In this document: positions 1-64,000 of the stretch, piece after piece
Numbering within the stretch: position 1 is the first letter of the stretch
Layout of the letters: the number at the start of each line of letters is the position of its first letter
Source: Streptomyces sp. McG3
GTDB lineage: Bacteria; Actinomycetota; Actinomycetes; Streptomycetales; Streptomycetaceae
NCBI RefSeq assembly: GCF_018619185.1
Contig: NZ_JAAXYC010000007.1
Location: 1-64,000 of the forward strand
Reading direction: 5' to 3'
Length of the DNA stretch: 64,000 bases
Position numbers and translations under genes: made by a program
Notes under the pieces: generated by a model
The model's database searches: none
What the model saw: the letters and a program-made list of their open reading frames with translations, nothing else
What the model was told of the DNA's origin: nothing

Positions 1-627
1 CACTCCACCCCCGCGCCCGCCGCCCGTGCCGCCGTCGACTTCTTCTTCGACCCGGCCTGCCCGTTCGCCTGGATCGCCTCCCGCTGGATGCTGGAGGTGG
101 AGCGGCACCGGGACATCGACCTGCGCTTCCGCCCCATGAGCCTCTACCTGCACAACGAGGGCAACGACCTGCCCGACTGGTACCGCGAGCTCGTCGACAA
201 GTCGATCGGCCCGGTCCGGGTGGCCGTCGCCGCGGCCGCCGCCCACGGCGACGGCATCATGAGGGACCTCTACACCGCGTTCGGCACCCGCATCCACCAG
301 CACAAGGAGGACGACTTCGACGCCGTCGTCGCCGCCTCCCTCGCGGAACTGGGTCTGCCGCCCGAGCTGGCGGAAGCCGCGCACTCGACGGCGTACGACG
401 AGGAGGTGGCCCGCGGCCACGATGCGGGCAAGGACCGGGAGCAGGGCGCGTACGTGGGCACGCCGACGATCCACGTCGACGGCACGGTGTGGTTCGGCCC
501 GGTCCTGAACGCGATCCCGCGCGGCGCGGATGCCGCCGAACTCTTCGACAGCTTCCGGGTCCTGGCGAACCACCAGGGCTTCTTCGAGCTCAAGCGAGCC
601 CGGTCCGGCGGCCTGTCCTACGACTGA
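1..627 (+). CDS. DsbA-family thioredoxin-fold oxidoreductase (5' end missing)
   Basis: The window opens inside this gene, so the true start is not visible and 208 residues remain. The fragment begins with the first strand of a thioredoxin fold (VDFFFDP) followed directly by Cys20-Pro-Phe-Ala-Trp, and has the late cis-Pro loop GTPTIHVDG at about residues 153-161. This matches the actinobacterial DsbA group that includes the mycothiol-dependent nitroreductase Rv2466c. Only one cysteine of the usual CxxC is present (CPFA), which suggests a monothiol-type or glutathione-transferase-like mechanism rather than dithiol oxidation; that is inference. No signal peptide can be judged. It converges on the minus-strand sulfur locus, with 13 bases between the two stop codons. 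Confidence 0.8.
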   Translation, partial: HSTPAPAARAAVDFFFDPACPFAWIASRWMLEVERHRDIDLRFRPMSLYLHNEGNDLPDWYRELVDKSIGPVRVAVAAAAAHGDGIMRDLYTAFGTRIHQHKEDDFDAVVAASLAELGLPPELAEAAHSTAYDEEVARGHDAGKDREQGAYVGTPTIHVDGTVWFGPVLNAIPRGADAAELFDSFRVLANHQGFFELKRARSGGLSYD

Positions 628-640
628 GCCGCCGGGGACC

Positions 641-1393
641 TCACGCCGACAGCGACGCCCCCACCGTCACCCGCGCCTCGTCGTACCGGTTCAGCAGCAG
701 CCGCGCCAACTCCGGTGCGGGGCCCAGCACATCGGCGAGCACGTCCGCGCCGGCCGCCTCGGCCCCGGCCGCGATGCGGTCGGGGAGCCGGCCGGGCGCG
801 ATGACGTAGGGGGCCACCGCCACCCGGCGCACGCCGTCGGCGCGCAGCGCCCGTACGGCTTCCTCGGTGCCGGGAAGGGATGCGGAGGCGAACGCAGGCC
901 GCACGGCGCACCAACCGGTGTGCCGCAGCTCCCGCGCGATTTCAGCGATCACTGCGATCGCCTCCGGGTCTGTGGATCCCGCCGAGGCCAGGACGAGCCC
1001 GGTCCGGGGGATGTCGCCGGGACGGATCCCGGCCTCCCGCAGCCGCCGCCCGAGTGTCGCGTTCAGCAGCGGGGACGGGCCGAGCACGTCGGCCTGCCGG
1101 ATGCTCAGCCGGGGCAGCCGGGCACGGGCCTCGCGCAGCACCGACGGGATGTCGGTCTTGGCGTGGAACGCCCGGGTGAGCAGCAGCGGAAGGGCGACGA
1201 CCTCGTCCGCCCCCTCCGCGGCCAGGCGCTCCAGCACCCTGGGCACGGAAGGGGCGTTGAACTCCAGGTACGCGGTCTCCACACGCAGTCCCGGCCGCTC
1301 GGCCCGGACCCGCTCGGTGAGCGCGTGCACGGTCGCGGCGTGCCGCGGGTCGCGGCTGCCGTGGGCGATGACGAGGAGCGTGGGGTGCGTCAT
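641..1393 (-). CDS. Sirohydrochlorin chelatase, CbiX/SirB family
   Basis: This 250-residue protein has two CbiX-like halves. The first starts with AHGSRDPRH (metal-binding His11) and carries a second conserved His in TRAFHAKTDIP. The second half repeats the fold from about GLVLASAGSTDPEA. The family inserts iron (or cobalt) into sirohydrochlorin, and iron insertion yields the siroheme needed by sulfite reductase. It is the last gene of the minus-strand sulfur run and lies 8 bases after the ABC permease, so it is probably co-transcribed. That placement argues for a ferrochelatase role in support of the sir gene at the head of the locus. The ATG at 1393 was chosen because the conserved N-terminal strand begins right after it. 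Confidence 0.88.
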   Translation of the reverse strand: MTHPTLLVIAHGSRDPRHAATVHALTERVRAERPGLRVETAYLEFNAPSVPRVLERLAAEGADEVVALPLLLTRAFHAKTDIPSVLREARARLPRLSIRQADVLGPSPLLNATLGRRLREAGIRPGDIPRTGLVLASAGSTDPEAIAVIAEIARELRHTGWCAVRPAFASASLPGTEEAVRALRADGVRRVAVAPYVIAPGRLPDRIAAGAEAAGADVLADVLGPAPELARLLLNRYDEARVTVGASLSA

Positions 1394-1401
1394 GGGAGAG
1401 C

Positions 1402-2328
1402 TCAGTTCTTGACGAGGAGACCGCGGCTGCGCAGTACCCACCGCTCCAGCGGACTGAAGATGAGCAGGTCGATCGCGATGCCGACGAACAGGATGAGCAG
1501 GATCGAGAGGAAGATCCCGGGCATGTCGAAGTTGCTGCGGCCGTTCTCCAGCAACTGCCCGAGCCCCAGACCCAGTTCGGGGGAGGAGGCGATGATCTCG
1601 GCGGCCATCAGCGAGCGCCAGGAGAACGCCCAGCCCTGCTTGAGGCCCGCCAGATAGCCGGGCAGCGCCGCCGGGAGCACGATGTGCCAGGTCCCGCGCA
1701 GCCCGGTCGCGCCCAGCGTGCGCCCCGCCCGGAGGAACAGCGGCGGCACCTGGTCGACGCCGGAGACCAGCCCGTTGGCGATCGAGGGCACCGCGCCCAG
1801 CAGGATCACCGCGAACATCATCTGGTCGTTCAGCCCGAGCCAGATCACCGCCGGGGCCACCCAGGCCACCGAGGGCAGCGACTGGAGCCCGGACAGGATC
1901 GGGCCGATCGCGGCCCGGATCAGCTTCACCCGGGCGACCAGCAGCCCCAGCGGCGTACCGATGGCGACCGCGAGCAGGAAGCCGAGCAGGCCGCGCGAGA
2001 CGCTGGTCCAGACGACCTCCAGCAGCGTGCCCGCCAGCCACATCTCCTGTGCGCTGTCCCACACGGCGGACGGCGGCGGCAGCTTGTAGACCTCCGTGAC
2101 CTCGGCGCGGACCAGAAGCTCCCAGACCACCAGGACCAGCACCACCGCCACGACCGGCGGCAGCACCTTGTGCAGCAGGACCTCCCGCACCGGGGTGCGG
2201 TTGATCTGCACGGCGTCCAGTGCGTCGAGCCCGGCCTCCAGGCCCGCCAGATCGTCGGGCTTCGCGCCGACCGGTCCGGCCGCCCCGTCCGGCCGCTTCC
2301 GGTCGGAGGTGATGTCAGTGCTGGCCAT
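1402..2328 (-). CDS. ssuC: ABC transporter permease, sulfonate/taurine type
   Basis: This is an integral membrane permease of the SsuC/TauC/NrtB class, about 308 residues. It has an N-terminal cytoplasmic tail, a first membrane segment around VVAVVLVLVVWELLV, and the BPD-type coupling region near the middle (SLPSVAWVAPAVIWLGLNDQ), followed by the EAA-like loop with GLKQGWAFSWRSLMAAE. The start at 2328 (MASTD) has a GGGGAG ribosome site nine or ten bases upstream; an in-frame ATG at 2346 would add six residues. Either start overlaps the end of the ATPase gene, so the two are probably translationally coupled. With the neighbouring ATPase and lipoprotein it should import an organosulfur anion. 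The exact substrate cannot be read from sequence. Confidence 0.88.
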   Translation of the reverse strand: MASTDITSDRKRPDGAAGPVGAKPDDLAGLEAGLDALDAVQINRTPVREVLLHKVLPPVVAVVLVLVVWELLVRAEVTEVYKLPPPSAVWDSAQEMWLAGTLLEVVWTSVSRGLLGFLLAVAIGTPLGLLVARVKLIRAAIGPILSGLQSLPSVAWVAPAVIWLGLNDQMMFAVILLGAVPSIANGLVSGVDQVPPLFLRAGRTLGATGLRGTWHIVLPAALPGYLAGLKQGWAFSWRSLMAAEIIASSPELGLGLGQLLENGRSNFDMPGIFLSILLILFVGIAIDLLIFSPLERWVLRSRGLLVKN

Positions 2329-3106
2329 GTCGGCGGATCTCCCCACGCAGTTCTTCGGTGATCTCGACGGACAGCTCCGCCACGGCGGTGTCCTCGATAC
2401 GGCGCGGCTGCTCGATGTCGACCGTCCACTCCCGGGCGATCCGGCCCGGCCGGGACGACAGCAGCACGACGCGCTGCGCGAGCCGTACGGCCTCGCGCAC
2501 GTTGTGCGTGACGAAGAGGACCGAGGCGTTCGTCTCCCGCCAGATCCGGGTCAGCTCGTCATGCAGCACATCGCGGGTGATGGCGTCGAGCGCCGCGAAC
2601 GGCTCGTCCATCAGCAGCAGCTGACTGTCCTGGGCGAGGGCGCGGGCCATCGCGACGCGCTGCCGCATGCCACCGGACAGCTCGTGCACCCGCTTGCCGT
2701 ACGCCCCGCTGAGACGGACGAGTTCGAGCAGCCGCTCCGCCTCGGTGCGGCGCTCGGTCTTGGGCACCCCGCGAAGCCGCAGGGCCAGTTCGATGTTCTT
2801 GCCCGCGGTCAGCCACGGGAAGAGGGCGTGCTCCTGGAACATCAGGGCCGGCCGCCCGCCGGGGGTCTCGATGGACCCCTTGGACGGGCGGTCGAGTCCG
2901 GCCACCAGATTGAGCAGCGTCGACTTTCCGCACCCGGAGGCACCCAGGAGGGTGACGAACTCGCCCGGAGCGACATCGAGCGTGATGTCGTCCAGGACGA
3001 GCTGCTGACCGGTGGGTCCGGCGAAGGACTTCGAGACGTGCGCGAGACGGGCCGCGTGCTCGACCGTCGTACGGTCCTCGGCCTTGGTGAGGGTGGTGGT
3101 CGCCAT
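2315..3106 (-). CDS. ssuB: ABC transporter ATP-binding protein, sulfonate/taurine type
   Basis: This is a 263-residue ATPase of the SsuB/TauB group. It shows Walker A (GASGCGKSTLLN), the Q-loop region (MFQEHALFPW), the signature LSGGMRQRVAMARAL, Walker B with LLLMDEPFAALD, and the switch histidine in FVTHNVREA. The ATG at 3106 was chosen because a perfect AGGAGG lies eight bases upstream; the GTG at 3115 overlaps that site. Its stop overlaps the permease start. It follows the substrate-binding lipoprotein gene by 48 bases, so the three form one uptake operon downstream of the sulfate-activation genes. Confidence 0.92.
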   Translation of the reverse strand: MATTTLTKAEDRTTVEHAARLAHVSKSFAGPTGQQLVLDDITLDVAPGEFVTLLGASGCGKSTLLNLVAGLDRPSKGSIETPGGRPALMFQEHALFPWLTAGKNIELALRLRGVPKTERRTEAERLLELVRLSGAYGKRVHELSGGMRQRVAMARALAQDSQLLLMDEPFAALDAITRDVLHDELTRIWRETNASVLFVTHNVREAVRLAQRVVLLSSRPGRIAREWTVDIEQPRRIEDTAVAELSVEITEELRGEIRRHGQH

Positions 3107-3154
3107 GGTCGTCACCTCCTGGGGATCCTTACGTCCTGGTACGGATGGGCGGGG

Positions 3155-4270
3155 TTACTTGACGCCGAGACCGGCGTCGGCGACCTCGGGCCTGCCCTCG
3201 GCCTTGAGGATCTTGTTGAGCGGGCCCAGGTCGTAGATGCCCTGGAGGTTCGGCTCCTTGAGCAGACCGGACTTCACCGAGTACCCGGCCTGCGTCTTCA
3301 GCGTCTCGGCCAGCGGGTCGTCGGTGATCTCGATGGACTCCCACGCCGAGTCGAGGATCTCCTGGGGCAGCGGCTTGCCGCTCAGGCTCTCCAGCGCCTT
3401 GTTGGCGGACGCCTTCGCCTCATCGGGGTTGGCGTTGATCCACTTGTTGGTGGCGACCGAACCCTTCAGCACCGCCTCGACCACGTCCGGGTGCTCGTCG
3501 AGGAACTTCTGCGACACGATGATGTTCGTGATCACGAACTTCTTGTCCGGCCACAGGTCCTTCTCGTCGAGGAGCACCTTCGCGCCCTCGGACACCAGCT
3601 TGGACGCGGTCGGCTCGGGCACCCAGGCGCCGTCCAGATCACCGGACTTGTAGGCGTCGGGTGTCACCTTGTTGTCCGAGCGGACGACGGAGACGTCGCC
3701 CTTGCCGCTCTGGGCGTCGACCTTCCAGCCCTTCTCGGAGATCCAGTTGAGGAAGGCCACGTCCTGGGTGTTGCCGAGCTGCGGGGTGGCGATCTTCTTG
3801 CCCTTGAGGTCGTCCAGGGTCTTGATCTTGTCCGGGTTGACGACCAGCTTCACCCCGCCGGAGGCCGAACCGGAGATGATCCGCAGCCCCTTGCCCTGGG
3901 ACTTGCTGAAGCCGTTGATGGACGGGGAGGGGCCGATGAACCCGATGTCGATGGACCCGGCGTTCAGCGCCTCGATCTCGGAGGGGCCCGCGTTGAAGGT
4001 CGTGGACTCGACCTTGGTGCCGCCCAGTTCCTTCTGGATGGTGCCTTCCTGGATACCGACCAGGGCGGTGGCGTGCGTGAGGTTCGGGAAGTACCCGATC
4101 TTCACGGTGTCCGTGGAGAGCTTCTTCCCTCCGGCGGAGACGTTCGCCTTCTTGGCGTCGTCGTCCTTGGCCTCGGAGCCGTAGCCGCAGGCGGTGGCCG
4201 CCAGGGCGAGCAGCGGCAGCGCCGCGACGGCGGCGATGGAGCGGCGAACGGTGGAACGGGGGGCAGGCAC
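3155..4270 (-). CDS. ssuA: ABC transporter substrate-binding lipoprotein, aliphatic sulfonate type
   Basis: This is a 371-residue exported lipoprotein starting at GTG 4270. The N-terminus has a basic region, a hydrophobic run and a lipobox-like LAATACG, so Cys would be lipidated. The rest is a type-II periplasmic-binding fold of the SsuA/TauA/NMT1 family, with typical pieces such as KIGYFPNLTHATALVG near the start and GFIGPSPSINGF. It delivers a sulfonate or similar anion to the SsuBC-like membrane complex. A GAGGAAAG element precedes the start. It sits 231 bases after cysN, so it may have its own promoter or be read through from the sulfate-activation genes. Confidence 0.87.
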   Translation of the reverse strand: MPAPRSTVRRSIAAVAALPLLALAATACGYGSEAKDDDAKKANVSAGGKKLSTDTVKIGYFPNLTHATALVGIQEGTIQKELGGTKVESTTFNAGPSEIEALNAGSIDIGFIGPSPSINGFSKSQGKGLRIISGSASGGVKLVVNPDKIKTLDDLKGKKIATPQLGNTQDVAFLNWISEKGWKVDAQSGKGDVSVVRSDNKVTPDAYKSGDLDGAWVPEPTASKLVSEGAKVLLDEKDLWPDKKFVITNIIVSQKFLDEHPDVVEAVLKGSVATNKWINANPDEAKASANKALESLSGKPLPQEILDSAWESIEITDDPLAETLKTQAGYSVKSGLLKEPNLQGIYDLGPLNKILKAEGRPEVADAGLGVK

Positions 4271-4403
4271 GGGAGGCTTTCCTCTCGTTGGCCCGGCGCT
4301 CACGTCCCGCTGTCTGGTCAGGCGGGCGTGGCCGGGAGGTCGGCAGGTCTTCGGCGGTACGGGTGCGGGGGGTTCAGGGCGCGCGAGCGGTGCGCGTACG
4401 TCA

Positions 4404-4502
4404 TCACGCACATCGCCCGACCCCGCCCTGGCCGCTGCCGAGGGCGCCGCTGCCCACCCGGCCGCCCTCCTTCGCGAAGGAGGAGAAGAAGTCGGTGGCC
4501 AT
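4404..4502 (-). CDS. Possible 32-residue ORF overlapping the end of cysN
   Basis: A small frame starts in the TGATG overlap with the cysN stop and encodes 32 residues beginning MATDFFSSFAKEGG. Nearly every codon ends in G or C, as in real genes of this window, and the overlap would allow translational coupling. It is not recognised and ends in a glycine-rich tail. A perfect 18-base palindrome with arms CCTCCTTCG and CGAAGGAGG lies inside it at 4466-4483. The alternative is that this is only the untranslated spacer before ssuA, and the palindrome is an RNA hairpin or operator. Confidence 0.3.
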   Translation of the reverse strand: MATDFFSSFAKEGGRVGSGALGSGQGGVGRCA

Positions 4503-5848
4503 CAGAAGTCCCACTCGGCGTCGTCGTCGGCGGCCGGGGTGGCGGCCTCGGCGACCGCGGCGAACGAGGCGCCCGCCATGCCGGCGCTCAGCGTCGTACC
4601 GTCCGCCGGGTCGATCAGGAGGAACGAACCGGTGCGCCGGGAGTCCGCGTAGGCGTCGAGCGCGAGCGGCTCGGCGGTGCGCACGACGACCCGGCCGATG
4701 TCGTTGGCGACCAGCTGCCCGGGGGCCGGGTGCTGGGAGAGGTCGTCCAGGGTGAGCCGGGAGGGGATGTCCTTGACGATCGCCTTGACCGTGCGGGTGG
4801 TGTGCTTGATCAGCACCCGCTGGCCCACCGAGAGCGGCTGGTCGGCGACGTGGCAGACGGTCGCCTCTACGTCCTGCGTGACGGCGGGGGAGTCGTCGGC
4901 CGGGGCGATCAGGTCACCGCGCGAGATGTCGATGTCGTCGGCCAGCCGGAGCGTCACCGACTGCGGGGCCCAGGCGATGTCGACGCTCTCCCCGAGCGCG
5001 TCGATGCCCGTGATCGTGGTGGTGCGCCCCGAGGGGAGTACGGAGACGGCCTCGCCGACCCGGAACACCCCGGCCGCGATCTGACCGGCGTAGCCCCGGT
5101 AGTCGCGGTGCTCGGCGCTCTGCGGGCGGATCACGTACTGCACGGGGAAGCGCGCGTGGCAGGCGGTGAGGTCGTGGCTGACCGGCACCGTCTCCAGGTG
5201 CTCCAGGACGGTCGGCCCGCCGTACCAGTCCATGTGCGCGGACGGCTCCACCACGTTGTCCCCGGCCAGTGCCGAGATCGGGATCGCGGTGATCTCCGGG
5301 ACGCCGAGCGACGCGGCGTACGCGGTGAACTCCTCGGCTATCGCGGCGAACACGGGCTCCGCGTAGTCGACCAGGTCCATCTTGTTGACGGCCAGCACCA
5401 CGTGCGGGACGCGCAGCAGCGCGGCGACGGCGGCGTGCCGGCGGGTCTGCTCGACGACCCCGTTGCGGGCGTCGACCAGGACCACGGCCAGCTCCGCCGT
5501 GGAGGCCCCGGTCACCATGTTGCGGGTGTACTGCACATGGCCCGGGGTGTCGGCGAGGATGAACCGGCGGCGGGCGGTGGCGAAGTAGCGGTAGGCAACG
5601 TCGATGGTGATGCCCTGCTCGCGCTCGGCCCGCAGCCCGTCGGTCAGCAGCGCCAGGTCCGGAGCGTTCTGGCCGCGGCTCAGCGACGCCTGCTCGACGG
5701 CCTCCAGCTGGTCCGTGAGGATCGACTTGGAGTCGTGCAGCAGGCGTCCCACGAGGGTGGACTTGCCGTCGTCGACCGACCCGGCGGTGGCGAACCGCAG
5801 CAGGGTGGTGGCCGACACGTCGGCGAGCTGCTCGGTGGTCGTGGTCAT
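4502..5848 (-). CDS. cysN: Sulfate adenylyltransferase subunit 1 (GTPase subunit)
   Basis: This is the 448-residue regulatory GTPase of ATP sulfurylase, which couples GTP hydrolysis to formation of adenosine 5'-phosphosulfate. Motifs are the P-loop AGSVDDGKSTL near residue 22, the switch ADTPGHVQYTRNM, and the guanine-specificity motif AVNKMDLVDY, followed by EF-Tu-like beta-barrel domains. The start at 5848 (MTTTTEQL) is one base after the cysD stop, giving a tight operon. There is no fused CysC kinase domain, in keeping with the separate cysC gene upstream. Confidence 0.96.
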   Translation of the reverse strand: MTTTTEQLADVSATTLLRFATAGSVDDGKSTLVGRLLHDSKSILTDQLEAVEQASLSRGQNAPDLALLTDGLRAEREQGITIDVAYRYFATARRRFILADTPGHVQYTRNMVTGASTAELAVVLVDARNGVVEQTRRHAAVAALLRVPHVVLAVNKMDLVDYAEPVFAAIAEEFTAYAASLGVPEITAIPISALAGDNVVEPSAHMDWYGGPTVLEHLETVPVSHDLTACHARFPVQYVIRPQSAEHRDYRGYAGQIAAGVFRVGEAVSVLPSGRTTTITGIDALGESVDIAWAPQSVTLRLADDIDISRGDLIAPADDSPAVTQDVEATVCHVADQPLSVGQRVLIKHTTRTVKAIVKDIPSRLTLDDLSQHPAPGQLVANDIGRVVVRTAEPLALDAYADSRRTGSFLLIDPADGTTLSAGMAGASFAAVAEAATPAADDDAEWDF

Positions 5849-5849
5849 C

Positions 5850-6785
5850 TTAGAAATACCCCTCGCGCTTGCGGTCTTCCATCGCGGCCTCGGACATCTT
5901 GTCGTCGGCACGGGTCGCGCCCCGTTCGGTGAGCCGGGAGGCGGCGATCTCGGTGATCACGCCCTCCAGCGTGGTGGCGTCGGAGTCGACGGCACCGGTG
6001 CAGGACATGTCGCCGACCGTGCGGTAGCGGACCAGTCGGGTCTCGGTGGACTCGTGCTCCTTGGGACCGCCCCAGTGCCCGGCGGTCAGCCACATGCCGT
6101 TGCGGTCGAAGACCTCGCGCTCATGGGCGAAGTAGATCTCCGGGAGCTCGATCCCCTCCCGCTCGATGTACTGCCAGACGTCCAGCTCGGTCCAGTTGGA
6201 GATCGGGAAGACCCGCACGTGTTCGCCCGGGGCGTGCCGGCCGTTGTACAGCTGCCACAGTTCGGGCCGCTGGCGGCGCGGGTCCCACTGCGAGAACTCG
6301 TCGCGCAGCGAGAAGACCCGCTCCTTGGCGCGCGCCTTCTCCTCGTCGCGCCGCCCGCCGCCGAACACCGCGTCGAAGCGGTGCTGCTGGATCGCCTCGG
6401 TCAGCGGGACCGTCTGGAGCGGGTTGCGGGTGCCGTCGGGGCGCTCGCGGAGCTTCCCGGCGTCGATGTACTCCTGCACGGAGGCGACGTGCAGCCGCAG
6501 CCCGTGTTTCTTCACCGTGCGGTCGCGGTACTCCAGGACCTCGGGGAAGTTGTGTCCGGTGTCCACGTGCAGCAGGGTGAACGGCACCGGCGCGGGCGCG
6601 AACGCCTTGAGCGCCAGGTGCAGCATCACGATGGAGTCCTTGCCGCCGGAGAACAGGATCACCGGCCGCTCGAACTCGCCCGCCACCTCACGGAAGATGT
6701 GGACCGCCTCCGACTCCAGGGAGTCCAGGTGGCTGAGCGCGTACGGGTTGACGGTGCCTTCCGGCACGGTGGCGACGGTGCTCAC
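5850..6785 (-). CDS. cysD: Sulfate adenylyltransferase subunit 2
   Basis: This is the 311-residue catalytic subunit of ATP sulfurylase, which adenylates sulfate with ATP. The PP-loop SGGKDSIVMLHLALKAF is near the N-terminus, and the family-typical VDTGHNFPE and NWTELDVWQYIEREGIELPEIYFAHER follow. The protein ends in the usual TERGATRADDKMSEAAMEDRKREGYF region. A GTG at 6785 overlaps the cysC stop by four bases (GTGA), indicating translational coupling. It works as a heterodimer with CysN. Confidence 0.96.
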   Translation of the reverse strand: MSTVATVPEGTVNPYALSHLDSLESEAVHIFREVAGEFERPVILFSGGKDSIVMLHLALKAFAPAPVPFTLLHVDTGHNFPEVLEYRDRTVKKHGLRLHVASVQEYIDAGKLRERPDGTRNPLQTVPLTEAIQQHRFDAVFGGGRRDEEKARAKERVFSLRDEFSQWDPRRQRPELWQLYNGRHAPGEHVRVFPISNWTELDVWQYIEREGIELPEIYFAHEREVFDRNGMWLTAGHWGGPKEHESTETRLVRYRTVGDMSCTGAVDSDATTLEGVITEIAASRLTERGATRADDKMSEAAMEDRKREGYF

Positions 6786-7327
6786 GCCAGGCCCCTCTCG
6801 GTGAGCAGCGCGTGGAGCGCCGCTGCGGACTCCTGCACGGTCTGCTGGTGCGACTCGATCCGCAGGTCGGGCGATTCGGGCGCCTCGTAGGGGTCGTCGA
6901 CCCCGGTGAGACCGCTGATCTCGCCGGCCGCCTGCTTGGCGTACAGCCCCTTCACATCGCGTACGGAGCACACCTCGACGGGGGTCGCGACGTGCACCTC
7001 CAGATAGGTGGTGGACTCGGTGGCGTGCCGCTTGCGGACGGCCTCGCGGCTGTCGGCGAACGGGGCGATGACGGGGACCAGCACCTTCACGCCGTTGGCG
7101 GCGAGCAGTTCGGCGACGAAGCCGATCCGGGCCACGTTGGTGTGCCGGTCCTCGCGGGAGAAGCCGAGGCCCGCGGAGAGGAACTCGCGGATCTCGTCGC
7201 CGTCGAGCACCTCCACCCGGTGTCCCCCGGTCCGCAGCCGGCCCGCCAGCTCGTACGCGATGGTGGTCTTGCCCGCGCTCGGCAGACCGGTCAGCCAGAT
7301 CGTGGCTCCCGTCTCCGTCACGCTCAT
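6782..7327 (-). CDS. cysC: Adenylylsulfate (APS) kinase
   Basis: A 181-residue kinase that phosphorylates APS to PAPS. It has the P-loop GLPSAGKTTIA at about residues 14-24, LDGDEIREFLSAGLGFSREDR, and the C-terminal KGLYAKQAAGEISGLTG lid region. The ATG at 7327 has an AGGAG six bases upstream. A second in-frame ATG at 7351 overlaps the cysH stop (ATGA) and would add eight residues. The locus also encodes an Fe-S type reductase (cysH) that usually acts on APS directly, so PAPS made here may serve sulfation as well as reduction; that is inference. Confidence 0.94.
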   Translation of the reverse strand: MSVTETGATIWLTGLPSAGKTTIAYELAGRLRTGGHRVEVLDGDEIREFLSAGLGFSREDRHTNVARIGFVAELLAANGVKVLVPVIAPFADSREAVRKRHATESTTYLEVHVATPVEVCSVRDVKGLYAKQAAGEISGLTGVDDPYEAPESPDLRIESHQQTVQESAAALHALLTERGLA

Positions 7328-7350
7328 CGAAGTCTCCTGATCAGTCGTCA

Positions 7351-8067
7351 TCAGCCGTGCAGCCCGCATTCGGTCTTGCCCCGTCCGGCCCAGCGGCCGG
7401 CCCGTGCGTCCTCGCCCTCCAGCACCCGGCGGGTGCAGGGCGCGCAGCCGACGGAGGCGTAGCCGTCCATCAGCAGCGGGTTGGTGAGCACCCCGTGCTC
7501 GGCGACGTAGGCGTCCACGTCGTCCTGGGTCCAGCGGGCGATGGGGGAGACCTTCACCTTGCGGCGCTTGGCGTCCCAGCCGACGACCGGGGTGTTCGCC
7601 CGGGTCGGGGACTCGTCGCGGCGCAGGCCCGTCGCCCACGCGGCGTAGGCGGTCAGGCCGTCCTCCAACGGCTTCACCTTGCGCAGCGCGCAGCACAGGT
7701 CGGGGTCGCGGTCGTGCAGCTTCTCGCCGTGCTCGGCGTCCTGTTCGGCCACGGTCCGCCGGGGGGTGATCGTGATGACGTTGACGTCCATCACCGCGTC
7801 CACCGCGTCCCGGGTCCCGATGGTCTCCGGGAAGTGGTAGCCGGTGTCCAGGAAGACCACGTCCACGCCCGGCATCACCCGCGCCGCGAGATGCGCGACC
7901 ACGGCGTCCTCCATCGAGGAGGTGACGCAGAAGCGCGGCCCGAAGGTGTCGGTCGCCCACTTCAGGATCTCGGTGGCGGAGGCGTCCTCCAGCTCCCGTC
8001 CGGCCCGCTCGGCCAGCTCCTGAAGCTCGCTGTCCGTCAGCTCGCCGCTCAGCAGAGTGTCCGTCAT
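7351..8067 (-). CDS. cysH: Assimilatory adenylylsulfate (APS) reductase, Fe-S type
   Basis: A 238-residue PP-ATPase-fold reductase. Conserved elements are SMEDAVVAHLAA, FLDTGYHFPETIGTRDAV, the paired cysteines in DLCCALRKVKPL, the second pair in VGCAPCTRRV, and the C-terminal catalytic KTECGLHG. The CC and CxxC pairs are the [4Fe-4S] ligands of plant/bacterial APS reductases, so APS rather than PAPS is the expected substrate. The product is sulfite, which passes to the sulfite reductase encoded upstream. Its start overlaps the stop of the small CxxC protein gene, so the two are translated as a coupled pair. Confidence 0.95.
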   Translation of the reverse strand: MTDTLLSGELTDSELQELAERAGRELEDASATEILKWATDTFGPRFCVTSSMEDAVVAHLAARVMPGVDVVFLDTGYHFPETIGTRDAVDAVMDVNVITITPRRTVAEQDAEHGEKLHDRDPDLCCALRKVKPLEDGLTAYAAWATGLRRDESPTRANTPVVGWDAKRRKVKVSPIARWTQDDVDAYVAEHGVLTNPLLMDGYASVGCAPCTRRVLEGEDARAGRWAGRGKTECGLHG

Positions 8068-8243
8068 ATTCCGTCCCCTTCACCGTCGTTGCGCTGAACG
8101 CCCCGGGTCAGCAGACCCAGGAACTTCAGCTGGAACGCACGGTTGCAGGAAGCACATTCCCAGGCGCCGTGACCGGTCTCGTTGGGACGCAGGTCCTCGT
8201 CGCCGCAGTACGGGCAGTAGAACGGCGCGGCTCGCTCGCTCAT
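8064..8243 (-). CDS. 59-residue double-CxxC protein between sir and cysH
   Basis: This short gene encodes 59 residues. Two cysteine pairs, CPYC near residue 10 and CASC near residue 33, form a zinc-ribbon or rubredoxin-like arrangement: FYCPYCGDEDLRP, then WECASCNRAFQLKFLGL. The start overlaps the sir stop and the stop overlaps the cysH start by four bases on each side, and third positions are almost all G or C. It is therefore very likely expressed in step with both reductases. It might bind zinc or iron, pass electrons or sulfur, or help assemble the reductases. None of these is shown by sequence. As I recall, a similar small gene sits in the same place in other Streptomyces. Confidence 0.85.
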   Translation of the reverse strand: MSERAAPFYCPYCGDEDLRPNETGHGAWECASCNRAFQLKFLGLLTRGVQRNDGEGDGI

Positions 8244-9937
8244 GACAGCGACTCCGCACTGGCCCGGGCCGCCCAGGTCGCGAAGCGCTCGCCGTCCTCG
8301 CGCTCCTCCTGGAAGCGGCCGAGCACCCGCTCGACGTAGTCGGGCAGTTCGGCCGAAGTGACCTTCAGGCCACGGACCTTGCGACCGAACCCGGCCTCCA
8401 GGCCGAGCGCCCCGCCGAGGTGCACCTGGTAGCCCTCGACCTGGTTGCCGCTCTCGTCCAGCATCAACTGACCCTTGAGGCCGATGTCCGCGACCTGGAT
8501 ACGGGCGCAGGCGTTCGGGCAGCCGTTGATGTTGATGGTGATCGGGTGGTCGAACTCCGGGATGCGGCGCTCCAGTTCGTCGATGAGGGCGGCCCCGCGG
8601 GCCTTCGTCTCGACGATCGCCAGCTTGCAGAACTCGATGCCGGTGCAGGCCATCGTGCCGCGCCGGAACGGGGACGGGGTGACCTTGAGGTCGAGCGCCT
8701 CCAGGCCGGAGACCAGGGATTCCACCTGCTCCTCGGCCACGTCGAGCACGATCATCTTCTGCTCGGCGGTGGTCCGCACCCGGCCGGAGCCGTGGGCGTC
8801 GGCCAGCTCGGCGATCTTGGTGAGCGTGGAGCCGTCGACCCGGCCGACCCGCGCGGCGAAGCCGACGTAGAAACGGCCGTCCTTCTGCCGGTGCACTCCG
8901 AGGTGGTCGCGCCAGGTCTGGGTGGGCTGCTCGGGCGCGGGGCCGTCGATCAGCTCGCGCTTCAGGTACTCGTCCTGAAGGATCCGGCGGAACTTCTCCG
9001 GGCCCCAGTCCGCGACCAGGAACTTCAGGCGGGCGCGGGTGCGCAGCCGCCGGTAGCCGTAGTCGCGGAAGATCGAGATGACCCCGCCGTACACGTCGGG
9101 CACCTCGTCCAGCGGCACCCAGGCGCCGAGCCGCACCCCGAGCTTGGGGTTGGTGGAGAGGCCGCCGCCGACCCAGAGGTCGAAGCCGGGGCCGTGCTCC
9201 GGGTGGTTCACGCCGACGAAGGCGATGTCGTTGATCTCGTGCGCCACGTCCAGCTGCGGGGAGCCCGAGACCGCCGACTTGAACTTGCGGGGCAGGTTGG
9301 AGAAGTCGGGGTTGCCGATGAACCGGCGCTGGATCTCGTCGATCGCCGGCGTGCCGTCGATGATCTCGTTCTCGGCGATGCCCGCGACCGGGGAGCCGAG
9401 GATCACGCGGGGGGTGTCACCGCAGGCCTCGGTGGTGGACAGGCCCACCTCTTCGAGCCGCCGCCAGATCTCCGGTACGTCCTCGATGCGGATCCAGTGG
9501 TACTGCACGTTCTGCCGGTCGGTGAGGTCGGCGGTGCCGCGCGCGAACTCCTGGGAGATCTCCCCGATCACCCGCAGCTGCTGCGTGGTCAGCCGGCCGC
9601 CGTCGATGCGGACCCGCAGCATGAAGTACTCGTCGTCCAGCTCCTCCGGCTCCAGCACGGCCGTCTTGCCGCCGTCGATGCCGGGCTTGCGCTGGGTGTA
9701 CAGCCCCCACCAGCGCATGCGTCCGCGCAGGTCGTTCGGGTCGATGGAGTCGAAGCCGCGCTTGGAGTAGATCGTCTCAATACGTGTCCGTACGTTGAGA
9801 CCGTCGTCGTCCTTCTTGAACTGCTCGTTCCCGTTCAGGGGGGTGTGGTGGCCCACGGCCCACTGACCCTCGCCACGGTGGCGTCCGGCCTTGCGGCGGG
9901 GCGTGGTGGTCGCAGGCTGTTCCGGGGTAGCGGCCAT
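8240..9937 (-). CDS. sir: Sulfite reductase (ferredoxin), siroheme / [4Fe-4S] type
   Basis: A 565-residue assimilatory sulfite reductase that performs the six-electron reduction of sulfite to sulfide. The siroheme/[4Fe-4S] ligands are visible as CTGIEFC and, about 40 residues on, CPNAC in NINGCPNACARIQVADIG. Two ferrite-type half domains flank them, for example YHWIRIEDVPEIW and RLRTRARLKFLV. No flavoprotein partner is encoded nearby, so ferredoxin is the likely donor. The ATG at 9937 is preceded by GAAGGAC and fits the usual length. It heads the operon and lies 114 bases after a cysteine-containing leader ORF that may control it. Confidence 0.95.
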   Translation of the reverse strand: MAATPEQPATTTPRRKAGRHRGEGQWAVGHHTPLNGNEQFKKDDDGLNVRTRIETIYSKRGFDSIDPNDLRGRMRWWGLYTQRKPGIDGGKTAVLEPEELDDEYFMLRVRIDGGRLTTQQLRVIGEISQEFARGTADLTDRQNVQYHWIRIEDVPEIWRRLEEVGLSTTEACGDTPRVILGSPVAGIAENEIIDGTPAIDEIQRRFIGNPDFSNLPRKFKSAVSGSPQLDVAHEINDIAFVGVNHPEHGPGFDLWVGGGLSTNPKLGVRLGAWVPLDEVPDVYGGVISIFRDYGYRRLRTRARLKFLVADWGPEKFRRILQDEYLKRELIDGPAPEQPTQTWRDHLGVHRQKDGRFYVGFAARVGRVDGSTLTKIAELADAHGSGRVRTTAEQKMIVLDVAEEQVESLVSGLEALDLKVTPSPFRRGTMACTGIEFCKLAIVETKARGAALIDELERRIPEFDHPITININGCPNACARIQVADIGLKGQLMLDESGNQVEGYQVHLGGALGLEAGFGRKVRGLKVTSAELPDYVERVLGRFQEEREDGERFATWAARASAESLS

Positions 9938-10051
9938 GACAATACGTCCTTCGGGACTGCGGGAGGGCGGCTCTGAGCGGCACACTCGCGCTGAGGCGCG
10001 GCGGTGCGCGGGGCGGTTCAGAGGGAAGAGGGTGCGGCGGTGCTGGGACTC

Positions 10052-10135
10052 TCAGCTCGCCGGACAGATGGCGCTGGACATGCGGCAGAGGTCGACGTGG
10101 CGTCGACTCACCAAGGCAATTCCAGTTCCAGACAT
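10052..10135 (-). CDS. 27-residue leader peptide upstream of the sulfur operon
   Basis: An ATG-initiated 27-codon ORF lies 114 bases before sir. Its core SRRHVDLCRMSSAIC matches the short SRRHVDL-type peptides that I recall being annotated as putative leader peptides before sulfur and transport genes in Streptomyces. Two cysteines (residues 17 and 24) make it suited to sensing charged tRNA-Cys by ribosome stalling. The bases coding RRHVD form a near-perfect hairpin (GTCGAC, five bases, GTCGAC), so RNA structure and peptide are both constrained. Cysteine-rich leaders act this way before the equivalent operon in mycobacteria. A role here is inference. Confidence 0.72.
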   Translation of the reverse strand: MSGTGIALVSRRHVDLCRMSSAICPAS

Positions 10136-10275
10136 GACGGAAGCGTGTCACGCGCATCTCGGGGCAGTCCACCACTATCCGCTATGTGGACGGCTGAGTC
10201 TCGATAGGTGGGACGATGTGGCGCTGATCACGGATCACGGCACTGGCATTGGTGACAAAACGCCCACCTGGCAGC

Positions 10276-10313
10276 GTCGAGGGCGGTGGAGCGACCGCTC
10301 CACCGCCCTCGAC
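10276..10313 (-). terminator. Strong hairpin after the GNAT gene
   Basis: A perfect 17-bp inverted repeat (arms 10276-10292 and 10297-10313, beginning GTCGAGGGCGGTGG) with a four-base loop lies 23 bases after the stop of the acetyltransferase gene. It separates that gene from the sulfur operon promoter. There is no clear T-run, as is common for Streptomyces terminators. Confidence 0.75.
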
Positions 10314-10335
10314 GCCGCCAATTGGCTACGGGTGA

Positions 10336-10932
10336 TCAGGAGGCGTACGCCCCGGGCCACGGACCGGGCGTCGCCACGTCCGGCTCCACCTCGGTCTTCG
10401 TGTCGCAGAGACGGAAGCCGCGCCGGAGATAGTTGTCCATCGCGTGCGGGCCGTCCTTCGAGCAGGTGTGCAGCCACACCCGCTTCGTCGCCGGCCGCTC
10501 CGGCCAGCGCTCCGCCAGGTCCCAGGCGCGCGCCACCCCGTGACTGAGGAGATGACCGCCGATCCGCCGCCCCCGGAACGCCGGGATCAGCCCGAAGTAC
10601 ATGATCTCGACCACGCCGTCGTCGTGCGGATTCAGCTCGACGTACCCGGCCGGCGTCCCGTTCTCGTACGCCACCCAGGTCTCCGCCCCCGGCCGCTCCA
10701 GGGCCTCCTGCCACTGGGCGTACGTCATGCCCAGCCGGTCGGTCCAGTGGATGTCGCCGCCCACGGCGGAGTAGAGGAACCGGCTGAACTCCGGCAGCAC
10801 CACCTCGGACCGGACGATACGCAGATCGCCCTCCGGTACGGCGGCGGACCGGAGATCGTCGGGTGAGGTCTGCTCCAGCGACCAGACGGTCACCTCGGTG
10901 GTCGGGGCTGCGGGCTGCGGGGTATCGCTCAT
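10336..10932 (-). CDS. GNAT-family N-acetyltransferase
   Basis: A 198-residue protein with the GNAT fold. The acetyl-CoA binding loop is FRGRRIGGHLLSHGVARAW at about residues 120-138, preceded by the beta strand EIMYFGLIPAF. C-terminal pieces such as KRVWLHTCSKDGPHAMDNYLRRGF show the usual final strand-helix-strand. The acceptor is unknown; free amino acids, small amines or antibiotics are all possible. It stands alone between the sulfur operon promoter and the GAF regulator gene and is closed by a strong terminator. The start at 10932 gives a typical length. Confidence 0.85.
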   Translation of the reverse strand: MSDTPQPAAPTTEVTVWSLEQTSPDDLRSAAVPEGDLRIVRSEVVLPEFSRFLYSAVGGDIHWTDRLGMTYAQWQEALERPGAETWVAYENGTPAGYVELNPHDDGVVEIMYFGLIPAFRGRRIGGHLLSHGVARAWDLAERWPERPATKRVWLHTCSKDGPHAMDNYLRRGFRLCDTKTEVEPDVATPGPWPGAYAS

Positions 10933-11014
10933 GACGGCCAGAGAACCATGCCGCCACCCGCCCCCGCGCGGCGGCCCCCGCCCGGGAAGGTCGCGCCCCC
11001 CGGGGCCGCCCCTC

Positions 11015-12310
11015 TCAGGCGGTCGGAGCCGCCCCGCGGGCCTCCGCCACCACGGGCGCCCTGGAGTGCGGCAGCAGATCCGCGCGGTCCTCCGGGTGGA
11101 TCACTTCCACCTCCACCCCGTCCCCGAAGCGGTACGGGCGGTGGGCCAGGACCTCCGCCAGCTGACGCCGCAGCCGGGAGACCTCGGCCCGGACCGTCAC
11201 CGTCCGGGTCCCGTCCCCGAAGATGTCCCCCGCCAGCTCCGAGGCCGACCGCCCCTGCCGGTGCACCGCCAGGGCGTACAGCAGCTCCGCGTGACGCGGC
11301 GAGAGCCGCTGCGTGCGGCTCCCCAGCGGCCCGGTCACATGCACGGCGAGCGCCCGGGGCCGGCTCAGGTCCAGCACCACCCGTCGCGGTGCCCCCTCCG
11401 TGCCGCCGTCGTCCACCTGCACCAGCCAGCCGCCCGGCAGCGGCTCGACCCGGCACATCCCGAGCGAGGGCAGCCACACCGGACCCGGCCCCAGCGCCTT
11501 CGGCAGCGGCAGCCGGTCCACAGGAGCCATCCCGGTCACCGCCGCCAGCCGCCCGTGCACGTCCACCGCCAGCGCCCGCCCGCCGATCCGGCACAGGATC
11601 GGCGCGGCCACCGCGCGCAGCCGCTCGATCTCCGCCAGATGACGGGTGCGGATCTCACCCTCGGCGAGCCGGGCCACCGAGTCGACCAGGGCCAGCGTCG
11701 CCGGGTGGAACGTGGACGCCGGACCGCTGATGTCCACGATCCCGATCAGCCGGCCGTCGCGCGGATCCCGGACCGGGGCCGCCGCACAGGTCCAGCCGTG
11801 CAGGGCCCGGATGAAGTGCTCGGCCGAGTGGACCTGGACGGGGACCCGGGCGGCCAGCGCCGTCCCGATCGCGTTCGTTCCGGTCGCCTTCTCGGCCCAG
11901 TCCGCCCCTTCCTCCAGGCAGATGGCGTGGGCCCGGCGCAGCACCCCCGTATTGCCCTGCCGCCACAGCACCCGGCCCTCGGTGTCGGTCACCACCAGGA
12001 TCTGCTGCGCGGCATCCGCTATCGAGGCCAGCCCCGACCGCAGTAACGGCATCAGCTCGCCGAGCGCCGTGCTGTGGCGTCGGTGCTCGATCTCGTCCGC
12101 CCGCAGCAGCTCGCTCTCCGGCGACTGTCCGGGGTCGATGCCGCTGCGCACCACCCGGTCCCAGGAGGCGTCGATCTCCGCCCGGGGCGCGACCTCGGAC
12201 CGGGTCCCCGCCAGCCGCGCCTCCCGCGCCCGGTGGAGCGACCGGGTCGCCTGGCGGCCCGCCCCCTGGCCCGTCACCCGCACCACTCCCGCAGAACCTG
12301 TCTCCGTCAT
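11015..12310 (-). CDS. GAF-domain transcriptional regulator with C-terminal winged helix
   Basis: A 431-residue protein whose N-terminal two thirds resemble the sensor part of AcoR-type activators: a helical start with ASWDRVVRSGIDPG, then a GAF domain containing GTNAIGTAL and HFIRALHGWTCAAAPVRDP. It lacks the AAA+ sigma-54 ATPase domain of true AcoR, as expected in an actinomycete without sigma-54. Instead the C-terminus (about residues 335-420) has an OmpR/SARP-like winged helix with LSPRHAELLYALAVHRQGRSASELAGDIFG and VRAEVSRLRRQL. It probably senses a small ligand or redox state and controls a dehydrogenase gene, but no obvious target is adjacent. The ATG at 12310 precedes the conserved region. 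Confidence 0.82.
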   Translation of the reverse strand: MTETGSAGVVRVTGQGAGRQATRSLHRAREARLAGTRSEVAPRAEIDASWDRVVRSGIDPGQSPESELLRADEIEHRRHSTALGELMPLLRSGLASIADAAQQILVVTDTEGRVLWRQGNTGVLRRAHAICLEEGADWAEKATGTNAIGTALAARVPVQVHSAEHFIRALHGWTCAAAPVRDPRDGRLIGIVDISGPASTFHPATLALVDSVARLAEGEIRTRHLAEIERLRAVAAPILCRIGGRALAVDVHGRLAAVTGMAPVDRLPLPKALGPGPVWLPSLGMCRVEPLPGGWLVQVDDGGTEGAPRRVVLDLSRPRALAVHVTGPLGSRTQRLSPRHAELLYALAVHRQGRSASELAGDIFGDGTRTVTVRAEVSRLRRQLAEVLAHRPYRFGDGVEVEVIHPEDRADLLPHSRAPVVAEARGAAPTA

Positions 12311-12495
12311 GGTCCCCGTTCCCCCCGAACGCTTCCCCGCCCGGCCCATCCTGCCGGTCACCTGGCCGGACCGCCGATCAGTCCACACAATGGTTGCAAC
12401 CCTTTGCAACTCTGGCGAGGTCCCGCGGCTCCGTACCAGAGTGGCAGAACACTGTGCGCCGGGTCTGTCCCGGCCGCCCGGTGGTGCAGAAGCGT

Positions 12496-12531
12496 GGAGG
12501 GTGGTGCCGTGTCGGCGCAGCACCACCCTCC
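12496..12531 (-). terminator. Hairpin after the AidB-like gene
   Basis: A 12-bp perfect inverted repeat (arms 12496-12507 and 12520-12531, GGAGGGTGGTGC) lies 23 bases past the acyl-CoA dehydrogenase stop. It probably ends that transcript before the GAF regulator promoter. Confidence 0.65.
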
Positions 12532-12553
12532 GTCGCTGCCCCGCCCTCCTTCG

Positions 12554-14191
12554 CTAGGCGCCGTCCGGCCGGGCCCGTGTCACCACCGACGCCAGGTCCA
12601 GACTGTGCGGCAGCGTCCCGAACGCCGAGCCCCAGTCCCCGCCGAGCCGCGAGGCGCAGAACGCGTCGGACACCTCCGGCGGGGCCCAGCGCACCAGCAG
12701 CGAACCCTGGGGCACCAGCGCGATCCGCTCCACCACGCGACGCGCCCGCGCCTCGATGCCCTCCAGGTCGGCCAGCTCCGTCAGCAGGCCCCTGATCGCC
12801 GCGTCCAGCCGGTGATCCGCCCCGCGCGCGAGGCCGACCTCGCGCAGGAACGCGTCCAGAGCCCCCGGCTCCCGCTGCAACGCCCGCAGCACGTCCAGCG
12901 CCTGCACATTGCCCGAGCCCTCCCAGATCGAGTTGAGCGGCGCCTCGCGCAGCAGCCGGGGCATCCCCGACTCCTCCACGTACCCGTTGCCGCCCAGGCA
13001 CTCCAGCGCCTCGCCCACCACGGCGGAGCAGCGTTTGGTGACCCAGTACTTCGCGGCGGGCACCGCGAGCCGCAGGAAGGCCCGCTCCTCGGCCGTGTCC
13101 GTGTCGTACGCGGAGGCCAGCCGCATCGCCAGCACCGTCGCCGCCTCCGACTCCAGCGCCAGGTCCGCCAGCACGTTGCGCATCAGGGGCTTGTCGATCA
13201 GGAGACCGCCGAACGCACGGCGGTACGCGCTGTGATGGACCGCCTGGGCCACCGCCTGCCGCATCAGCGCCGCCGAACCCACCACGCAGTCCAGCCGGGT
13301 GGCCGCCACCATCTCGATGATGGTGCGCACCCCGCGCCCCTCCTCGCCGACCCGGCGGGCCCAGGTCCCGTCGAACTCGACCTCGGCGGACGCGTTGGAC
13401 CGGTTGCCCAGCTTGTCCTTCAGCCGCTGGATCGCGAACACGTTGCGCGTGCCGTCCGGGAGCACCCTCGGCACCAGGAAGCAGCTCAGCCCGCCCGGCG
13501 CCTGAGCCAGCACGAGGAAGCCGTCCGACATCGGCGCCGAGCAGAACCACTTGTGACCGGTGAGCAGATATGCGCCCCCGTCGGCCGACGGCACCGCCCG
13601 CGTGGTGTTGGACCGCACGTCCGTGCCGCCCTGCTTCTCGGTCATGCCCATCCCGAGGAGCACCCCGGTCTTCTCCAGCGGGGGCCGCAGCCCCTCCACG
13701 TACGTGTGTGAGGTCAGCAGCGGCTCCCACTCGGCGGCCAGCGCCGGATCGGTCCGCAGCGCGGGCACCGCGGCATGCGTCATCGACAGCGGACAGCCGT
13801 GCCCCGCCTCGGCCTGCGTCCAGACCAGGAACCCCGCCGCGCGCCGGACATGACCGGCCGGACGCCCCCAGGCGTCCGTCAGCCCGGCCGACACCGCATG
13901 GCCCAGCAGCCGGTGCCAGGACGGATGGAACTCCACTTCGTCGATCCGATGCCCATAACGGTCATGGGTGCGCAGTACGGGCGGATGCGTGTTCGCCCGC
14001 GCACCCCACTCCTGGACCTGGGCGGAGCCCGCGGCCCGGCCGAGCTCGCCGAGCTCCTCCAGCGCCACGGGCAGGACCCCGGGCGGGACATGCCGTGCGA
14101 CGGCCTCGGACAGGGCCCGGTCGGCGGCGAAGACGTCATGGCCGACCAGCGGTGGAACCTGATTGGTCACGGTGTGGGTGGTGGCTGCCAT
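12554..14191 (-). CDS. Acyl-CoA dehydrogenase, AidB-like
   Basis: A 545-residue flavoprotein of the acyl-CoA dehydrogenase superfamily, longer than metabolic members and resembling AidB of the alkylation response. It has the AidB-like opening (VPPLVGHDVFAADRALSEAV), the FAD-binding stretch GMGMTEKQGGTDVRSNTTRA, the TGHKWFCSAPMSD strand, and the C-terminal ECLGGNGYVEESGMPRLLREAPLNSIWEGSGNV. AidB proteins bind DNA and FAD and are thought to counter alkylating agents; isovaleryl-CoA dehydrogenase activity is the alternative. Its ATG is only 17 bases from the start of the divergent membrane-protein gene. Confidence 0.88.
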   Translation of the reverse strand: MAATTHTVTNQVPPLVGHDVFAADRALSEAVARHVPPGVLPVALEELGELGRAAGSAQVQEWGARANTHPPVLRTHDRYGHRIDEVEFHPSWHRLLGHAVSAGLTDAWGRPAGHVRRAAGFLVWTQAEAGHGCPLSMTHAAVPALRTDPALAAEWEPLLTSHTYVEGLRPPLEKTGVLLGMGMTEKQGGTDVRSNTTRAVPSADGGAYLLTGHKWFCSAPMSDGFLVLAQAPGGLSCFLVPRVLPDGTRNVFAIQRLKDKLGNRSNASAEVEFDGTWARRVGEEGRGVRTIIEMVAATRLDCVVGSAALMRQAVAQAVHHSAYRRAFGGLLIDKPLMRNVLADLALESEAATVLAMRLASAYDTDTAEERAFLRLAVPAAKYWVTKRCSAVVGEALECLGGNGYVEESGMPRLLREAPLNSIWEGSGNVQALDVLRALQREPGALDAFLREVGLARGADHRLDAAIRGLLTELADLEGIEARARRVVERIALVPQGSLLVRWAPPEVSDAFCASRLGGDWGSAFGTLPHSLDLASVVTRARPDGA

Positions 14192-14208
14192 GCCGATACG
14201 GTAAGGAG

Positions 14209-15399
14209 GTGCAGGCAGCAAAGGAAACACCCGAGCGGCCACCGGGCCGGCTCCACCGGGCGCGAGTGCTCTACCGCAACGTCTCCAAACGGAGGATGGC
14301 GTGGCACTTGCTCAAGGACACCGTCAACTCGTGCATCGAGTACCGCATTCTGGGGCTCGCGGCCGAGGCGGCGTTCTTCACCCTGCTCTCGCTGCCCCCG
14401 CTGCTGCTCGGCATGATCGGACTGCTCGGTTACGTCGACGAGTGGACGACGACCACCACCGTCGCCTCCATCGAGCGCAACATCCTCTCCGCCGCCCAGA
14501 CGGTGCTGTCCGAGCGCGGGGTCAACGACTTCGCCAAACCGCTGCTCGCCGACGTCACGACCGGGGCCCGCCCCGACATCATCTCCCTCGGCTTCGCCAT
14601 CGCCCTGTGGTCCGGCTCCCGCGCGGTGAACGTCTTCATCGACACCATCACCGTCATGTACGGACTCGACGGCCACCGCGGCATCGTCAAGACCCGGCTG
14701 CTCGCCTTCCTCCTGTACGTCGTCGCCCTGCTGATCGGTGCGGTGGTGCTGCCGCTGCTGGTCGTCGGCCCGGACCGGGTGGTCGAACTGGTGCCGTGGG
14801 GCACCGAGGTCATAGCCGTCCTGTACTGGCCGCTCGTGATACTGCTGGGCGTCGCGTTCCTCACGACGCTCTACCACGTGTCCGTGCCGGTGCGTTCGCC
14901 CTGGATCGAGGACGTCCCCGGGGCCCTGATGGCGCTCGGCATGTGGGTCCTCGGCAGTTTCCTGCTCCGGATCTACCTCACCAACACGGTCGAGGGCCCC
15001 ACCATCTACGGCTCCCTGGCGGCGCCGATCGCCGTCCTGCTGTGGATCGGCATCTCCGCTTTCGCGGTCCTGGTCGGCGCCGCGGTCAACGCGGCCATCG
15101 ACCGGGTGTGGCCCTCGCTCGCCACGGCCGCCGCCCGCGAGGCCACCGAACGCGTCCGGGCCGCGCAGGCCGCCGAGTTCGTCGCCCGCACCCGCTCGGC
15201 CGCCTACGCCGGAGCGGACGACGACGATGACGAGGACGACGGCCCCGCCTACATGCCCTCCGAATTCCCCGAGCGCTGGTCCCGCTTCCTGCCGCCCGAC
15301 GACGTGAAGTCCCGGCTGCACGCGACCTGGGAGAAGGACCCCAGGGACCCGAAGGAGGCAAAGGAGCCCAGGGACGCCGAGGATCCGCACGCGCGCTAG
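14209..15399 (+). CDS. YihY/BrkB-family membrane protein
   Basis: A 396-residue inner membrane protein of the YihY/BrkB family (once misnamed ribonuclease BN). About six hydrophobic segments are visible, from AAFFTLLSLPPLLLGMIGLLG to VLLWIGISAFAVLVGAAVNAAID. The family signature region LAAEAAFFTLLSLPPLL comes early and YGSLAAPIAVLLWI late. The tail is charged, with an acidic DDDDDEDDG stretch and a lysine/proline-rich end. The GTG at 14209 is used because conservation seems to start there, but AAGGAG abuts it without spacing, so the true start could lie downstream, for example at 14296. Function in the family is unsettled. Confidence 0.8.
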   Translation: MQAAKETPERPPGRLHRARVLYRNVSKRRMAWHLLKDTVNSCIEYRILGLAAEAAFFTLLSLPPLLLGMIGLLGYVDEWTTTTTVASIERNILSAAQTVLSERGVNDFAKPLLADVTTGARPDIISLGFAIALWSGSRAVNVFIDTITVMYGLDGHRGIVKTRLLAFLLYVVALLIGAVVLPLLVVGPDRVVELVPWGTEVIAVLYWPLVILLGVAFLTTLYHVSVPVRSPWIEDVPGALMALGMWVLGSFLLRIYLTNTVEGPTIYGSLAAPIAVLLWIGISAFAVLVGAAVNAAIDRVWPSLATAAAREATERVRAAQAAEFVARTRSAAYAGADDDDDEDDGPAYMPSEFPERWSRFLPPDDVKSRLHATWEKDPRDPKEAKEPRDAEDPHAR

Positions 15400-15408
15400 C
15401 GTGGAAGC

Positions 15409-16179
15409 ATGCCCCGGGAACACCAGCGGTACCAGGAACGGCCCTCCCGGCTGCCCGGGGCCGTCGTCTGGACCCTGGACGTCCCGCCCGGACCGCCGGG
15501 CCCCGCCCGGTCCGTCCTTCCCGACGGCTGCATGGACCTGATCTGGACCGCCGGCCGCCTGGTCGTCGCCGGACCCGACACCCACGCCTTTTGGGTCGAC
15601 CCCCGCAACCGCGCCTCCTGCGCCGCGATCCGCTTCCCGCCCGGAACCGCCCCCGGGCTCCTCGGCGTACCGGCCGACGAACTGCGCGACCACCGGGTCG
15701 AGCTCGCCGACCTCTGGTCCCGTGCCACCGTCCGCGGGCTCGTCGACCGGATCGACCGGGCCGCCGACCCCGCGGCCGCCCTGGAGGACTACGCCCTGGG
15801 CCTGGCCGCCGAGACCGGCCCCCCGGACCCGCTCACGGCGGCCGTCGCCGACCGGCTGCGGCGCGGCGGCTCCGTCGCGGCGACGGCCGCCGAGGTCGGC
15901 CTGGGGGCCCGCCAACTGCACCGCCGCTCCCTGGCCGCCTTCGGCTACGGCCCCAAGACCCTGGCCCGGATCCTCCGCCTCCAGCGCGCCCTGTCCCTCG
16001 TCCGCGCGGGCCTGCCGTACGCGGAGGCGGCCGGCGCGGCGGGCTGCGTCGACCAGGCGCACCTGGCCCGCGAGATGCGCGCCCTCGCCGGGACGACGCT
16101 CGGGGCCTACTTCTCGGCGGGTGACGCGGAGGCGAACAGCGACACCCCGCAGCCGTCCGGGTCCAGGACGACCGCGTAG
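15409..16179 (+). CDS. AraC-type helix-turn-helix regulator
   Basis: A 256-residue regulator. The N-terminal half is a small-ligand type domain (LPDGCMDLIWTAGRLVVAGPD, FPPGTAPGLLGVPADELRDH) of the kind found with DUF6597. The C-terminal half carries two HTH units, SVAATAAEVGLGARQLHRRSLAAFGYGPKTLARILRLQRAL and then AEAAGAAGCVDQAHLAREMRALAG. It starts 9 bases after the membrane-protein gene. Its last 73 bases overlap the end of the convergent VOC gene, so the two genes share DNA and may regulate each other. Confidence 0.85.
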   Translation: MPREHQRYQERPSRLPGAVVWTLDVPPGPPGPARSVLPDGCMDLIWTAGRLVVAGPDTHAFWVDPRNRASCAAIRFPPGTAPGLLGVPADELRDHRVELADLWSRATVRGLVDRIDRAADPAAALEDYALGLAAETGPPDPLTAAVADRLRRGGSVAATAAEVGLGARQLHRRSLAAFGYGPKTLARILRLQRALSLVRAGLPYAEAAGAAGCVDQAHLAREMRALAGTTLGAYFSAGDAEANSDTPQPSGSRTTA

Positions 16180-16511
16180 CGCTGCCCCCACACCGCGTCC
16201 CAGGGCTTCGCATGGCCCGTGTACCCGGCTTCGACGAGGTCCGCGTACACCGCGTCCACCTCCGCCGGGCTGTCGCAGACGAACGCCAGACCGAGCCGCT
16301 CGCCGCCCGAGGGCCGCTGCCACCCCGGGTCGAACGAGGCGATGACCTCCTCCGTGTCCCAGAGCAGCCGCTGCCCGCCCGTCAGGGTCACTTCGACATG
16401 CGGTGCGGACTCCGCCCCTTCGGGGATGTCGAGGCCGAGCCTGCGGTAGAAGGCGAGCGAGGCCGCCAGGTCCGCCGTGATGATGCTGATCGCGTCAAGT
16501 CGTGGAGTCAT
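16107..16511 (-). CDS. VOC-family (glyoxalase-like) protein
   Basis: A 134-residue single vicinal-oxygen-chelate protein made of two beta-alpha-beta-beta-beta modules. Typical elements are DAISIITADLAASLAFYRRLGL, LGLAFVCDSPAEVDAVYADLVEAGY, and the end motif YAVVLDPDGCGVSLFA. Such proteins are glyoxalases, dioxygenases or antibiotic-binding resistance proteins. The active-site Glu near the C-terminus is replaced here by Gly-Val-Ser, so binding rather than catalysis is possible. The 3' end overlaps the AraC-type regulator by 73 bases on the other strand. Confidence 0.82.
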   Translation of the reverse strand: MTPRLDAISIITADLAASLAFYRRLGLDIPEGAESAPHVEVTLTGGQRLLWDTEEVIASFDPGWQRPSGGERLGLAFVCDSPAEVDAVYADLVEAGYTGHAKPWDAVWGQRYAVVLDPDGCGVSLFASASPAEK

Positions 16512-16992
16512 GCCCCGACCGTACGCACGCGGCGCCCCGGCGGTCTTGTACGAATCGGTCGCCCGGCTGGAGATCTCCTCCGCGTCGTGAGACCGGTCGC
16601 GCTCCTGTCCACTGCCTCGGCGCCCAGGTCGGCGTGTCGAAGATCTCCGGCTACTACGACGTACCCGACGAGAGCGCGAAGCCTTTGGTGCCGAGGCCCC
16701 GGGGCCCGATCATGTGACGACGTTCCTCCCCCTGTTCCTTCTCTTCCCACCCGGGAGAGGTGACCTGTGCTCTTGTTCCAGCAGCTTCTGAATCGATGGT
16801 CGACCACGCCTGCACCCCCTCGGACCAGAAGCCGGGCGACAGCCACGTGAACGCCCCGGGCGCCTCGGGAAAGGTGAGGTGCCGATGAAGCTCCCCCGAG
16901 ACCCACAGCCCTCCGGCCGTCGCCGCGCCGGTGCGCCGCCGCCCGGCCGCCGCGGCCCGAACCTGTGGCCGGGCGCTCGGAGCAGCGGGCCC
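16512..16992. other. 481-base stretch without a convincing gene
   Basis: Several short open frames exist, among them one ending in GYYDVPDESAKPLVPRPRGP near 16680 and one starting at 16885, but none has a good ribosome site, a recognisable domain or steady third-position bias. The left end must hold the VOC promoter. The rest may be a decayed gene remnant. Confidence 0.4.
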
Positions 16993-18654
16993 TCACCCCA
17001 GGCAGTCGGCCGGAGAGGTCCCCGGGTCGGTCACGGCCAGGCCCAGGGCGGCCCGCTCCGTGATCCACCGCGTCGGACGGTGGCGCGGGTCGCCCGTCGT
17101 CGCGTGCAGCGACCTTTGGAGCTCCAGCAGCCTCGCCGCCCCGACCCGCTCGCCCCAGGCCAGCGGCCCGTACGGATAGCCGAGCCCCGTGGTCACCGCC
17201 AGGTCGATGTCGGCGGGCGCGGCGAGCGAGCGCTCCGCGATCGAGCAGCCGACCGCGACGACGGAGGACAGCAGCCGCTGCGCGACCGTGCCCGCGGTGT
17301 CCCGCACCACCGACACCGCGTACGGGGCGTCGCCCCCGGCGGCCCGCGCCAGCACCGCCCGCGCGTCCCGGGCGGCCACCGGATCACCGGCCGCCGTCAC
17401 CGCGAGGACCCGCCGCCGCCCCGCGGGGGGCAGCACCTCCACGCCGAACGTACGCTCGCGGGGCAACCCGCCCTCCGCGACCGCCGCCGACACCGGCGTC
17501 CCCCAGACTGGCACCAGCACCACGGCCCGCGCGGACGGCCCCGCGCCCTGCTCGACCCGGACCCCCGCCGCCTCCAGGGACCCCGCCAGGGCCTCCTCGT
17601 ACGCGACGGTCTCCGGCCGCCCGCCCGGAACCAGGAACACCGGGCGCTCCGCGTCCCCGGTGACCGCGCTCTCCGGCACGGGGCCGGACGCCCCGTCGCC
17701 GTACGCGTACCAGCCCCGGCCCGTCTTACGGCCGTGCAGCCCCGCCACCACCCGGTTCGGCGTCAGGAACGACGGGCGCAGCCGGTCCTCGTACCGGAAG
17801 CCCTCCCAGATCGAGTCGATCACCGCGGCCGTCACGTCGAGACCGGTCAGGTCCATCAACTCGAAGGGGCCCATCCGCAGCCCCAGCACGTCCCGGGCGA
17901 TCCGGTCGATCTCCGCCGGGCCCGCCACCGACTCCTCCAGCAGCGCGAGCGCCTCGGTCACCAGCCCCCGCCCGGCGTGGTTGACCAGGAAGCCGGGGGT
18001 GTCGGCGACGGTCACCGCCCGGTGCCCGCACCCCTCCACCAGCCCGGTCAGCAGGGCCGGGATCTCCGGGCGGGTGGCCGCGCCCGGCACCACCTCGACG
18101 ATCCTCATCAGCGGCACCGGGTTGAAGAAGTGCAGCCCGGCCAGGCGCGAGGGGTCCTGGAGCGTCGCCGCGATCCGGGTCACCGACAGGGAGGAGGTGT
18201 TGGTCGCGAAGACGGCGGAGGAGGGCAGCGCCCGCTCCAGCTTCCCGAACACCTCGGCCTTGGTCGCCAGGTCCTCCCGTACGGCCTCGATCACCAGCTC
18301 CACCTCCGGGCCCGCCGCCCACGGCTCGGCGAGCGGCACCAGCCGGGCCACGGCCCCGTCCCGCTCGGCGGCCGGCATCCGGCCCTTGGCGACGGCCCGG
18401 TCCAGCATCGAGGCGACGAAGTCCAGGGCCTCCGTCACCGCCTCGGGCCGTACGTCCCCGAGCTCGACGGTGTGACCGGCGCTCGCCGCCCACTGGGCGA
18501 TGCCGCGGCCCATGGCCCCGGCTCCGACGATCCTGATACGCATGGCGTTGGGGGCCCTTTCAGCGGAGACGGAGACGGTTCTCAACGGAGACGGAGACGG
18601 TTCTTCGACGGGCGGGGACGGAGGCGGTTCTTCCACGGGGGCGGACGTGGTCAT
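16993..18654 (-). CDS. 3-hydroxyacyl-CoA dehydrogenase, PaaH-like two-domain form
   Basis: An NAD-dependent 3-hydroxyacyl-CoA dehydrogenase of up to 553 residues. The Rossmann start RIRIVGAGAMGRGIAQWA, the FATNTSSLSVTRIA strand and HFFNPVPLMRIVEVV identify the N-terminal domain, and TPGFLVNHAGRGLVTEA begins the first C-terminal domain. A second one near the end (GYPYGPLAWGERVGAARLL) matches PaaH, which oxidises 3-hydroxyadipyl-CoA. The 5'-most ATG at 18654 overlaps the pcaJ stop (TGATG). The first 37 codons are a proline/glutamate-rich imperfect repeat, so an internal ATG at 18543 may be the real start. It probably forms one operon with pcaIJ. Confidence 0.88.
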   Translation of the reverse strand: MTTSAPVEEPPPSPPVEEPSPSPLRTVSVSAERAPNAMRIRIVGAGAMGRGIAQWAASAGHTVELGDVRPEAVTEALDFVASMLDRAVAKGRMPAAERDGAVARLVPLAEPWAAGPEVELVIEAVREDLATKAEVFGKLERALPSSAVFATNTSSLSVTRIAATLQDPSRLAGLHFFNPVPLMRIVEVVPGAATRPEIPALLTGLVEGCGHRAVTVADTPGFLVNHAGRGLVTEALALLEESVAGPAEIDRIARDVLGLRMGPFELMDLTGLDVTAAVIDSIWEGFRYEDRLRPSFLTPNRVVAGLHGRKTGRGWYAYGDGASGPVPESAVTGDAERPVFLVPGGRPETVAYEEALAGSLEAAGVRVEQGAGPSARAVVLVPVWGTPVSAAVAEGGLPRERTFGVEVLPPAGRRRVLAVTAAGDPVAARDARAVLARAAGGDAPYAVSVVRDTAGTVAQRLLSSVVAVGCSIAERSLAAPADIDLAVTTGLGYPYGPLAWGERVGAARLLELQRSLHATTGDPRHRPTRWITERAALGLAVTDPGTSPADCLG

Positions 18655-19439
18655 CAGCGGAGGTAGACGCGGTCGGGGTCGACATCGTCCCGCAGGAGCC
18701 GCAGCTCGGCGGCGGTCGGCGGGGCCGTCGTCGCCACCGTGCGGGCCGTCATCAGGTCCCAGCCGGTCGCGGCCCGCACCTGTTCGACGGTGACCCCGGG
18801 ATGGACGGCGACCAGCCGCAGCTCGTCGCCGACACCCTCCCGGGCGAGGACGCCCAGTTCGGTGACGACCCGGGTGACGCCGACGCCCAACGGGCGGATC
18901 CCGTCCGCCAGCGCCCGGTCCGGCCCCGGCGTGGTGCAGAAGTCGAGGACGCCGGCGAAGGAACGCGGTGTGTGGCGGCGCATCACCACGAACACCTCCC
19001 GGGCGTTCGCCATCACCTCGACCGCCCCACCGGAACCCGGCAGCCGCACCGACGGGCGGTCCCAGTCCCCGATGACCGAGGTGTTGAGGCTGCCCCACCG
19101 GTCGATCTGCGCGGCCCCCAGGAAACCCACGTCGATGTGCCCGCCCTGGAGCACCGATCCGAACAGGGTGGGCATCGACACCACCGCCTCGGCCCCGGTG
19201 ATCAGGACGGCGTCCGCGATGGTCTCCGGCAGCCGGGAGGGGTGCGCTCCGCAGACCCCGGACTCGTACACCACCTCGATGCCCGGCGCGACGGTCAGCC
19301 GCGCCAGCTCGGCCGCCAGCGTCGGCAGCCCGATCCCCGCGAACACCGCGCGTCTACCGGCCAGTTCACGCGAGGCGACGACCGACAGCAACTCCGAGGA
19401 GGTGACGGGCCGGGTGGCTCCCTGGTCCTGCTCGCTCAC
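18654..19439 (-). CDS. pcaJ: 3-oxoadipate CoA-transferase-like subunit B
   Basis: A 261-residue beta subunit of a family I CoA-transferase. The catalytic glutamate lies in YESGVCGAHP and the oxyanion region is FAGIGLPTLAAELARL; RWGSLNTSVIGDWDRPSVRLPGSGGA and the later TELGVLAREG are conserved parts of this fold. It moves CoA from succinyl-CoA to 3-oxoadipate or a related dicarboxylic or aromatic acid. A GTG at 19439 overlaps the stop of the alpha-subunit gene (GTGA), so the two subunits are coupled. The PaaH-like dehydrogenase gene follows. Confidence 0.87.
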   Translation of the reverse strand: MSEQDQGATRPVTSSELLSVVASRELAGRRAVFAGIGLPTLAAELARLTVAPGIEVVYESGVCGAHPSRLPETIADAVLITGAEAVVSMPTLFGSVLQGGHIDVGFLGAAQIDRWGSLNTSVIGDWDRPSVRLPGSGGAVEVMANAREVFVVMRRHTPRSFAGVLDFCTTPGPDRALADGIRPLGVGVTRVVTELGVLAREGVGDELRLVAVHPGVTVEQVRAATGWDLMTARTVATTAPPTAAELRLLRDDVDPDRVYLR

Positions 19440-20389
19440 AGCCGCCTCCCGTAGTTCACCGGCTCGCTCAGCGCCTCGCCGACCGCCAGCCCCGCCCAGA
19501 ACCCCTCGCCCAGCCTCGCCACGTACTCCGCGTGGTCGGCGGTGCCGTACACCCACTCCTCCAGCCACTCCCGCAGCCGGGCCGGGTCCTTGCTGATCGC
19601 GGACCAGGAGCGGTAGAAGGCGTTGTCCCGGTCGTAGTAGCCCTGCGCGAACGAGGGGTGCGCCCCGCGCGGGCAGACCACCACCGCGTCGACCGCGTGG
19701 GCCGGAATGAGCGTGCGGTTCGGGTCCGAGCGGACCACCTCGTCCGCCACCAGCTCCTCCACCACCACGACCGCCTTCTCCGCCGCGTACACCGCCTCGG
19801 CCTGGACGCCGGTCAGCCCCCAGACCTGGGTGTTCCCCCGGCGGTCGGCCCGCTGCGCGTGGACGATCGTCACGTCCGGGTTGACGGGCGGTACGACGTA
19901 GATCTGCTCGGCTCCCCCGTCGGGGGCCGGGTAGGGCGAGACGACCTTGCGGATGCCCGGGTTGACGGACGGCAGGTCGCTGCCCGCGTACGAGCGCAGC
20001 GGGTAGAACGGCAGCCGCTGCGCCCCCGCGAGATAGCGGCACACCATCCCGTAGTGGCTGTACTCCTCGAACGCCAGCGGCTCCGGGTCGCCGTGCTCGA
20101 TCCGCCGCCGCAGCTCCCCGAGCGAACCGGCGGAGGAGTTCCCCACGAAGGAGGAGACCAGCCGCGTCACGCACCCGGCCGCCAGCATCTGGTCCACCAC
20201 GATGTCCGCCGTCATCCGGACGACCGTGAGATTCCGGCGGCCCTGCCGGATGATCTCGTGACCTGCGGCGGTCGGGATGAGATGGGTGAACCCTTCGAGG
20301 CTCACGGTGTCCCCGTCGCGGACGAAGGCGGCGACGGCCTCCCTCATCGACATGACCTTGCCCGCCGTACGGTCCACGGTTCTCCTCAT
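19436..20389 (-). CDS. pcaI: 3-oxoadipate CoA-transferase-like subunit A
   Basis: This is the alpha subunit, 317 residues from the ATG at 20389, with DGDTVSLEGFTHLIPTAAGHEIIRQGRR and the glycine-rich FVGNSSAGSLGELRRRIEHG. It pairs with the product of the next gene. Other in-frame starts are an ATG at 20398 and a GTG at 20377; the latter has GAGGAG just upstream and may be the true one. The gene is divergent from a LysR regulator gene across about 110 bases that contain an inverted CATTGAT/ATCAATG pair, which suggests direct control by that regulator. Confidence 0.87.
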   Translation of the reverse strand: MRRTVDRTAGKVMSMREAVAAFVRDGDTVSLEGFTHLIPTAAGHEIIRQGRRNLTVVRMTADIVVDQMLAAGCVTRLVSSFVGNSSAGSLGELRRRIEHGDPEPLAFEEYSHYGMVCRYLAGAQRLPFYPLRSYAGSDLPSVNPGIRKVVSPYPAPDGGAEQIYVVPPVNPDVTIVHAQRADRRGNTQVWGLTGVQAEAVYAAEKAVVVVEELVADEVVRSDPNRTLIPAHAVDAVVVCPRGAHPSFAQGYYDRDNAFYRSWSAISKDPARLREWLEEWVYGTADHAEYVARLGEGFWAGLAVGEALSEPVNYGRRL

Positions 20390-20423
20390 CGTCCGCATAC
20401 GCGGACCCCACGGTGTCAGCACC

Positions 20424-20481
20424 CATTGATGGCTGTCCAATACCGAATTAAGGTCGGATCAAGACCCGGGGCATATCAATG
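20424..20481. promoter_or_regulatory. Probable LysR operator between pcaI and the regulator gene
   Basis: Two half sites, CATTGAT at 20424-20430 and ATCAATG at 20475-20481, form a widely spaced inverted repeat. A smaller dyad, CCGA-N7-TCGG, lies between them at 20443-20457. Regulators of this family commonly bind spaced sites in such divergent gaps. Binding is inferred. Confidence 0.5.
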
Positions 20482-20499
20482 ACGTGAGGGGGTGCCCCC

Positions 20500-21534
20500 A
20501 TGGAACTGCGCCACCTGAAGGCCTTCCTCGCCGTGGCCGAGGAGCTGCACTTCGGCCGGGCCGCCAAACGCCTCCAGATGGCACAGCCGCCCCTGAGCCA
20601 GCAGATCCGGCAGCTGGAGAAGGAACTCGGCGTCCAGCTGTTCCGCCGCAACACCCGCTCCGTCCGGCTCACCGGCGCGGGGGAGACCTTCCTCGACCCC
20701 GTACGGACCGTCCTCGACGACCTCGACACCGCCGTCCGGGCCGCCCGCTCGGCGGGCCGGGGCGAGTACGGCCGGGTGACCATCGGCTTCGCCGGAGCGT
20801 CCAGCCACGAGACGCTGCCCCGCCTCACCCGCGCCGTGCGCGCCGCACACCCCGGCCTCGAACTGGTCATGACCGGCCAGACGTACGCCAACGTCGCGCT
20901 GTCCCGGGTCGCCGACGGCTCCCTCGACCTGGGCTTCGTCCGGCTGCCGGTGAACCGGCCCGGAGTGGAGCACCGGGTGATCGACGAGGAGGAGCTGCTG
21001 TGCGCCCTGCCGTTCGATCACCCGCTCGCCCGGCACGAGGCGGTGTCGCTCGCCGAGCTGGCGGACGAACCGTTCGTCTCCTTCCCCGCCAACTCCGGCT
21101 CCACCGTGCGCGACGCCATGACCGAGGCCTGCGAGAGCGCCGGGTTCACCCCGCGCGTCGTCCAGGAGGCCCCCGACTCGTACACGATCATGGCGCTCGT
21201 CGCGGCCGGGGTCGGCGTCACCCTCACCGTCACCTCCGTACGCCACATCCAGCAGAGCGGACTCGTCTACCGGCCCCTCACCGGACCGCCCATCCGCCGC
21301 CAGGCGGCCCTCGCCTGGCGTGCCGACAACCCCTCCGCCGCCCTGCACGCCGTCCTCGCCGTAGCCCGGGACGCCCTGCCGACCCCCGTACGCGGACCGG
21401 CCGGAGGACCGATTGAGACGCCGGGCCTCCGAAAAGGGGGCACATCCGGTATTGGACCCGCTCAGTCACCGGATGCGAAGGTCACCCCACCACCCGCTCT
21501 CCACCCGTCATCCCGGTCGCCCTTGTCGCCCTGA
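20500..21534 (+). CDS. LysR-family transcriptional regulator
   Basis: A 344-residue LysR regulator. The winged HTH is MELRHLKAFLAVAEELHFGRAAKRL followed by PPLSQQIRQLEKELGVQLFRR. The effector-binding domain runs from about residue 90 (GRVTIGFAGASSHETLP) to 300. The last 40 or so residues are a proline/serine-rich extension beyond the usual end. It is divergent from the CoA-transferase genes and 15 bases upstream of the thiolase gene, so it most likely controls this degradation block in response to an aromatic or dicarboxylic intermediate. Confidence 0.9.
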   Translation: MELRHLKAFLAVAEELHFGRAAKRLQMAQPPLSQQIRQLEKELGVQLFRRNTRSVRLTGAGETFLDPVRTVLDDLDTAVRAARSAGRGEYGRVTIGFAGASSHETLPRLTRAVRAAHPGLELVMTGQTYANVALSRVADGSLDLGFVRLPVNRPGVEHRVIDEEELLCALPFDHPLARHEAVSLAELADEPFVSFPANSGSTVRDAMTEACESAGFTPRVVQEAPDSYTIMALVAAGVGVTLTVTSVRHIQQSGLVYRPLTGPPIRRQAALAWRADNPSAALHAVLAVARDALPTPVRGPAGGPIETPGLRKGGTSGIGPAQSPDAKVTPPPALHPSSRSPLSP

Positions 21535-21549
21535 AGGAAAGGCCCCGCC

Positions 21550-22764
21550 GTGCCGCTCGACGTCGTCATCTGCGAACCCCTGCGCACCCCCATCGGCCGG
21601 TTCGGCGGGGCCTTCGCCCAGCAGACCCCGGCCGCGCTGGCCGCACACGTCATCGCGGAGATCGTCGCCCGCACCGGCATCGACCCCGCCCGGGTCGACG
21701 AGGTGATCCTGGGTCACGCCTACCCCACCAGCGAGGCCCCCGCCATCGGCCGGGTCGCCGCCCTGGACGCCGGACTGCCCACCACGGTCACCGGCTCCCA
21801 GACCGACCGCCGCTGCGGCTCCGGACTCCAGGCGGTGCTGGACGCGGCGATGCAGATCCGGGCCGGATTCAGCGACGTGGTGATCGCGGGCGGCGTCGAC
21901 GTGATGAGCGCCGCCCCCTACTACACCCACGACGGACGCTGGGGCATCAAGGGCCCCGGCCTCCAGCTCCACGACGCACTCGCCCGGGGCCGCGTCACCG
22001 CCGGCGGCGTCAACCACCCGGTCCCCGGCGGCATGATCGAGACGGCGGAGAACCTGCGCCGGGAGTACGGGATCAGCCGCGCCGACCAGGACGCCCTGGC
22101 CCTGCGCTCCCAGCAGCGCGCCGCCCGCGCCGCCGCCGAGGGCCGCTACGCCGCGGAGACCATGCCCGTCACCGTACGCACCCGCAAGGGCGAGACGACC
22201 GTCACCGCCGACGAGCACCCCCGGCCCGACACCACCGCCGAACAACTCGCCGCGCTCCGGCCGGTGATGGCGAAGTCCGACCCGGACGCCACGGTCACCG
22301 CGGGCAACGCCAGCGGCCAGAACGACGCGGCCGCCGCCTGCCTGGTCACCAGCGCGGCGACCGCCGAACGCCTGGGCCTCACCCCGCTGGTCCGCCTCGT
22401 CTCCTTCGCCCGCGCCGGGGTCCCCGCCGCGACGATGGGCATCGCCCCCGTCGCCGCCACCCGCACCGCGCTCGACCGGGCGGGCCTCACACTCGCCGAC
22501 CTCGACCTGATCGAGCTGAACGAGGCGTTCGCCGCCCAGGTGCTCGCCTGCACCAGGGAGTTGGGCCTCGGCGAGAAGGACCACGACGAGCGGATCAACG
22601 TCAACGGCTCGGGCATCTCGCTGGGCCACCCGGTCGGCGCCACCGGAGCCCGCATCCTCGCCACCCTCACCCGTGAACTCCACCGCCGCGAGGGCCGGTA
22701 CGGCCTGGAGACGATGTGCATCGGCGGCGGCCAGGGCCTCGCCGCGGTCTTCGAACGCGTCTAG
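21550..22764 (+). CDS. Thiolase (acetyl-CoA acyltransferase), 3-oxoadipyl-CoA thiolase candidate
   Basis: A 404-residue thiolase starting at GTG 21550. The nucleophilic Cys is residue 89 in TDRRCGSGLQAV, the His is in NGSGISLGHPVGATGARI and the second Cys in CIGGGQGLAAVF; IELNEAFAAQVLA is also typical. Next to CoA-transferase and PaaH-like genes, the likely job is to cleave 3-oxoadipyl-CoA to succinyl-CoA and acetyl-CoA, the last step of the beta-ketoadipate route. It lies 15 bases after the LysR gene, and the two are probably co-transcribed. Confidence 0.9.
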   Translation: MPLDVVICEPLRTPIGRFGGAFAQQTPAALAAHVIAEIVARTGIDPARVDEVILGHAYPTSEAPAIGRVAALDAGLPTTVTGSQTDRRCGSGLQAVLDAAMQIRAGFSDVVIAGGVDVMSAAPYYTHDGRWGIKGPGLQLHDALARGRVTAGGVNHPVPGGMIETAENLRREYGISRADQDALALRSQQRAARAAAEGRYAAETMPVTVRTRKGETTVTADEHPRPDTTAEQLAALRPVMAKSDPDATVTAGNASGQNDAAAACLVTSAATAERLGLTPLVRLVSFARAGVPAATMGIAPVAATRTALDRAGLTLADLDLIELNEAFAAQVLACTRELGLGEKDHDERINVNGSGISLGHPVGATGARILATLTRELHRREGRYGLETMCIGGGQGLAAVFERV

Positions 22765-22776
22765 GGTCTTTCGTTT

Positions 22777-22811
22777 GGATCATGCCGGGCTCGCGGGACC
22801 CGGCATGATCC
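22777..22811. terminator. Bidirectional hairpin between convergent genes
   Basis: A perfect 13-bp inverted repeat GGATCATGCCGGG (22777-22789) and its complement (22799-22811), extendable by a further CGTT/AACG pairing, lies between the thiolase gene and the convergent SpoIIE-type gene. It can serve both strands. Confidence 0.8.
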
Positions 22812-22850
22812 GAACGAGAGGCCCCAGGGCGTGTTCGACGCTCGCCCCGA

Positions 22851-24614
22851 TCAGTCGGTGGCGGAGAGGGGGATGTCCTGCTCGGCCCAGACCAGTTTGC
22901 CGGTGGGCGTCCGGCAGGAACCCCAGCGGCGGCACAGCATGTTGATGAGTTGCAGGCCCCGGCCGCCCTCATCGCTGAGCGTCGGAGGCTGAATGTGGGG
23001 AAGATCCGCCCCTGTATCGGTGACCTCGACCGTCACCCGGTCGTGCCGTAGCAGCCGCAGTTGCCCGGGGCCGCCCCCGTAACGCAGGGCGTTGCCGACC
23101 AGCTCGCTCACGACGAGCTCGGTGGTGTCGACAAGCCCGCCCAGGTTCCACCGATCGAGCTGCTCCCTGACCAGCCGGCGGGCGACGGACGCGGCGCCGG
23201 CGTCGGACGGCAGCTCCCAGACGACGATGTCGGCCGCGCCGGAGACGGTACGGCTGGTGGCCATCAGCAGGACGGCTTCGTCGAAGCGGGTGCCGGGTCC
23301 TGTCCCGGACGACACCAGCGTGCTCAGGAGCGTCGAATCCATCCGTGACACCGTGTCGCGCAGCCTCTCCAGCTGCGTGTCCACGTCATCCGTGCGGTTC
23401 TTGAACAGTCCGTCGGTGTAGAGCACGAGGCGGCTCCCGGCGGGGGCCGGCAGACGGACCGAGGTGTACGGGATGACGCCGGTGCCGAGCGGAGCGCCCG
23501 GCGGCACGTCGACGTGCGTGGCCCGCCCCGCCTCATCGACCAGCAGGGGTGGCGGATGTCCCGCACTGGCAAGGGTGTACTCCCTGGTGGCAGGGTCGTA
23601 GACCGCGCACAGGCAGGTGGCGACCTGGTCGTCGTCCAGGTCGCGGGCGGCCAGGTCCATCCGGGCGAGGGTGCGTTCGGGAGCTATGTCCAGGGCCATG
23701 AGGGTGCGCGCCACCGTACGCAGCCGCCCCATGGTCGCCGCGGCCGACAGGCCGTGGTTCATGACGTCACCGACGATCAGGGCGCTCCGGCCGCCCGGCA
23801 GAGCCACCACGTCGTACCAGTCCCCGCCGACGCCGCTCGTGTCCGTCGGCGGGGCGTAGTGGGCGGCGACGTCCAGGCTCGGTGTGCTCGGCATGGCGCG
23901 CGGGAGCATGCTGCGCTGGAGGGCGACGAGGCGCTCCCGCTCCTGCCCGTACAGGCGTGCGTTGTCCACGAAGACCGCGGCCCGTGAGGCGAGCTGCATC
24001 GCGAGCGCGAGGTCGGTTTCGGTGAAGGGGGGCCGGTCGCCCGCGCGAATGAAATCGGCCGCCCCCAGCAGGACTCCCCGGGAGACCAGTGGCACGGCCA
24101 GGTAGCTGTGCACCCCCGCGTCGCGCAGCAGGGCCGCTGCTCTGGGGGTGGCTGCCACCCGGGCGTAGTCGTCGGCGCCCAGCCGAGTGATCAGCACGGG
24201 CTCCCGCTGGGTCAGACAGCGGTCCACCGCTCTCTCCTGGTACGAGGAGATCTCCCCGACCGGGTCCGGCTCCAGATTCGCCAGCGCGTCGACGACGGCC
24301 ACGGCGATGGCCCGGGTGACGGTCGGCTGTGTGGTGTTCGCCGGCGCCCCCTCCTCGCCCCGGAGCACCGATTCGAGCAGATCGACGGCCCCGCCGTCCG
24401 CCAACCGGGGCACGGTGAACTCGACCAGCTCCTGTGCGGTGCGCTCCAGATCGAGGGTGGTCCCGATCCACCCACTCGCCTCGTTGAGCCAGGCCAGGTG
24501 GTCGCGAATCACGAACCGGTCGGCCGATGCCGCACGTCGACGGTGTCGGGAGAGCGCTGCGGCGGAGCCAGTCCGTACTCGCAGCGGGCTCCGTCTGCGG
24601 TCGCCTCTTCGCAC
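22851..24614 (-). CDS. GAF - SpoIIE phosphatase - HATPase signalling protein
   Basis: A 587-residue cytosolic protein with three modules. A GAF-type sensor spans about residues 60-215 (LAVPLVSRGVLLGAADFIRAG). A PP2C/SpoIIE phosphatase follows from about 235 to 445 (YAPPTDTSGVGGDWYDVVAL, GDVMNHGLSAAATMGRLR, LASAGHPPPLLV, LVLYTDGLFKNR). An RsbW-like ATPase ends the protein (LVVSELVGNALRYGGG, DEGGRGLQLINMLCRRWG). Such proteins tune partner-switching control of stress sigma factors, with phosphatase and kinase in one chain. The GTG at 24614 has GGGAGG seven bases upstream. No sigma or anti-anti-sigma gene is adjacent. Confidence 0.88.
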   Translation of the reverse strand: MRRGDRRRSPLRVRTGSAAALSRHRRRAASADRFVIRDHLAWLNEASGWIGTTLDLERTAQELVEFTVPRLADGGAVDLLESVLRGEEGAPANTTQPTVTRAIAVAVVDALANLEPDPVGEISSYQERAVDRCLTQREPVLITRLGADDYARVAATPRAAALLRDAGVHSYLAVPLVSRGVLLGAADFIRAGDRPPFTETDLALAMQLASRAAVFVDNARLYGQERERLVALQRSMLPRAMPSTPSLDVAAHYAPPTDTSGVGGDWYDVVALPGGRSALIVGDVMNHGLSAAATMGRLRTVARTLMALDIAPERTLARMDLAARDLDDDQVATCLCAVYDPATREYTLASAGHPPPLLVDEAGRATHVDVPPGAPLGTGVIPYTSVRLPAPAGSRLVLYTDGLFKNRTDDVDTQLERLRDTVSRMDSTLLSTLVSSGTGPGTRFDEAVLLMATSRTVSGAADIVVWELPSDAGAASVARRLVREQLDRWNLGGLVDTTELVVSELVGNALRYGGGPGQLRLLRHDRVTVEVTDTGADLPHIQPPTLSDEGGRGLQLINMLCRRWGSCRTPTGKLVWAEQDIPLSATD

Positions 24615-25044
24615 GAACGAGCCTCCCGTACCGCATCCGTCTGGCAGGACAGAACCATACTCCGGAGTGTCGTGCCGGCGCCCCTGCGGAGACGGGTCAT
24701 CACGTCGGCCACGCGGGTGCCGCGTCGGCCAGACCCGCTTCCCCACCGGAGCCGTCGGCACCGCCGCGTCCGGATGCCCCGACCCGGCCAACTCCGCGTG
24801 CAGCGGCGGCGGGACCACGATGCCGACCCCCGCTCCTGGAGCTCGGCGCCGCTCCGCTCGTGCCCAGTGCCTCCGCCCCGGCCCTTCGGCCGGCGACGGC
24901 TGCCGCGCACCCCGCGATGCTTCCGCCGATCCCCCCGATGCGCAACGCCGCCGTCACGTCCGCCCCTTCCCGTCGCGCACGCAGAAGGTCCGGCCGGACA
25001 GTCCCCGCTGTCCGGCCGGACCTCGTTCTCCCGCAGGAGGTCTA
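24615..25044. other. 430-base gap holding a promoter and a terminator
   Basis: This stretch contains the promoter of the SpoIIE-type gene and the terminator of the chaplin gene. A minus-strand GTG frame at 24957-24700 (85 codons) has a possible ribosome site, but its third-position bias fades after the first 40 codons and no domain is visible, so it is not called. Confidence 0.5.
24987..25022 (-). terminator. Terminator of the wall-anchored chaplin gene
   Basis: A perfect 15-bp inverted repeat GGTCCGGCCGGACAG (24987-25001) with its complement at 25008-25022 and a six-base loop lies 22 bases past the chaplin stop. Confidence 0.8.
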
Positions 25045-25740
25045 TCAGTCCCGCGCGCTGCGGGTGCGGCGCATCAGCACCGCACCGCCGAGCAGCAGCG
25101 CGGCGCTCGCGCCGGCGGCCAGGCCCAGGTCGGCGGCACCGGTGTCGGCCAGGTGCGCGCCCGGGGCGTCGGACCCGGGCGTACCGGAGCCGGGCGTGCC
25201 CGAGCCGGGGGTGTCGGTACCGGGCGTGTCGGTCGGCGGCTCGTCGACGGGCGGCTGGTCCACGGGGGGCTCGTCCACCGGCGGTTCGTCGACCGGGGGC
25301 TCGTCGACCGGGGGCTCGTCCACCGGCGGCTCGTCGACGGGCGGTTCGTCCACGGGCGGTTCGTCGACCGGGGGCTCGTCCACCGGCGGCTCGTCGACGG
25401 GCGGCTCATCCACGGGGGGCTCGTCCACCGGCGGCTCATCCACGGGCGGTTCGTCGACCGGCGGTTCGTCGACCGGCGGGTGGTTGTGCTTCGGGCCGTC
25501 GGCGTTCACGCACTTGTTGCCGAAGGCCGGGTTCAGCAGAGCGATCACATTGACGGTGTTGCCGCACACGTTGACCGGAACGTGCACCGGCACCTGCACC
25601 GCGTTGCCCGAACCGACCCCCGGCGAACCGACGGCCGCGCCCTCTGCCGACGCGTCGGCGTGAGCGGTGCCGCCGACCGCCGCCAGGAGGCCCGATGCGG
25701 CCGCCATGACGATAATGCTTTTGTTCAAGACCTGTCGCAT
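25045..25740 (-). CDS. Chaplin with PPVDE-repeat stalk and LAXTG wall anchor
   Basis: A 231-residue secreted protein. A signal peptide (about residues 1-29, ending AHA) is followed by one chaplin domain with NAVQVPVHVPVNVCGNTVNV and the second Cys in AFGNKC. Then come 16 tandem pentapeptides, fifteen PPVDE and one PPVDQ, a TPG/GSGTPG linker, the sortase motif LADTG, a hydrophobic span and a basic tail. Chaplins assemble into the amyloid-like coat that makes aerial hyphae water-repellent, and LAXTG forms are attached to peptidoglycan by sortase. Known long chaplins usually have two chaplin domains. This one has a single domain on an extended proline-rich stalk. It is divergent from the rodlin genes. 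Confidence 0.92.
   Translation of the reverse strand: MRQVLNKSIIVMAAASGLLAAVGGTAHADASAEGAAVGSPGVGSGNAVQVPVHVPVNVCGNTVNVIALLNPAFGNKCVNADGPKHNHPPVDEPPVDEPPVDEPPVDEPPVDEPPVDEPPVDEPPVDEPPVDEPPVDEPPVDEPPVDEPPVDEPPVDEPPVDQPPVDEPPTDTPGTDTPGSGTPGSGTPGSDAPGAHLADTGAADLGLAAGASAALLLGGAVLMRRTRSARD
25240..25479 (-). repeat. 16 x 15-bp tandem repeat encoding PPVDE
   Basis: Sixteen 15-base units in frame within the wall-anchored chaplin gene encode PPVDE fifteen times and PPVDQ once. Third positions vary between units while the peptide is kept, which argues for selection on the protein. Copy number may vary between strains. Confidence 0.95.
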
Positions 25741-26283
25741 TACTTGCCCCTTCTTAGGACATTCGCGAAGACTTCGCGTGGGTGCTTCGCGCGCGGAGAC
25801 GGGCAGCCGTCGGGGGGAGCCGCGGCACAGCCGGTTCCTGCGGCGGAGCCATGGTGAGAAGTGATGAAGACGTGCGCGCTGGACGACTGCCATAACGAGG
25901 CAGGTTCAGGCGGGAAACTCGGATGTGCGTGGAAATTGTGTAATCACCCGAACGGGTGGCTCCATCGAACCCGGAGCATCCCGGGTCGCAGATGGAGAGA
26001 AACGATTTGCCGTCAACTGTATGGGTGGTCAGTGGCGTTGACGGAGAGAAGTGTCCTCTCCTGCATGGATCACGGCCTCGGGCTCGTCCGTCCTCGTCCA
26101 CCCGTTCGGGCGAGGAGCGTCGGAAGGGCGTGCGTAATTGCTTCACGAACAGGCGGCCGTACGAACCGAGGTAAGGGTCGGCCCCCGTGTCCGGCATTCG
26201 GGTGAATGGGCAGAACCTAATGCCGGGCGGCGAGTTGACCAGGGGGCTCCGCTACGGGGCGATCGGTACGAGAAGGGTTAATC
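25741..26283. other. Long divergent control region between chaplin and rodlin genes
   Basis: This 543-base gap has noticeably lower GC than its surroundings and no supported gene. It must hold the promoters of the leftward chaplin and the rightward first rodlin. In S. coelicolor such promoters are under developmental sigma control (BldN); I could not assign a site by eye. Confidence 0.6.
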
Positions 26284-26685
26284 GTGATCAAGAAGGTTCT
26301 GGCTACGGGCGCTGTCGCCGCCTCCATCCTCGGTCTCGGCACGACGCAGGCCATGGCCATCGCCAACGACGGCGGCACCACCTCGGTCAACGGCAACGGT
26401 GCTTCGCAGTCCTACGGCAACTCCGAGACCCACGGTGACTGGAGCCCGCAGTTCGCGCTCGTCCAGGGTTCGCTGAACAAGCCCTGCATCGCCCTCCCGG
26501 CCAAGGCGAACCTCGGCTCCCTCATCGGCGTCGTGCCGATCGCGGTCCAGGACATCAACGTCCTGTCCTCCCCGCAGAACCAGCAGTGCACCGAGAACTC
26601 CACCCAGGCCAAGGGTGACGAGGCTCTGTCGCACATCCTGGAGGACATCCCGATCCTCTCCGGCAACGGCGTCGGCAACAACTGA
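26284..26685 (+). CDS. Rodlin, first copy
   Basis: A 133-residue secreted rodlin starting at GTG 26284, with GAAGGG upstream. The signal peptide ends near QAMA, and the mature part begins IANDGGTTSVNGNGASQSYGN. Two cysteines are conserved (NKPCIALP and NQQCTEN), and the protein ends SGNGVGNN. Rodlins form the rodlet pattern on aerial hyphae and spores together with chaplins. Over about 218 bases in the middle it differs from the second rodlin gene (27818) at only three positions, which points to recent duplication or gene conversion. A hairpin terminator follows. Confidence 0.95.
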   Translation: MIKKVLATGAVAASILGLGTTQAMAIANDGGTTSVNGNGASQSYGNSETHGDWSPQFALVQGSLNKPCIALPAKANLGSLIGVVPIAVQDINVLSSPQNQQCTENSTQAKGDEALSHILEDIPILSGNGVGNN

Positions 26686-26703
26686 TCCGCGTCCGCCCTA
26701 CTC

Positions 26704-26746
26704 GGGCCCGAGCCCTCGGCGTTCCTCCACCGGGCGGCTCGGGCCC
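26704..26746 (+). terminator. Hairpin after the first rodlin
   Basis: An 11-bp perfect inverted repeat GGGCCCGAGCC (26704-26714) and its complement (26736-26746) lie 18 bases after the rodlin stop. Confidence 0.65.
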
Positions 26747-26976
26747 GTCGCCGTTCCGGGACGCACTCACGGTTCCCTCGCCCGCGTTGCCCGCCGCGGT
26801 CCCAAGGGCATTGCGGCATTCGGGCGGATATCCGGGAATCCGCCCGTCGAACAGTTCCCATCCCGGGCGTTCATCGTTACGTAGGACAGCGCCGGAGTCG
26901 CGAGCGATCAGGAAACGGCTCGGGCGGGCACGAAAGACGTGACCGCACCGGACTCCGCCTAGGAAAGGGACAAACA

Positions 26977-27210
26977 GTGAAGTTCACCAAGGTTGCCGCA
27001 GTCGCCGCCGGTACGCTCATGGCGATGGGTGCCGCCGCGCCGGCCATGGCCGACTCGGGTGCCGAGGCCATTGCCGCGCACTCCCCGGGCGTGCTGTCCG
27101 GCAACGTCCTCCAGGCCCCGATCCACATTCCGGTCAACGTCTGCGGCAACACCGTCAACGTGATCGGTGCGCTGAACCCGGCGTTCGGCAACACCTGCAT
27201 CAACAAGTGA
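26977..27210 (+). CDS. Short chaplin
   Basis: A 77-residue secreted protein. The signal peptide covers about residues 1-25 (ending AMA), and the remaining 52 residues are one chaplin domain with HSPGVLSGNVLQAPIHIPVN, Cys in NVCGNTVNV and Cys in FGNTC. It belongs to the short, two-cysteine chaplins that self-assemble at the air-water interface. Its place between rodlin genes recalls chpD beside rdlAB in S. coelicolor. AGGAAAG lies 10 bases before the ATG. A classical terminator with a T-run follows. Confidence 0.94.
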   Translation: MKFTKVAAVAAGTLMAMGAAAPAMADSGAEAIAAHSPGVLSGNVLQAPIHIPVNVCGNTVNVIGALNPAFGNTCINK

Positions 27211-27247
27211 CCCTCTGACCGGCCGGGCCCCGTGCCCGTAACCGGTG

Positions 27248-27281
27248 GGCCCCGGGCGGCGGATGCCGTCCGGGGCCTTTT
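27248..27281 (+). terminator. Intrinsic terminator after the short chaplin
   Basis: Stem GGCCCCGGGCGGC (27248-27260) pairs with 27265-27277 with one G-T wobble, a four-base loop and a following TTTT at 27278-27281. Confidence 0.8.
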
Positions 27282-27458
27282 CGCGGCCCGGGGGTCGCAA
27301 CCGCGGAAGGCGCCGGAGAAAACCGCCGCTCCACAGTTTCCCGAATGCGGCCGGGTCGTTGATCAGGGAGAAAGCGGCAGAAGTCACAGGTAAAGAAAGC
27401 TTGTGTGCGGCACGGGAACGTGACCGAAACAGATGCCGCGCAGAAGGGAACCAGAAAA

Positions 27459-27749
27459 GTGAAGTACGCGAAGACCGCCGCCCTCGTTGCCGGTTCCGTG
27501 GCTGCCCTCGGAGCGGCCGCTCCCGCCTTCGCCGCTACTACGCCCACGGCCCCCAACTTCAGCCTCGACAGCGGCCTCAACCAGGTGATGGCCAGTGCCC
27601 CGCAGGTCGTGGACCCGGTGGTGGGCACGGTCGCCGAGACCGCCGAGACGGTCTCGAAGGACGGCACGGTCGGCAAGCTGGCGGGCCAGGCAACCGGTGT
27701 GGCCGAAGGCGCCGCTCCGCTGCTCGGCGGTGTTCCCCTCGGCGGCTGA
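27459..27749 (+). CDS. Small secreted protein within the rodlin/chaplin cluster
   Basis: A 96-residue protein from GTG 27459. It starts with a clear signal peptide (VKYAKTAALVAGSVAALGAAAPAFA, cleavage after about residue 25). The mature part, about 71 residues, has no cysteines and reads as a short amphipathic region (NFSLDSGLNQVMASAPQVVDPVVGTVAETAETV) followed by a glycine-rich end. It is not a chaplin or rodlin. It lies 68 bases before the second rodlin gene without a clear terminator, so the two may share a transcript. A role in the spore or aerial surface is inferred from context only. Confidence 0.75.
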   Translation: MKYAKTAALVAGSVAALGAAAPAFAATTPTAPNFSLDSGLNQVMASAPQVVDPVVGTVAETAETVSKDGTVGKLAGQATGVAEGAAPLLGGVPLGG

Positions 27750-27817
27750 TCGTCGCTGCACGACCGTTCCACCTGGTGCTTTCACCGATCCGCACTACTC
27801 CCCAGAAGGGCTCTTTC

Positions 27818-28228
27818 ATGTTCAAGAAGATCATGGCCTCGGCTGCCGTCGCCGCCTCGGTCGTCGGCATCTCCGCCGCTGCCGCCCCGTCCGCCATGGC
27901 CATCGCCAACGACGGCGGCACCACCACGGTCAACGGCAACGGCGCCTCGCAGGCGTACGGCAACTCCGAGACCCACGGTGACTGGAGCCCGCAGTTCGCG
28001 CTCATCCAGGGTTCGCTGAACAAGCCCTGCATCGCCCTCCCGGCCAAGGCGAACCTCGGCTCCCTCATCGGCGTCGTGCCGATCTCGCTCCAGGACATCA
28101 ACGTCCTGTCCTCCCCGCAGAACCAGCAGTGCACCGAGAACTCCACCCAGGCCAAGGGTGACGAGGCTCTGTCGCACCTGCTGAACGACATCCCGATCCT
28201 CTCCGGCAACGGCGCCGGCAACAACTGA
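27818..28228 (+). CDS. Rodlin, second copy
   Basis: A 136-residue secreted rodlin with signal peptide MFKKIMASAAVAASVVGI to about SAMA, then IANDGGTTTVNGNGASQAYGN, the two cysteines and the end SGNGAGNN. It is nearly identical to the first rodlin in the mature region; the signal peptide and a few codons (ISLQ for IAVQ, LLNDI for ILEDI) differ. AGAAGGG stands about 10 bases before the ATG at 27818. A strong hairpin follows the stop. Confidence 0.95.
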   Translation: MFKKIMASAAVAASVVGISAAAAPSAMAIANDGGTTTVNGNGASQAYGNSETHGDWSPQFALIQGSLNKPCIALPAKANLGSLIGVVPISLQDINVLSSPQNQQCTENSTQAKGDEALSHLLNDIPILSGNGAGNN

Positions 28229-28266
28229 GACCGGGTAGCCCGGGTCCGCTCCTGCCGACCCGCGTG

Positions 28267-28320
28267 GGGCCAGTCCATCCGTACGGCGATCGTTCTTCGC
28301 CGGACCGGACGGACTGGCCC
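28267..28320 (+). terminator. Hairpin after the second rodlin
   Basis: GGGCCAGTCCATCCG at 28267-28281 pairs with CGGACGGACTGGCCC at 28306-28320 with one mismatch. Confidence 0.7.
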
Positions 28321-28420
28321 TTCGTCGTGTGCCGTCACCCGCCTCCGGCCGGGTTGTCCGGTTGGGCCGGATGCCGTAGCACCGGCTGACGATCCGGGCC
28401 GGGCCGGGTAGGGCCTCCGT

Positions 28421-28639
28421 ATGGATCCGTACGACAGTCAGACCCCACAGGGCGGAGAGCGGTCGCCCGCGTCGGGCGGCACACCGATCTACGACCGGCT
28501 CGTCGCCGAGTGGCAGGCGGCCGGAGGCGGTCACCCCCTCCCGGAGCCGCACCGGGACCGGGCGCCCCGATGCGGCGGTTTCGTGCCGGCGGCGCGCACC
28601 TCGGACGAGGGTTCCGGGCCCGAGGCCCCTGGAGGGTGA
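28421..28639 (+). CDS. Small uncharacterised protein
   Basis: A 72-residue frame from ATG 28421 with a moderate AGGG site upstream. It starts MDPYDSQTPQGGERSP and contains GTPIYDRLVAEWQAAGG, a TPIYDxLxxEW pattern that I recall from short Streptomyces proteins, and it has a disordered charged tail. There is no signal peptide or membrane segment, so it is not itself a surface protein. Third-position bias is good in the first half. It lies between two rodlin genes, but a functional link is unproven. Confidence 0.5.
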   Translation: MDPYDSQTPQGGERSPASGGTPIYDRLVAEWQAAGGGHPLPEPHRDRAPRCGGFVPAARTSDEGSGPEAPGG

Positions 28640-28773
28640 GGCCCCTGAGCACGGAGAAGTTACGTCGACCTTGCGCCGGAACGAACCCATTTGAGTGGTG
28701 CTGCGCAACCGATCAGGGGTGGTGGCAGTTGATCAGTACGTTCCACAACGGGACGCTCCGAAAGGTGAAGTTG

Positions 28774-29181
28774 ATGAAGAAGATGATGGCCGGCGCTGCA
28801 GTGGCCGTGTCCCTGCTCGGTCTGTCCGCAGTCGCGGCTCCCACGGCCATGGCGATCGGCAACGACGGTGGCACCACCACCGTCAACGGCAACGGTGCCG
28901 AGTCGGAGATCGGCAACGCCGAGACGGAGGGCAACTGGAGCCCGCAGAACCAGCTCGTCCAGGGCACCCTGAACAAGCTCTGCGTCGGCCTGCCCCTCAA
29001 GGCCAACGTCGGTTCGCTCATCGGCATCGTGCCGATCGCGGTCCAGGACGTCAACGTCCTGTCCAACCCGCAGAACCAGCAGTGCGCCGACAACTCCACC
29101 CAGGCCAAGGGCGACGAGCCGCTGTCGCACATCCTGGACGACATCCCGGTCCTCTCGGGCAACGGCGTCGGCAACAACTGA
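28774..29181 (+). CDS. Rodlin, third diverged copy
   Basis: A 135-residue secreted rodlin. The signal peptide runs to about TAMA, and the mature part starts IGNDGGTTTVNGNGAESEIGN. It shares the family plan, with Cys in NKLCVGLP and NQQCADN, and ends SGNGVGNN. It differs from the other two at many positions (NWSPQNQLVQGTLN for DWSPQFALVQGSLN), so it is an older paralogue. A GTG at 28765 (VKLMKK) is a second possible start. S. coelicolor has two rodlins, so a third of distinct sequence is notable. Confidence 0.94.
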   Translation: MKKMMAGAAVAVSLLGLSAVAAPTAMAIGNDGGTTTVNGNGAESEIGNAETEGNWSPQNQLVQGTLNKLCVGLPLKANVGSLIGIVPIAVQDVNVLSNPQNQQCADNSTQAKGDEPLSHILDDIPVLSGNGVGNN

Positions 29182-29208
29182 CGCACCACAGTCTGAGGTG
29201 TTGAGTGC

Positions 29209-29240
29209 GGGCGGTCCGGAGATCACACTCCGGGCCGCCC
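29209..29240 (+). terminator. Hairpin after the third rodlin
   Basis: GGGCGGTCCGGAG at 29209-29221 pairs with CTCCGGGCCGCCC at 29228-29240, with one wobble and a six-base loop. Confidence 0.7.
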
Positions 29241-29290
29241 GTCCTCGTTTCGCGCCAACGGCCCCGTCGCGCGCCGCACACCGCACGGGT

Positions 29291-29324
29291 GAGGCCCACC
29301 ACTCCACGGGGGGTGGTGGGCCTC
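29291..29324. terminator. Hairpin between convergent rodlin and DUF5949 genes
   Basis: A 12-bp perfect inverted repeat GAGGCCCACCAC (29291-29302) with its complement at 29313-29324 and a ten-base loop. Together with the preceding hairpin it insulates the convergent genes. Confidence 0.7.
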
Positions 29325-29358
29325 GTCGTAGGTCGGGGGCGGCGGGCGGAACGGCTCC

Positions 29359-29859
29359 TCAGCCCAGGGAACGGACCGGGAGCAGACAGTGGGCGGCGGT
29401 GCGGACGACTTCCACATCGGTGGCGAAGGCCCGCAGCCGGTCCTCGCTGACCGGCTGCCCGGGCACGGCGTCCGGCCACGGGCTGGTGGCGAACATCCCG
29501 TACACCTGGCCCTGTGCCTGCGCGGCGGCCAGCCACTCCGCGGGGGCGGGGTACTGCGCCGAGAGGTGAGGAAGCGTCAGGACGGCCTGCCCCGCCTGGA
29601 CGAGGAGCTTCGCCTGGATGGCCGGGGTCTCGCCCGCGTCCTGGATCGGGCCGCCGACGCGGAGGCCCGCGCGCTCCAGCATGGCGCGCATGGCCTCGCG
29701 GCCGACCTCCGGACCGTCCTGCCCGTCGCCCAGCGAGTAGGCGAGGAGGAAGGCGGTGTCCTGGTCGGCGTCGGGCTGCCGGCCGCTCCAGCCGATCAGG
29801 ATCTGCGTGCCCAACTGGGCCTGGGTGAACGTGCCGGTGGAGGCCTGGGGTGTGGTCAT
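29359..29859 (-). CDS. DUF5949-family protein
   Basis: A 166-residue soluble protein of a family I recall as DUF5949, restricted to Streptomyces and relatives. Family-like stretches are FLLAYSLGDGQDGPEVGREAM, KLLVQAGQAVLTLPHLSAQYP and the C-terminal RTAAHCLLPVRSLG. No signal peptide, metal motif or catalytic residues can be recognised, and the function is unknown. The ATG at 29859 was chosen over 29907 because the conserved part begins soon after it. It is convergent with the third rodlin. Confidence 0.75.
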   Translation of the reverse strand: MTTPQASTGTFTQAQLGTQILIGWSGRQPDADQDTAFLLAYSLGDGQDGPEVGREAMRAMLERAGLRVGGPIQDAGETPAIQAKLLVQAGQAVLTLPHLSAQYPAPAEWLAAAQAQGQVYGMFATSPWPDAVPGQPVSEDRLRAFATDVEVVRTAAHCLLPVRSLG

Positions 29860-30088
29860 GCTCGGCACCCTAACGGCCCCGGACCAGGCTCTATGCATGC
29901 GTATCACCCGATCGAGGGAGATCTGCTACCAACTCCGGCGAACGCCCCGGTCCGGCCGCCTCCATCGGAGGTGCGCGGAAAAGCTGTTGACGCCGCTCCC
30001 GGGGGCCCGGCTAATCTGGCCCCTGTTCCGGGCGTCGCCCTGACGCCCGCGGCACGGAAACGGAAAGAACCAGGAGGTGAGGACATTG

Positions 30089-30160
30089 ATGACTGTCGTT
30101 GCGATGGGCACTGCCCACAACCGGAAGAGCATCGTCCTCATCCCCGTGGCCACCGGCTGA
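30089..30160 (+). CDS. Possible 23-residue ORF upstream of rsgA
   Basis: A 23-codon frame (MTVVAMGTAHNRKSIVLIP and a few residues more) follows a consensus AGGAGG sequence, the best ribosome site in this neighbourhood, 62 bases before the rsgA start. A TTG directly in front of the ATG would give ideal spacing. It could be a leader peptide, a small membrane or surface peptide, or chance. Third-position bias is only fair. Confidence 0.3.
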   Translation: MTVVAMGTAHNRKSIVLIPVATG

Positions 30161-30221
30161 CCGACTTCCCGCATTCCCGCGCCGAGCGCGCGTGCCGGGG
30201 CCACCCTGTGAAGGGTTTCCC

Positions 30222-31373
30222 TTGTCTTTCTCGTTCCTCACCGCTCCTTCCTCCTCGCACCCGCTGACTCCGTACGGCTGGGACGAGGACTGGGCGGCAG
30301 CTTTCTCCCCGTACGCCGAGCAGGGGCTCGTGCCGGGGCGCGTCGTGCGGGTGGACCGCGGCCAGTGCGACGTGATCACCGTCGACGGGCCCGTGCGCGC
30401 CGACACCGCGTTCGTCGTGCCCCGTGACCCGATGCGGATCGTCTGCACCGGCGACTGGGTGGCGCTCGACGCCGACGGCGATCCGCGCTTCGTCCGTACG
30501 CTGCTGCCCCGTCGCACCGCTTTCGTCCGCTCCACCTCCTCCCAGCGGTCCGAGGGGCAGGTGCTCGCCACCAATATCGACCACATCGCCATCTGCGTCT
30601 CGCTCGCCGTCGAGCTGGACCTCGGCCGCCTGGAGCGCTTCCTCGCGCTCGCCCTCTCCAGTGCCGGCGGCGCCGCCCTGCTCGGTGACGGTCAGGACGC
30701 GGGTCACGGCCCCGAACCGATCGTGCTGCTCACCAAGGCGGACCTGGTGCCCGACGCGGCCACGCTGTCCCACCTCGTCCAGGACGTCGAGGCGATCGCC
30801 CCCGGTGTCCAGGTGCTGCCCGTCAGCTCCACCACGGGCGAGGGGCTCGACGTCTTCGGCGCCGTCGTCTCCGGTGGTACGAGCGTGCTCCTCGGCATCT
30901 CCGGCGCGGGCAAGTCGACCCTGGCCAACACCCTGCTCGGGAGGGACGTCATGGACGTACAGGCCGCCCGGGACGTCGACGGCAAGGGCCGGCACACCAC
31001 GACGACCCGCAACCTGCTCGTCCTGCCGCACGGGGGCGTCCTCATCGACACCCCCGGGCTGCGCGGAGTGGGCCTGTACGACGCCGGGACCGGGGTCGGC
31101 GAGGTGTTCTCCGAGATCGCGGAGCTGGCCACCCGATGCCGGTTCCACGACTGCGCCCACGAGGCCGAACCGGGGTGCGCCGTCCTCGGCGCGCTGGAGG
31201 ACGGGGTCCTGCCCGAGCGGCGGCTCGACAGCTACCGCAAACTGATCCGCGAGAATCAGCGGATCGTCGCCAAGACCGATGCCCGGGTGCGCTCCGAGAT
31301 CCTGCGGGACTGGAAGCGCAAGGGCGCGGAGGGGCGCGCGGCCATGCAGGCCAAGCGCGGCCGGGTGCGGTAG
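30222..31373 (+). CDS. rsgA: Ribosome small subunit-dependent GTPase A
   Basis: A 383-residue circularly permuted GTPase that helps mature the 30S subunit. An OB-fold N-terminal part (VVRVDRGQCDVITVDG) is followed by the G domain in permuted order: LLTKADLV (G4), the P-loop GISGAGKSTLANTLLG, and DTPGLRG. The C-terminal zinc site CRFHDCAHEAEPGC has the C-x4-C-x-H-x5-C spacing of the family. A TTG at 30222 with GAAGGG six bases upstream is the likely start. No ATG lies in frame near the conserved N-terminus. Confidence 0.93.
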   Translation: MSFSFLTAPSSSHPLTPYGWDEDWAAAFSPYAEQGLVPGRVVRVDRGQCDVITVDGPVRADTAFVVPRDPMRIVCTGDWVALDADGDPRFVRTLLPRRTAFVRSTSSQRSEGQVLATNIDHIAICVSLAVELDLGRLERFLALALSSAGGAALLGDGQDAGHGPEPIVLLTKADLVPDAATLSHLVQDVEAIAPGVQVLPVSSTTGEGLDVFGAVVSGGTSVLLGISGAGKSTLANTLLGRDVMDVQAARDVDGKGRHTTTTRNLLVLPHGGVLIDTPGLRGVGLYDAGTGVGEVFSEIAELATRCRFHDCAHEAEPGCAVLGALEDGVLPERRLDSYRKLIRENQRIVAKTDARVRSEILRDWKRKGAEGRAAMQAKRGRVR

Positions 31374-31445
31374 CCCGGGGCGACCGGTTCGACGTCCGAA
31401 AACCGCGAGTGCGGCGGCCGCGGCTGCCGCACACTGGACGGTGTG

Positions 31446-32831
31446 ATGGACGAACGGACCAGGTACGAGGCGGTCAGCAGCCGCGACGCGCGGTTCGACG
31501 GCGCGTTCTTCTTCGCCGTCGTGACCACCGGCATCTACTGCCGGCCGAGCTGCCCCGCCGTCACGCCCAAACGCGCCAACGTGCGCTTCTACCCCACCGC
31601 GGCGGCGGCCCAGGCCGGCGGCTTCCGGGCCTGCCGCCGCTGCCGGCCGGACGCCGTGCCCGGCTCCGCCGAGTGGAACGTCCGCGCGGACGTCGTCGGC
31701 CGGGCCGTGCGCCTGATCGGCGACGGCGTGGTGGACCGCGAGGGCGTCCCCGGACTCGCCGGGCGGCTCGGCTACAGCGCCCGGCAGGTCCAGCGCCAGC
31801 TCAACGCCGAGCTGGGCGCGGGACCCGTCGCGCTCGCCCGGGCCCAGCGCTCCCACACCGCCCGGGTGCTCCTCCAGACCACCGGGCTGCCGGTCACCGA
31901 GATCGCCTTCGCCGCGGGGTTCGCCAGCGTCCGGCAGTTCAACGACACCATCCGCCAGATCTACGCCCGCACGCCCAGCGCCCTGCGCACCGAGGCCGGT
32001 ACGGGGCTCGGCGGCGGACGCCGCGAGGGGACCAGGGCCGGGATCCCGCTGCGGCTCGCCCACCGTGGCCCGTACGCCACCGCCGCCCTGTTCGACCTGC
32101 TGGCCGCGGGAGCGGTTCCCCGGGTCGAGGAGGTGACGGGCCCGCCCGGCCACCGCACCTACCGCCGCACCCTGCGACTGCCGTACGGGGCCGGCCTCGT
32201 CGCGGTCGACGAGGCCCCGCCCGGCGGCCCCTGGCTGGAGGCCCGGATCCAGCTCACCGACCTCCGCGACCTGACCACCGCCGTCCAGCGGGTGCGCCGC
32301 CTGTTCGACCTGGACGCCGACCCGTACGCCGTGGACGAGGCGCTGGCCGCCGACCCCCGGCTCGCCCCGCTGGTCGCCGCCCGCCCCGGGCTGCGGTCGC
32401 CGGGCGCCGCCGACCCGGAGGAGGAGGCGGTGCGGACCCTGGTGGGGCGCCAAGCCGCCGGGGAGCTGGTCGAGCGGTACGGGAAGGCCCTGGACGTGCC
32501 GTGCGGCGGGCTCACCCATGTGTTCCCGGATCCGGACGTGCTCGCCGGTTCCGCCGAGGACCCGGCCCTCGCGGCGCTGGCCGCCGCGCTCGCCGACGGC
32601 GGGGTGCGGCTGGACGCCGGGGCCGACCGCGACGAGGCGGAACGGGCGCTGCTGACGCTGCCCGGGATCGGCCGCCGCACCGCCGCCCTGATCCGGATGC
32701 GGGCGCTCGGCGACCCCGACGTGGACCCGTACGGAACGCCGGGCGCGGAGCGGTGGCGGCCCTGGCGCTCCTACGCGGTACGTCATCTGGAAGCGGAAGC
32801 GGAAGCGGCGGGGGCGGCGGTTCCCGGCTGA
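31446..32831 (+). CDS. Ada-type regulator fused to a shortened AlkA glycosylase domain
   Basis: A 461-residue fusion. Residues 1-75 are the Ada zinc domain with Cys32, Cys36, Cys63 and Cys66 (YCRPSCP, ACRRC). An AraC-type DNA-binding domain follows (LAGRLGYSARQVQRQL, VTEIAFAAGFASVRQFNDTIRQ), then an AlkA N-domain (IPLRLAHRGPYATAALFDLLA) and an HhH-GPD part with LTLPGIGRRTAALIRMRAL. The family activates alkylation-repair genes and removes alkylated bases. Two conserved stretches look shorter than in E. coli AlkA: the usual GQQVS helix is replaced by VGRQAAGELVERYG, and the segment that holds the catalytic Asp is cut to DPDVDPYGTPGAERW. Glycosylase activity is therefore doubtful. A GTG directly precedes this ATG. 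Confidence 0.88.
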   Translation: MDERTRYEAVSSRDARFDGAFFFAVVTTGIYCRPSCPAVTPKRANVRFYPTAAAAQAGGFRACRRCRPDAVPGSAEWNVRADVVGRAVRLIGDGVVDREGVPGLAGRLGYSARQVQRQLNAELGAGPVALARAQRSHTARVLLQTTGLPVTEIAFAAGFASVRQFNDTIRQIYARTPSALRTEAGTGLGGGRREGTRAGIPLRLAHRGPYATAALFDLLAAGAVPRVEEVTGPPGHRTYRRTLRLPYGAGLVAVDEAPPGGPWLEARIQLTDLRDLTTAVQRVRRLFDLDADPYAVDEALAADPRLAPLVAARPGLRSPGAADPEEEAVRTLVGRQAAGELVERYGKALDVPCGGLTHVFPDPDVLAGSAEDPALAALAAALADGGVRLDAGADRDEAERALLTLPGIGRRTAALIRMRALGDPDVDPYGTPGAERWRPWRSYAVRHLEAEAEAAGAAVPG

Positions 32832-32852
32832 CCGGGCCCCGGGGTGGTCCGG

Positions 32853-33335
32853 TCAGCCCCAGAGCACCGCGCCCAGCCAGGCGCCCGCCACCAGCAGGCA
32901 GCAGAACAGCTCCACCAGCACCGCGTAGCCCGTCGCCCGCATGACCGAGCGCACCGACGCCCAGCCCGCGCCGCGGCTCCCCAGCCGCAGCCGCTCGGCG
33001 CCGAAGATGGCTCCCACGTACCCGAGGATCCCGCCGACCACGGGCACGACGAAGAAGCCGACGATCCCGGCGACCCCGCCGATCATCAAGGTCCGGCGAG
33101 GCGCCCCGGACTCGCCCGGGTGGCGCGGTGGCAGCAGCGGTTTGAGGGCCTGGTTCAGCAGCAACAGGGCCGTCGAGCCGATCAGGACGCCCCAGGCGGC
33201 CGGCGTCATGTCCGTCAGCGCCCACCACAGCACCGCCGCCCAGACGATCGCCTGACCCGGCACGCCCGGCACCAGCACCCCGACCAGGCCCAGCAGCATG
33301 ACCAGGCCCACGGCGACGAGCTGCCACACACTCAT
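32853..33335 (-). CDS. DUF456-family membrane protein
   Basis: A 160-residue membrane protein with about four hydrophobic segments and the DUF456 hallmarks: VLVPGVPGQAIVWAAVLWW near the N-terminus and the glycine-rich IGGVAGIVGFFVVPVVGGILGYVGAIFGAE in the middle. The family's function is not known. It converges on the AlkA fusion gene with 21 bases between stops and is otherwise monocistronic. Confidence 0.85.
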   Translation of the reverse strand: MSVWQLVAVGLVMLLGLVGVLVPGVPGQAIVWAAVLWWALTDMTPAAWGVLIGSTALLLLNQALKPLLPPRHPGESGAPRRTLMIGGVAGIVGFFVVPVVGGILGYVGAIFGAERLRLGSRGAGWASVRSVMRATGYAVLVELFCCLLVAGAWLGAVLWG

Positions 33336-33416
33336 CTGACCAGCCTGCCGGAGAGTGCCCCGCTCCGCCCGTCAGCGGACCCCCGGCCACCTGCGGCGAC
33401 CTGCGCCGATGCGAGG

Positions 33417-34406
33417 TCAGGCCGACTCGGTACGGGCCACCCAGCCCCGCTCGTACGCATGCCAGCCCAGCTGGAGGCGGGTCGAGACCCCCGTGAGCTC
33501 CATCAGGCCCTTGACGCGGCGCTGCACGGTCCGCAGCCCCAGATCCAGCTGCTTGGCCACGCTGGCGTCCGTCAGCCCCGCCAGCAGCAACGACAGGATC
33601 TCCAGATCCGTCGGATCCGGCCCGACCCCGTCCTCGCGCACGCCGCCGCCCTCGCCCAGCCGCAGTGGCATCGCCTCCCGCCACACCGCCTCGAAGAGGC
33701 CCATCAGCGACTCCAGCAGACCGCTGGCGTGCACGACCAGAGCGGCGGGCTCCGCGCCCCGGGCGGTCAGCGGGACCATCGCGAGGCTCCCGTCGGCCAC
33801 CACCAGCTTCGTCGGCACCCGGTCCACCACCCGGCACTGCTCGTCCCGGCTCAGCGCCGCCGACAGCTCCAGGATCCCGAACGGCGTCGACAACACCTCA
33901 CGCTCGACCACCACCCGGTAGCTCACCCCGCGCGAGGTCGCCCGCTCCTCGGACTCGTTCTCCATCCCGGTCACCGCGATCGGCTTGCCCGTCACCAGGG
34001 CGCACACCTCCGACACCGCTCCCAGCTGCAACTGGTGGAAGCGCTGGGCGACGGCGCTCGCCCCCGTCACCACCTCCACCAGGTCGTGCACCGCCGGTTC
34101 GCTCGCCTCGGCCCGGTACTCCTCGGCGAGCAGCGCGGACGCCAGCTCCGCCTGCTCCAGCTCGTGCCGCTGCTGGATCAGCAGCGCGCCGAGCGCCACG
34201 CCGGGCGGCGCCGCCACCCAGCGGCCCGGGCGGGCCGAGGACTGTGCGGCCAGGCCCTGCTGCTCCAGCCGCCGCAGCACCCGTTCGGCGTCCGCCTCGG
34301 GCAGCGCCAGCCGGTGCGCGAGATCGGCGAGCTCCGCGGCTCCCGCCGCGACGAGCGCGCGGTACGCGGTTTCCTGTCTCTCGTCGAGACCTATGGCCCC
34401 CAGCAT
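33417..34406 (-). CDS. TrmB-like / LuxR-type transcriptional regulator
   Basis: A 329-residue cytosolic regulator. The N-terminus is a TrmB-like winged helix (DERQETAYRALVAAGAAELADLAHRLALPEADAERVLRRLEQQGLA). The middle resembles a phospholipase D-like sensing domain, and the C-terminus is a LuxR-type HTH (DLEILSLLLAGLTDASVAKQLDLGLRTVQRRVKGLMEL). The ATG at 34406 has GGGAGG seven bases upstream. It is divergent from the large secreted subtilase gene, an arrangement common in Streptomyces, and probably regulates that gene. The inducer is unknown. Confidence 0.86.
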   Translation of the reverse strand: MLGAIGLDERQETAYRALVAAGAAELADLAHRLALPEADAERVLRRLEQQGLAAQSSARPGRWVAAPPGVALGALLIQQRHELEQAELASALLAEEYRAEASEPAVHDLVEVVTGASAVAQRFHQLQLGAVSEVCALVTGKPIAVTGMENESEERATSRGVSYRVVVEREVLSTPFGILELSAALSRDEQCRVVDRVPTKLVVADGSLAMVPLTARGAEPAALVVHASGLLESLMGLFEAVWREAMPLRLGEGGGVREDGVGPDPTDLEILSLLLAGLTDASVAKQLDLGLRTVQRRVKGLMELTGVSTRLQLGWHAYERGWVARTESA

Positions 34407-34615
34407 TCTCCGACCTCCCCGGGTGTGGTGATCGCGCATCGAGGCGCCCCTGCGACGGGTCCCGGGTGGCGGGAAGAGGCCACGGCGTAAACCCGCCGCC
34501 CACATCATCCCCTGTACCCCCGGCCCCTCTGCCACTGTGGCGCCACCGCAGCACCAACAACCTCCGGGATGCGGCCTATTGGGCTGCTTCGTTCCGGATT
34601 GACCTGGGGAGAGCG

Positions 34616-37600
34616 ATGCGCCCGATATCGCGTACGGCACTCGGAGCGGCGACCGCCGCCGTGCTCGCCGTCACGGTGATCGCGCCGTCGGTGGCCGCGC
34701 CACCGGACGAGCGGGACCCGAACAGACCGATCACCGGGAGCGCGGCCACCGCCGCCGATGCCCCGAAGCCCGTCACCCTGACGCTCGTCACCGGTGACAC
34801 GGTGCTGGTGACCACGGACGCCTCGGGGGCGTCCGCCGCCACCGCCCTGCCCCGCGCGGACGGCAGCGTGCCGCTCGTACAGACCCGGCAGTCCGGCCCG
34901 GACCTGTACGTCTACCCCGAATCCGCCGTGTCCGCGCTCGCCGCGGGCACCGTGGACGAGGAGCTGTTCAACGTCACCGGGCTGATCCGCCAGGGTTACG
35001 ACGACAGCCACGCCGACGCCGTCCCGCTGATCGCCACCTACACCGGCGACACCGCCCGCCGCGCCCCGCTCACCCCGCGCGGGGCCGAGCGCGGAGTGGC
35101 TCTCGACGTCATCGACGGACTCGCCCTGAAGGCCGACAAGAAGCGGGCCGCCGAGTTCTGGGCCGACCTCACCGCACCCCGCTCCCGTTCGGGGGCCGGG
35201 CTCAAGAAGCTCTGGCTCGACCGCAAGGTTCAGGCCAGTCTCGACAAGTCGACGAAACAGGTCGGCGCCGACCTCGCCTGGGCCGCCGGCTACGACGGGA
35301 CCGGCGCCAAGGTCGCCGTCCTGGACACCGGGGCGGATGCCGAACACCCCGACCTCCAGGGCCGGATCACCGCATCGGAGAACTTCACCGACTCCGACAC
35401 CACCGACGACCGCCAGGGCCACGGCACCCATGTCGCGTCCACCGTCGGCGGCTCCGGCGTGGCGAGCGGAGGAAAGAACAAGGGCGTCGCGCCCGGCGCC
35501 GACCTGATGGTCGGCAAGGTCCTGAACGACAGCGGATCCGGCGCGGCCTCCTGGATCATCGCGGGCATGCAGTGGGCGGTCGACAGCAAGGCCGACGTCG
35601 TCTCCATGAGCCTCGGCAGCGCCGAACCCACCGACTGCACCGACCCGATGAGCCTGGCCGCCGAGGAACTCGGCAAGAACAAGGACACCCTCTTCGTGGT
35701 CGCCGCGGGAAACCTCGGCCCGTCCCTGAACACCGTCTCCTCGCCCGGCTGCGCACCCGGTGTGCTGACCGTCGGAGCGGTCGACCGCGACGACACCACC
35801 GCGAACTTCTCCAGCCGCGGCCCCGCGATCGTCTCGCACACCCTCAAGCCCGAGATCGCCGCGCCCGGCGTGGCGATCTCCGCCGCGGCCGCGGGCGGCC
35901 GGGGCCCGGACGCGTACCGGTCCCTGTCGGGTACGTCGATGGCGACTCCGCATGTCGCCGGCGCCGCCGCCGTGGTGAGCCAGCGTCACCCCGACTGGAC
36001 CGCCCAGCAGATCAAGGCGGCCCTCGTCTCCTCGGCACGGAGCGCCGTCCCCGGCGACGTACGCGAGACCGGAGGCGGCCGTCTCGACGTCGACCGCGCG
36101 ATCCGTACGCCCGTGCTCGGCGCACCGGCCGTGCAGGGCGGCACCTTCAACTGGCCGCAGGACAAGAGCGACCGCACCGCCGTCGCCGTGCCCTACACCA
36201 ACACGAGCGGCAAGCCGGTCACCCTCTCGCTGAAGGTCGCGGGCGTCACCGGGAACGACGGCTCGACCGTCCGCTCCACGATCGCATCCCTCGGCCGGAA
36301 GTCCGTCACCGTGCCCGCCGGGGCAACGGTCGAGGTGCCCCTCGCGCTGGCTCCCGACGCCCGGCTGACCGCCGCCCAGTACGGTGACGTCACCGGCCGG
36401 GTGCTCGCCACCGGGGCCGGGGGAGTGAGGATATCCACTCCGTTCTCCCTGTACGTGGCTCCGGAGACGGTGACCCTGCGCGTCAAGCTCGTCGACGGCA
36501 CCGGCAAGCCCGCCGACGGCGTCTCCTCCCTCGACCTCATCGGCACCGACACCGCGTCCGGTGAACGCCGCTTCAACGAGGGCGCCACCGACCAGACCTT
36601 CCGGGTCCGCCCCGGCGCGTACTTCGTCTCCAGCTTCATCGCCACGCCCGACACCACGGACGCGACCGGTCAACTCGTCGGATCCGTCGGTTACCTGGCG
36701 CGGCCCCAGCTGAACGTCACGAAGGACACCACGCTCGTCCTGGATGCCCGCAAGGCCCACCGCCTGAAGGTGAACACCGAGGACCGGGCCGCCGAGACAC
36801 GCGGTGCGACCCTCGCGTTCGGGCGCTCGTGGGACGACACCTGGCTGCACTCCGGGTCCATCGCCGGCACCGGGCTGATCAAGGACTACCTGGTCGACGT
36901 CCAGGGCACGGCACGTGACGGGGACTTCGAGTTCGCCTCCGTCTGGCGCGCCTACGCCCCGCAGCTCGGGAAGTTCTCCCTGGTCGGCGGAGCGGACCTG
37001 CACCCCCGGCCCGCCACCACGGGCTCGGTCAACCTGGACGGCACCGGTCGCGCCGAGGTCGTCGACGCCGGTGCGGGCAGCGCCGCCGAACTGGAGGCCG
37101 CCGGAGCGAAAGGCCGGATCGCCCTGGTGAAGGTGGGCGACGACGCGTCGAACGTCCTGGTCCAGGCGCGGGCGGCGCAGACCGCCGGGGCGAAGGCGCT
37201 CCTGGTGCACCGTCCCTCGGCCGGCGACTGGAAGCCGTCCGTCGGCTACGGGGCCGCGCCCCTTCCGGTCCTCGGACTGCGGGCGGACGAGGCCGCCGCG
37301 CTGAGGACGGCTCTCGACAAGGGGAGGACGGAGGTCTCCTGGAGCGCCACGGCCGTCAGCCCGTTCGTGTACAACCTGTCGTTCCCGGAGAACGGGCAGA
37401 TCACCTCGGACCGCACCTACAAGGTCCGTGACAAGAAGCTCGGCTCGGTCGTCTCCACCCATGAGTCCATGGGCGTGGCAGCCGACTTCGTCGACACGCT
37501 CCTGGTCTCCCGGCCCTACGGCGCGACCTTCGGCGCGTCCTCGCTCGCCGTGGTCGCCGCCCCCGGGAAGCGCACCGAGTACTACACGGCGGGGGACACC

Positions 37601-38386
37601 GTCTGGCAGAAGATGCTCTCCTCCAGCTTCCCCTGGGGCGAGCAGATGACGGGCGACGCCCGTACGTACCAAGCGGGTCGGGCCACGACGGAGGAGTGGT
37701 ACCGGGGCCTGCTGGTTCCCGGCGCACCGCGCGACGCGGCGGGCGCGGAGGGGATCGCGGGCGAACGACAGGACGATCGGATCGGTGTCGCTCCGGCGTT
37801 CATGACCGACTCCGAACACATCGGCCAGCAGGGCTCGTTCGGTGACATCGGCGGAATGCTGCTCGAACGCGAGGGCGAACTCGTCGGCAGCAGCGGCTAT
37901 CCGTTCGGTGTCTTCACCGTGCCGGCCGGGGACGCCGCGTACGAACTCACCATGACGACCACGAAGATCGGCTCGCCCGCGGCGGTCTGGAAGCGGTCCA
38001 CGCGGACGGAGACCACCTGGGCGTTCCGTTCCGAGCGGAAGCCGGACGTGGCCTCGCAGGGGCTCCCGCTGCTCTTCCCGCGCTACGACGTGCCGTCGGA
38101 CGGGATGAAGACCGTGCCCGCCGGGAACGGCCAGAAGATCGGGCTCGACGCGACCGGGCACGCGGGGTACGCCCCCGGCGAACTCACCGGCGCGAAGGTC
38201 TCCTTCAGCTACGACGGAGGCAAGACCTGGCACGCGGCCACCACCGCGCAGCGGGCCGGCCGCTGGACCGCGACCGTCGACCACGCGGACGCGACAGGGA
38301 AGTCCGTCACGCTGCGGACGGAACTGAGCGACGCGAACGGCAACTCCGTGGTGCAGACCGTCAACGACGCGTACGTCGTGCGCTGA
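34616..38386 (+). CDS. Secreted S8-family serine peptidase (subtilase), 1256 residues
   Basis: A large exported subtilase. A signal peptide (about residues 1-28, ending VAAP) and a propeptide with TLTLVTGDTVLV lead to the catalytic domain, whose triad is Asp237 (VAVLDTGADAEHPDL), His269 (GHGTHVAS) and Ser441 (LSGTSMATPHVAGAA), with Asn366 as oxyanion residue (VAAGN). The following 800 residues are beta-rich, with a protease-associated-like segment (IALVKVGDDASNVLVQARAAQTAGAKALLVH) and a C-terminal FSYDGGKTWHAA domain. It should degrade extracellular protein or process surface proteins. The gene is divergent from a TrmB/LuxR-type regulator gene, and a hairpin follows. Confidence 0.95.
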   Translation: MRPISRTALGAATAAVLAVTVIAPSVAAPPDERDPNRPITGSAATAADAPKPVTLTLVTGDTVLVTTDASGASAATALPRADGSVPLVQTRQSGPDLYVYPESAVSALAAGTVDEELFNVTGLIRQGYDDSHADAVPLIATYTGDTARRAPLTPRGAERGVALDVIDGLALKADKKRAAEFWADLTAPRSRSGAGLKKLWLDRKVQASLDKSTKQVGADLAWAAGYDGTGAKVAVLDTGADAEHPDLQGRITASENFTDSDTTDDRQGHGTHVASTVGGSGVASGGKNKGVAPGADLMVGKVLNDSGSGAASWIIAGMQWAVDSKADVVSMSLGSAEPTDCTDPMSLAAEELGKNKDTLFVVAAGNLGPSLNTVSSPGCAPGVLTVGAVDRDDTTANFSSRGPAIVSHTLKPEIAAPGVAISAAAAGGRGPDAYRSLSGTSMATPHVAGAAAVVSQRHPDWTAQQIKAALVSSARSAVPGDVRETGGGRLDVDRAIRTPVLGAPAVQGGTFNWPQDKSDRTAVAVPYTNTSGKPVTLSLKVAGVTGNDGSTVRSTIASLGRKSVTVPAGATVEVPLALAPDARLTAAQYGDVTGRVLATGAGGVRISTPFSLYVAPETVTLRVKLVDGTGKPADGVSSLDLIGTDTASGERRFNEGATDQTFRVRPGAYFVSSFIATPDTTDATGQLVGSVGYLARPQLNVTKDTTLVLDARKAHRLKVNTEDRAAETRGATLAFGRSWDDTWLHSGSIAGTGLIKDYLVDVQGTARDGDFEFASVWRAYAPQLGKFSLVGGADLHPRPATTGSVNLDGTGRAEVVDAGAGSAAELEAAGAKGRIALVKVGDDASNVLVQARAAQTAGAKALLVHRPSAGDWKPSVGYGAAPLPVLGLRADEAAALRTALDKGRTEVSWSATAVSPFVYNLSFPENGQITSDRTYKVRDKKLGSVVSTHESMGVAADFVDTLLVSRPYGATFGASSLAVVAAPGKRTEYYTAGDTVWQKMLSSSFPWGEQMTGDARTYQAGRATTEEWYRGLLVPGAPRDAAGAEGIAGERQDDRIGVAPAFMTDSEHIGQQGSFGDIGGMLLEREGELVGSSGYPFGVFTVPAGDAAYELTMTTTKIGSPAAVWKRSTRTETTWAFRSERKPDVASQGLPLLFPRYDVPSDGMKTVPAGNGQKIGLDATGHAGYAPGELTGAKVSFSYDGGKTWHAATTAQRAGRWTATVDHADATGKSVTLRTELSDANGNSVVQTVNDAYVVR

Positions 38387-38472
38387 AGCGGTGGGCAGCT
38401 CATGAGCCGCTGAACCGGTGATCGGCCGATCGTACGAACGGCCGTGACGCCGGGACGCCGCTCACTCCGACC

Positions 38473-38520
38473 GGTCCGCCGGGCGTCCTTCCCGTGGGGG
38501 GTGGGGTCGCCCGGCGGACC
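38473..38520 (+). terminator. Hairpin after the first subtilase
   Basis: GGTCCGCCGGGCG (38473-38485) pairs perfectly with CGCCCGGCGGACC (38508-38520) around a 22-base G-rich loop. Confidence 0.65.
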
Positions 38521-38585
38521 CATGTGCGCGCCACATTTTCCCGATGTCCCGTTTTCGGGCCGCCTTCGCGGTGGACAATATGGGC

Positions 38586-40307
38586 ATGAGTCAGCAGGGG
38601 GAGAAGCCCGCCGCCCATGAGGACGACTGGTGGCGCAAGCTGTACGACGAGACCGCGCACGACACCGGTCCCGGCCGTGCGGCCGACAGTCTCGACGACC
38701 GCTTCGACTCCGTGTCGGACACGGTGAGCAGCCCGGTGGGCGACCACCGGGACACCGTGCGCGAGGCCGTCCGGGACCCGTACGGCGACGCGTACGAGGA
38801 CCCCTACGCCGACCGTCACGAGGACCCGGACGCGGACCGCTCCGCGGACCCGTACGCGGATGCGTACCGGCCGCCGCCCGAGCGGAGCCGGTCCGTGGTG
38901 GCGCAGCGTGAGCCCGTCCCGGACCCCGTCCCGGACCCCGTCCCGGACCCCGTCCCGGACTCTGAAGCGGCTCCGGAGCTCATGCCCGACCCCCGGTCGG
39001 CCTGGGACCCGTATGCGAAGCACGACGGGCAGCCGGAGCGGGCCGTTGATGCCGTACCGGAGCGCATTCCGGAGCCGGAGCGGACTGCGGTGCCGGAGTC
39101 GAAGCCGGTGGTGGTGCCGGAGAGGAATCCGGTGCCCGAGTGGGCCGCGCCCGTCGGGCCGGAGCCGGCCGCCCTCCGCACCACTGTCTTCCCCGCCCCC
39201 TGGGAGGCGCCCGCCGGGCAGCCGGGGCCCCGGACGTTCGCCGCGCCGCGGGTGCCGGAAGCGCCCGAGTCCGCCCTCGCGCCCGACCCGAGCGCCCCGC
39301 ACACACTTCTGCCGGATCCCGCCGACGAGGACGCGGCCGAAGGACGGCCGTCCGTCGGGCACCTCGGGGACCGGCCGCCCACCTACGACGCCGAGCCCGC
39401 CGCCCTGCCCTCCGCCACCTCGGAGAATCTCGACGGCCTCGCCCCCGACACCGTCCTCGACGGCGCGCGGTACGGGACCTACACCCTGCGCACCGCCTCC
39501 GTACGCGGCGACTCCGCCCGCTTCCGCGGAGAACCCCGGCGCGACGGGCTGCTCACCGCCCGCTTCGGAGCGGCCGAGAGCGCCCTCGTCCTCGTCGCCG
39601 TGGCCGGCGGCAACCGGGCCGGCGAAGCGGCGCACCTCGCCGCGGCCGACGCCTGCCGCTGGATCGGCGGGGCCGTCGCCCGCAGCCACATCCGGCTCTC
39701 CGAGGACATAAGGGCGGGCCGCCGGGGCGACCTGAAGGCCGGACTGCACCGGCTCACCGACCGTACGTACGGCAAGCTGCGCGCCCGCGCCGCCGAACTC
39801 GGCGTCGCACCGGACGCGTACACCGCGAGCCTCCGGTGCCTCCTGCTCTCCGCCGACCCCGACTGCCGCACCCGGGTCTTCTTCGGCGTCGGCAGCGGCG
39901 GCCTCTTCCGCCTCCGCGACGGACTCTGGCAGGACCTGGAGCCCTTCATCCCGCAGGGCGGCGGCCCGCGGGCGGGCGACGAGCAGGAGGAGGGCCCGGA
40001 CGGGGACCGGCTGACCATGGACCTCCAGATCGCCGCACCGCCGTCCCCGAACGCCGACGGCCCCGCCCGGCAGCCCGCCGAGGCCTTCCGTTTCCGGGCC
40101 TCCGTGGCGCGCCCGGGCGACACGCTGCTGCTGTGCAGCAACGGACTCGCCGAGCCGATGCGCGGCGAGCCGGCGCTCCCCGGCGAGCTCGCCCAGCGGT
40201 GGGGGAGCGCCGGACCGCCCGGACTGCCCGCCTTCCTCGCCGACACCCAGCTCCGGATCAAGGGGTACGCCGACGACCGCACCTGCGCCGCCGTCTGGGA
40301 GGCGTAA
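38586..40307 (+). CDS. PP2C-like protein with acidic N-terminal region, possible pseudo-phosphatase
   Basis: A 573-residue cytosolic protein. The first 290 residues or so are acidic and proline-rich, with an early conserved HEDDWWRKLYDE and a four-unit DPVP repeat. The C-terminal 280 residues have a PP2C fold: LRTASVRGDSARFRGEPRRDGL, LVLVAVAGGNRAGEAAHLAA, LFRLRDGLWQ, LLLCSNGLAEPM and the terminal DDRTCAAVW. In place of the metal-binding DGxGG it reads VAGGN, so a key Asp seems to be missing and activity is doubtful. ATG 38586 is used; 38580 is also in frame. Confidence 0.82.
   Translation: MSQQGEKPAAHEDDWWRKLYDETAHDTGPGRAADSLDDRFDSVSDTVSSPVGDHRDTVREAVRDPYGDAYEDPYADRHEDPDADRSADPYADAYRPPPERSRSVVAQREPVPDPVPDPVPDPVPDSEAAPELMPDPRSAWDPYAKHDGQPERAVDAVPERIPEPERTAVPESKPVVVPERNPVPEWAAPVGPEPAALRTTVFPAPWEAPAGQPGPRTFAAPRVPEAPESALAPDPSAPHTLLPDPADEDAAEGRPSVGHLGDRPPTYDAEPAALPSATSENLDGLAPDTVLDGARYGTYTLRTASVRGDSARFRGEPRRDGLLTARFGAAESALVLVAVAGGNRAGEAAHLAAADACRWIGGAVARSHIRLSEDIRAGRRGDLKAGLHRLTDRTYGKLRARAAELGVAPDAYTASLRCLLLSADPDCRTRVFFGVGSGGLFRLRDGLWQDLEPFIPQGGGPRAGDEQEEGPDGDRLTMDLQIAAPPSPNADGPARQPAEAFRFRASVARPGDTLLLCSNGLAEPMRGEPALPGELAQRWGSAGPPGLPAFLADTQLRIKGYADDRTCAAVWEA
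38913..38960 (+). repeat. 4 x 12-bp tandem repeat encoding PVPD
   Basis: Four identical units of CCCGTCCCGGAC lie within the acidic region of the PP2C-like gene and encode PVPD repeats. Perfect identity implies recent expansion. Confidence 0.9.
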
Positions 40308-40418
40308 CCGGGCACGTCGTGGGTTGATGGATTCCGGAGCCGGACGGAACGGTGTCACGGGCTCCGGAGTCCGGACAGCCGAAGTGCACGGAGCACGGGC
40401 AAGGAAGGGTGCGCACCC

Positions 40419-42161
40419 ATGGCCAAGCAGAACGTGGCGGAGCAGTTCGTCGACATCCTCGCCAGGGCGGGCGTCAAGCGCCTGTACGGCGTCGTCGGCG
40501 ACAGCCTGAACCCCGTCGTGGACGCCATCCGGCGTAACCCGGCCATGGACTGGATCCACGTCCGCCACGAGGAGACCGCGGCCTTCGCCGCCGGAGCCGA
40601 AGCACAGATCACCGGCTCGCTCGCGGCCTGCGCCGGCTCCTGCGGGCCGGGCAACCTGCATCTCATCAACGGCCTGTACGACGCGCACCGCTCGATGGCC
40701 CCGGTGCTGGCCCTCGCCTCGCACATCCCCTCCAGCGAGATCGGCCTCGGCTACTTCCAGGAGACCCATCCGGAGCTGCTGTTCCAGGAGTGCAGCCACT
40801 ACAACGAGATGATCTCCAACCCTGAGCAGATGCCGAGGCTGCTCCAGACGGCGATCCAGCACGCCATCGGGCGCGGCGGCGTCAGCGTCGTCTCGATGCC
40901 GGGCGACATCGCGTCCAGGCCCGCCCCCGAGAAGAGCATCGAGCACGCCCTCGTCACCACGCGGCCGACCGTGCGGCCCGGTGACGACGAGATCGACAAG
41001 CTCTGCCGCATGGTGGACGAGGCCAGACGGGTGACGTTGTTCTGCGGCAGCGGCACGGCCGGGGCGCACGCCGAGGTCATGGAGTTCGCCGAGAAGATCA
41101 AGTCCCCGGTCGGGCACGCGCTGCGCGGCAAGGAGTGGATCCAGTACGACAACCCGTACGACGTCGGGATGAGCGGGCTGCTCGGCTACGGCGCCGCGTA
41201 CGAGGCGACCCACGAGTGCGACCTCCTCGTCCTGCTCGGCACGGACTTCCCGTACAACGCCTTCCTCCCGGACGACGTGAAGATCGTCCAGGTCGACGTG
41301 CGCCCCGAGCACCTCGGCCGCCGCTCCAAGCTGGACCTCGCGGTCTGGGGCGATGTGCGCGAGACCCTGCGCTGCCTGACGCCCCGGGTGAAGCCCAAGT
41401 CCGACCGCAAGTTCCTCGACCGGATGCTGAAGAAGCACGCGAACGCCCTGGAGGGCGTGGTCAAGGCCTACACCCGCAAGGTCGACAAGCACGTTCCGAT
41501 CCACCCCGAGTACGTCGCTTCCGTGCTGGACGAGCTGGCCGACGAGGACGCCGTGTTCACCGTCGACACCGGCATGAACAACGTGTGGGCCGCCCGCTAT
41601 CTGACACCCAACGGCAAGCGGCGGGTGATCGGTTCGTTCAGCCACGGCTCGATGGCCAACGCCCTGCCGCAGGCGATCGGTGCCCAGTTCACCGACCTGA
41701 ACCGGCAGGTCGTCGCGATGTCCGGCGACGGCGGATTCTCCATGCTGATGGGCGACTTCCTCACCCTGGTCCAGCACGACCTGCCGGTGAAGGTCGTCCT
41801 GTTCAACAACTCCTCTCTCGGCATGGTCGAGTTGGAGATGCTGGTGGCGGGCCTGCCGTCGTACGGGACGAACAACGCGAACACCGACTACGCCGCCATC
41901 GCCCGTGCGGCCGGCGCCTACGGCGTACGCGTGGAGAAGCCCAAGCAGTTGCAGGGCGCGCTCAAGGACGCCTTCAAGCACAAGGGCCCCGCGCTCGTCG
42001 ACGTGGTCACCGACCCGAACGCACTCTCCATCCCGCCGAAGATCAGCGCCGACATGGTCACCGGCTTCGCCCTCTCCGCCAGCAAGATCGTGCTCGACGG
42101 CGGAGTGGGCCGCATGCTCCAGATGGCCCGCTCCAACATCCGCAACGTGCCGCGCCCCTAG
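40419..42161 (+). CDS. poxB: Thiamine pyrophosphate-dependent pyruvate oxidase/dehydrogenase (PoxB-type)
   Basis: A 580-residue TPP enzyme. The N-terminal PYR domain has the catalytic Glu51 (HVRHEETAAFAA) and ACAGSCGPGNLHLINGL; the central domain has LFCGSGTAGAHAEVMEFAE; the C-terminal PP domain has the TPP motif SGDGGFSMLMGDFLTL ending at FNNSSLGM. It most resembles pyruvate:quinone oxidoreductase, which decarboxylates pyruvate to acetate at the membrane, but acetolactate-type relatives share these motifs. AAGGAAGGG precedes the ATG. The gene stands alone, and a MITE-like repeat begins at the last base of its stop codon. Confidence 0.9.
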   Translation: MAKQNVAEQFVDILARAGVKRLYGVVGDSLNPVVDAIRRNPAMDWIHVRHEETAAFAAGAEAQITGSLAACAGSCGPGNLHLINGLYDAHRSMAPVLALASHIPSSEIGLGYFQETHPELLFQECSHYNEMISNPEQMPRLLQTAIQHAIGRGGVSVVSMPGDIASRPAPEKSIEHALVTTRPTVRPGDDEIDKLCRMVDEARRVTLFCGSGTAGAHAEVMEFAEKIKSPVGHALRGKEWIQYDNPYDVGMSGLLGYGAAYEATHECDLLVLLGTDFPYNAFLPDDVKIVQVDVRPEHLGRRSKLDLAVWGDVRETLRCLTPRVKPKSDRKFLDRMLKKHANALEGVVKAYTRKVDKHVPIHPEYVASVLDELADEDAVFTVDTGMNNVWAARYLTPNGKRRVIGSFSHGSMANALPQAIGAQFTDLNRQVVAMSGDGGFSMLMGDFLTLVQHDLPVKVVLFNNSSLGMVELEMLVAGLPSYGTNNANTDYAAIARAAGAYGVRVEKPKQLQGALKDAFKHKGPALVDVVTDPNALSIPPKISADMVTGFALSASKIVLDGGVGRMLQMARSNIRNVPRP

Positions 42162-42323
42162 GGCGTGTCCGGCGGATGAGGGCCGGACAGGCCGCGGCGC
42201 CTGGTGCGGCGCATCGCAAGGCGCTGGAACGTCCTCATCGCGGAGCGATTCGGGCGTCTCGGCAACGCCGCGAAGTGCCGTGCCGTGCGTCGTGGACCCG
42301 GTCCTGATCCGCCGGACATGCCC
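42161..42323. repeat. MITE-like palindromic element, copy 1
   Basis: A 163-base element with terminal inverted repeats GGGCGTGTCCGGCGGAT (42161-42177) and ATCCGCCGGACATGCCC (42307-42323), which match at 16 of 17 positions. TA flanks both ends, consistent with a TA target duplication. The interior shares GCGGCGCATCGCAAG and the CGGGCGT..CGGCAACGC..CGAXGTGCCG pattern with a second copy at 50903-51062 in the same orientation. There is no coding capacity. It lies directly behind poxB and may also act as its terminator. Confidence 0.8.
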
Positions 42324-42547
42324 TAGCCCTCTGCGTAAGGAACTCTGTTCAGAAGACCAGGCCTGTGGTCGGCCGGTGCCTTGATGACCCTCCACGCGAT
42401 GCGCTGCCGGAGCCTTACGGAGCGCGAGCCACGCATGCGAACGTGAGTACGGGTGCTCATGTGGCGACTCCCGGCGGACGGCATTGTCGAGGACGTCAGC
42501 AGAACAATCACCGCACCGGGCACACCGGCGTTACCAGGAGATCCAAC
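42324..42547. other. Intergenic region between the MITE-like repeat and a membrane protein gene
   Basis: There is no gene that I can support. A minus-strand frame ending just inside the repeat (reading SVRLRQRIAWRVIKAPADHR) might be the tail of a lost gene. The right end holds the promoter and AGGAG site of the next gene. Confidence 0.4.
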
Positions 42548-42880
42548 ATGGCCAAGACCGCGCGTTCGATGCCGCAGAACCTCCGCCACCACCTGGCGAA
42601 CCCTCTGGCTCTGGGATACCTGGGCGTTGTCCTCGCGGTGTGCCTGTGGGTCGCCGCGGACACCGTCTTCGCCTCCTCCTCCGGAGACGCAAGCTTCGCC
42701 GGAGTGTGGGCCTTCCTGGTGACCGCCCCGACCTCGCTGCTGGTCCCCTTCACCGGCCCCGTGGGCCTGATCGCGATTCCGATCGGTGCCATCGTCCAGG
42801 CCTTCGCGCTCGGTGCCATGTACCGCTACGTCACCGAGCGGCGCGCCCACGGCACCGAGAACGGCGCTATCAGCGCCTGA
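42548..42880 (+). CDS. Small membrane protein, SCO4225-like
   Basis: A 110-residue membrane protein. Two or three hydrophobic segments are visible: ALGYLGVVLAVCLWVAADTVF, SFAGVWAFLVTAPTSLLVPF and VGLIAIPIGAIVQAFALGAMY. The pattern LGYLGVVLAVCLWVAADTVF followed by DASFAGVWAFLVTAPTSLL fits a family I recall under the name SCO4225, of unknown function. AGGAG lies nine bases before the ATG. It sits at the edge of an accessory, lower-GC region. Confidence 0.75.
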   Translation: MAKTARSMPQNLRHHLANPLALGYLGVVLAVCLWVAADTVFASSSGDASFAGVWAFLVTAPTSLLVPFTGPVGLIAIPIGAIVQAFALGAMYRYVTERRAHGTENGAISA

Positions 42881-42985
42881 AAGCCCTGCACCCCAGTTCC
42901 GTCCGGCGAGTTCCTGGAGGCTGACCTGTGACAGCGAACCTGGACTGATCGCCACCGAAGATGGGCCAACGTCATTTCGTGACGA

Positions 42986-43009
42986 CGAAGATGGACCGCC
43001 GCAGGTCAG
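42986..43009 (+). repeat. Inverted 24-mer, left copy
   Basis: A 24-base sequence (42986-43009, containing AAGATGGACCGCCGCAGGTC) is repeated exactly on the opposite strand at 44164-44187. A looser GGCCAACG lies a short distance outward of both copies. Together they bracket about 1.2 kb of lower-GC DNA. Origin unknown. Confidence 0.75.
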
Positions 43010-43154
43010 GAGCGTAGAGCCTGCCAGCAGCGCTGTCGGCTCAAGATTCAGCACTCCGGTGAGCGTGCTAGCCCAGATGCGGGTGTTGCCGAGATGTGAA
43101 CCAATGGGGCAATCAGTGGATCAGGGCGGTAGGTTCTCGTCGCCGGTGAGCGGT

Positions 43155-43781
43155 TCAGGGCCAGACAATTATGTCGAGCGTTACGTACTTGCTCTCGTCG
43201 CGGATCTGCGGAGCCTCCTTAACCGTCACAAGGCCGATGCGGTCGCTCCGCTGCACGCAGATGCGCGTGCCTTTGGTCAGGGCTGAGTTTCTGATGATGT
43301 CGGTGTACCTCGTGTCCGACCGGCACACCTCCAAGGACCCTTCCTGTCCGGAATCCAGTTTGACCATCCGCCCCTTGGACTGGAGGCCGTTGAAGCTGTC
43401 GTAGGTCAGGTCGTAGCCCACTCCCTCGCGGAGCTCGATCGGGTCGTCCGAAAGGACGATGCCGTAGTCGGCGGGCATCTTGATGTCGGTCTTGGTTACA
43501 GGGTTGCCGGTTCCCGTTTCGGCCGACGGTGAAGTGGCGGAAGCAGGAGGTGTTTGTGACACCGTCGCCGAGACAGTGGGCTGCGCTATCGGTGCGGGGG
43601 TTCGCGCTGTGGGTGAGTTGATCACCACCGGCAACCCGAAGAACCCGAACAGCAGGCCCACCACACCGGTCACCGCTGACAGCACGGCGGCCCACTCGCT
43701 GAGGCGTCTGGGCTGAGGCGGAGTGGGCGGGTCAGTGCTGGGCGGAGTGGAGGGTGGCGGGGGCGTGGGAGGCGCGCTCAT
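43155..43781 (-). CDS. Single-pass membrane-anchored protein of unknown function
   Basis: A 208-residue protein. A proline/threonine-rich cytoplasmic N-terminus (about 1-27) is followed by one membrane span (WAAVLSAVTGVVGLLFGFFGLPVVI), a Thr/Ser/Pro/Ala-rich linker, and an extracellular domain of about 110 residues starting KTDIKMPADYGIVLSDDPIEL with one cysteine (EVCRSD). No homology is recognised. The C-terminal domain looks beta-rich and may bind a ligand. AAGGAG lies seven bases before the ATG. Base composition is lower in GC than in neighbours, and the gene lies inside the pair of inverted 24-mers, so it may have been acquired. Confidence 0.75.
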   Translation of the reverse strand: MSAPPTPPPPSTPPSTDPPTPPQPRRLSEWAAVLSAVTGVVGLLFGFFGLPVVINSPTARTPAPIAQPTVSATVSQTPPASATSPSAETGTGNPVTKTDIKMPADYGIVLSDDPIELREGVGYDLTYDSFNGLQSKGRMVKLDSGQEGSLEVCRSDTRYTDIIRNSALTKGTRICVQRSDRIGLVTVKEAPQIRDESKYVTLDIIVWP

Positions 43782-44387
43782 GTGCAGCTCCTTCTGAATA
43801 GGGCATGCCATGTATGTTCTCAACTCAGTTATGGGGCAACCGTGTTGAGCATGCCGGGATCGTGCAGGCGACATTACGTTGCGAGGGCGCCTGATCCCTG
43901 TAGTTGTCGCCCACTGAGGGCTGATCCAGCCACGGCTGGTCGTGCGCCGCATACCCTGAGCACACGCCACCGGTTGGTTGAGGGTGGGAAGCCCAAGTAG
44001 GGAGAACACGGTTCCGCTCAGAAACCTGCGAGAGACCTACGGCCGTGACCTGGAGCTTGCCGCGCTCAAGATCCGTCGATTGCCCCTTTGGCTTGCATTT
44101 CGGCGATATGTGATATGTGTCAGCTTTTCGCCCGCTTCCACCGTCGCAATCGCCTCCATCCTGCTGACCTGCGGCGGTCCATCTTCGGGGATACAAACCA
44201 CCCTCAGTCCAACTTCGTTGGCCAACGGTCAGCCTTCGCTGTCGGAGGTCAGAGGCGGTCGTCGGGCAAAGGCGCAGTCACCGGGATTCCACGGCAACCG
44301 CACCGAGGTCCGGCGGCGTCCTGCTTGCCGGGCCGTCGTCGCGTGTGCGGGGGGTCCTCGGAAGCGGCTGCGAGAAGAATGGACGGC
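43782..44387. other. 606-base lower-GC stretch without a convincing gene
   Basis: Open frames exist on both strands, but none has a good start, steady codon bias or known motif. The left part should hold the promoter of the membrane-anchored protein. The right part carries the second inverted 24-mer at 44164-44187. The composition suggests DNA of outside origin. Confidence 0.5.
44164..44187 (-). repeat. Inverted 24-mer, right copy
   Basis: This is the exact reverse complement of 42986-43009. It could be the end of a decayed mobile element or a shared regulatory box. Confidence 0.75.
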
Positions 44388-44591
44388 ATGGCTACGTGCA
44401 AGAAGTGCGGTGCCCGGAAGCACCGTTGGCCTCGTTCCTGCTCCCGGTGCCGTTCCGGGGTGGCGGACAAGGCGGACAAGGGGGAGACCGCGATGGATGC
44501 CGCCGAGCTGGCCACAGAGGTGGGTCTGCTCGGATGGATCGCGCGGGGTTTCATGGCGGTCGTCCGGATGGCTCTGCGCGCGATCGGCTGA
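44388..44591 (+). CDS. Small zinc-ribbon-like protein
   Basis: A 67-residue protein opening with MATCKKCGARKHRWPRSCSRCR, which has two CxxC pairs of zinc-ribbon type. The rest is a short acidic helix (ETAMDAAELATEVGLLG) and a hydrophobic-basic helix ending MALRAIG. ATG 44388 is chosen; 44379 would add three residues. Zinc binding is likely from the spacing. The target is unknown. Codon bias is normal for the window, unlike the DNA just upstream. Confidence 0.65.
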   Translation: MATCKKCGARKHRWPRSCSRCRSGVADKADKGETAMDAAELATEVGLLGWIARGFMAVVRMALRAIG

Positions 44592-44718
44592 CCGGCACGG
44601 GGCCGTGGATGACGGCACACTGGTCGCGAGCCGGGCAGAATAGGAGCCCTTCGCGGTCGGCGGCGTCGAGGACAGCTGAGAGGCGGGCGTGGGAGCGACC
44701 GGGGGACGAGGAGAAGTC

Positions 44719-45174
44719 ATGCGGTGTGCGCACTGTCGGCGTGAGGTCGTGTGCCGGCCGCCGATGTTCGGCGGCCCGCCCTGCCTGGGGCAGATCCACG
44801 TGCACAGCAACGAGGAGGTCTGCTTCCCCGAGCAGGGGGCGGCGAGCTCACAGGCCTGGCTGCCCGGCGGGTGCGGCTGCAGGGCCCGGGACCTGAAGGC
44901 ATGCGTGACCGACCTGCCTCCTCCCCCCTCGCCGCCGAGGGGCAGTACCGAACAACTGACCGAGACCGGAGCGACGTTCCTCGGTCTCGCACCGGGCGCG
45001 GGGGTGAACGTCGTCGAGCTGGCGGACGGCGCGGGCGTGTGTGTCGTACAGGCCGGGCCCGGCGGCGGCAAGGTGTACGTCGCACCGGACCGGACCGTCC
45101 TGTTCGTTCCGTCCGCCATGGACTTCGGTGCGGGGCTCGCGGCCTTCCTCGGTGGCGCACGCACCCCCGCGTGA
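44719..45174 (+). CDS. Cysteine-rich uncharacterised protein
   Basis: A 151-residue protein. The N-terminal 60 residues have eight cysteines and two histidines (MRCAHCRREVVCRPPMFGG, then PCLGQIHVHSNEEVCFPEQ, CGCRARDLKAC), which may form a metal site. A proline linker follows, then a beta-rich C-terminal half (GVNVVELADGAGVCVVQAGPGGGKVYVAPD). GGAG lies seven bases before the ATG. I do not recognise the family. It is convergent with the mannosidase gene. Confidence 0.7.
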   Translation: MRCAHCRREVVCRPPMFGGPPCLGQIHVHSNEEVCFPEQGAASSQAWLPGGCGCRARDLKACVTDLPPPPSPPRGSTEQLTETGATFLGLAPGAGVNVVELADGAGVCVVQAGPGGGKVYVAPDRTVLFVPSAMDFGAGLAAFLGGARTPA

Positions 45175-45210
45175 GGGTGTGACGACAGGACCTGAAGCCT
45201 CTCGTCCGGA

Positions 45211-48200
45211 TCAGGCCGGGGTCAGGCGCAACGTCAGGATCTGGAACGGCCGCAGCGCGAGGACCAGCCCGTCCGCGTCCGTCTCCGCCGTGTGCAGCGG
45301 CCGTTCCAGCAGGTCGGCTAGGTGCGCCCCCATGACCGGGAAGGGCACCGTCAGCCGGGTCCGCGCCCGGCCGCCCGCCGACTCGTAGAGCCGTACGATC
45401 ACATCCCCGCTCCGGTCGTCGGCGAGCTTGACCGACTCGACCGTCACCGCCGGATGCCCCGTCGACACCAGCGCGGGCACCACCGGGGCCGCGGCCGCCC
45501 GCAGCGGCAGATTCAGCGCCAGGCCCTCCCGTACGGCGTCCGTCACCTCCGCGCCGGGTGCCAGCGCGTAGCGGAAGCGGTGCACGCCCAGGTCCGTGTG
45601 CGGGTCCGGGCTGTGCGGGGCGCGCAACAGCGTGAGCCGGACCGTGGTGCCGAGGCCGTCCGGGTGCGGGGTGCGCGTCACATCGTGGCCGTACGTCGAG
45701 TCGTTGAGCAGCGCGACGCCGTAGCCGGGTTCCGCGACCCGCAGCCAGCGGTGGGCGCAGATCTCGAAACGGGCCGCGTCCCAGGACGTGTTGTCGTGCG
45801 TCGGCCGGTGGACATGACCGAACTGGATCTCGGCGGCGGAGCGTTCGGCATGGACGTCGAGAGGGAAGGCGGCCTTGAGGACCTTCTCCGACTCCTGCCA
45901 GTCGACCTCGGTTTCGATGTCGAGCTGCCGGCTCCCCGCCGCGAGCCGCAACTCCTGCACGACGGTCGACCTCCCGAAGGAGCGCACCACGCGCACGGCC
46001 GCCCGCAGCGGCCCGTCCTCGACCAGCGAAACGGAGTCCGCGGCGGTCAGATCGGTGCGGGTGCGGCGGTAGTGCCCGTCGATGTCCCAGGCATCCCAGT
46101 GGTTGGGATGGTCCGGGTGCAGCTGGAGGAGACTGGCGCGGGCGCCCGGGACCAGCACCTCGCGCCCGGCGACCAGATCGTGGACCGAGGGGACCAGCCC
46201 GTCGGCGTCCACGGTGATCCGCAGCAGCCCGTTGGCGAGGACGACGCCGCCCGCCTCCGAGGTCTTTGCCGTCACCGGACGCTCCGGGACCGCCGACCCG
46301 TCCAGCGGGCCTGCCCCGAGCCCGGGGCTCCTCGCCACCACCGCCGCGCGGCCCTCGCCCAGCTCCTGGACGTGCGCCCCGGGCGGCAGCGCCCCGGCCA
46401 CCTCGGCGTCGAGCTCGATCACCTGAACGCGGTCGTAGGGGGAGGAGTTGAGCGCCACCATGCCCTCGGGCGCTCCGAGCGAAGCCACCGCCTCGGCCAT
46501 CACGTCCGCCAGTTCGGCGCGCACCTCCTCATAGGTGTCCCGGGCCTCGCGGTGCACCCAGGCGATCGACGACCCGGGCAGGATGTCGTGGAACTGGTGC
46601 AGCAGCACCGTCTTCCACACCCGGTCGAGGCGCTCGTACGGATAGCGGTAGGAGGGAGAGCGCAGGGCGGCTGTCGTAGCCCACAACTCCGCCTCCCGCA
46701 GGAGGTGTTCGCTCCGCCGGTTGCCCTGCTTCGTCTTCGCCTGGGTGGTGTACGTCGCCCGGTGCAGCTCCAGATACAGCTCGCCCGACCAGACGGGCGC
46801 CTGCTCCCCGTACTCCTCCTCGGCCGCCGCGAAGAACGCCGAGGGCTTCTCGACCGTCACCCGGGGCGAACCCTCCAGATCGCGCAGCCGGCGGGCCCGC
46901 TCCAGCATCTCCCGGGTCGGGCCGCCCCCGCCGTCTCCCCAGCCGAACGGAACCAGCGAGCGGGTGGCCCGGCCCTTGTCCGCGAAGTTCTTCTCCGCGT
47001 GCGCCAACTCAGCGGCGTGCAGCTGGGCGTTGTAGGTGTCGACCGGCGGGAAGTGGGTGAAGACCCGGGTGCCGTCGATGCCCTCCCACCAGAAGGTGTG
47101 GTGCGGCATCCTGTTGTGCTGGTTCCACGACAGCTTCTGGGTGAGGAACCAGCGCACCCCCGCCAGCCGCGCCAGTTGGGGGAAGGCGGCGGTGTAGCCG
47201 AAGGAGTCCGGTAGCCAGATCTCCTCCGTCTCGATGCCCAGCTCCTCCCGGAAGAACCTCTTGCCGTGCACGAGTTGACGGGCCAGTGCCTCGCCGCCCG
47301 GCAGATTGGCGTCCGACTCCACCCACATCGAGCCGACGGGGGACCACTGACCCGCCGCCACCGCCTCCTCGATCCGGGCCCAGATGTGCGGCTGGTGCTC
47401 CTTCACCCAGGCGTACTGCTGGGCCTGCGAACAGGCGAAGACCAGCTCCGGGTAGTCCTTCGCGAGGGCGGTGACGTTGGCGAACGTACGCGAGGCCTTG
47501 CGGACGGTCTCGCGCAACGGCCACAGCCACGCCGAGTCGATGTGCGCGTGCCCCGACGCGGAGATCCGGTGTGCGCTCGCGGAGGCGGGCCGCGCCAGTA
47601 CCCCGGCCAGCGCCGCCCGGCCCGCCGCCGCGGTGCCGGAGACGTCGTGCAGGTCCAGCGCGTCGAGCATCGACTCCAGCGCCCGGAGGATCTCGTGCCG
47701 CCGCGACCGGTCGGGGGGCAGCTCCCGCATCAGCTCGGACAGCACCTCGACGTCCAGGACGAGATGCCAGACCTCCTCGTCGAGCACCGCGAGGTCGGCG
47801 GAGGCGAAGCGGTAGAGGGGGCGGTCGCCGGAGGTCAGGACGTCGCCGAGCGGCGTCGGCTCGAAACCGTGCTCCAGGACCGCCGGATTGGCCGCCGCCT
47901 CCAGGAGCAGATCGACCGGCTCCCCGCCCACCGCCGGGTGCGCGAGCGCCAGATGCCGGTTGCGGGGATGAACACCCTTGAGGGGGACGCCCAGGTGGTC
48001 GTAGAGCATGCCTTCCGCCTGGAACCCCGGCCCCTGACCGGTGAACCCCGGGTCGACGACCACTTCCACCCGGCGCCCCGACCACTCATCGGGCACCGCT
48101 CCCCGGAGCCGGAACCAGCTGGTGGACCAGGGTTTACCCCACTCCGTACCGGCCGTGAACGGCCCGAAGTCCGCGCCGAGGGCCTCGGCCACCGGCACCG

Positions 48201-48324
48201 GCTCGCCCGGAACGTGCCACACCGACAGGGCGAGCGGGGCACGGGCGGCGTACTGGGACGGGCGGATGAACTGGTGGAGGGCCCTCTCCAGGCGGCCCTC
48301 CACCAGGGTGCGGTCGTCGTGCAT
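45211..48324 (-). CDS. Alpha-mannosidase, glycoside hydrolase family 38
   Basis: A 1037-residue cytosolic GH38 enzyme that removes alpha-mannose from oligosaccharides. The metal site is GHAHIDSAWLW (His259, His261, Asp263) and the probable nucleophile is Asp338 in WVESDANLPGGEALARQL. WLPDSFGYTAAFPQLARLAG and FWWEGIDGTRVFTHFPP are further family pieces, and the C-terminal half is the beta-sandwich domain. No signal peptide is present, so it probably acts on imported or internal glycans. GAGGAG lies six bases before the ATG. No sugar transporter gene adjoins it. Confidence 0.93.
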   Translation of the reverse strand: MHDDRTLVEGRLERALHQFIRPSQYAARAPLALSVWHVPGEPVPVAEALGADFGPFTAGTEWGKPWSTSWFRLRGAVPDEWSGRRVEVVVDPGFTGQGPGFQAEGMLYDHLGVPLKGVHPRNRHLALAHPAVGGEPVDLLLEAAANPAVLEHGFEPTPLGDVLTSGDRPLYRFASADLAVLDEEVWHLVLDVEVLSELMRELPPDRSRRHEILRALESMLDALDLHDVSGTAAAGRAALAGVLARPASASAHRISASGHAHIDSAWLWPLRETVRKASRTFANVTALAKDYPELVFACSQAQQYAWVKEHQPHIWARIEEAVAAGQWSPVGSMWVESDANLPGGEALARQLVHGKRFFREELGIETEEIWLPDSFGYTAAFPQLARLAGVRWFLTQKLSWNQHNRMPHHTFWWEGIDGTRVFTHFPPVDTYNAQLHAAELAHAEKNFADKGRATRSLVPFGWGDGGGGPTREMLERARRLRDLEGSPRVTVEKPSAFFAAAEEEYGEQAPVWSGELYLELHRATYTTQAKTKQGNRRSEHLLREAELWATTAALRSPSYRYPYERLDRVWKTVLLHQFHDILPGSSIAWVHREARDTYEEVRAELADVMAEAVASLGAPEGMVALNSSPYDRVQVIELDAEVAGALPPGAHVQELGEGRAAVVARSPGLGAGPLDGSAVPERPVTAKTSEAGGVVLANGLLRITVDADGLVPSVHDLVAGREVLVPGARASLLQLHPDHPNHWDAWDIDGHYRRTRTDLTAADSVSLVEDGPLRAAVRVVRSFGRSTVVQELRLAAGSRQLDIETEVDWQESEKVLKAAFPLDVHAERSAAEIQFGHVHRPTHDNTSWDAARFEICAHRWLRVAEPGYGVALLNDSTYGHDVTRTPHPDGLGTTVRLTLLRAPHSPDPHTDLGVHRFRYALAPGAEVTDAVREGLALNLPLRAAAAPVVPALVSTGHPAVTVESVKLADDRSGDVIVRLYESAGGRARTRLTVPFPVMGAHLADLLERPLHTAETDADGLVLALRPFQILTLRLTPA

Positions 48325-48410
48325 CACAGCTCCTCGGGAAGGTGCGGGGCCCTGGCGGGGTGGCTCGGGTTCCCTTTCCCCGGGAGCGTGCGGAACACCC
48401 CTCGGAGGGG

Positions 48411-48845
48411 TCAGCAGTCGTGGTCGACCAGATCGAAGGAGGCGTAGTGGTCGGCGGTGTAGTAGTCCTCCTCCACCTGCTCGCCGGTGACGATCCGGCG
48501 GGCGCCGCGGGTGTCGGAGCCGGGCGTGATGACCGTGTACTCGTGGTAGTAGCCGGTGGACTGGCCGGGCAGCAGGCCCTCGCGGTTCTGGAAGACGGTG
48601 CCGTCCTGCTCGAACGGGAACGGTCCGCCCTGCTCGATGAGATCCAGGGTGTCGTGCGCCTGGGACGGCAGGGCGGAGTAGCAGATGCCGCCCACCGCGG
48701 CAGCCCGGAAGGCGGATGCGGAGTGGGCGGTGGGGGCGGCAGGCGGGGTGGCGGCCTGGGCCGTGACCGGGCCCGAGGCGAGGAGGACGACGGACAGGAG
48801 GGCGGCCGAGCCGCCGAACCGAGTGATGCGTGGGGGGATGCGCAT
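48411..48845 (-). CDS. Secreted guanyl-specific ribonuclease, RNase Sa type
   Basis: A 144-residue protein with a signal peptide (about residues 1-32, ending AQAA), a short pro-region and a catalytic domain matching RNase Sa of S. aureofaciens. Catalytic Glu102 (GYYHEYTVITPG), Arg117 (RGARRIVTGE) and His133 (DHYASF) keep the exact spacing of RNase Sa Glu54, Arg69 and His85. Cys55 and Cys144 match its disulfide. It cleaves single-stranded RNA after guanosine outside the cell. No barstar-like inhibitor gene lies nearby, so immunity must come from secretion control or a gene elsewhere. Confidence 0.95.
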   Translation of the reverse strand: MRIPPRITRFGGSAALLSVVLLASGPVTAQAATPPAAPTAHSASAFRAAAVGGICYSALPSQAHDTLDLIEQGGPFPFEQDGTVFQNREGLLPGQSTGYYHEYTVITPGSDTRGARRIVTGEQVEEDYYTADHYASFDLVDHDC

Positions 48846-49087
48846 GCCACCATGATGACGCGCGTAGAAGTTGGGTAGTCAACGTCAACTCGGCTGTGTT
48901 CGCCGGACGTTAACCAGAGCTGCGCCTATGTGGTGATGGCGTGCGCGGGTGGGATGTTCCGTGCGCCCCTCGCCGCTCCTGACCGTTCACCTATTGATGA
49001 GTCGACAAGCGTGACCGTGTACGTACAGGGGCATGCATCCCGTGAGGCTGTTCGACGGGCGGCCGGATCAGAGGAGGTCGGTTCACT

Positions 49088-49564
49088 GTGCGGGCGGGGG
49101 AAATGGCGAAGCGTCAGAGAAGGACCGCGGTCATCGAGGGGCGTGGCCCCCGGGGCCGGAGACCGGGCGAGGGGCCACCGCCGACCCGGATGCGCCGCAG
49201 GGTGGGCCACACCGAACGGTCGGCGGTGGGCGAAGTGCGCCGGGAGCTACGGGAGTTCCTCCGGGACAGCTCCGACGAGGAGCGGACCGAGGCGGCGGAG
49301 CTGCTGGTGAGCGAGCTGGTGACCAACGCGCTCATCCACACCCGGCACGGGGCGGTGGTCACCGCCACGGCGACGCCGGCCCGACTGCGGGTGGAGGTGC
49401 AGGACTTCGCCGCGGAGAATCTGCCCGCGCCGTACGTACCGAACGCCGACGACGGTACGCACGGCAGGGGCCTGATCCTGGTCCGGAGCCTGGCCGACGC
49501 CTGGGGCGTGGAGGCACAGGCCCTGGGGAAGGTCGTCTGGTTCGAGCTGCACGGCGGAGGGTGA
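49088..49564 (+). CDS. RsbW-like ATP-binding regulatory protein
   Basis: A 158-residue single-domain histidine-kinase-like ATPase. It shows the N-box ELLVSELVTNALIHTRHGAV and the G2 box NADDGTHGRGLILVRSLADAWG. Streptomyces has dozens of such proteins, which act as anti-sigma factors or partner-switching kinases. The N-terminal 35 residues are basic and probably disordered. The GTG at 49088 has AGGAGG ten bases upstream; the ATG at 49103 is an alternative. No antagonist gene is adjacent. Confidence 0.82.
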   Translation: MRAGEMAKRQRRTAVIEGRGPRGRRPGEGPPPTRMRRRVGHTERSAVGEVRRELREFLRDSSDEERTEAAELLVSELVTNALIHTRHGAVVTATATPARLRVEVQDFAAENLPAPYVPNADDGTHGRGLILVRSLADAWGVEAQALGKVVWFELHGGG

Positions 49565-49591
49565 TGAGGAGCCCTCCGCCGCGCGGCGCTC

Positions 49592-50692
49592 TCAGCCGAA
49601 CTGCTGCTCCAGATCCTTCAGTTTCTGTTCCAGCGAGTCGAGCCGGGGGAGTGTCTGGGTGTCGTCCTCGGCGGTGAGGTCGACGGTCCTCGGGTCACTA
49701 CCCTGGCTCGAAGCGTCCAAGCTCTTAGAGCTCGAACCGTCCGCCTGCTTCGGGCCGACGGCTTGCAGGGATGGCCGGGGTCGCAGAGGCAGCTGACCCG
49801 GCTCTGCTATGGCGGGCTCCGCGACGGCCGGCGCCGCGCCGCCCGATGCCGCGGCGAGGGCGGGCACGTCCACCTGCCGGTCGCCCCGTCCACCGCGTCC
49901 CCAGACCCTGTTCTGCCGGTTCAGGGCCTTGATGCGGGCCCGGTCCAGCTTCTCCTGGTCGCGTCGGCGGAGCCGGTCCTGCTCACGCTCCCTGCGGTCC
50001 TCCCGCACCTCGTCCACCGCCTCGTCCAGGGTGCGGACGCCCTCCAGGAGCATCAGCGACCAGGCGCCGAAGGTCTCCCTGGGCGCCCGCAGCCAGCGGA
50101 CGATCCGGATCTGCGGCAACGGACGGGGCACCAGGCCCTGTTCGCGCAGCGCGGCGCGGCGGGTCTGCTTCAGCGCGCGGTCGAAGAGCACCGCGGCCGA
50201 GAGGGACATCCCCGCGAAGAAGTGCGGTGCGCCCGCGTGGTCCATGCCCCGGGGGGCGTGCACCCAGTTGAACCAGGCGGCGGCCCCGGCGAAGGTCCAC
50301 ACCAGCAGCCGGGAGCCGAGCGCCGCGTCTCCGTGGCTCGCCTCCCGTACGGCCAGCACGGAACAGAACATCGCGGCCCCGTCCAGTCCGAACGGGACCA
50401 GATACTCCCAGCCTCCGGTGAGGTTCAGATTCTGCCGGCCGAAGCCGACGAGCCCGTGGAAGGAGAGCGCGGCGGCGACCGCCGCGCAGCAGAACAGCAG
50501 AACGTAACTGGCGGTGGCGTACAGCGCTTCCTTGCGTCTGCGGCGCTCCTCGCTGCGTTCCCAGGAGTCGTCGGCCGCGGCCTTGCCGGCGGCACGCTTG
50601 CCGCGTGCGACCACCGTCACCGCCGCCATGACTCCCACGAGCAGTACGGCGCCCGGAAGCAGCCAGTCAAGCGATATGTCGGTCAGTCTCAT
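49592..50692 (-). CDS. DUF2637-family membrane protein, SpdB/Spd-like
   Basis: A 366-residue protein with an N-terminal membrane segment (WLLPGAVLLVGVMAAVTVV), a charged loop, and three or four further spans in the DUF2637 core (ASYVLLFCCAAVAAALSFHGLVGFG, YLVPFGLDGAAMFCSVLAVREASHG, WTFAGAAAWFNWVHAPRG). A long charged coiled region (DEVREDRREREQDRLRRRDQEK) and an acidic C-terminal tail follow. DUF2637 proteins resemble plasmid spread proteins of Streptomyces, but many are chromosomal with no known role. It is convergent with the RsbW-like gene. Confidence 0.85.
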   Translation of the reverse strand: MRLTDISLDWLLPGAVLLVGVMAAVTVVARGKRAAGKAAADDSWERSEERRRRKEALYATASYVLLFCCAAVAAALSFHGLVGFGRQNLNLTGGWEYLVPFGLDGAAMFCSVLAVREASHGDAALGSRLLVWTFAGAAAWFNWVHAPRGMDHAGAPHFFAGMSLSAAVLFDRALKQTRRAALREQGLVPRPLPQIRIVRWLRAPRETFGAWSLMLLEGVRTLDEAVDEVREDRREREQDRLRRRDQEKLDRARIKALNRQNRVWGRGGRGDRQVDVPALAAASGGAAPAVAEPAIAEPGQLPLRPRPSLQAVGPKQADGSSSKSLDASSQGSDPRTVDLTAEDDTQTLPRLDSLEQKLKDLEQQFG

Positions 50693-50902
50693 GCGCGGTC
50701 CCTTGCGTCACGTAGGGCGTTTCGTGCGCCATCGTGACGGAATTCCCGTCCCGCTCCGGTGGTTTCGGGACAAGAGCACGCCATGGGGGTGGGAGAGGCT
50801 ATCGATGGGTGGAATCTTCTCGAACGGTCACCCGGTCGGGCCTGGTCGTGTTCGATTCCACGTCATCCGGACGGGCGGTGTGGATCAGGAAGCTGCGGCT
50901 AG
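50693..50902. other. Promoter side of the DUF2637 gene
   Basis: No gene is supported. The left part must contain the promoter and start signals of the leftward DUF2637 gene. The right part leads into the second MITE-like repeat. Confidence 0.4.
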
Positions 50903-51062
50903 GGGCTGTCCCGTGATCCGCGGTGGATCGGCGTGCGGCGTCGGACGCGGCGCATCGCAAGGGGGAGGGATGTCCGCGTACGGGATGTACTCGGGCGTTG
51001 CGGCAACGCGGCGAGGTGCCGTAGCTGTCCTCGTGCGCCCGCCGGGGATTACGGGGCAGCCC
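50903..51062. repeat. MITE-like palindromic element, copy 2
   Basis: A 160-base element with ends GGGCTGTCCCGTGATCC and, inverted, GGGCTGCCCCGTAATCC. It shares GCGGCGCATCGCAAG and a GGGCGTTGCGGCAACGC-type interior with copy 1 at 42161-42323, in the same orientation. TA lies just left of the outermost G. The right end runs into the iron-reductase gene and supplies its last codons and stop. It is non-coding. Confidence 0.78.
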
Positions 51063-51897
51063 TCAGCTTCCGCACCCGGTCCGCGTCACAGGTGCGCGGA
51101 CAGGTCACACAGGTGTCCTCGGGGCGCAGGGTGTAGAAGAGGCAGCAGCTCGCCCGGTCCCGGGTCGGCAGCGACCGGCCGTCGGGTCCGGTCAGCTCGC
51201 GGAAGCCGGCGGTGCCGACGTACGGCTTGGCCGTGCCGGGGAGCAGCAGCTCCAGCTCGGTCATCGCGCGGCGCTCCTCGCCCAGCAGATGCGCGATGTA
51301 CCAGAGGCCCTCGACGATCTCGTCGGTCGCCATCCCCCACAGGGCCCGCTTCCCGCGCCGCATACGCGGCCCGAATCCCTCCAGCACGGGACCGAGGTGC
51401 TCGGTCAGGGAGGCCAGGACCTCGGCCCGCAGCGCCGCCTCGTCCGCGACGACCCGGGCCCCGGGCAGGTTGGCGGCCGGGTCGTCCGGCAGGCAGGCGA
51501 ATTCCCGGACCCGCACGGTCAGGTGCCCCAGCGCCCGCTGGAAGGCCACGTCCTCGACCGGGATCCGTGGCACCCGACGCTGCAGGAACCAGGGCACCGT
51601 CACCAGCAGACAGGCGGGCCAGGCGTACCGGTGCAGACCGAAGCTCGCCACCACGTCCGGACGGGCCTGCTGACCGTAGTCGCGCAGCACCTGGGCGTTG
51701 TCCCAGGCGAGGAAGGCGTCCACGGCGTGACCGCCGGAGGCGAGCTCCGCCGCGCCGACCCAGCCCGCTCCGGACGGGGCCACGGCGTCGCCGTCGAGCA
51801 CATCGGCCCGCAGACCGGGGAACACCTCGGTCAGGCGGGTGTACGCGGCGGTCACGGGGGACGTCGCGGTGCCGGTGAACGGCGGGGAGAGGGTCAT
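51049..51897 (-). CDS. FhuF-type (2Fe-2S) ferric-siderophore reductase
   Basis: A 282-residue protein with the FhuF-like ferric reductase fold (HLTVRVREFACLPDDPAANLPGARVVADEAALR) and the C-terminal 2Fe-2S motif C-C-x10-C-x2-C in SCCLFYTLRPEDTCVTC. It reduces ferric siderophores in the cytosol to release iron. A start at ATG 51897 fits the family; a GTG at 51909 is also possible. A likely iron box lies just upstream at 51926-51944. The last four codons (AGG GCT GCC CCG) and the TAA stop come from the end of a MITE-like repeat, so the natural C-terminus may have been altered. Confidence 0.88.
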   Translation of the reverse strand: MTLSPPFTGTATSPVTAAYTRLTEVFPGLRADVLDGDAVAPSGAGWVGAAELASGGHAVDAFLAWDNAQVLRDYGQQARPDVVASFGLHRYAWPACLLVTVPWFLQRRVPRIPVEDVAFQRALGHLTVRVREFACLPDDPAANLPGARVVADEAALRAEVLASLTEHLGPVLEGFGPRMRRGKRALWGMATDEIVEGLWYIAHLLGEERRAMTELELLLPGTAKPYVGTAGFRELTGPDGRSLPTRDRASCCLFYTLRPEDTCVTCPRTCDADRVRKLRAAP

Positions 51898-51925
51898 GCA
51901 GGGGACCACCGAATCGGGATCGTTT

Positions 51926-51944
51926 GCAGGTAAGGCTTACCTTA
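51926..51944 (-). promoter_or_regulatory. Probable iron box (DmdR/IdeR site)
   Basis: A 19-base sequence containing AGGTAAGGCTTACCTTA is a near-palindrome, about 14 of 19 matches by eye to the actinobacterial DmdR/IdeR consensus. It lies right before the iron-reductase start, as expected for iron repression. Confidence 0.72.
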
Positions 51945-52043
51945 CCCGATGCCATCGATGTTTGAACCGCAGCCTCCTCCCTCTATCGTGCACAGGAGGC
52001 CCGGCGCACGCGAGTCGGCCCGTGGCAGGCGGAGGAGGTCCGG

Positions 52044-52898
52044 GTGGAGCAGGGCAGCGCACACGAGAGCGCACGTCCGGCGTACGCCCTGGGAGCGTTC
52101 CCGCGTACTCCGGCGGAAGGCCGGATGCCGGAGTGCCGGGTGCCGGAACAGGCCCGGGGTGAGCGGGCCGGATTCGGGCAGCCCGGATTCGAGCGACCCG
52201 GCGGCCGGCCGGGCGAGGGTGAACAGGCCGCCCGGGGCGAGCACACCCACGGCGAGCCTCCCGCGCCGCGTGCCGTCGTCCAGCGCCACTCCGTCCGCGG
52301 CCAGATCCTGGACGCCCTGCGCGCCGCCCTCGTCGACGGCGAGCTGGTGCCCGGCCAGGTGTACTCCGCCCCCGCGCTCGGCGCCCGCTTCGGGGTCTCC
52401 GCGACGCCGGTGCGCGAGGCCATGCAGCGGCTGGCCGTCGAGGGGGCCGTCGAGGTCGTGCCGAACCGCGGCTTCCGGGTCAGCGAACGCGGCCCCCGCG
52501 AACTGGCCGAACTGGCCGAGGTGCGGGCGCTGATCGAGGTCCCGGTGATGCTGAGCCTGGCCCGTACGGTTCCGGCGCACCGCTGGAGCGGCCTGCGCCC
52601 GCTGGCGGAGGCCACCGTCACGGCGGCGGCCGTCGGTGACCGGGCCGCCTACGCCGAGTCGGACCGGGCCTTCCACCGCGCGGTCCTCATGCTGTCGGGC
52701 AACGAGCAGCTCGTGACCGTCGCCGACGAACTGCACCGGCGTTCCCAGTGGCCGCTGGTCTCGGGCCCCGCCACCCGCCGGGCCGACCTGCTGGCCGACG
52801 CCTCCGAGCACACCGCCCTGCTCGACGCCCTCGTCTCCCAGGACCTCGCCGTCGTCCAGGCCCTGGTCCGCGAACACTTCGCCGGCGCCGACGGCTGA
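52044..52898 (+). CDS. GntR-family regulator with FCD domain
   Basis: A 284-residue regulator. The first 75 residues are a variable glycine/proline-rich lead. The GntR winged helix follows (RGQILDALRAALVDGELVPGQVYSAPALGARFGVSATPVREAMQRLAVEG), and the FCD effector domain spans about residues 150-280 (EVRALIEVPVMLSLARTV, AYAESDRAFHRAVLMLSGNEQLV, ASEHTALLDALVSQD). FCD regulators sense organic acids or amino-acid derivatives. No catabolic operon adjoins it, so its targets are elsewhere. The GTG start has GGAGGAGG just upstream. Confidence 0.88.
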   Translation: MEQGSAHESARPAYALGAFPRTPAEGRMPECRVPEQARGERAGFGQPGFERPGGRPGEGEQAARGEHTHGEPPAPRAVVQRHSVRGQILDALRAALVDGELVPGQVYSAPALGARFGVSATPVREAMQRLAVEGAVEVVPNRGFRVSERGPRELAELAEVRALIEVPVMLSLARTVPAHRWSGLRPLAEATVTAAAVGDRAAYAESDRAFHRAVLMLSGNEQLVTVADELHRRSQWPLVSGPATRRADLLADASEHTALLDALVSQDLAVVQALVREHFAGADG

Positions 52899-52943
52899 CC
52901 GGGGCGGTGCCCGCGGCGCCCGGGGGCCGCGGACGCCCCTGCC

Positions 52944-53741
52944 TCAGCTCGCCTCGGCGGTGCGCGGGGCCGGGGGGCCCAGGTGGGGGGCCAGCCAGGT
53001 GGGCACTCCGCCCAGCAGCCGGAACAGCCGGCCCGCCTCGGCGCGCAGCCGCGCCGCCTCCGGCTCCTCCTCCGTCTCCGCGAGGGAGATCAGCGCCGGG
53101 GCCGTACCGACCAGGAACCCGAGCTCCTCCCGGATCCGCAGCGACTCCGCGAAGCCGTGCCGGGCCTCGGCCAGCTCCCCCTCGCGCAGCGCGAGCGCCG
53201 CCAGATGCCGCCAGGTGGACGAGAGGAGCAACTCGTCGCCCCGGTTCGCCGCACCGGCGTGCGCCCGGCGGAACGCGGCGCGCGCCGACTGCGGCGACTC
53301 CGCGATGTTCTGGGCGATCAGCCCGCGCCGGAAGTCCAGCAGCGGCCGGGCCGGGGACGCGGGCGCCAGCAGCGCCGCCGACCGGCTCAGCGCCACGCTC
53401 GCCTCGTCGGCCCGGTCCCGTACCGCCAGGAGGGTCGAGGCGTACGCCAGATGGCCCCGCTCGGAGGCGGCGGACCCGCGCTCGTCGTCGCTGCGGGCGA
53501 TGGCCTCCGCCGTGCGCAGGGCGTCCTCGGCGTCGGTCCAGCCCTGTCCGGTGTACAGACACCTCTCGGTCAGCAGCGCGGTGCGCTGGAGAGCGGCGGC
53601 CGGATCGGTGCTCGCGTCGTGCTCCAGCAGTGCGGCCGCGTCCGTCCAGCAGGCGCGTGAGCGCAGCCGCCATACCGCGGTCTGGAGCGGAGGATCGTCA
53701 TCTGCTGTCGTTCCGGAACCAGACATGGCGGTATGCGCCAC
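52944..53741 (-). CDS. TPR-like helical protein of unknown function
   Basis: A 265-residue all-helical protein with degenerate tetratricopeptide-like repeats, for example CWTDAAALLEHDASTDPAAALQRTALL, GWTDAEDALRTAEAIARSDDERG, and EGELAEARHGFAESLRIREELGF. A GTG start at 53741 has GGGGAGG five bases upstream; ATG 53726 is an alternative. No enzyme motif is visible. It may be an adaptor or a remnant of a larger regulator. It converges with the GntR gene and follows the purine regulator on the same strand. Confidence 0.72.
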   Translation of the reverse strand: MAHTAMSGSGTTADDDPPLQTAVWRLRSRACWTDAAALLEHDASTDPAAALQRTALLTERCLYTGQGWTDAEDALRTAEAIARSDDERGSAASERGHLAYASTLLAVRDRADEASVALSRSAALLAPASPARPLLDFRRGLIAQNIAESPQSARAAFRRAHAGAANRGDELLLSSTWRHLAALALREGELAEARHGFAESLRIREELGFLVGTAPALISLAETEEEPEAARLRAEAGRLFRLLGGVPTWLAPHLGPPAPRTAEAS

Positions 53742-53899
53742 ATTGCCCTCCCCGAGCGCGCCATTGTGCTGTTGGGTACGGCGCATCTCAGCACGGATTG
53801 GCACGCCGGGCCAAGGGGTCCGGGCAATGTCAGGTGAAAGATTTCACAATCGGCCGGAGCGCGACGGGGCCCCGCCGGGCCCCGTGCGCGGCCGGAAGA

Positions 53900-55651
53900 T
53901 CAGCTCATGCGCAGGGCGAGGAAGAAGTCGAGCTTGTCCTCCAGGCGCGAAAGGTCACGCCCCGTCAACTGCTCGATCCGTCCGACGCGATAGCGCAACG
54001 TGTTGACGTGCAGGTGCAGCCGGGCGGCGCAGCGGGTCCAGGACCCGTCGCAGTCCAGGAAGGCCTCCAGCGTCTCGATCAGCTCCGCCCGGTGGCGACG
54101 GTCGTAGTCGCGCAGCGGGTCCAGCAACCGGGCGGTGAAGGCGCGCCGGACGTCGTCGGGGACGAACGGCAGCAGCAGCACGTGCGAGGCCAGTTCGTGG
54201 TGACCGGCCGCGCAGACCCGCCCCGGACGGGCCGCGGCCACCCGGCGGGCGTGCCGGGCCTCCTCCAGCGCGCCGCGCAGCCCTTCGGCGGAATGCACGG
54301 CCGCGCTGACACCCAGTGTCAGCCGGCCGTCGTCGGCGAGTCCCGCGGAGAGCGGTTCGCGCACCGAGGCGAGCAGCGCGTCGGCGTGCAGTCCGGGATC
54401 CGCGTCGAGGGCGTCGGCGTCCTCGACGCCCGCCCGCGCGGCATCGCCCGGAGCGCCCTCCCCGGACTCCGCGGCCACGGTGGTGAGCGTGGGCAGCGGC
54501 ACCAGGGCGATGGCCTCCTCGCCCGTGTGGGCGACGGCGATCCGGTCGGCCGAGTCGGGGCCGCTGACCGCCGGGTCGACGAGGATCTCCTCCAGCAGCG
54601 CCTGCGCCGTCGGACCGCTCGCGATGTCGCCCGCGGTGGCCGCCTGGCCCGCGCCGCTCCAGTCGACCCTGGCCACCACGACCTGCCACTGCGGGGCCAC
54701 GCCGAGGCCGGGCAGCAGGACCGGTGCGGCGACCCGCAGCCTGGCCGCGATCTCGGCGGGGGCGGCACCCGCCTGGACCAGTTCCAGGACCTCCTGGGCG
54801 AGCCTGCGGCGTACCGTACGGGCCGCGTCGCGGCGGTCGCGCTCGACCGCGATCAGCTGGGTGACGCCCTGGAGCAGGTCGAGCCGGGCGGCGGGCCAGT
54901 CCCCGGCGTCGGCCTCGACCGCCAGCAGCCAGTCGGAGAGCACCGATTCCCGTACATCGCGGGCGGCCGGCGCCGCGCCCCGGCCGGTGTTCCGGATCGG
55001 GAAGAGCGAATACGTCGTGCCGGCGACCGCGGCCCGGTGCGGACCCCGGCGGCCGGTACGGGTCGCGGCCAGGTGGTGCCCGGCCAGCGCCGCGCCCAGC
55101 GGTCCGGGCAGCGGGGTGCCCGCCCCGGCGATCTGGCGGCCGGTGGGGGAGAGGACCCAGGCCCGTAGGTCCAGGTCGGAGGTGAGGAGGTCCAGGACCA
55201 CCTCGGGACCGCCGCCCGCCGGGCCCGAGGTCATCAGCCGCCGGTGCCGGTCCACCACGGCTGCCAGGTCGCCCGCCCGCTCACCGGAGACCTGACGGAC
55301 GACGTACTCGGTGATCGTCGCGAAAGCAACGGTCTCGTTCACGGCGAAGAGCGGGAGGCGGTGCTGCCGGCACGCCTCGACCAGATCGCCGGGGATGTCG
55401 CCGAGCTCCGCCTCGCCGGCCGCGAGACCGGCCACCCCGGCGCCCGCCAGGATCCGGACGAACGGCTCGGAGTCCGCCGCGTCCCGGCGCCAGGCGAGGC
55501 CCGTGAGCACCAGCTCCCCGCCGGAGAGGTAGCGGCTGGGATCGCGCAGGTCGGTCGTCATGACGCCGCGGACCGAGCGGTCCAGCTCGTCCTCGCCGCC
55601 GAGCAGCCGCAGGCCCAGCGCGTCGGTCTCCAGCAGTGCGCGCAGCCGCAT
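53900..55651 (-). CDS. PucR-family purine catabolism regulator
   Basis: A 583-residue regulator. The N-terminal PucR domain is MRLRALLETDALGLRLLGGEDELDRSV with ATITEYVVRQV. A GGDEF-like middle follows, and the C-terminal PucR helix-turn-helix is LIETLEAFLDCDGSWTRCAARLHLHVNTLRYRVGRIEQLTGRDLSR. PucR proteins respond to purine breakdown products and activate xanthine, urate or allantoin genes. It is divergent from the xanthine dehydrogenase operon, which strongly suggests direct control. The ATG at 55651 precedes the conserved start; the upstream ribosome site is weak. Confidence 0.93.
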   Translation of the reverse strand: MRLRALLETDALGLRLLGGEDELDRSVRGVMTTDLRDPSRYLSGGELVLTGLAWRRDAADSEPFVRILAGAGVAGLAAGEAELGDIPGDLVEACRQHRLPLFAVNETVAFATITEYVVRQVSGERAGDLAAVVDRHRRLMTSGPAGGGPEVVLDLLTSDLDLRAWVLSPTGRQIAGAGTPLPGPLGAALAGHHLAATRTGRRGPHRAAVAGTTYSLFPIRNTGRGAAPAARDVRESVLSDWLLAVEADAGDWPAARLDLLQGVTQLIAVERDRRDAARTVRRRLAQEVLELVQAGAAPAEIAARLRVAAPVLLPGLGVAPQWQVVVARVDWSGAGQAATAGDIASGPTAQALLEEILVDPAVSGPDSADRIAVAHTGEEAIALVPLPTLTTVAAESGEGAPGDAARAGVEDADALDADPGLHADALLASVREPLSAGLADDGRLTLGVSAAVHSAEGLRGALEEARHARRVAAARPGRVCAAGHHELASHVLLLPFVPDDVRRAFTARLLDPLRDYDRRHRAELIETLEAFLDCDGSWTRCAARLHLHVNTLRYRVGRIEQLTGRDLSRLEDKLDFFLALRMS

Positions 55652-55987
55652 CTCGTCGCCGCCGATCTTTCCGTAGGGGAGCAGGTGAAGTTCGTGAAGG
55701 AGCAGGTGGGGGTGGAAGTGGGTGAAGGAGGTCGTGGGGTGGGGGAGCCGTGAGGGATACGGGTATCTGTTGATTGCGGCGAGGTTACTGATTCCCGCCA
55801 TTCGTTCGAATCTACAAGACGAGGACGGACACCAGCCAACTCCTTCAGTGTTTCGGTGACTGCACCGGTAGGAGCAGGGCTTGTGTACTGGGCCACACAC
55901 CACGTGAACACCATATGAACGAGCCAGTCGAGGGCCGGCCGTCCCCAGCCCCAGCGAACGACCCGATTGAGAAGAAGAGAGCCACTC
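55652..55987. promoter_or_regulatory. Divergent control region between PucR and xanthine dehydrogenase genes
   Basis: A 336-base gap with no gene. A purine-rich run occupies roughly 55673-55750. A small palindrome ATTCG-TT-CGAAT at 55800-55811 sits near the middle and could be a PucR site, though this is a guess. AGAAGAAGAGAG precedes the first operon gene. Confidence 0.5.
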
Positions 55988-56878
55988 ATGGACTTCCTTC
56001 GCCCCGCCAGCTGGGAGGAGGCGCTCGCCGCCAAGGCCGAGCACCCCACCGCTGTGCCCATCGCGGGCGGCACCGATGTGATGGTCGAGATCAACTTCGA
56101 CCACCGGCGGCCCGAGTACCTCCTGGACCTGAACCGCATCGGTGAGCTGTCCGAGTGGGAGGTGGGCCAGGAGAGCGTGCGGCTCGGCGCCTCCGTGCCG
56201 TACAGCAGCATCATGGAGCACCTGCGCACCGAGCTGCCCGGCCTGGCGCTCGCCTCGCACACCGTCGCCTCCCCGCAGATCCGCAACCGCGGCGGTGTCG
56301 GCGGCAACCTCGGCACCGCGTCGCCGGCCGGTGACGCCCACCCGGCCCTGCTCGCGGCCGACTGCGAGGTCGAGGCCGAATCCGTACGCGGAACGCGGCT
56401 GATTCCCATCGACGCTTTCTACACAGGGGTCAAGCGCAACGCCCTGGCGCCGGACGAGCTGATCCGCGCCGTGCACATCAGGAAGGCCGACGGACCCCAG
56501 CAGTACTCCAAGGTCGGCACCCGCAACGCCATGGTCATCGCCGTCTGCGCGTTCGGTATCGCCCTGCACCCCGAGACCCGCACCGTGCGCACCGGCATCG
56601 GCTCCGCCGCCCCGACCCCGGTGCGGGCCAAGGAGGCCGAGGAGTTCCTGAACGCCGCGCTCGACGAGGGCGGGTTCTGGGAGAACGGCAAGATCATCAC
56701 CCCCGCGATCGCCAAGCAGTTCGCCGCCCTCGCGTCCGGCGCCTGCAACCCGATCGACGACGTGCGCGGCACGGCGAAGTACCGCAGGCACGCGGTCGGC
56801 ATCATGGCCCGCCGCACGCTCGGCTGGACCTGGGAGCAGTACCGCGGCGCGGGCCGCACGCTGGAAGGAGCTGCGTAA
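55988..56878 (+). CDS. Xanthine dehydrogenase, FAD-binding subunit
   Basis: A 296-residue flavoprotein subunit. FAD-contact motifs are PIAGGTDVMVEIN near residue 24 and NRGGVGGNLGTASPAGDAHPALLAADCEVE near residue 105, and the CO-dehydrogenase flavoprotein C-domain follows (KVGTRNAMVIAVCAFGIAL). It passes electrons from the iron-sulfur subunit to FAD and NAD during oxidation of hypoxanthine and xanthine. It starts the operon; the next gene follows after two bases. Confidence 0.94.
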   Translation: MDFLRPASWEEALAAKAEHPTAVPIAGGTDVMVEINFDHRRPEYLLDLNRIGELSEWEVGQESVRLGASVPYSSIMEHLRTELPGLALASHTVASPQIRNRGGVGGNLGTASPAGDAHPALLAADCEVEAESVRGTRLIPIDAFYTGVKRNALAPDELIRAVHIRKADGPQQYSKVGTRNAMVIAVCAFGIALHPETRTVRTGIGSAAPTPVRAKEAEEFLNAALDEGGFWENGKIITPAIAKQFAALASGACNPIDDVRGTAKYRRHAVGIMARRTLGWTWEQYRGAGRTLEGAA

Positions 56879-56880
56879 CC

Positions 56881-57480
56881 ATGCGAGTCAATTTCACGGT
56901 CAACGGCCGTCAGCAGGAAGCCGACGACGTGTGGGAGGGGGAGTCCCTCCTGTACGTCCTGCGTGAGCGCATGGGCCTGCCCGGCTCCAAGAACGCCTGC
57001 GAGCAGGGCGAGTGCGGATCCTGCACCGTCCGCCTCGACGGCGTCCCGGTCTGCGCGTGCCTCGTCGCCGCCGGCCAGGTCCAGGACCGCGAGGTCGTCA
57101 CCGTCGAGGGCCTGGCCGACTACGCCAAGCACCGCGAGGACGCCCACCCCGGTGGCGGCTGCGCCTCCGGCGCCTGCGGCACCACTCTGGACGCCGCCAA
57201 GCGCTGGCAGTCCAAGCCCACCGACGGCCAGACCGGCGAGGCCGTCGAACTCTCCCCGATCCAGCAGGCGTTCATCGACGCCGGAGCCGTCCAGTGCGGC
57301 TTCTGCACCCCCGGCCTGCTGGTCGCGGCCGACGAACTGCTGGAGAACACCCCCTCGCCGTCCGACCAGGACATCCGTGAGGCGCTCTCCGGCAACCTGT
57401 GCCGCTGCACGGGTTACGAGAAGATCCTCGACGCGGTCCGCCTCGCGGCCGCCCGTCAGGAAGAGGCGGTCCAGTCATGA
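56881..57480 (+). CDS. Xanthine dehydrogenase, two-[2Fe-2S] subunit
   Basis: A 199-residue subunit. The plant-type cluster ligands are in ACEQGECGSCTVRLDG with VCACL, and the second cluster in VQCGFCTPG and LCRCTGYEKI. Between the two domains lies an extra stretch of about 35 residues (HPGGGCASGACGTTLDAAKRW) with two more cysteines, not present in the usual short form. It links the molybdenum and flavin subunits. Its stop overlaps the next start by four bases (ATGA). Confidence 0.94.
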   Translation: MRVNFTVNGRQQEADDVWEGESLLYVLRERMGLPGSKNACEQGECGSCTVRLDGVPVCACLVAAGQVQDREVVTVEGLADYAKHREDAHPGGGCASGACGTTLDAAKRWQSKPTDGQTGEAVELSPIQQAFIDAGAVQCGFCTPGLLVAADELLENTPSPSDQDIREALSGNLCRCTGYEKILDAVRLAAARQEEAVQS

Positions 57481-59894
57481 CGACGCCCCCCAAGGCCCAG
57501 ACCGTTCCGGCCGGCACACCCACCAAGATCACCCAGGGTTCGCCCACCAAGGGCGGCATCGGCGAGTCCACGCTCCGCCCCGACGGCACCCTCAAGGTCA
57601 CCGGCGAGTTCGCGTACTCCTCCGACATGTGGCACGAGGACATGCTGTGGGGCCAGACGCTGCGCTCCACCGTCGCGCACGCCGAGATCGTCTCCATCGA
57701 CACCTCCGAGGCGCTGGCCACGTCCGGCGTCTACGCCGTGATGACCTACGACGACCTGCCCGCCGCGATGAAGAACTACGGCCTGGAGATCCAGGACACC
57801 CCGGTTCTCGCCCACGGCAAGGTCCGTCACCACGGTGAGCCGGTCGCCATCGTGGCCGCCGACCACCCGGAGACCGCGCGCCGCGCCGCCGCCAAGATCA
57901 AGATCGAGTACCGCGAGCTGCCTCTCGTCACCGACGAGGCCTCGGCGACCGCTCCCGACGCCGTACTCGTCCACGAGGGCCGCGACGACCACCACATCGG
58001 TCACGTCCCGCACCCCAACATCGTGCACCGCCAGCCGATCATCCGCGGCGACGCCGACGAGGCGGCCAAGCGGGCCGACGTCATCGTCACGGGCGATTAC
58101 ACCTTCGGCATGCAGGACCAGGCCTTCCTCGGCCCCGAGTCCGGCCTCGCGGTGCCCTCCGAGGACGGCGGCGTCGAGCTGTACGTCGCCACCCAGTGGC
58201 TGCACTCGGACCTCGGCCAGATCGCCCCCGTCCTCGGCCTGCCCGAGGAGAAGGTCCGCATGACGCTCTCCGGCGTCGGCGGTGCCTTCGGCGGCCGCGA
58301 GGACATCTCGATGCAGATCCACGCCTGTCTGCTGGCGCTCCGCACCGGCAAGCCCGTCAAGATCGTCTACAACCGGTTCGAGTCCTTCTTCGGACACGTC
58401 CACCGGCACCCGGCGAAGCTCCACTACGAGCACGGCGCCACCAAGGACGGCAAGCTCACGCACATGAAGTGCCGCATCGTCCTGGACGGCGGGGCCTACG
58501 CCTCCGCCTCCCCGGCGGTCGTCGGCAACGCCTCCTCGCTCTCCGTCGGCCCGTACGTCATCGAGGACGTCGACATCGAGGCGGTCGCGCTCTACACCAA
58601 CAACCCGCCCTGTGGTGCGATGCGCGGCTTCGGCGCGGTCCAGGCGTGCTTCGCCTACGAGGCGCAGATGGACAAGCTCGCCGCCAAGCTGGACATGGAC
58701 CCGGTGGAGTTCCGGCAGCTCAACGCCATGGAACAGGGCACCCTGCTGCCCACCGGACAGCCCTGCGACTCGCCGGCCCCGGTCGCCGAACTGCTGCGCC
58801 GGGTCAAGTCCCGGCCGCTGCCGCCCGAGCAGCAGTGGCTGGCGGCGGGCAGCGAGGGCACCTCCGTGGACGTCCGCGCGCTGCCCGGCGGGCTCTCCAA
58901 CACCACCCACGGCGAAGGCGTCGTGCGGGGTGTCGGCTACGCGGTCGGCCTGAAGAACGTCGGCTTCTCCGAAGGCTTCGACGACTACTCCACCGCCCGG
59001 GTCCGGATGGAGGTCATCAACGGCGAACCGGTCGCGACCGTGCACACCGCGATGGCCGAGGTCGGCCAGGGCGGCGTCACCGTCCACGCCCAGATCGCCC
59101 GTACCGAACTCGGCGTCAACCAGGTCACCATCCACCCCGCCGACACCCGGGTCGGCTCCGCCGGATCCACCTCCGCCTCCCGCCAGACGTACGTCACCGG
59201 CGGCGCGGTCAAGAACTCCTGCGAAGCCGTACGGGAGAAGGTCCTGGAGCTGGGCCGCACCAAGTTCGGCACCTACCACCCGGCCTGGGCCACCGCCGAA
59301 CTCCTCCTGGAGGGCGGCAAGGTCGTCACCGACGGCGGCGAGGTGCTGGCCGATCTCGCCGACGTCCTGGAGGACGAGGCGATCGACGTCGAGCTGGAGT
59401 GGCGCCACCGGCCCACCGAGGCGTTCGACCTGCGCACCGGACAGGGCAACGGCCACGTCCAGTACTCCTTCGCCGCGCACCGCGCGGTCGTCGAGGTCGA
59501 CACCGAACTGGGCCTGGTCAAGGTCATCGAACTGGCCTGCGCCCAGGACGTCGGCAAGGCGCTCAACCCGCTCTCCGTCCTCGGCCAGATCCAGGGCGGC
59601 ACCCTCCAGGGCATGGGCGTCGCCGTGATGGAGGAGATCATCGTCGACCCGAAGACCGCGAAGGTACGCAACCCGTCCTTCACGGACTACCTCCTGCCCA
59701 CCATCCTCGACACGCCGACCATCCCCGTCGACGTGCTCGAACTCGCCGACGAGAACGCCCCGTACGGGCTCCGCGGCATCGGCGAGGCCCCCACCCTGTC
59801 GTCCACCCCGGCCGTCCTCGCGGCGATCCGGAACGCGACGGGTCTTGAGCTCAACAGGACACCGGTGCGGCCCGAACACCTCACCAGCACCTGA
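57477..59894 (+). CDS. Xanthine dehydrogenase, molybdopterin-binding subunit
   Basis: An 805-residue catalytic subunit. Family motifs include KVTGEFAYSSD, GVGGAFGGREDISMQIHACLLA, PPCGAMRGFGAVQACFAYEAQMD, AMAEVGQGGVTVHAQIA, and the active-site Glu region YGLRGIGEAPTLSSTPAVLAAI near the C-terminus. It hydroxylates hypoxanthine to xanthine to urate at the molybdenum centre. It is translationally coupled to the iron-sulfur subunit. A hairpin after the stop may partly end the transcript before the permease gene. Confidence 0.95.
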   Translation: MTTPPKAQTVPAGTPTKITQGSPTKGGIGESTLRPDGTLKVTGEFAYSSDMWHEDMLWGQTLRSTVAHAEIVSIDTSEALATSGVYAVMTYDDLPAAMKNYGLEIQDTPVLAHGKVRHHGEPVAIVAADHPETARRAAAKIKIEYRELPLVTDEASATAPDAVLVHEGRDDHHIGHVPHPNIVHRQPIIRGDADEAAKRADVIVTGDYTFGMQDQAFLGPESGLAVPSEDGGVELYVATQWLHSDLGQIAPVLGLPEEKVRMTLSGVGGAFGGREDISMQIHACLLALRTGKPVKIVYNRFESFFGHVHRHPAKLHYEHGATKDGKLTHMKCRIVLDGGAYASASPAVVGNASSLSVGPYVIEDVDIEAVALYTNNPPCGAMRGFGAVQACFAYEAQMDKLAAKLDMDPVEFRQLNAMEQGTLLPTGQPCDSPAPVAELLRRVKSRPLPPEQQWLAAGSEGTSVDVRALPGGLSNTTHGEGVVRGVGYAVGLKNVGFSEGFDDYSTARVRMEVINGEPVATVHTAMAEVGQGGVTVHAQIARTELGVNQVTIHPADTRVGSAGSTSASRQTYVTGGAVKNSCEAVREKVLELGRTKFGTYHPAWATAELLLEGGKVVTDGGEVLADLADVLEDEAIDVELEWRHRPTEAFDLRTGQGNGHVQYSFAAHRAVVEVDTELGLVKVIELACAQDVGKALNPLSVLGQIQGGTLQGMGVAVMEEIIVDPKTAKVRNPSFTDYLLPTILDTPTIPVDVLELADENAPYGLRGIGEAPTLSSTPAVLAAIRNATGLELNRTPVRPEHLTST

Positions 59895-59899
59895 GAGAC

Positions 59900-59935
59900 C
59901 TGCCGGGCGGCCTCCCACCGGTCGTCGCCCGGCAG
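59900..59935 (+). terminator. Hairpin after the xanthine dehydrogenase genes
   Basis: CTGCCGGGCG (59900-59909) pairs perfectly with 59926-59935 around a 16-base loop, just past the stop codon. Confidence 0.55.
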
Positions 59936-60228
59936 CCTCCGAGCGGTCCCCCTCCGAACTCTCCGGGCGGTGCGCGGCGCCGAGAACGTCACACTTTTCC
60001 GCACCGCACCGCCCGGAGGCACCAAGTACCGCACCGCTCGCGGTTCTTCACCGCCGTGCCCGACAGCACGGCAGCGCCTCACGGATCATCCGTGCCGCCG
60101 GCACATCCGTTCTGCCTCAACAGTCCGTCCCGGCCGTCCCCGGGTCGTGCAGCCGACGCAGTCATCCCAAATCCCGCATTCAGGAATCTCCACGCGGGTG
60201 CCCCTGTGAACCTTGGGAGTCAGGCATC
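59936..60228. other. Gap before the purine permease gene
   Basis: There is no gene here that I can support. It probably holds the permease promoter. I saw no purine riboswitch-like three-way junction. Confidence 0.5.
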
Positions 60229-61686
60229 ATGACCCAGCAGTCAGTGGAACCGAAGACCAGTCCGGAAGGCGCGGGCCCCGGCTCGCGCGTCCCCGCCGGA
60301 AGATCATGGCTCGACCGGTACTTCCACATATCCGAACGAGGATCCACGGTCGCGCGCGAGCTGCGCGGCGGCGTCACGACCTTCATGGCCATGGCGTACA
60401 TCCTTCTGCTCAACCCGCTGATCCTGGGCGGGGAGGACGTCAACGGCAACCTCCTCAGCCAGCCCGGCCTGATCACCGCGACCGCCTTCGCGGCGGCCGC
60501 GACGACCCTGCTCATGGGCTTCGTCGGCAAGGTGCCCCTGGCGCTCGCCGCCGGGCTCAGCGTCTCCGGCGTGCTCGCCTCGCAGGTCGCGCCCAACATG
60601 ACCTGGCCACAGGCCATGGGCATGTGCGTGATCTACGGTGTGGTGATCTGCCTCCTGGTGGTCACCGGCCTCCGCGAGATGATCATGAACGCGATCCCGC
60701 TCGCGCTCAAGCACGGCATCACCATGGGCATCGGGCTCTTCATCGCCCTCATCGGCCTCTACAAGGCCGGATTCGTCCACCAGGGCGAGGCGACCCCGGT
60801 ATCGCTCGGCCCGGCCGGTGAACTCGCCGGCTGGCCCGTCCTGATCTTCTGCGTGACGCTTCTGCTCATCTTCATGCTCCAGGCGCGCAACATCCCCGGC
60901 GCGATCCTGATCGGCATCGCCGTCGGCACCGTGGTCGCGATCGTCATCAACGCGATCGTCGACATCGACCCCAAGACGTGGAGCAGCGGCCCGCCGGAGC
61001 TGGAGGGCAGCGCGGTCTCCGCCCCCGACTTCTCGCTCTTCGGGAACGTGGAGTTCGGCGGCTGGGGAGACGTCGGTGTGATGACGGTCGGCATGATCGT
61101 CTTCACCCTGGTGCTGGCCGGCTTCTTCGACGCGATGGCCACCATCATCGGCGTCGGCACCGAGGCCAAGCTGGCCGACGAGAAGGGCCGCATGCCGGGT
61201 CTGTCCAAGGCGCTGTTCATCGACGGCGCCGGCGGCGTCATCGGCGGTGTCGCCTCGGGCTCCGGCCAGACGGTCTTCGTGGAGTCGGCCACCGGCGTCG
61301 GCGAAGGGGCCCGGACCGGCCTCGCCTCCGCCGTCACCGGCCTCTTCTTCGCCGCCTGCCTCTTCTTCACCCCGCTCACCGCGATCGTGCCGACCGAGGT
61401 GGCCTCCGCCGCCCTCGTCGTCATCGGCGCGATGATGATGCAGAACGCCCGGCACGTGGACTGGAGCGACCGCTCGGTCGCCATCCCGGTCTTCCTGACC
61501 GTGGTCCTGATGCCCTTCACGTACACCATCACCACCGGTGTCGCCGCGGGTGTCATCGCGTACAGCGCCATCAAGCTCGCCCAGGGCCGGGCCCGCGAGG
61601 TCGGGGCCTTCATGTGGGGGCTGACGGTGATCTTCATCGTCTTCTTCGCCCTCAACCCGATCGAGAGCTGGCTGGGCGTCCACTGA
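60229..61686 (+). CDS. NCS2-family purine permease, AzgA type
   Basis: A 485-residue permease with about 12 membrane segments. AzgA-type landmarks are ELRGGVTTFMAMAYILLLNPLIL, NAIPLALKHGITMGIGLFIALIGLYKAGF, FFDAMATIIGVGTEAKLADEKG and GGVASGSGQTVFVESATGVGEGARTGLASAVTG. It imports adenine, guanine or hypoxanthine with protons. Between xanthine dehydrogenase and XdhC genes, it should feed purines into the same pathway. The ATG at 60229 lies before the conserved cytoplasmic lead. Confidence 0.92.
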   Translation: MTQQSVEPKTSPEGAGPGSRVPAGRSWLDRYFHISERGSTVARELRGGVTTFMAMAYILLLNPLILGGEDVNGNLLSQPGLITATAFAAAATTLLMGFVGKVPLALAAGLSVSGVLASQVAPNMTWPQAMGMCVIYGVVICLLVVTGLREMIMNAIPLALKHGITMGIGLFIALIGLYKAGFVHQGEATPVSLGPAGELAGWPVLIFCVTLLLIFMLQARNIPGAILIGIAVGTVVAIVINAIVDIDPKTWSSGPPELEGSAVSAPDFSLFGNVEFGGWGDVGVMTVGMIVFTLVLAGFFDAMATIIGVGTEAKLADEKGRMPGLSKALFIDGAGGVIGGVASGSGQTVFVESATGVGEGARTGLASAVTGLFFAACLFFTPLTAIVPTEVASAALVVIGAMMMQNARHVDWSDRSVAIPVFLTVVLMPFTYTITTGVAAGVIAYSAIKLAQGRAREVGAFMWGLTVIFIVFFALNPIESWLGVH

Positions 61687-61721
61687 CGCCCGGGCCCCCT
61701 TCCCGCATAAGGAGATACGCC

Positions 61722-62864
61722 ATGCTGGACATCGCCGAAGAGCTGCACCGGTGGGTCTCGCAGGGACGCGAGTTCGCCGTCGCCACCGTCGTGGCGGTCG
61801 GCGGCAGCGCGCCCCGGCAGCCAGGTGCCGCCCTCGCCGTCGACCGCGACGGCACGGCCATCGGTTCGGTGTCCGGCGGATGCGTGGAGGGGGCCGTCTA
61901 CGCACTGTGCCAACAGGCCCTGGAGGACGGGAAATCCGTCCGCGAGCGCTTCGGCTACAGCGACGAGGACGCCTTCGCGGTCGGTCTGACCTGCGGCGGC
62001 GTCATCGACATCCTGGTGACACCGGTACGCAACGACGACCCCGCCCGCCCGGTGTTCGCCGCCGCGCTCGCGGCCGCCGCGGAGGGGACGGCGGCCGCGC
62101 TGGCGCGGGTCACGGACGGACCCGGGGAACTGCTCGGACTCCCGCTCCTGGTCCGCGCCGACGGCAGTCACGAGGGCGGGCTCGGCGGCCACCCGGCGCT
62201 CGACCGGACCGCCGCCGCCGAGGCCCGCGCACTGCTGGACGCGGGCCGCACCGGCCCGCTCGCCATCGGCGCGGAGGGCTCCCGCTGCGGCCGGCCCATC
62301 GAGTTGCTGGTCGAGTCCAGCGTTCCGCCGCCCCGCATGATCGTGTTCGGCGCCATCGACTTCGCCGCCGCGCTGGTCCGCGCCGGGAAGTTCCTCGGCT
62401 ACCGGGTCACCGTCTGTGACGCCCGCCCGGTCTTCGCCACCGCGGCACGCTTCCCCGAGGCCGACGAGATCGTCGTCGACTGGCCCCACCGCTACCTCGC
62501 CACCACCGCGACCGACGCGCGCACCGTGCTCTGCGTCCTCACCCACGACGCCAAGTTCGACATCCCGCTGCTGGAGGCCGCCCTGCGCCTCCCGGTCGCC
62601 TACGTCGGCGCGATGGGCTCCCGCCGCACCCACCTGGACCGCGACGACCGGCTGCGCGCGGTCGGCCTCACCGACCGCGAACTGGCCCGGCTGCACTCGC
62701 CGATCGGCCTCGACCTCGGCGCCCGTACGCCGGAGGAGACGGCCCTGTCCATCGCCGCCGAGATCGTCGCGGTCCGGCGCGGCGGCAGCGGCGTACCGCT
62801 CACCGGGGCCCATACCTCCATCCATCACGACAGCAGCGGACAGCCGCTCGCCTCGGTGGCCTGA
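61722..62864 (+). CDS. xdhC: XdhC-family molybdenum cofactor insertion protein
   Basis: A 380-residue protein of the XdhC/CoxI family. The N-terminal domain has ATVVAVGGSAPRQPGAALAVDRDG and GSVSGGCVEGAVYALCQQAL; the C-terminal Rossmann domain has MIVFGAIDFAAALVRAGKFLGYRVTVCDARPVF, PVAYVGAMGSRRTH and IGLDLGARTPEETALSIAAE. XdhC binds, sulfurates and inserts the molybdenum cofactor into xanthine dehydrogenase. AAGGAG lies eight bases before the ATG. It is 35 bases after the permease gene and probably co-transcribed. Confidence 0.94.
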   Translation: MLDIAEELHRWVSQGREFAVATVVAVGGSAPRQPGAALAVDRDGTAIGSVSGGCVEGAVYALCQQALEDGKSVRERFGYSDEDAFAVGLTCGGVIDILVTPVRNDDPARPVFAAALAAAAEGTAAALARVTDGPGELLGLPLLVRADGSHEGGLGGHPALDRTAAAEARALLDAGRTGPLAIGAEGSRCGRPIELLVESSVPPPRMIVFGAIDFAAALVRAGKFLGYRVTVCDARPVFATAARFPEADEIVVDWPHRYLATTATDARTVLCVLTHDAKFDIPLLEAALRLPVAYVGAMGSRRTHLDRDDRLRAVGLTDRELARLHSPIGLDLGARTPEETALSIAAEIVAVRRGGSGVPLTGAHTSIHHDSSGQPLASVA

Positions 62865-62890
62865 ACCGCCCGTCAACACCCCGTCCACCC

Positions 62891-62924
62891 CGGGCGGGTT
62901 ACCGCCACGGCGGTTTCCCGCCCG
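62891..62924 (+). terminator. Hairpin after xdhC
   Basis: CGGGCGGG (62891-62898) pairs with CCCGCCCG (62917-62924), and an inner ACCGCC-ACG-GCGGT stem extends it with a small internal mismatch. Confidence 0.65.
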
Positions 62925-62969
62925 TCGGATACGCAGCGGTCGCCCCGGATTTACCGGTAGATCAGCTGC

Positions 62970-64000
62970 ATGACTTCTTCCCCCTCCTCCGTTCCCGGCC
63001 GGGCGAGATCCGCTCGCCCAGGACGCAGCGCCCTGCTCCTGGCGACCTCGGCGGCCCTGCTGGGCGGCATGCTGGTCCCCTTCGCGGGCACCGCCGGCGC
63101 CGCCCCCGCACCCCGCGACGGGACCCCCGGCTCCGACGTACGCACCGAGAGCCACACCGTCACCCTGATCACCGGTGACGTCGTGCGCTACGTGGACGGT
63201 CCCGGAGACCAGGACACCGTCACCGTGGACCGCCCCGACGGCGCAGACGGCGGCGTCCGCATCCAGCAGGCGGGCGAGGACGTGTACGTCCTGCCCGACG
63301 AGGCCACCACGCTGATCGCGTCCGGCGCCCTGGACCGGCGGCTGTTCAACGTCTCGGCCCTGGTACGGATGGGATACGACGACGAGGGCACCGGCTCCGT
63401 CCCGCTCATCGCCACCTACCCGCCCGCCCGCGCCAAGGCCCTGCCCGCCGCGCCGCGCGGCGCGAAGAAGGTCCGCACCCTGGCATCCGTCAACGGGGCC
63501 GCCCTCACGGCCGACAAGGACGACGCGCGGACGTTCTGGAGCGCCATCACCCGTCACGAGAAGGCCCGTTCACTCGACGGCGGGATCGCGAAGCTCTGGC
63601 TGGACGGCCGCTCCCAGGCGCTGCTGACCGAGTCGGTGCCGCAGGTGGGCGCCCCGCAGGCGTGGGCCGACGGCTTCGACGGCAAGGGCGCCAAGGTGGC
63701 CGTCCTGGACACCGGCATCGACGCCGACCACCCGGACGTCAAGGACCGCGTCGTCGGCGCCCGCAGCTTCATCCCGGGCGAGGAGGTCGACGACAAGAAC
63801 GGACACGGCACGCACGTCGCCTCCACCATCGCCGGATCCGGCGCCGCCTCCGACGGCGCCAACAAGGGCGTCGCCCCGGCCGCCGACCTGCTCGTCGGCA
63901 AGGTCCTCAGCGACGAGGGCTCCGGCGCGGACTCCGGGATCATCGAGGCCATGGAGTGGGCCAAGGCCGAAGGCGCCGACGTCGTCTCCATGAGCCTCGG
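62970..64000 (+). CDS. Secreted S8-family serine peptidase (3' end beyond window)
   Basis: The first 343 residues of a second subtilase; the frame is open to the window edge. A signal peptide with a long basic start (ending about GTAGAAP) and a propeptide with TVTLITGDVVRYVDG precede the catalytic domain, where Asp247 (VAVLDTGIDADHPD) and His279 (NGHGTHVAS) are visible. The catalytic Ser must lie past the window end. Prodomain and catalytic start closely parallel the first subtilase (TLVTGDTVLV, VPQVGA or KQVGAD before the first Asp), so the two are paralogues. No regulator gene adjoins it. No clear ribosome site precedes the ATG. Confidence 0.93.
   Translation, partial: MTSSPSSVPGRARSARPGRSALLLATSAALLGGMLVPFAGTAGAAPAPRDGTPGSDVRTESHTVTLITGDVVRYVDGPGDQDTVTVDRPDGADGGVRIQQAGEDVYVLPDEATTLIASGALDRRLFNVSALVRMGYDDEGTGSVPLIATYPPARAKALPAAPRGAKKVRTLASVNGAALTADKDDARTFWSAITRHEKARSLDGGIAKLWLDGRSQALLTESVPQVGAPQAWADGFDGKGAKVAVLDTGIDADHPDVKDRVVGARSFIPGEEVDDKNGHGTHVASTIAGSGAASDGANKGVAPAADLLVGKVLSDEGSGADSGIIEAMEWAKAEGADVVSMSL

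Follow-up and report, generated by a model that had tools for sequence, protein, structure and literature searches.

A probably leaderless ORF with a conserved UGU cysteine codon is a candidate regulator of the sir-cysHCDN sulfur operon in Streptomyces sp. McG3

A short ORF precedes the sulfur operon of Streptomyces sp. McG3, which raises the question of whether it regulates the operon in response to cysteine and, if so, which of its features would act as the sensor. The window, namely the 64,000-nucleotide stretch of contig NZ_JAAXYC010000007.1 that was analysed, carries this leader ORF on the minus strand (10052..10135). The ORF has 27 codons with an ATG start and encodes MSGTGIALVSRRHVDLCRMSSAICPAS, with cysteines at codon 17 (TGC, 10085..10087) and codon 24 (UGU, 10064..10066); the latter is referred to below as the anchor codon. 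The stop codon of the leader ends at 10052 and is separated by 114 bases from the sir ATG at 9937, which confirms the first-pass annotation, where a 27-codon ORF with two cysteines had been placed 114 bases before sir. The genes after the leader lie on the same strand in the order sir-cysH-cysC-cysD-cysN. The sir gene (8240..9937) encodes a ferredoxin-type nitrite/sulfite reductase (NF007125, E 9.2e-117, 390.6 bits, below the equivalog cut-off of 594) and is followed by cysH (7351..8067; NF002537, 269.7 bits, cut-off 154), an ORF with a C-terminal cysC for adenylyl-sulfate kinase (6782..8083; TIGR00455, 193.1 bits, cut-off 138.7, residues 247-424, the true cysC start being inside the ORF), an ORF containing cysD (5850..6971; NF003587, 455.8 bits, cut-off 195, match from residue 77), and an ORF containing cysN (4502..5911; TIGR02034, 549.2 bits, cut-off 336.1).

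Streptomyces sir loci were gathered by means of the sir protein, independently of the leader, and counts over 80 sequences include the window. The leader was present at 79 of the 80 named loci, the remaining one (L030) having just 116 bases of upstream DNA, which do not cover the leader, and the ATG was found at the identical codon in all 79. Further sir loci from 20 genomes yielded 10 leaders (5/6 for Streptomyces and 5/14 for other members of the order). No convincing leader was found at the other ten, one of them from Streptomyces, and a looser pattern applied to these ten returned one motif-less ORF, which happens to have TGC, and otherwise nothing. That ORF comes from L277, a Streptomyces sir locus where the roughly 600 bases ahead of sir hold no convincing leader; in this it differs from the other Streptomyces sir loci that have enough upstream DNA.

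The window peptide scored 38.3 bits against the NCBIfam model NF042934, 'putative leader peptide' (cis_reg_atten; cut-off 27), and hence belongs to a leader peptide family that is already known; its scores against NF042933 (19.9 bits) and NF042936 (25.4 bits) were both below the cut-off of 45. Matches of the NF042934 type were detected in 199/199 Streptomyces genomes searched, with 2 to 18 per genome and 10 in the window's own genome at E up to 0.01. A class-wide sample gave matches in 110/148 genomes and 59/81 genera (E up to 0.001). In a phylum sample (E up to 0.0001), matches were confined to 5 genomes from within the genus or class (5/7 nearer genomes), with 0/73 among the genomes marked only as the same phylum. 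Fourteen control genomes gave no matches at the E thresholds used for the Streptomyces, class and phylum searches, and when the threshold was relaxed to E 10, 10/14 gave weak matches, none above the cut-off. A weaker match was located on the same contig as the leader (C561:77118-77171), 13 kb beyond the window end, with 21.1 bits, below the cut-off, and an anchor TGT. The family search, together with the scan of downstream genes described below, bears out the earlier claim that the SRRHVDL motif precedes many genes in Streptomyces. NF042934 already models the family and related mycobacterial leaders have been published; neither this family of peptides nor the concept of attenuation by cysteine is new. 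In the open-licence literature searched, the SRRHVDL string appeared only in one unrelated paper.

For codon-level analysis, 167 family leaders were taken, comprising 9 of the 10 own matches, the 30 best from the Streptomyces search, 28 from the class-wide search, and 100 picked by hand from the further class-wide matches listed, the rest of which were set aside; the own match left out, L010, stops at model position 18. After removal of duplicates, 165 unique leaders from 101 genomes remained, and 63 of these genomes are not Streptomyces. Counted from the anchor cysteine, R-13, D-9 and R-6 were found in 165/165 leaders, the peptide-level conservation at fixed spacing that characterises arrest peptides, and L-8 also ranks among the conserved residues. 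R-13 is written with five synonymous codons (CGC 58, CGG 51, CGT 22, CGA 20, and AGG 14) and R-6 with six. As judged from invariant residues whose synonymous codons vary, selection on the family leaders evidently acts at the peptide level. Because the profile served to select the leaders, and all matches used run to the cysteine at the last model position, the invariance of the residues is partly due to this selection, which leaves the choice of codon unaffected.

The anchor codon was TGT in 80/80 Streptomyces sir leaders, window included, in 10/10 leaders from the further sir loci, and in 164/165 unique family leaders (166/167 before removing duplicates), the one exception being TGC in Streptomyces (L244). 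Other cysteine codons of the same family leaders were TGC in 160/191 and TGT in 31/191, a difference in TGT share with a Fisher p of 6.5e-68 that ignores relatedness; since the sequences are related, this and the other p-values given here are too small. In the sir genes (n=78, L094 excluded), TGC made up 99% and TGT 1% of cysteine codons. Codon 17 was GGC (Gly) in 68/80, TGC in 11/80, and GTC in 1/80 of the Streptomyces sir leaders. Only the last cysteine is therefore conserved, the first being replaced in 69/80, and joint action of the two cysteines was not supported. Among the 161 leaders in which a sense codon follows the anchor, the next base was C in 131, T in 23, A in 6, and G in 1, that is, a pyrimidine in 154/161, and purines were rarer (7/161) than at the next three codons (154/355, p 2.4e-22). 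Three to four codons separate the anchor from the stop in 113/165 leaders. A counter-example was found on the S. clavuligerus plasmid pF1D26A, where a leader (L297, 19938-20063) has serine at the anchor. This leader of the same motif is annotated under the name of NF042934, 'putative leader peptide', and adjoins ssuE and flavin-dependent monooxygenase genes.

That nearly every relative examined has this uncommon cysteine codon at an identical position suggests a single slow codon as the sensor. By the general principles of wobble and stacking, UGU should be decoded more weakly than UGC, and a 3' pyrimidine should weaken its decoding further. In the window's own genome, two tRNA-Cys genes were detected, both with the anticodon GCA (ARAGORN made six calls, in overlapping loci; of the 64 Rfam tRNA matches, each of which was inspected, L348 alone received no ARAGORN gene call). 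A UGU-specific cysteine isoacceptor was rejected on this basis, and codon-specific isoacceptors do not explain the UGU bias. One of the genes lies in a Gly-Cys-Val cluster and the other is a second, divergent tRNA-Cys(GCA) gene (C512:24529-24603; L344, L359). DNA similar to the divergent gene (77-100% identity) was present in 36/41 Streptomyces genomes searched, own included.

The region upstream of the leader showed conserved promoter-like elements, with positions counted from the leader ATG. The predicted -35 box TGGACT (10166..10171, minus strand) starts at -36 in all but one of the 80 sir upstream regions, the exception being at -37, and the predicted -10 box CACGCT (10142..10147, minus strand) has A-11 in 79/80 and T-7 in 80/80. 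An NdgR-like activator site, GTCCACATAGCGGAT, occupies -56 to -42 (10177..10191, minus strand), and the pattern GTCC..GGA[CT], then TGGACT, was found in 77/80 sir upstream regions. This site fits 13/15 positions of the NdgR motif printed in the available part of PMC4340878, which also places SCO6097 to SCO6102 (SCO6102 being cysI) among the NdgR targets in S. coelicolor. Upstream of it, an imperfect dyad GTCCC..GAGAC (10198..10214, minus strand) is a possible further operator, and its loose form GTCYC..GRGAC was found in 67/80. Across the family, TAnnnT starting at -14..-12 of the leader start codon occurred in 82/165 leaders, whereas six other windows of 3 bases gave 1, 1, 4, 4, 10, and 25; the two highest of these counts are probably due to a second start codon that follows 15 bases later. 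TAnnnT is absent from -14..-12 of the window leader, and a generic promoter scan gave no sigma-70 consensus site. The fixed distances of the NdgR-like site, -35 box, and -10 box before the leader ATG suggest that the mRNA is probably leaderless, with its 5' end at the ATG; this geometry would suit a leaderless transcript of the mycobacterial type, and the M. smegmatis leaders are described as leaderless in PMC9031893. Further upstream, a long inverted repeat (10264-10325), followed some bases later by TTTT on the minus strand, lies between the leader promoter and an ORF (10336-10932, minus strand) that is acetyltransferase-like by reading, with no NCBIfam match at 1e-20. The repeat may insulate the leader; the terminator scan of the window did not call it, and 17 of 18 Rfam matches, all below gathering scores, overlap it.

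The genes that follow the leaders were examined for shared function. A downstream frame was recovered for 119/165 leaders, and 77 proteins, hand-thinned of near-duplicates, were scanned. The Pfam domains detected were nitrite/sulfite reductase (17), rhodanese (17), luciferase-like monooxygenase (6), DUF4395 (6), sulfatase (5), SDF symporter (4), PAPS reductase (4), FMN reductase (3), cysteine-synthase fold (2), NMT1-type binding protein (2), and cysteine dioxygenase (1), and NCBIfam added SsuA (4). Less plainly related to sulfur were SBP_bac_5 (2), POR (2), and one response-regulator domain. Most of the downstream domains thus have sulfur or cysteine functions by name, unmatched members not being counted.

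The spacer between the leader and sir (9938..10051, minus strand) is C-rich and G-poor (C 0.45, G 0.25) and is a possible Rho loading region. Over 165 leaders, the first 80 bases after the leader stop showed C 0.449 and G 0.278, with C exceeding G in 159/165, as would be expected for a Rho-dependent attenuator, against C 0.390, G 0.312, and 15/23 in 23 control windows before annotated genes, all from one plasmid. The spacers of 71 Streptomyces leaders were more C-rich than these control windows (p 1.3e-4). A classical intrinsic-terminator attenuator would have tandem regulatory codons and a hairpin with a U run in the spacer, whereas the window leader has a single anchor codon and no terminator hairpin with a U run was found in the window, and this candidate was rejected; TTTT occurred anywhere in 23/80 sir spacers. 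When the ribosome was masked at UGU or at the stop in the 80 sir sequences, the modelled access to the sir Shine-Dalgarno averaged 0.43 and 0.43, with changes of over 0.1 in few sequences (higher in 4, lower in 3), and a Shine-Dalgarno switch by ribosome position was rejected for want of an overall effect. Because the spacer is C-rich and G-poor, and neither an intrinsic terminator nor a Shine-Dalgarno switch emerged, Rho may be the likeliest output of the leader, a tentative assignment in that Rho alone falls somewhat short of being probable.

These results suggest, with fair probability, that the ORF belongs to the leaderless regulatory ORFs of an Actinomycetes sulfur/cysteine regulon, in which the nascent peptide and a weakly decoded UGU together sense Cys-tRNA. 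The earlier proposal of a cysteine-responsive sulfur-operon leader is well supported by the family, the sulfur-gene context, and the promoter geometry. Joint action of the two cysteines and a family-wide role of the hairpin were not supported. Transcription, probably aided by NdgR, would begin at the leader ATG, where 70S ribosomes would initiate immediately. The residues R-13, D-9, L-8, and R-6 of the nascent chain would lie in the exit tunnel as the anchor UGU enters the A site, and tRNA-Cys(GCA) would read UGU by G-U wobble with a pyrimidine 3' to it, which should be the weakest available cysteine codon context. With ample Cys-tRNA, the ribosome would pass and terminate, leaving the C-rich G-poor spacer bare, and operon expression would fail, most likely via Rho. 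With scarce Cys-tRNA, the ribosome would stall at UGU, the downstream RNA would be handled differently, and sir-cysHCDN would be made. Against this mechanism, the stretch of RNA under a ribosome stalled at UGU differs by only about 12 bases from that under a ribosome at the stop. The unchanged modelled Shine-Dalgarno access, the serine and TGC anchors of L297 and L244, and the ten further sir loci with no convincing leader also count against it.

The strongest competitor, although unlikely, is a plain hungry-codon attenuator, in which sensing falls to the cysteine codon whatever the sequence of the peptide, and UGU is merely slow. It would account for the sulfur genes downstream and for the fixed anchor codon, and mycobacterial leaders with cysteine runs have been published (available part of PMC9031893). 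However, it leaves the invariance of residues -13, -9, and -6 amid varying codons unaccounted for, which is partly an effect of profile selection, and a lone cysteine codon would be a weak sensor.

Rather less probable is an RNA-structure switch, in which the ORF hairpin and the spacer stems fold alternatively and hide or free the sir Shine-Dalgarno. The first-pass annotation had noted a GTCGAC/GTCGAC hairpin, and both arms are indeed present (10091-10096 and 10102-10107, with a 5-base loop), forming the core of hairpin P1 (10074..10125, minus strand), in which CTGGA/TCCAG surrounds the inner stem (10091-10107). P1 accounts for 17/20 pairs in the RNAalifold consensus of 80 sir sequences. The inner 6-bp stem can pair in 80/80 Streptomyces sir leaders and is served by rare codons: codon 10 is AGT in 80/80, AGT being 1.1% of serine codons in sir genes, and codon 11 is CGC in 0/80, though CGC makes up 60% of arginine codons there. 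In the spacer, the sir Shine-Dalgarno GAAGGA is held in a small hairpin, GTCC-CGAA-GGAC (9946..9957, minus strand), with 4/4 pairs in 60/77 sir spacers, and the stem P3, GCGCAC/GTGTGC (9980..10009, minus strand; 6 pairs in the window), which precedes AGAGCC, extends to at least 8 pairs in 33/77 against 6.7% of shuffles. Three Streptomyces sir loci with longer spacers (L024, L025, and L094), which look unlike the rest, were excluded from these stem counts. Against the switch, modelled access was unchanged, as described above, and two-sided changes were found in 0/20 consensus pairs of the 80 sir sequences. Moreover, all six inner pairs were found in 5/10 further sir leaders, four of those from Streptomyces, and in just 8/165 family leaders, 7 of these of the Streptomyces sir type. 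The hairpin is thus local, and it was rejected as the mechanism of the family. Compared with GC-matched synonymous sequences, the folding signal of the ORF was weak, with a mean z of -1.25 for 60 related sir ORFs and -0.45 for 158 family leaders, and sir ORFs had a mean z of 0.20 without GC matching. The idea that RNA fold and peptide are selected together therefore applies at best to the Streptomyces sir leaders and not to the family.

Still less likely is a ligand-sensing arrest peptide, in which the nascent chain responds to free cysteine or one of its derivatives, and the role of UGU is limited to setting the state of the A site. The model for it is TnaC of the E. coli tna operon, whose nascent chain carries conserved residues at set distances and which works through Rho without an intrinsic terminator. 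The strict spacings D-9 to C0 and R-13 to C0 and a C-rich spacer, as in a Rho-dependent system, would suit it, but the bias of UGU over UGC is not required by it. TnaC senses free tryptophan at the stop codon, whereas a cysteine codon in the A site is proposed for the window leader. That the leader is untranslated and conserved only as a promoter or RNA motif is very improbable: the strong nucleotide conservation of sir leaders speaks for it, but amino acids are kept across the family while synonymous codons vary, and the ATG is fixed in 79/79. The least probable alternative, in which the anchor UGU is a frameshift site and starved ribosomes read on through the spacer, was rejected, as the fixed tetranucleotide UGUY and a sir +1 frame open for 30 codons in 0.79 versus 0.61 of shuffles are outweighed by little or no open-frame excess in the other three of four tests (family 0.72 versus 0.68 and 0.58 versus 0.67; sir second frame 0.60 versus 0.62), and the sir sequences are related and padded with C.

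The preferred reading, sensing of Cys-tRNA at a single UGU with help from the nascent chain, has several relatives among known systems. A 2020 study by Canestrari is said to concern polycysteine leaderless sORFs of mycobacteria, and NF042933 and NF042936 are the NCBIfam models of Ms5788A and Ms4527A, respectively. The mycobacterial leaders, which are treated in PMC9031893, PMC9094748, and PMC13236596, share sulfur genes and a motif with the window leader, for which a leaderless geometry like theirs is predicted. The window leader differs in having two single cysteine codons instead of a cysteine run and in scoring below both cut-offs. The peptide typed after leader L136 passes NF042933 (49.7 versus 45), and leaders L129-L132 as well as L136 have UGU as their anchor codon. 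The available part of PMC1262725 (2005) lists candidate cys leader peptides in Mycobacterium, P. acnes, and B. longum, which, like the window leader, are short ORFs before cys genes with no visible terminator, and Rho was already suggested there; those leaders are defined by runs of cysteine codons near the stop, and no Streptomyces cys leader is named in that part. In S. lividans, eight leader ORFs precede amino-acid genes, namely those for Ala, Ile, Thr, Trp, Leu, and Met (PMC8079986). They are likewise short and in several cases leaderless, but none of the eight peptides shows the motif of the window leader. NF042934 covers the same motif as the window leader, but as a protein profile it does not reach codon choice, promoter, or mechanism. 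In the open-licence literature searched, nothing was found on the fixed UGU and the pyrimidine preference 3' to it, the lost first cysteine, the Streptomyces promoter geometry, or the limits of the hairpin.

In summary, a synonymous codon that is fixed in 164/165 leaders, while other cysteines are mostly written UGC, indicates, in an unusual way, that decoding itself is under selection. The sulfur regulon of Actinomycetes may use a single-codon sensor, nearly always a wobble-read UGU followed by a pyrimidine and sensitised by the nascent peptide, in place of tandem codons, with the mycobacterial polycysteine leaders as a derived form; we consider this broader view about as apt to be wrong as right. 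The vague notion of a cysteine-rich leader is thereby narrowed to one changeable codon, since a change from UGU to UGC keeps the peptide and isolates decoding speed as the signal. As every Streptomyces genome searched carries at least two matches of this type, a test of one codon would inform much of the sulfur control of the class.
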